DNA of 10,417 nt, from the NCBI GenBank assembly GCA_938073845.1, contig CALJEO010000003.1, positions 1 through 10,417 of the forward strand. The letters run 5' to 3'. Positions 1-10,417 of this stretch are shown one piece after another (the stretch's first letter is position 1; each line of letters starts with the position of its first letter). This DNA comes from an uncultured archaeon. Lineage in GTDB: Archaea > Korarchaeota > Korarchaeia > Korarchaeales > Korarchaeaceae. The notes beneath the pieces are model-generated. The model saw only the letters and a list, made by a program, of their open reading frames with translations, ran no database searches and was not told where the DNA came from. Made by a program: the position numbers and the translations under genes.

Positions 1-135
1 CAGTTGGTTATAATAACGCCATCTCCTTAATGGTGTGAAGCGTTCGAAAGCCCCCGAATACCTCGGGGACACTCATCAAAGCAGGAATTATTATGAGTAT
101 TTCGCCTCAGCTGGATCACCTTTCAAAAGTCGCGG

Positions 136-151
136 AAGGGAGCTCTCCCTT
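136..151. repeat. Perfect short inverted repeat
   Basis: AAGGGAG (136-142) and CTCCCTT (145-151) are exact reverse complements separated by two bases, giving a near-perfect 16-base palindrome. A two-base loop is too tight for a full hairpin, but the outer pairs could form one, or a dimeric protein could bind the DNA. No gene start lies close by. Confidence 0.5.
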
Positions 152-249
152 ATTATCCCTCGAACAGATTTGAGTGGGGTCAATAACGAAGCTAAGGACA
201 GCCGAGGGACCGAGCTCAGTCTGAGTCACGTACTTTGATATGTGCTTTT

Positions 250-294
250 GGTTCATCAGCCCCAATTCAAGGGCTCAGAGCGTTAGGATGAACC
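250..294. repeat. Nested inverted repeat, possible structured RNA element
   Basis: The outer arms GGTTCATC (250-257) and GATGAACC (287-294) are exact reverse complements. Directly inside the left arm, AGCCC (258-262) pairs with GGGCT (271-275). The right side leaves an 11-base bulge between the inner and outer helices. This gives a 13-pair, two-helix structure with an 8-base loop, more than expected by chance in a short intergenic stretch. No terminator-type T tract follows it, so a transcription terminator is unlikely. It could belong to a small RNA or to the end of a decayed element. Confidence 0.45.
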
Positions 295-518
295 CTCTTC
301 AGATTAAGCCTTCTTCAGAGCTTTGAGGAGTTGGACTTGTCCCTCTTGGGCATCAACTATTTAGGGGTTGTTGACGTCTCCCTAGACAGCTGGCACGGTG
401 TGTGGAGGGCTCCCTGAGGAAATCGATGTGTGGAACCCACAGTTAGGCATAGCCCCAGATAGTGCGATGCTCTGCAGCCCCCATTACGATTTAAGGTAAG
501 GATTTTTCTAGCCTACAA

Positions 519-527
519 TTTATATAT
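519..527 (+). promoter_or_regulatory. TATA box of the LRV repeat gene
   Basis: TTTATATAT lies centred about 24 bases before the GTG start at 547. In archaea transcription starts about 25 bases downstream of the TATA centre, so the transcript would begin at or next to the start codon and be leaderless. This agrees with the lack of a good Shine-Dalgarno sequence; GGTTGA at 534-539 is a poor match. Confidence 0.6.
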
Positions 528-546
528 GAATGGGGTTGAATGAGAT

Positions 547-1992
547 GTGCCAAAGCTATCCCTCCTCAGGAAGGTGGCCTCTCACCCCAAGGTTGATCCG
601 GAGCTCCTCTCCGCCCTATCCCTCCTTGAGGAAAAAAGCCTACTCAGGTTGATCTCCCAGAACCCGAATACACCTCCAGATGTTTTGGAGAGGCTCTCCT
701 CATCCGAGGACGAGGGGCTCAGGATACATGCAGCCTCCCACCCCAAATGTCCTGAGGATGCTCTGAGAAGGCAGGCTAACGACCCATCCCCCAGGGTGAG
801 GAGGGCCGTCGCTGAGAACCCCAGGAAGGTTAATGAGATCCTGAAGCTCCTATCTCAGGATCCAGATGCTGAAGTGAGAGCTAGGGTAGCTGAACACGCT
901 TATCCTGAACTTCTGGTGAAGCTCACATCCGATGAGAGCGTCAAAGTGAGAAAAGCTATCGCATCCAACAAAAACACACCCCTGGACTCCCTAATACTGC
1001 TCAGCAAGGACCCCTCAGCCGAGGTGAGGGCAGCTGTGGCAGCGAACCCTTCCGCCGGGGGATTGCTCGAGGTCCTGGCTGAGGATGATGAGATCGTCAG
1101 GATAGCTGTAGCTAGCAATGAAAGGATACCTGAGAGTGTTCAGGAGAAGCTGGTGAGAGATACCTCTAGTTACGTCCTAGAGACGCTCGCGAAGAACCCA
1201 TCGGTCAAGCCCGAGATCCTGAGCGTGCTCGCGAGACACGATAGCGAGTGGGTCAGGAGGGGAGTGGCCTCGAACAGGAAAGCTCCTAAGGGGCTGCTGA
1301 TGGATCTTGCCAAGGACCCCAGTGAGAACGTGAGGTTAGCCTTGGCCTCCAATCCCTCATCCCCTCCAGAGGTCCTCAGGACACTGGCTGAATCGGGAGG
1401 GGAGAGGATCAAAACTGCTGTAGCTTCGAACAGGAGTGCCCCTGAGGGGCTGCTGAGGTCCCTCTCCGAGGATGGGAGTAAGGAAGTGATCCTGGCCTTG
1501 GCTGAGAACCCAAACTGCCCTCAGGATGTGCTCCTGAGGTTAGCTAGGGAGGGAGATCCTGAGATAAAGGCAGCTGCAGCTAGGAATCAAAATGCCCCTC
1601 CGGAGGTCTTCGATGAGCTAGTGAAGTCTAGAAATCAGTACCTCATGATGATCGCTGCAGCTGACCCTAGAACGAGGAAGGAGACATTGAGGATGATAGC
1701 TTTGAATGGGAGTCCTGATGTTAAGGATGCTCTCCTCCTGAACCCTAAAGTAAGTTTAGATGTTATCAAGGAGCTCTTAGAGGAGCCAACCCCCCTGCTC
1801 AAGGTGAGGATGGCCCTAGATCCTAGGACGAGCCCTGCCGTTTTAGGGGAGCTCTCAAGGGAGGAGGATGAGGATATAAGGGTGGCAGTAGCTCTTAACC
1901 CATCCACACCTTTAGATGTGCTCTTGGAACTCTCGAAGGACCGGGAGGAGCTGGTCCGTAGGGTCGCGTTAAGCAGGATCTTCAGTAAGTGA
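547..1992 (+). CDS. LRV (leucine-rich repeat variant) solenoid protein, 481 aa
   Basis: Almost the whole protein is a tandem array of roughly 19-20 helical repeats of about 24 residues with the pattern DPSxxVRxAVAxNPxxP followed by xxLLxxL. Phrases such as VASN, LASN, VAAN and VALN recur about every 24 residues from end to end. This is the LRV repeat, related to HEAT and ARM repeats, which folds into a right-handed superhelix and usually binds protein partners. The Azotobacter LRV protein carries an N-terminal cysteine cluster binding 4Fe-4S; this one has only isolated cysteines, so no such cluster is expected. There is no signal peptide or membrane segment, so it is likely cytosolic. GTG at 547 is the first possible start, since an in-frame TGA lies at 541-543, and a TATA box fits a leaderless message. 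The partner and the exact role are unknown. Confidence 0.85.
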
Positions 1993-2021
1993 CTTTAATT
2001 TTTCCAGCAGTTAACTACCTC

Positions 2022-2026
2022 GGTGA
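2022..2026 (+). promoter_or_regulatory. Shine-Dalgarno site that sets the rubredoxin start
   Basis: GGTGA ends four bases before the GTG at 2031. It selects this start over an in-frame GTG at 1989, which would overlap the end of the preceding gene and add 14 residues not seen in rubredoxins. Confidence 0.6.
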
Positions 2027-2030
2027 GAGT

Positions 2031-2213
2031 GTGATCAGGTATAGGTGTGGGGTCTGCGGCTACATATACGATCCCATGAAGGGGGATGAGGGGAGGGGCA
2101 TCGGGCCAGGGACGCCCTTCGAGGAGCTACCCGAGGACTGGAGGTGCCCAGCTTGCGGCGCACCTAAGAGCGCCTTCTACCCTATTGATGACGAGGAGAG
2201 CTTGGAGTGGTAA
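2031..2213 (+). CDS. Rubredoxin
   Basis: This is a 60-residue one-electron carrier with a single iron bound by four cysteines. Both metal knuckles are visible: C6-G-V-C9-G-Y near the start and C39-P-A-C42-G near the end. Between them are the family landmarks YIYDP, the [19 protein letters not shown] loop, and the aromatic residues of the small core. The length is normal for the family, at 50-60 residues. The GTG at 2031 is chosen because of GGTGA just upstream and because the protein then starts right at the fold. It follows the LRV gene after 38 bases and precedes the phosphatase gene by 46 bases on the same strand. A TTTAATTTTT tract at 1994-2003 could be a weak TATA box or the T tract of a terminator for the LRV gene. 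Its redox partner is not identifiable here; in anaerobic archaea rubredoxins often feed superoxide reductase, rubrerythrin or flavodiiron proteins. Confidence 0.95.
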
Positions 2214-2259
2214 GCCCTTCCTTTCGCCCTCCAAGACCTTCAACGCAGCGGTGTTTAAG

Positions 2260-2850
2260 ATGTCTATACTCTGGGTCGTACCTAAGGAGCTAGCGATATC
2301 CAGGATCCCCACTAGGAGGGAGGATATCAGGCTGATTAAATCGGTAGGTTTTAGGGCCCTGGTCTGCCTCGCCACTGAGAGGGAGATAGCTCCCTTCTGG
2401 GGGGGCATACTTAGTTATGAGAACGCGGTGATATCGGAGGGTATGGAGTTCTACTTCCTCCCTGTGGAGCCAGGAAGAGCCCCGGAGCTGAGAGAGATGA
2501 TAGATCTCCTCACCTGGATCTCATCAAGCGTCGCAGCTGGGAGACCCGTTGCAGTTCACTGCTTCGCCGGGATAGGGAGGGCTGGGACGATAGCGGCAGC
2601 CTACCTCGTATTCAGTAGGGGGATGACCCATCAGGCCGCTCTGGATTACGTCAGGAGGATAAGACCGAATGCAGTTGAGTCTCAGGAGCAGGAGGAAACG
2701 ATAATCAGGCTCAGTTCAGTAGTTAATCTCCTTTTGACGGAAATGATTCCTCTTCAAGCCGTGCTGGAACCCATAAAGACGAAGAAACCTGGATTAGCGA
2801 GGAGGCTCCTGCTGAAGTTGTCCGCTCCCTGCAGGGACATCTCCAGGTAA
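2260..2850 (+). CDS. Archaeal cysteine-dependent protein tyrosine/dual-specificity phosphatase
   Basis: This 196-residue cytosolic protein removes phosphate from phosphotyrosine and possibly phosphoserine/threonine through a cysteinyl-phosphate intermediate. The signature P-loop HCxxGxxR-x-G-T is intact, with H100, nucleophile C101 and R107. A downstream RRIRPNAVESQEQE stretch (about 132-145) matches the Q-loop region of the Sulfolobus phosphatase SsoPTP as I remember it. The loop that normally carries the general-acid Asp reads PVEPGRAP (68-75): the aligned Asp position appears to be Pro71, with Glu70 beside it. ATG at 2260 is chosen because GGTG at 2250-2253 sits six bases upstream. An open frame continues upstream to 2086, but it runs through the rubredoxin gene in another frame and is not phosphatase-like. 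The C-terminal 40 residues are basic and belong to no domain I recognise. Substrates are unknown. Confidence 0.88.
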   Translation: MSILWVVPKELAISRIPTRREDIRLIKSVGFRALVCLATEREIAPFWGGILSYENAVISEGMEFYFLPVEPGRAPELREMIDLLTWISSSVAAGRPVAVHCFAGIGRAGTIAAAYLVFSRGMTHQAALDYVRRIRPNAVESQEQEETIIRLSSVVNLLLTEMIPLQAVLEPIKTKKPGLARRLLLKLSAPCRDISR

Positions 2851-2852
2851 GG

Positions 2853-2859
2853 CTTATAA
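2853..2859 (+). promoter_or_regulatory. TATA box of the dehydrogenase gene
   Basis: CTTATAA is centred about 25 bases before the ATG at 2881, which places the transcription start on the start codon. No Shine-Dalgarno sequence lies between, so the message is probably leaderless and separate from the upstream phosphatase message. Confidence 0.6.
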
Positions 2860-2880
2860 CCCCACCGAACGGGTTGCCCT

Positions 2881-3984
2881 ATGCCGTACGATAAATCCCC
2901 ACCCTACCCTCCTGAGGACTTCCTCACCGTGAGGTATGAGGAGCTGCTGGATTTCGTGAGGTCCGTCTTCTTAAAGCTCGGAGTCCCGGAGGAGGACGCG
3001 AGGACCGTAGCAGAGAATCTGGTGACCGCTGACCTGAGGGGAATAGAGTCGCATGGTGTGGCTAGGTTGAGGAGGTACGTCGACGGGATAAGGAAGGGAG
3101 CTGTGAAGGTGAGGCCGAACATAAGGGTGGTGAGCGAGGGCCCCTCCTTCGCTCTAATCGATGGGGACTCCGGCCTGGGACAGGTCGTAGGCAACTTCTC
3201 CATGAGACTAGCCATGAGGAAGGCAGGTGAGAGCGGCCTGGGGTTCGTCACGGTGAGGATGAGCAACCACTATGGCATAGCTGGATACTACGCGATGATG
3301 GCTCTGGAAAAAGACATGATAGGGATCTCCATGACGAACTCGAGGCCCTTAGTGGCCCACACGGGAGCCTTGGGAAAGTGGTTGGGGACAAATCCGATAG
3401 CGTTAGCGGCACCAACGGCAACACCACCTCCCTTCGTCCTTGACATGGCCACGAGCGTGGCCCCCATAGGGAAGATGGAGGAGTACTCGAGGCTGGGGAG
3501 GAAGATCCCGTTGGGCTGGGGAATCGATGCAGAAGGTAAGCCCTGCGACGATCCAGATGTTATAATGAGGGAAGGAGCCCTTCTACCTTTAGGAGGATTA
3601 GGAGAACTCTTCGGAGGTCATAAGGGATATGGTCTAGCAATCATGGTTGAGATACTCACAAGCGTGCTGAGTGGAGCTGCTATGCTCAGGGAGGTGGGCC
3701 AGACGGAGGCCCCTCAACCGGCCAACGTGGGCCACTTCTTCATGGCAATTGACGTCGCTAGGTTCATGCCCGTTGATGAGTTCAAGGGGAGGATGGAGAG
3801 GCTCAGGGAGAGTCTCAAGAAAGCTCCCCTACATCCTGAGTTCGAGAGAATCTGGATTCACGGTGAGAAGAGCTACCTCACCTCCCTGAAGAGGATAGAG
3901 GAGGGGATACCCATCCATAGGAGGGTGATGGAGGGGATGAAGTTGGTAGCCTCGGAGGTGGGCGTCAGGTTCCCCTGGGAATGA
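2881..3984 (+). CDS. Malate/L-lactate/sulfolactate dehydrogenase family (LDH2/MDH2) oxidoreductase
   Basis: This 367-residue NAD(P)-dependent 2-hydroxyacid dehydrogenase belongs to the family distinct from classical Rossmann-fold malate and lactate dehydrogenases. Known members interconvert malate and oxaloacetate, sulfolactate and sulfopyruvate (ComC, coenzyme M synthesis), ureidoglycolate, or lactate and pyruvate. Family landmarks in order are DLRGIESHGVARL (51-63) with conserved His58, GLGQVVG (98-104), the SNHYGIAGYY stretch (128-137) with His130, TNPIALAAPT (170-179), and GGHKGYGLA (245-253) near the end of the cofactor domain. The length is normal and both ends look complete. A TATA box with no leader supports ATG 2881. 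The next gene downstream is convergent. The sequence alone does not decide the substrate; malate or sulfolactate are the usual choices in archaea. Confidence 0.9.
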   Translation: MPYDKSPPYPPEDFLTVRYEELLDFVRSVFLKLGVPEEDARTVAENLVTADLRGIESHGVARLRRYVDGIRKGAVKVRPNIRVVSEGPSFALIDGDSGLGQVVGNFSMRLAMRKAGESGLGFVTVRMSNHYGIAGYYAMMALEKDMIGISMTNSRPLVAHTGALGKWLGTNPIALAAPTATPPPFVLDMATSVAPIGKMEEYSRLGRKIPLGWGIDAEGKPCDDPDVIMREGALLPLGGLGELFGGHKGYGLAIMVEILTSVLSGAAMLREVGQTEAPQPANVGHFFMAIDVARFMPVDEFKGRMERLRESLKKAPLHPEFERIWIHGEKSYLTSLKRIEEGIPIHRRVMEGMKLVASEVGVRFPWE

Positions 3985-4011
3985 GCATATAACCGGAGCC
4001 AGTCTAGGGAA

Positions 4012-4125
4012 ACACCTTCCTCTTCGTACAGTGCTCCCTATTATCCCCCTAAACTCACCAATGACCCTTCGAGGAAGGTCAAGGGTCTTGCCCATCTCCG
4101 AAATCTCACCTTCTAGCATTTCCAT
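4012..4125 (-). pseudogene. Possible decayed fragment resembling transcription factor B
   Basis: Read on the minus strand, the peptide starting at 4125 contains EISEMGKTLDLPRRVIGEF followed by a stretch ending STVRRG. Its spacing resembles the first cyclin repeat of archaeal TFB, where a SELDRIAxxLxLPRxV-type stretch leads to a YRxAVRKG-type stretch. Neither a zinc ribbon nor a second cyclin repeat is seen; in-frame stops lie upstream, and the frame runs into the dehydrogenase gene as antisense. The likeness is by eye only and may be chance. Confidence 0.18.
4063..4087. repeat. Stem-loop 1 of the intergenic cluster
   Basis: GACCCTT (4063-4069) pairs exactly with AAGGGTC (4081-4087) around an 11-base loop. 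An alternative fold pairs the same left arm with GAAGGTC at 4074-4080, leaving one bulged C. Confidence 0.5.
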
Positions 4126-4137
4126 TTCAGCATACCA

Positions 4138-4152
4138 TGGGGCATCGCCCCA
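4138..4152. repeat. Stem-loop 2 of the intergenic cluster
   Basis: TGGGGC (4138-4143) and GCCCCA (4147-4152) form a six-pair, mostly G-C stem closed by the triloop ATC. It would be stable at high temperature. Confidence 0.5.
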
Positions 4153-4157
4153 ACTTA

Positions 4158-4196
4158 CCGCTGGTGTTACAGATCGGGAGCTAATGAAACCAGCGG
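4158..4196. repeat. Stem-loop 3 of the intergenic cluster
   Basis: CCGCTGGT (4158-4165) and ACCAGCGG (4189-4196) form an exact eight-pair stem around a 23-base loop. This is the longest stem of the cluster and begins six bases after stem-loop 2. Confidence 0.5.
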
Positions 4197-4208
4197 CCTA
4201 TTGATCCC

Positions 4209-4229
4209 GAAGGACCAAAGCTGTCCTTC
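4209..4229. repeat. Stem-loop 4 of the intergenic cluster
   Basis: GAAGGAC (4209-4215) and GTCCTTC (4223-4229) form an exact seven-pair stem with a seven-base loop. No T-rich run follows on either side, so it is not a classical terminator. Confidence 0.5.
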
Positions 4230-4288
4230 AGCAGAGCACACCTTCTAAATCCCCGAGCCATCGTGGGTGACGCTTCCATGTCCAACTC

Positions 4289-5797
4289 CTAGGTTCCCCG
4301 GGAGGTCTGGCTAGCTAGGATCCTGTTCAAGGCCTCCTCCAGGGCCCTTACGGAAGCCTCCATGATGTCCCTGCTCGCCCCAGATGCCTGGACCTCTCCT
4401 GAAGGGCCGAGGACCCCTATCATCAGCTCCCCTATTGCCTCGGAACCCGTGGAGACAGCTCTCAGCCTGAACTTCCTCAAGGTCATGCTAGGGACCCCTC
4501 GGATCGATATGAGGGCTTTGGTCAACGCGTCCACGGGACCCACTCCGTGTGAGGAGGAAACCACCTCCCTATCTCCTATCTGAGCCCTCACGGTCGCTGT
4601 AGGGGTTATCCCGCTGCCCGTGACGACCACCCACTCCCTCACCCTGAGGTGCTTCGATTCCACCCCCAGAACCTCCTCCACGACTGACCTGAGCAGGGCT
4701 TCGGTGATCCTCACACCCTCTTCCGATAGATCCTTTATCCTCCTAAGCAAGCTCTCAACCTGTTCCTCGGAGGCTTCATAGCCCATCTCCCTCAGTACCT
4801 CCTGTACGGCAGTCCTTCCGGAGAGGCTGCCTATCCAGAACCTCCTCTTCCTCCCCACCTCCTCAGGGCTTATGGGCTCGTAGCTGGATGGCTCCATCGA
4901 GATGGCCCTCACGTGGACGCCCGCTTCATAGGTGAAAGTGAGGGTCCCGGTCAAGGGGGAGAGCTCATGCACAGGGATGCCGCTCACCCTCTCGACGACC
5001 TCGCTCAAGCTAGCTAGCAGCTCGAGCTTAACGTTCGTATCCAAGCCGGCCAGCTTCCTCAAGGCCACCACCACCTGCTCGAGGGGAGCTATGCCCGCCT
5101 TGGGCCCCAGGCCGTTCACGGAAACGTGTACCTGCTCCGCTCCCGCTAGGGCAGCTGTAACGGAGTTAGCTGTAGCCATGCCGAGGTCGTTGGAGAAGGT
5201 GACGCTCAGAGGGACCCTGAACCTCTCCTTAGCCTCCCTAACCAGCTCGCTAGCTACCTGGGGAAGCAGGACCCCTAAGGGATCACTCAGGTTTATCCTA
5301 TCGGCACCGCCCCTAAGGGCGGTTTCGCAAGCCCTCCAGAGGAATTCCCTATCTGCTCTACCGAAGTCCTCGGCTGTGAACTCCACTATCAGGCCCAAGG
5401 ACTTAGCTAAACTCACTGAGTCCTCTATCCTCCTCAGGGCTTCCTCCTCATCTATACCTAGGGCCCTGAGCAGGGTCCTGCTCACCGGGATGAATATGTT
5501 CACGCTATCAACCTCAGTCTCAGCAGCAGCCTCAACATCCTCTCTGAGGGCTCTAGCCAGGGCGCAGAGCTCTGGTGAGAATCCGGATCTTGAGATCCTC
5601 CTGACGGCCCTAACAACCTCTTTAGTTATCCTCTTCTCGCCCTCAGAATAGGAGGGGAACCCTGCCTCTATCACATCAACGCCCACCGTGTCCAGGTGGC
5701 TCGCCACCTCAACCCTGCCCTCTAGACCGAAGGAGACGCCCGGGACCATCTCGCCAAGCGTGAGCGTGGAGTCGAAGATCCTCACCTTCCTGGGCAT
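4289..5797 (-). CDS. LeuA-family protein (isopropylmalate/homocitrate/citramalate synthase-like) lacking its catalytic residues
   Basis: This 502-residue protein has the LeuA layout: a TIM barrel (about 1-270), a linker with GVHVRAISMEPSSYEPI (293-309) and SLSGRTAVQ (324-332), then the leucine-type allosteric domain with SHGVGPVDAL (416-425). Active members join acetyl-CoA to a 2-oxo acid in leucine, isoleucine or lysine-type pathways, using a divalent metal. Here the usual TLRDGEQ motif reads TLTLGEM (11-17), so the catalytic Arg and metal-binding Asp are Thr13 and Leu14. The usual HCHND reads TFSND (200-204), so both metal-binding His are gone. The usual GERAGN reads GPKAGI (231-236). His295 of the linker motif remains. 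The gene is otherwise intact. It starts 29 bases after herA with its own TATA-like box. It is probably a pseudoenzyme or regulator of an active LeuA encoded elsewhere, or it has new chemistry. Confidence 0.85.
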   Translation of the reverse strand: MPRKVRIFDSTLTLGEMVPGVSFGLEGRVEVASHLDTVGVDVIEAGFPSYSEGEKRITKEVVRAVRRISRSGFSPELCALARALREDVEAAAETEVDSVNIFIPVSRTLLRALGIDEEEALRRIEDSVSLAKSLGLIVEFTAEDFGRADREFLWRACETALRGGADRINLSDPLGVLLPQVASELVREAKERFRVPLSVTFSNDLGMATANSVTAALAGAEQVHVSVNGLGPKAGIAPLEQVVVALRKLAGLDTNVKLELLASLSEVVERVSGIPVHELSPLTGTLTFTYEAGVHVRAISMEPSSYEPISPEEVGRKRRFWIGSLSGRTAVQEVLREMGYEASEEQVESLLRRIKDLSEEGVRITEALLRSVVEEVLGVESKHLRVREWVVVTGSGITPTATVRAQIGDREVVSSSHGVGPVDALTKALISIRGVPSMTLRKFRLRAVSTGSEAIGELMIGVLGPSGEVQASGASRDIMEASVRALEEALNRILASQTSRGT

Positions 5798-5819
5798 CAG
5801 CCACTCGTTTCCCCCTCAC

Positions 5820-5827
5820 TTAAAAAT
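5820..5827 (-). promoter_or_regulatory. TATA-like box before the LeuA-family gene
   Basis: On the minus strand ATTTTTAA lies centred about 26 bases before the ATG at 5797 and just abuts the stop codon of herA. This spacing suits a leaderless transcript. GAGGGGG further down, at 5812-5818, is too far from the ATG to be a normal ribosome binding site. The gene may also be read through from nurA-herA. Confidence 0.45.
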
Positions 5828-8337
5828 CACATCCTCTCCCAAGCCCTCTCCGGAGGGGTGATCGACTTGGACGGGAGGGACACCACCTCCATCTCAACAT
5901 GAACGGGGAAAGGGACGCTGCTTCCCATCCCCCAGACGAGGGCCTCGTGATCGGATAGCATCGGGAGGTAGGACTCGATTCCCTCAACCTCCGTGTACTT
6001 AGCTATGGCCTCCTGATCGTTCCCGTTCCTAAGCCTGAAGGCCACTACGGTGTTCGCTTGGCTTATCACGCTCTTACTGACGTAAGCGGGCCTCTGCGTC
6101 ACCACTATGAACCCCAGGTTGTAACCTCCGGCCTGACTTATCGCCTCTATCAGCGATTGAGCTGCCCCCACCTCATAAGGATCACCCACTATGGAGAAGC
6201 CCCTCTCAGGGATGAGGTACTGGGCCTCCTCTATCACCACTATGAGGGCGAAATCCCCATCCCTCCTCCTAGATATCGCATAGCTTGCCAGCTCCTCCAC
6301 GATGCTCCTGACGGTGAGGAACTGCTCCTCATACCTCCTATCCGATGAGAAGTCCACTATCACTAACGGGCTCCTCCTGACCTCCTCAACTACGCTAAGC
6401 CCATCGCCCGAGCTAAGCCTACGCGCCTCCCTCCTCATCCTGGACTCTACCTCAGCCGCTATGGAGGACCTCACCCTCATCTCCCTAGCCACTCTCCTCA
6501 AGGACCTCAGGGCCTGCTCAGCCTCGCCATCAGCCTCCCTCAGGGCGGAGACCAGGAGCTGGTAGGACAGGGTCCCCGGCCTGTAACCGAGCCTCCTGGC
6601 TATGGATTGGGGACTCATTGAACCGATCCCTGGGAGGAAGGAGGAGTAATCGTGAACAGTGCCTCCCTTAGCGGCCAGCCTCTCGTACTCCCCCCTCCTA
6701 TCGAGCACCAGGAACCTGGGCCTCGGCCTGAGCTCAGATGACTTAGCTATCAAGCTCGCCACGAAGCTGCTGTTGTGGACGAAGGCGCCGTTGGCCAGGA
6801 AGCTCTGATTTTCTGGGACATCGAGATCGTAGACGTACTTCGCGTTCATGTAGACCTTCCTCACGCTCACTATCCTCTCCAGGTTCACTGAGGCCCTGTA
6901 GATCAAGCCCTCCCTCTTGGGAAGGACCCTCAGCTGAAGCATGCCTCCGTCCATCCCTAAGCTCATCCCTCCCCAGTCCTCGATGCGGTCCATGAGGATC
7001 CTCAGGGATAGGGGGTCCACCAGGAACCCCCTTGGGCAGAAGCGTAACGTGGTGACGCCGAGCAGGGAGAGGATCGTTGAGAGGGCCATGGCCCTGCCCT
7101 CCCCGCAGAGGATCAGGGAGCTCCCCTTGGCGTCGTGGATCGCGCACCTCACCAGGAGCTCCCTGAGCGCCCTGGCCAGGGGGTGGTACCTCCTTCCTAG
7201 CTCCTCAGCCTCAGAGGGAAGGCTCAGCAGGGAGGAGAGCCCTTGGGAGACCATCTTAGAGAGCTCAGGGGATTTAACGAAGACGCCGCTCCTATCGAGG
7301 ACCTTGTGGTCCACGCCCGCCTCTAGGCAAGCTAGCTTGACGTCAGCTATATCGGGGTCCATGATGAGCACTCCGTCCCTCATCGCGGCTCCTGAGGCTA
7401 GAGCTATGCCCAGGAGCCTATCGAAGTAGTGGGCCCCTGAGCCCGGTCTCAGCGTAACTCCTCTAGGCACTACCAAGTACCTGTCCCTCATCCCAGCGAG
7501 CCTCTTGGGAGTCGATACGGACAAGCTGCTTCCGTCAGTTACCAGCAAACTGTGGTCCTCCGTTACCCTCAGCTTCCTCCCGGTGGAGGTCTCTACCTCG
7601 TAAACCTCCTTATCTAGTGTATGCCTGTACACGCCAGCTACCTCGCACCACCTTGGCGAGAGGTCGCTCCCCAGGGAGAGGGTCTCGTAGCCAAGTCCCC
7701 TGAGGTCTAGGAGGACATCGTCCTTGACTCCCTTAGGTACCTTGCTCTCGAAGAACTTCTCCACTGGGCCTATGAAGTATTCCCTCCTCCTAGAGTCATA
7801 GATCACAATCACACTATCCCCGGTGATGCTCTTCCCGCTCCTGGTCATCCCGGTGACGAACATGTGTCCCTTGGCGATTGCAGCGAGGTCCAGGGAGAAG
7901 GGTACCCTGGTCCCCTTCACCCTCCCCACGGTCAGCGGGAGTCCCTGGGAGAAGGGTGGGGTGAGGAAGCCTGTAAGCTCCCTGGGCTCGGGCCTCATCA
8001 CCCTGGATAGGGTGGAAGGAGGGGATTCCAGAGCCCTTATCCTCCCTGAGCCCGGATCCCTATACCCCAAGACCTCGCATTCAGCTATCAGGTACTCCAG
8101 CTCGCTGCTGTAATCGGAGATCATCCCGGAGCTACTGGCTAAGAGACCAGCTTTCCCCAGCTCCACCTCCTCGTTTATCGTCTGGATCTCCCTCACCCTC
8201 AGGAAGACGGGCACACCCTCCCAGGGGTGGTCGATCACGTAGAAATCTCCCAGATGTAGCTTCACTCCCTTGAGAGCAACGAAGATCACTTTCCTAGGAG
8301 TGGATCGGGAGATCACGTGACCGACGACTTCCCTCAA
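5827..8337 (-). CDS. herA: HerA hexameric DNA helicase/translocase, interrupted by an intein
   Basis: HerA is a bipolar DNA translocase that works with NurA, and with Mre11-Rad50, to resect double-strand breaks. The 836-residue precursor contains an N-terminal HAS-barrel (about 1-60, GHVIS near the start) and the start of the RecA-like ATPase domain, with VTGMTRSGK at 161-169. Intein residues 170-522 follow, then the rest of the ATPase domain. Removing the intein gives a 483-residue HerA, close to the usual 500, and restores the Walker A sequence GMTRSGKS. Walker B is LIVVIEEAQ (698-706), and VVTQRP (745-750) is also typical. The start is TTG at 8337: GGGGTGA sits six bases upstream, and the TTG overlaps the nurA stop by four bases as TTGA, a sign of translational coupling. 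An ATG two bases upstream is in another frame. The functional protein depends wholly on splicing. Confidence 0.93.
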   Translation of the reverse strand: MREVVGHVISRSTPRKVIFVALKGVKLHLGDFYVIDHPWEGVPVFLRVREIQTINEEVELGKAGLLASSSGMISDYSSELEYLIAECEVLGYRDPGSGRIRALESPPSTLSRVMRPEPRELTGFLTPPFSQGLPLTVGRVKGTRVPFSLDLAAIAKGHMFVTGMTRSGKSITGDSVIVIYDSRRREYFIGPVEKFFESKVPKGVKDDVLLDLRGLGYETLSLGSDLSPRWCEVAGVYRHTLDKEVYEVETSTGRKLRVTEDHSLLVTDGSSLSVSTPKRLAGMRDRYLVVPRGVTLRPGSGAHYFDRLLGIALASGAAMRDGVLIMDPDIADVKLACLEAGVDHKVLDRSGVFVKSPELSKMVSQGLSSLLSLPSEAEELGRRYHPLARALRELLVRCAIHDAKGSSLILCGEGRAMALSTILSLLGVTTLRFCPRGFLVDPLSLRILMDRIEDWGGMSLGMDGGMLQLRVLPKREGLIYRASVNLERIVSVRKVYMNAKYVYDLDVPENQSFLANGAFVHNSSFVASLIAKSSELRPRPRFLVLDRRGEYERLAAKGGTVHDYSSFLPGIGSMSPQSIARRLGYRPGTLSYQLLVSALREADGEAEQALRSLRRVAREMRVRSSIAAEVESRMRREARRLSSGDGLSVVEEVRRSPLVIVDFSSDRRYEEQFLTVRSIVEELASYAISRRRDGDFALIVVIEEAQYLIPERGFSIVGDPYEVGAAQSLIEAISQAGGYNLGFIVVTQRPAYVSKSVISQANTVVAFRLRNGNDQEAIAKYTEVEGIESYLPMLSDHEALVWGMGSSVPFPVHVEMEVVSLPSKSITPPERAWERM
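6772..7830 (-). mobile_element. Intein inside the HerA Walker A P-loop
   Basis: Residues 170-522 of the precursor (353 aa) form an intein. It begins with Ser170 in the block A motif SITGDSVIVI. Block B is visible as GRKLRVTEDHSLLV, with Thr259 and His262 (the TxxH motif). Block F is YVYDLDVPENQSF (501-513), and block G is AFVHN with His521 and the terminal Asn522. The first residue after it is Ser523, so all splicing residues are present in Ser/Ser form. The insertion lies between Lys and Ser of the P-loop, so the precursor cannot form its nucleotide-binding site. Base composition and arginine codon use resemble the host gene, which suggests long residence. Both inteins and their homing nucleases favour such invariant ATPase sites. 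Confidence 0.93.
6973..7440 (-). other. Degenerate LAGLIDADG homing endonuclease domain of the intein
   Basis: Roughly residues 300-455 of the precursor have the layout of a two-motif LAGLIDADG (DOD) endonuclease. The first motif reads LLGIALASG (308-316) and the second RCAIHDAKG (397-405). In active enzymes the eighth position of each motif is an acidic, metal-binding residue; here it is Ser315 and Lys404. Flanking helix-strand patterns (a run ending LACLEAG after the first motif, ALSTILSLLG after the second) still look like the family. The domain is therefore probably unable to cut DNA, and the intein is fixed by vertical descent. Boundaries are approximate. Confidence 0.65.
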
Positions 8338-9389
8338 TCATTTTCACCCCTCTGGAGGGAAAGGAGGGCAAACCTCTCGCGGCTCACTCCCCTTGCCTCG
8401 CTCAGGATCATCCTGTAGACGAGGGATGCCTGCTTATCCGTGAGCTTCGACAGCCTATCCACAGCTATTATCGGCAGCGGGAGCCCGGTGCTTGGCTCCG
8501 AGAGGGAATATATCTGGGAGGCTAGGGCGTGGGCTAAGTTTAGGGAGAACTCCGGGAGATCTACCCTGACGGCGAACCTCCCCCTCCTCAGGAACATGAC
8601 CCAGGGTCTGAAGCTGTTGGCATCACCCAGGAAGGGGGCCACCTCCTCCCAGCCCCCGCTGGCCGGCAGAGGTCCGAGTGCCTCACCCTCCCTCAGCAGG
8701 AGTGAGGAGAGGAGGGAGTCGGGAACGCTCTCAATGCCCAGCCAGCCGGAGATGTAGTGACTCCTCACCCTCTTGACAATTCCCATCACATGCTTTCCAG
8801 AGAGCTTAGCATCCTTCAGCAGGTTTGAGAGGGAGCGTAGAGCAGCTTCATACACCTCCAAGTAGCTCTGGGAATAGCTTCTCCCCCTCGGGGCATAGTA
8901 GCTCCTTGGCAGGTAGAGAGGCCCGTCTATCAGCACTAGCTCGCTCCTACTGAGGAGGATCGCGGCGAGGTTGTACATGAGGTAGTAGCCCATGAGGGAG
9001 GATATCTTCACGCCCTCCTCATCATCCAAGCTCGAGGAGGGGGGCCTCAGCGTGGCGAGGAGTGGCTCGGACATCCTCAGGCCGTCCAGGAAGACTGCCC
9101 CCACGGCCAGGCTCATGGGCTGGTAACCTATCAGCAGGTCCTTGCCGCCCGAACCCGAGTCAACGGCGGCTACCCTTGAGCTAGTCGCCTCAGGATGCAG
9201 CCTCACTATGGGGAGCAGACTTCTGAGCTTAGGAGCGATCGATTCAGCCCTATCCACGATCTCCATTATGTTGGAGAGGAGCTCCTTTGATATTTCACTC
9301 AATACCTCGTTGTACTCGCTGTAAGGCCTCACCCTGGGGGCGAGCTTGGATAGGCCCAACTCACCGTGCTCCTCATCCCTTTTTTTCAT
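8334..9389 (-). CDS. nurA: NurA 5'-3' nuclease
   Basis: NurA is the manganese-dependent nuclease that docks on HerA and degrades the 5' strand at DNA ends, giving 3' overhangs for RadA-mediated recombination. The 351-residue length is normal. Visible motifs are RVAAVDSGSGG (72-82) with the metal-binding Asp77, LVLIDGPLYLP (151-161) with Asp155, GIVKRV (203-208), and a late IIAVDRLSK (307-315). They follow the order of the NurA domain, an RNase H-like fold. ATG at 9389 is supported by GAGG six bases upstream (9396-9399). It overlaps herA by four bases, the classic archaeal nurA-herA arrangement, and is divergent from the regulator gene at 9569. No Mre11 or Rad50 gene is in the window. Confidence 0.93.
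   Translation of the reverse strand: MKKRDEEHGELGLSKLAPRVRPYSEYNEVLSEISKELLSNIMEIVDRAESIAPKLRSLLPIVRLHPEATSSRVAAVDSGSGGKDLLIGYQPMSLAVGAVFLDGLRMSEPLLATLRPPSSSLDDEEGVKISSLMGYYLMYNLAAILLSRSELVLIDGPLYLPRSYYAPRGRSYSQSYLEVYEAALRSLSNLLKDAKLSGKHVMGIVKRVRSHYISGWLGIESVPDSLLSSLLLREGEALGPLPASGGWEEVAPFLGDANSFRPWVMFLRRGRFAVRVDLPEFSLNLAHALASQIYSLSEPSTGLPLPIIAVDRLSKLTDKQASLVYRMILSEARGVSRERFALLSLQRGEND
8344..8350 (-). promoter_or_regulatory. Shine-Dalgarno site that sets the herA TTG start
   Basis: On the minus strand GGGGTGA lies six bases before the TTG at 8337, inside the end of nurA. It decides the start in favour of TTG over the nearby out-of-frame ATG. Confidence 0.65.
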
Positions 9390-9420
9390 AAGTTTCCTCT
9401 CACTTTCGGAAATTCATAGC

Positions 9421-9429
9421 TAATAAAGG
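9421..9429 (-). promoter_or_regulatory. Candidate TATA box for nurA-herA
   Basis: On the minus strand CCTTTATTA lies about 36 bases before the ATG at 9389. This would give a leader of roughly ten bases that includes the GAGG ribosome binding site. The match to a TATA box is only fair. Confidence 0.4.
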
Positions 9430-9538
9430 ATGCAGTCGTAACATTCAAGTCGGGCAATTACTCATTTTGATCATAAAAATTTCTTAATAGATGAAGAAAA
9501 GGTGCTTCGGATCAAATGTGGATAGCTCCATCAAAAAG

Positions 9539-9546
9539 ATTATAAG
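9539..9546 (+). promoter_or_regulatory. TATA box of the regulator gene
   Basis: ATTATAAG is centred about 26 bases before the ATG at 9569, which predicts a leaderless transcript. The A-rich run directly upstream (9533-9537) is compatible with a BRE element. Confidence 0.6.
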
Positions 9547-9549
9547 CTA

Positions 9550-9567
9550 ATCAAAATGTATTTTGAT
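9550..9567. promoter_or_regulatory. Perfect palindromic operator candidate
   Basis: ATCAAAAT and ATTTTGAT are exact reverse complements separated by GT. The 18-base site fills the space between the TATA box and the ATG at 9569, right over the expected transcription start. A dimeric protein bound here would block RNA polymerase, as expected of an autorepressor. Confidence 0.6.
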
Positions 9568-9568
9568 A

Positions 9569-10408
9569 ATGCCTGCCAGAGAGGTGGGAGCTAGGCCTTC
9601 TCTGAAGAGGATAGAGAATGCTCTAAAGTCGAAATATGAGAAAATAATAGACCTATCTGATTCTTGGTACATTCTGGTGGCTCCCACCTCTGCTAACTTC
9701 TCCCTCCTATCCAGGATCATTTCGAGCGACCTCAGAATGATAGTATCAGCTATACTCATGAACGATGGATCATCAGGCGAGGGGCTGGAGGAGTTCAGGG
9801 AGAAGCTGATAGCCCTGAACGGTGGGGAGAAGGTGATAGAGGAAATAATGGGAAGGGTAGATCAGATAAGGATGATATCACACTTCTCAGAGCTATCTGA
9901 TCTCTTGAGATCGGAGGAGAAGCTCAGGGCTTTGGTGGTGTGCTCCGGTCCCTATAAGATAGACCTCTTCCACCTGGCCCTCTACCTGGACGCTAGGGCG
10001 ATAGAACTGACCGATGAGGGTTACAGGGAGCTCGTGACCTACCCAACTTGGAAGTTGAACGAGGTCTCCCTCTCGGTGCTCTACGTGGCCATGATCCTCG
10101 AGGAGGTGGGGGAGAAGGTGACTCCCCACAACCTGGCCAAGTACGTGAGGCTGAGGGAGAAGGGTGGGAACGCTAGATCTAAGGTGGTGAGCCTGGACTA
10201 CCACGTCAGGAGGTACCTGGAGGTGGATGGCCTCCTTCAGAAGGAGAGGGACCCCGATAGCAAGAGGGGCATCGCTTACAGGCTGACCCCAAAGGGCCTG
10301 AGTGTAGCTAAGCTCGTCGAGGCTCACTTCAGGAGCTTAGGAATGAGGATAGAGGATCAAGTCGAAATTGAAGCCCTCAGGCAGTTCGTTGAAGTTGAGG
10401 TGAAGTGA
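9569..10408 (+). CDS. Winged-helix transcription regulator with a probable CARF-like ligand domain
   Basis: This 279-residue protein is not one I can name. The C-terminal part (about 165-255) looks like a winged helix-turn-helix: a helical LSVLYVAMILEEV segment, the TPHNLAKYVRL segment, then DYHVRRYLEVDGLLQKE and a wing ending YRLTPKGLSVAKL. The N-terminal part alternates strands and helices in a Rossmann-like way: YILVAPTSANFSLL (34-47), MIVSAILMND (57-66), and ALVVCSGPYKIDLFHLALYL (121-140). The last resembles the strand-Gly-helix element of CARF domains in Csa3-type regulators, which bind cyclic oligonucleotides, but the match is by eye. ATG at 9569 is chosen over the TTG at 9563 because the TATA spacing is ideal and the operator ends at 9567. 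It is transcribed away from nurA-herA. No cas genes are present. It may control itself and nurA-herA. Confidence 0.7.
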   Translation: MPAREVGARPSLKRIENALKSKYEKIIDLSDSWYILVAPTSANFSLLSRIISSDLRMIVSAILMNDGSSGEGLEEFREKLIALNGGEKVIEEIMGRVDQIRMISHFSELSDLLRSEEKLRALVVCSGPYKIDLFHLALYLDARAIELTDEGYRELVTYPTWKLNEVSLSVLYVAMILEEVGEKVTPHNLAKYVRLREKGGNARSKVVSLDYHVRRYLEVDGLLQKERDPDSKRGIAYRLTPKGLSVAKLVEAHFRSLGMRIEDQVEIEALRQFVEVEVK

Positions 10409-10417
10409 AAAATTACA

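Follow-up and report, generated by a model that had tools for sequence, protein, structure and literature searches.

A putative LeuA-family pseudoenzyme conserved across an archaeal genus

The window analysed here, a stretch of 10,417 nucleotides, encodes a LeuA-family protein, P0001 (4289..5797, minus strand), which begins with ATG and runs for 502 amino acids with no internal stop. Judged by its residues and its distribution, it appears to be a LeuA-family pseudoenzyme that is real and conserved across the genus of the window. The reading we favour, to which we give about an even chance, is that of a dimeric, amino-acid-responsive regulatory pseudo-synthase, a LeuA duplicate that would already have been without its site for metal and 2-oxo acid when the genus radiated.

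Three Pfam domains were identified in P0001, all in the order of the LeuA family and each above its cut-off. The HMGL-like (beta/alpha)8 barrel (PF00682, residues 4-268, 4994..5788, minus strand, 202-204 bits) was followed by the HCS_D2 linker (PF22617, residues 283-360, 4718..4951, minus strand), with His295 (4913-4915, minus strand) and Tyr306 (4880-4882, minus strand), and by the C-terminal LeuA_dimer allosteric domain (PF08502, residues 364-494, 4316..4708, minus strand, 93 bits) with its GVGPVD motif. GVGPVDA was found in 15/15 pseudo-synthase copies, and G418, V419, G420 and D423 stood in 39/39 alignment rows. The open frame of 502 codons, the linker His and the well-kept C-terminal domain that the first-pass annotation had read from this DNA were all confirmed. 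A structure model of P0001 from a 39-row alignment (pLDDT 89) superseded an earlier one from 15 rows (pLDDT 71), and its top Foldseek matches were homocitrate synthase 6ktq, MAMS 6e1j and M. tuberculosis LeuA. LeuA-type matches were absent when the regulatory domain alone was compared by sequence with PDB structures, so the identity of any amino acid bound by P0001 would be a guess; the profile of the 39-row alignment A3, which includes normal LeuA, reached the regulatory-domain structure 3f6g. The pseudo-synthase was 42-44% identical to the LeuA of its own genus.

Residue roles were transferred from MAMS (PMC11532901) through an alignment of P0001 to 6E1J, and residues were counted in 15 full pseudo-synthase copies and 24 normal relatives (11 of the same genus and 13 from other archaea). 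All 24 relatives carried TLRDGEQ, H-C-H-(N/D)-D and GERAGN, and the three replacements noticed at first reading were borne out: TLTLGEM for TLRDGEQ (residues 11-17, 5747..5767), TFSND for HCHND (residues 200-204, 5186..5200) and GPKAGI for GERAGN (residues 231-236, 5090..5107), all on the minus strand. The oxo-acid Arg, the metal Asp and the acetyl-CoA Gln were gone from the first motif (R89, D90 and Q93 of MAMS, T13, L14 and M17 in P0001) and both metal His from the second (H288 to T200, H290 to S202), while the oxo-acid Thr T257 was changed to P173. The Asn of GERAGN, which we take to have a metal role, was Ile in P0001. Each of these residues was present in 24/24 normal relatives, whereas among the pseudo-synthase copies the Arg (position 13), the metal Asp (position 14), His 200 and N236 were retained in 0/15, the Gln (position 17) in 1/15, the Thr (position 173) in 2/15 and His 202 in 3/15. 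Orthologues with normal motifs, which would have pointed to decay of this single sequence, were thus not found among the full copies.

It had also been claimed that every metal-binding and key catalytic residue was lost. This holds for the metal and oxo-acid sites and fails for the Glu-Tyr-His triad, which is described for MAMS in PMC11532901: E143 (5369..5371, minus strand; E227 in MAMS numbering), H295 (H388) and Y306 (Y399) were kept in 15/15 copies, as were D9, E16, D144, R147, D172, N203 and D204. Among the 24 normal relatives Glu stood at position 143 in 20 and Met in the other four, and Phe was found at position 306 in four.

The former ligands were mostly replaced by small or hydrophobic residues. 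Positions 13, 14, 17, 173, 200, 202 and 236 held 2-4 residue types each among the copies, so a substitute metal site was not evident at these seven first-shell positions; F201, P232, K233, L286 and Y290, in contrast, were new residues fixed across the 15 copies. There were 99 positions invariant in the 24 normal relatives, of which 63, H295 included, were unchanged in 15/15 copies, and all seven first-shell positions fell within the 21 retained in at most 3/15 copies (hypergeometric 8e-6, a descriptive value only because the sequences are related). The losses appear to be concentrated on the active site and not to be a matter of chance. In the alignment, homocitrate synthase 6ktq likewise carries Ile in place of the Asn of GERAGN and Glu in place of the Asp, and it retains the Arg and both His. 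The Asn change by itself is therefore not diagnostic, and most weight falls on the losses of Arg and His, since the metal role of the Asn is presumed and 6ktq departs at both the Asn and the Asp position. As the first-pass annotation had argued, the standard metal-dependent condensation would not be expected of a protein with this clade-wide loss.

An ordinary LeuA or citramalate synthase whose metal is held by other residues is a very improbable explanation. It would suit the overall fold, the 467 bits that P0001 scored against a LeuA subfamily model and the departures of 6ktq at the Asn and Asp positions, and the copy of genome G002 (L016 1501-3000) even exceeded the cut-off of that model, a curated 2-isopropylmalate synthase entry of NCBIfam, with 530 vs 517 bits. 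Against it, the Arg and the first metal His were gone in 15/15 copies, mostly in favour of small or hydrophobic residues, and P0001 was under the cut-off in each of the best 25 of 26 NCBIfam models (467 vs 517 bits in the top-scoring one), while 3/3 normal LeuA checked as a control exceeded the cut-offs of three models.

Full copies were present in 14/16 genomes of the genus, giving 15 copies with the two of G014; G004 had a partial copy, and none was found in G013 (70% complete). In the other 13 genomes of the phylum (29 examined) the pseudo-synthase was absent, and the matches read there had normal motifs. The DNA pattern NGxGPK(A/S)G, with which alone the genomes past the first 61 of the 394 were checked, matched 14/394 genomes, all of the same genus and at the 15 full copies, and was absent in the remaining 380; the reversed control pattern gave 0 matches in the 394 genomes. 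A single-sequence scan of genome contigs gave 46 stretches with 0 relatives, and a profile scan gave 10 loci in records titled Crenarchaeota or Thermoproteota archaeon. A viral origin was tried and rejected, as 44 candidate stretches in viral contigs contained 0 relatives. The two copies of G014 (L071 and L072) belonged to separate subclades, and a nurA-herA pair accompanied each of them; because the subclades differ, and because it is 7% contaminated, G014 may be a mixed bin of two species.

In a tree of 45 proteins, limited to homologues of more than 400 aa whose locus had been retrieved, the pseudo-synthases formed one clade (100/100) on a long stem (1.08) and the LeuA proteins of the genus another (100/98). 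Both clades were jointly separated from 18 other archaeal rows (100/100), a grouping whose reading is limited by root and sampling. Thirteen of these 18 outgroup rows were also in alignment A3, and a further outgroup row (L032 2-1510) was taken out before the tree. Alignments A1-A3 did not include G004:C203, the partial pseudo-synthase copy, or the truncated LeuA copies G000:C49, G006:C101 and G006:C147, and the LeuA G004:C136, cut at its end, was used in the tree only. G002 branched first in the pseudo-synthase tree and also in the RpoB tree (support 91/100 for the genus and 92/98 for the rest), and the main groups matched between the two; the trees differed in branching order inside G000-G010-G011 and inside the G001 group, and the RpoB placement of G004 is meaningless because that sequence is fragmentary and its branch very long. 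The simplest reading of these trees would be a single LeuA duplication before the genus radiated, followed by mainly vertical descent.

Decay or a sequencing error in one genome found nothing in its favour beyond the 64% completeness of the window's assembly. It was ruled out by the 15 full orthologous copies with the same loss, with a mostly vertical tree and dN/dS well below 1, and we leave it practically no probability. The pseudo-synthase gave dN/dS of 0.035-0.121 in 11 pairs (Nei-Gojobori) and LeuA 0.035-0.083 in nine of the same pairs, single ratios being rough since some dS values exceeded 1. In keeping with the earlier view that the gene was kept, the pseudo-synthase, barrel included, is under strong purifying selection. 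Domain divergence, taken as the mean amino-acid difference in the 11 genomes holding both proteins, was 0.276 in the barrel of the pseudo-synthase vs 0.148 in that of LeuA (1.9 times), 0.278 vs 0.172 in the linker and 0.259 vs 0.237, about equal, in the regulatory domain. These differences indicate a loosening of barrel and linker in the pseudo-synthase that the regulatory domain does not share. The ratio of regulatory domain to barrel was 0.94 for the pseudo-synthase vs 1.60 for LeuA, with the same direction in 53/55 non-independent pairs, and stayed at 0.90-0.96 vs 1.53-1.67 when one genome at a time was left out.

Because the Glu-Tyr-His triad was retained, new chemistry has to be weighed, though we hold it unlikely. 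The acetyl-CoA-enolising triad could be used metal-free, for example for thioester hydrolysis or for condensation with a non-chelating acceptor. In its favour, E143, H295 and Y306 were kept in 15/15 copies (though Met at 143 and Phe at 306 each occur in four of the 24 normal relatives), new residues were fixed (F201, P232, K233, L286 and Y290), and the barrel is under strong selection. But Q17, near the acetyl-CoA, was kept in one copy only, the seven former first-shell positions were variable and the barrel diverged faster than that of LeuA; in addition, the Arg is essential in MAMS and also reported so in other DRE-TIM subgroups (PMC11532901).

The separate catalytic LeuA that the first-pass annotation had suggested looking for was found in the window genome (G000:C49, normal and truncated by the contig end), and a LeuA match, full or cut, was present in 14/15 genomes holding the pseudo-synthase. 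The two genes lay on different contigs or far apart, for example at 597 kb vs 191 kb in G009 and at 504 kb vs 91 kb in G011. In G009 the normal gene was the first of a LeuA-LeuC-LeuD-LeuB set, and likewise in the window genome, where LeuA is cut; LeuA, LeuC and LeuB were seen in the ORF list of G011. LeuB-type genes were assigned by PF00180, while LeuC and LeuD were read by eye from the sequence. The exception was G002 (99% complete), in which the pseudo-synthase and a second synthase-like gene were present and a LeuA match was not found. The Iso_dh genes of G002 numbered just two, of which one belonged to the cluster of the second synthase and the other, of the long type, lay elsewhere; no leu-operon Iso_dh was found. 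KARI and IlvD matches were not found in G002 either, and this weighs less because G010 (96% complete), which has LeuA, also gave no match to either. The G002 copy broke 0/63 positions common to the other 14 copies and the 24 normal relatives, and among sites that do not vary between the other 14 copies its changes came to 5.9% in the regulatory domain (51 sites), 11.4% in the barrel (105 sites) and 17.6% in the linker (34 sites). The pseudo-synthase would seem to work without LeuA in G002, unless an assembly gap hides LeuA; if the loss of LeuA were recent, the argument from G002 would weaken.

The IPMS enzyme is a domain-swapped dimer in which the linker His and Tyr act in trans on the partner active site. 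The pseudo-synthase might by analogy be a dedicated LeuA subunit, supplying the LeuA site in trans with the His and Tyr of its linker and adding a feedback domain. The LeuA of the genus was its nearest relative in the tree and matched in all but one of its genomes, and H295 and Y306 were kept in 15/15 copies although the protein's own metal-site residues are gone; precedents of dead paralogues are given for trypanosome AdoMetDC and deoxyhypusine synthase (PMC5201418 and PMC3663545). We still think this doubtful. The pseudo-synthase was not always accompanied by an active parent (14/15 genomes), the G002 copy was unrelaxed with neither a LeuA match nor a leu-operon Iso_dh in that genome, and the two genes stood on separate contigs or far apart. 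The retention in G002 thus argues against a role solely as LeuA subunit.

Another partner could be the second synthase-like protein (L002 1120-2478 on C47 in the window genome, motif TLRDGQQ), whose gene adjoined aconitase-like and Iso_dh genes and which may be a Re-citrate or homocitrate synthase. It was matched in 15/15 pseudo-synthase genomes and also in G022, which had no pseudo-synthase. In the window genome this protein has no LeuA_dimer domain, which makes it a possible partner of the pseudo-synthase.

In the window, the pseudo-synthase was preceded by a herA-type ATPase gene (5827..8337, minus strand; PF01935 and PF14890), ending 29 bases before its ATG, and by a nurA nuclease gene (8334..9389, minus strand; PF09376), whose end overlapped the herA start. 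The next upstream gene on the same strand was herA in 14/15 copies; the two genes were 21-46 bases apart in 12/14 and 558 in G011, the distance in G015 being not resolved, and nurA preceded herA in all 11 loci whose contig extends far enough. Since other neighbours were conserved too, a functional link between HerA-NurA and the pseudo-synthase is not claimed. A convergent downstream Ldh_2 gene of the malate/L-lactate dehydrogenase family (2881-3984 in the window) was near 11/15 copies, with one intervening gene in three of the 11. By cluster size, with one member identified in each case, an Lrp/AsnC family member occurred in seven neighbourhoods and an amino-acid permease family member in six. 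The G002 copy adjoined an aldehyde ferredoxin oxidoreductase gene, with a glutamate-dehydrogenase-type gene about 8 kb off.

The herA gene contained an intein inside the Walker A P-loop. The end of the same insertion was visible in 14/14 herA genes beside the pseudo-synthase, window included, and both ends in 12 (350-365 residues), so that the intein looks fixed in the genus. The window also encoded an LRV (leucine-rich-variant) repeat protein (547-1992), with relatives near the G011 and G010 copies, and a dual-specificity-type phosphatase (PTP-SAK, 2086-2850), in which the long N-terminal stretch before the domain may reflect a wrong start.

For the regulatory pseudo-synthase that we prefer, the following course could be drawn. 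A LeuA duplicate would have lost the metal and 2-oxo-acid site before the radiation of the genus and been kept as a dimeric regulatory protein, still forming the domain-swapped LeuA dimer. Its C-terminal domain would bind an amino acid of the branched-chain type, and by way of the retained linker (H295 and Y306, together with E143) the signal might reach a partner other than LeuA, or one in addition to it. The retained triad, linker and GVGPVD would be the pieces expected if the dimer and the signal path had stayed without the condensation. Leucine in the C-terminal domain of IPMS controls the active site, and the change Y410F in the M. tuberculosis enzyme is reported to abolish leucine sensitivity (PMC10464499). 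Several points stand against the regulatory reading. The regulatory domain of P0001 taken alone gave no LeuA-type structure match by sequence; the neighbours nurA and herA give no hint of amino-acid control; E143, H295 and Y306 together with the fixed F201, P232, K233 and Y290 could mean a new active site; and in the G010-G011 pair the pseudo-synthase dN/dS was twice that of LeuA (0.121 vs 0.060). A mixed course, to our mind unlikely, would combine metal-free reuse of the triad with gating by an amino acid bound at the C-terminus, giving an acyl-CoA enzyme or an acetyl-CoA/amino-acid co-sensor that is kept even without LeuA. Of the three roles first proposed, that of an amino-acid sensor or regulator suits the data best, G002 weakens the case for a subunit serving LeuA alone, and new chemistry keeps the small share given to it above. 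The intact retention across the genus, once where LeuA was not found, suggests a control or sensing job in place of the usual chemistry.

The LeuA/homocitrate synthase family is one of the main points at which entry into amino-acid synthesis is under feedback control. There are known cases of pseudoenzymes regulating an active paralogue, and a narrow open-access literature search found none described in this family, in agreement with the first-pass annotation, which knew of no such family. By the definition used in PMC10211241, a pseudoenzyme lacks conserved catalytic motifs by sequence; such motifs were missing here and purifying selection was found, and the terms isopropylmalate and homocitrate were absent from that review. 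Since the G002 copy exceeded the curated 2-isopropylmalate synthase model, routine annotation may misname it and credit a leucine-pathway enzyme to a genome in which LeuA was not found.

Compared with 2-isopropylmalate synthase (LeuA/IPMS), a DRE-TIM metallolyase of the Claisen-condensation subgroup, the pseudo-synthase agrees in fold and in the order of its domains, in the His and Tyr of the linker, in the Glu of the barrel and in a LeuA_dimer domain with GVGPVD, and differs in that P0001 is without the metal Asp and His, the oxo-acid Arg and Thr and the acetyl-CoA Gln. The Sulfolobus acidocaldarius homocitrate synthase 6ktq, whose entry title names a RAM domain, was the best fold match and the best single-sequence PDB match of P0001; the two share Ile at the Asn of GERAGN, and 6ktq differs in retaining the Arg and both His and in having Glu where the Asp would stand. 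The AdoMetDC prozyme, the deoxyhypusine synthase paralogue and PDX1.2 are likewise catalytically dead paralogues of biosynthetic enzymes, and none of them is known to belong to the LeuA family. For the first two an active partner is shown, whereas in G002 the parent enzyme of the pseudo-synthase was not found. MAMS (6E1J) resembles the pseudo-synthase as a LeuA duplicate with a new role and a Glu-Tyr-His triad (PMC11532901). MAMS is still active, with its metal site in place, and has dispensed with the regulatory domain; the pseudo-synthase appears to have gone the reverse way, with catalysis lost and the regulatory domain kept, and would offer a natural test of the allosteric half alone.
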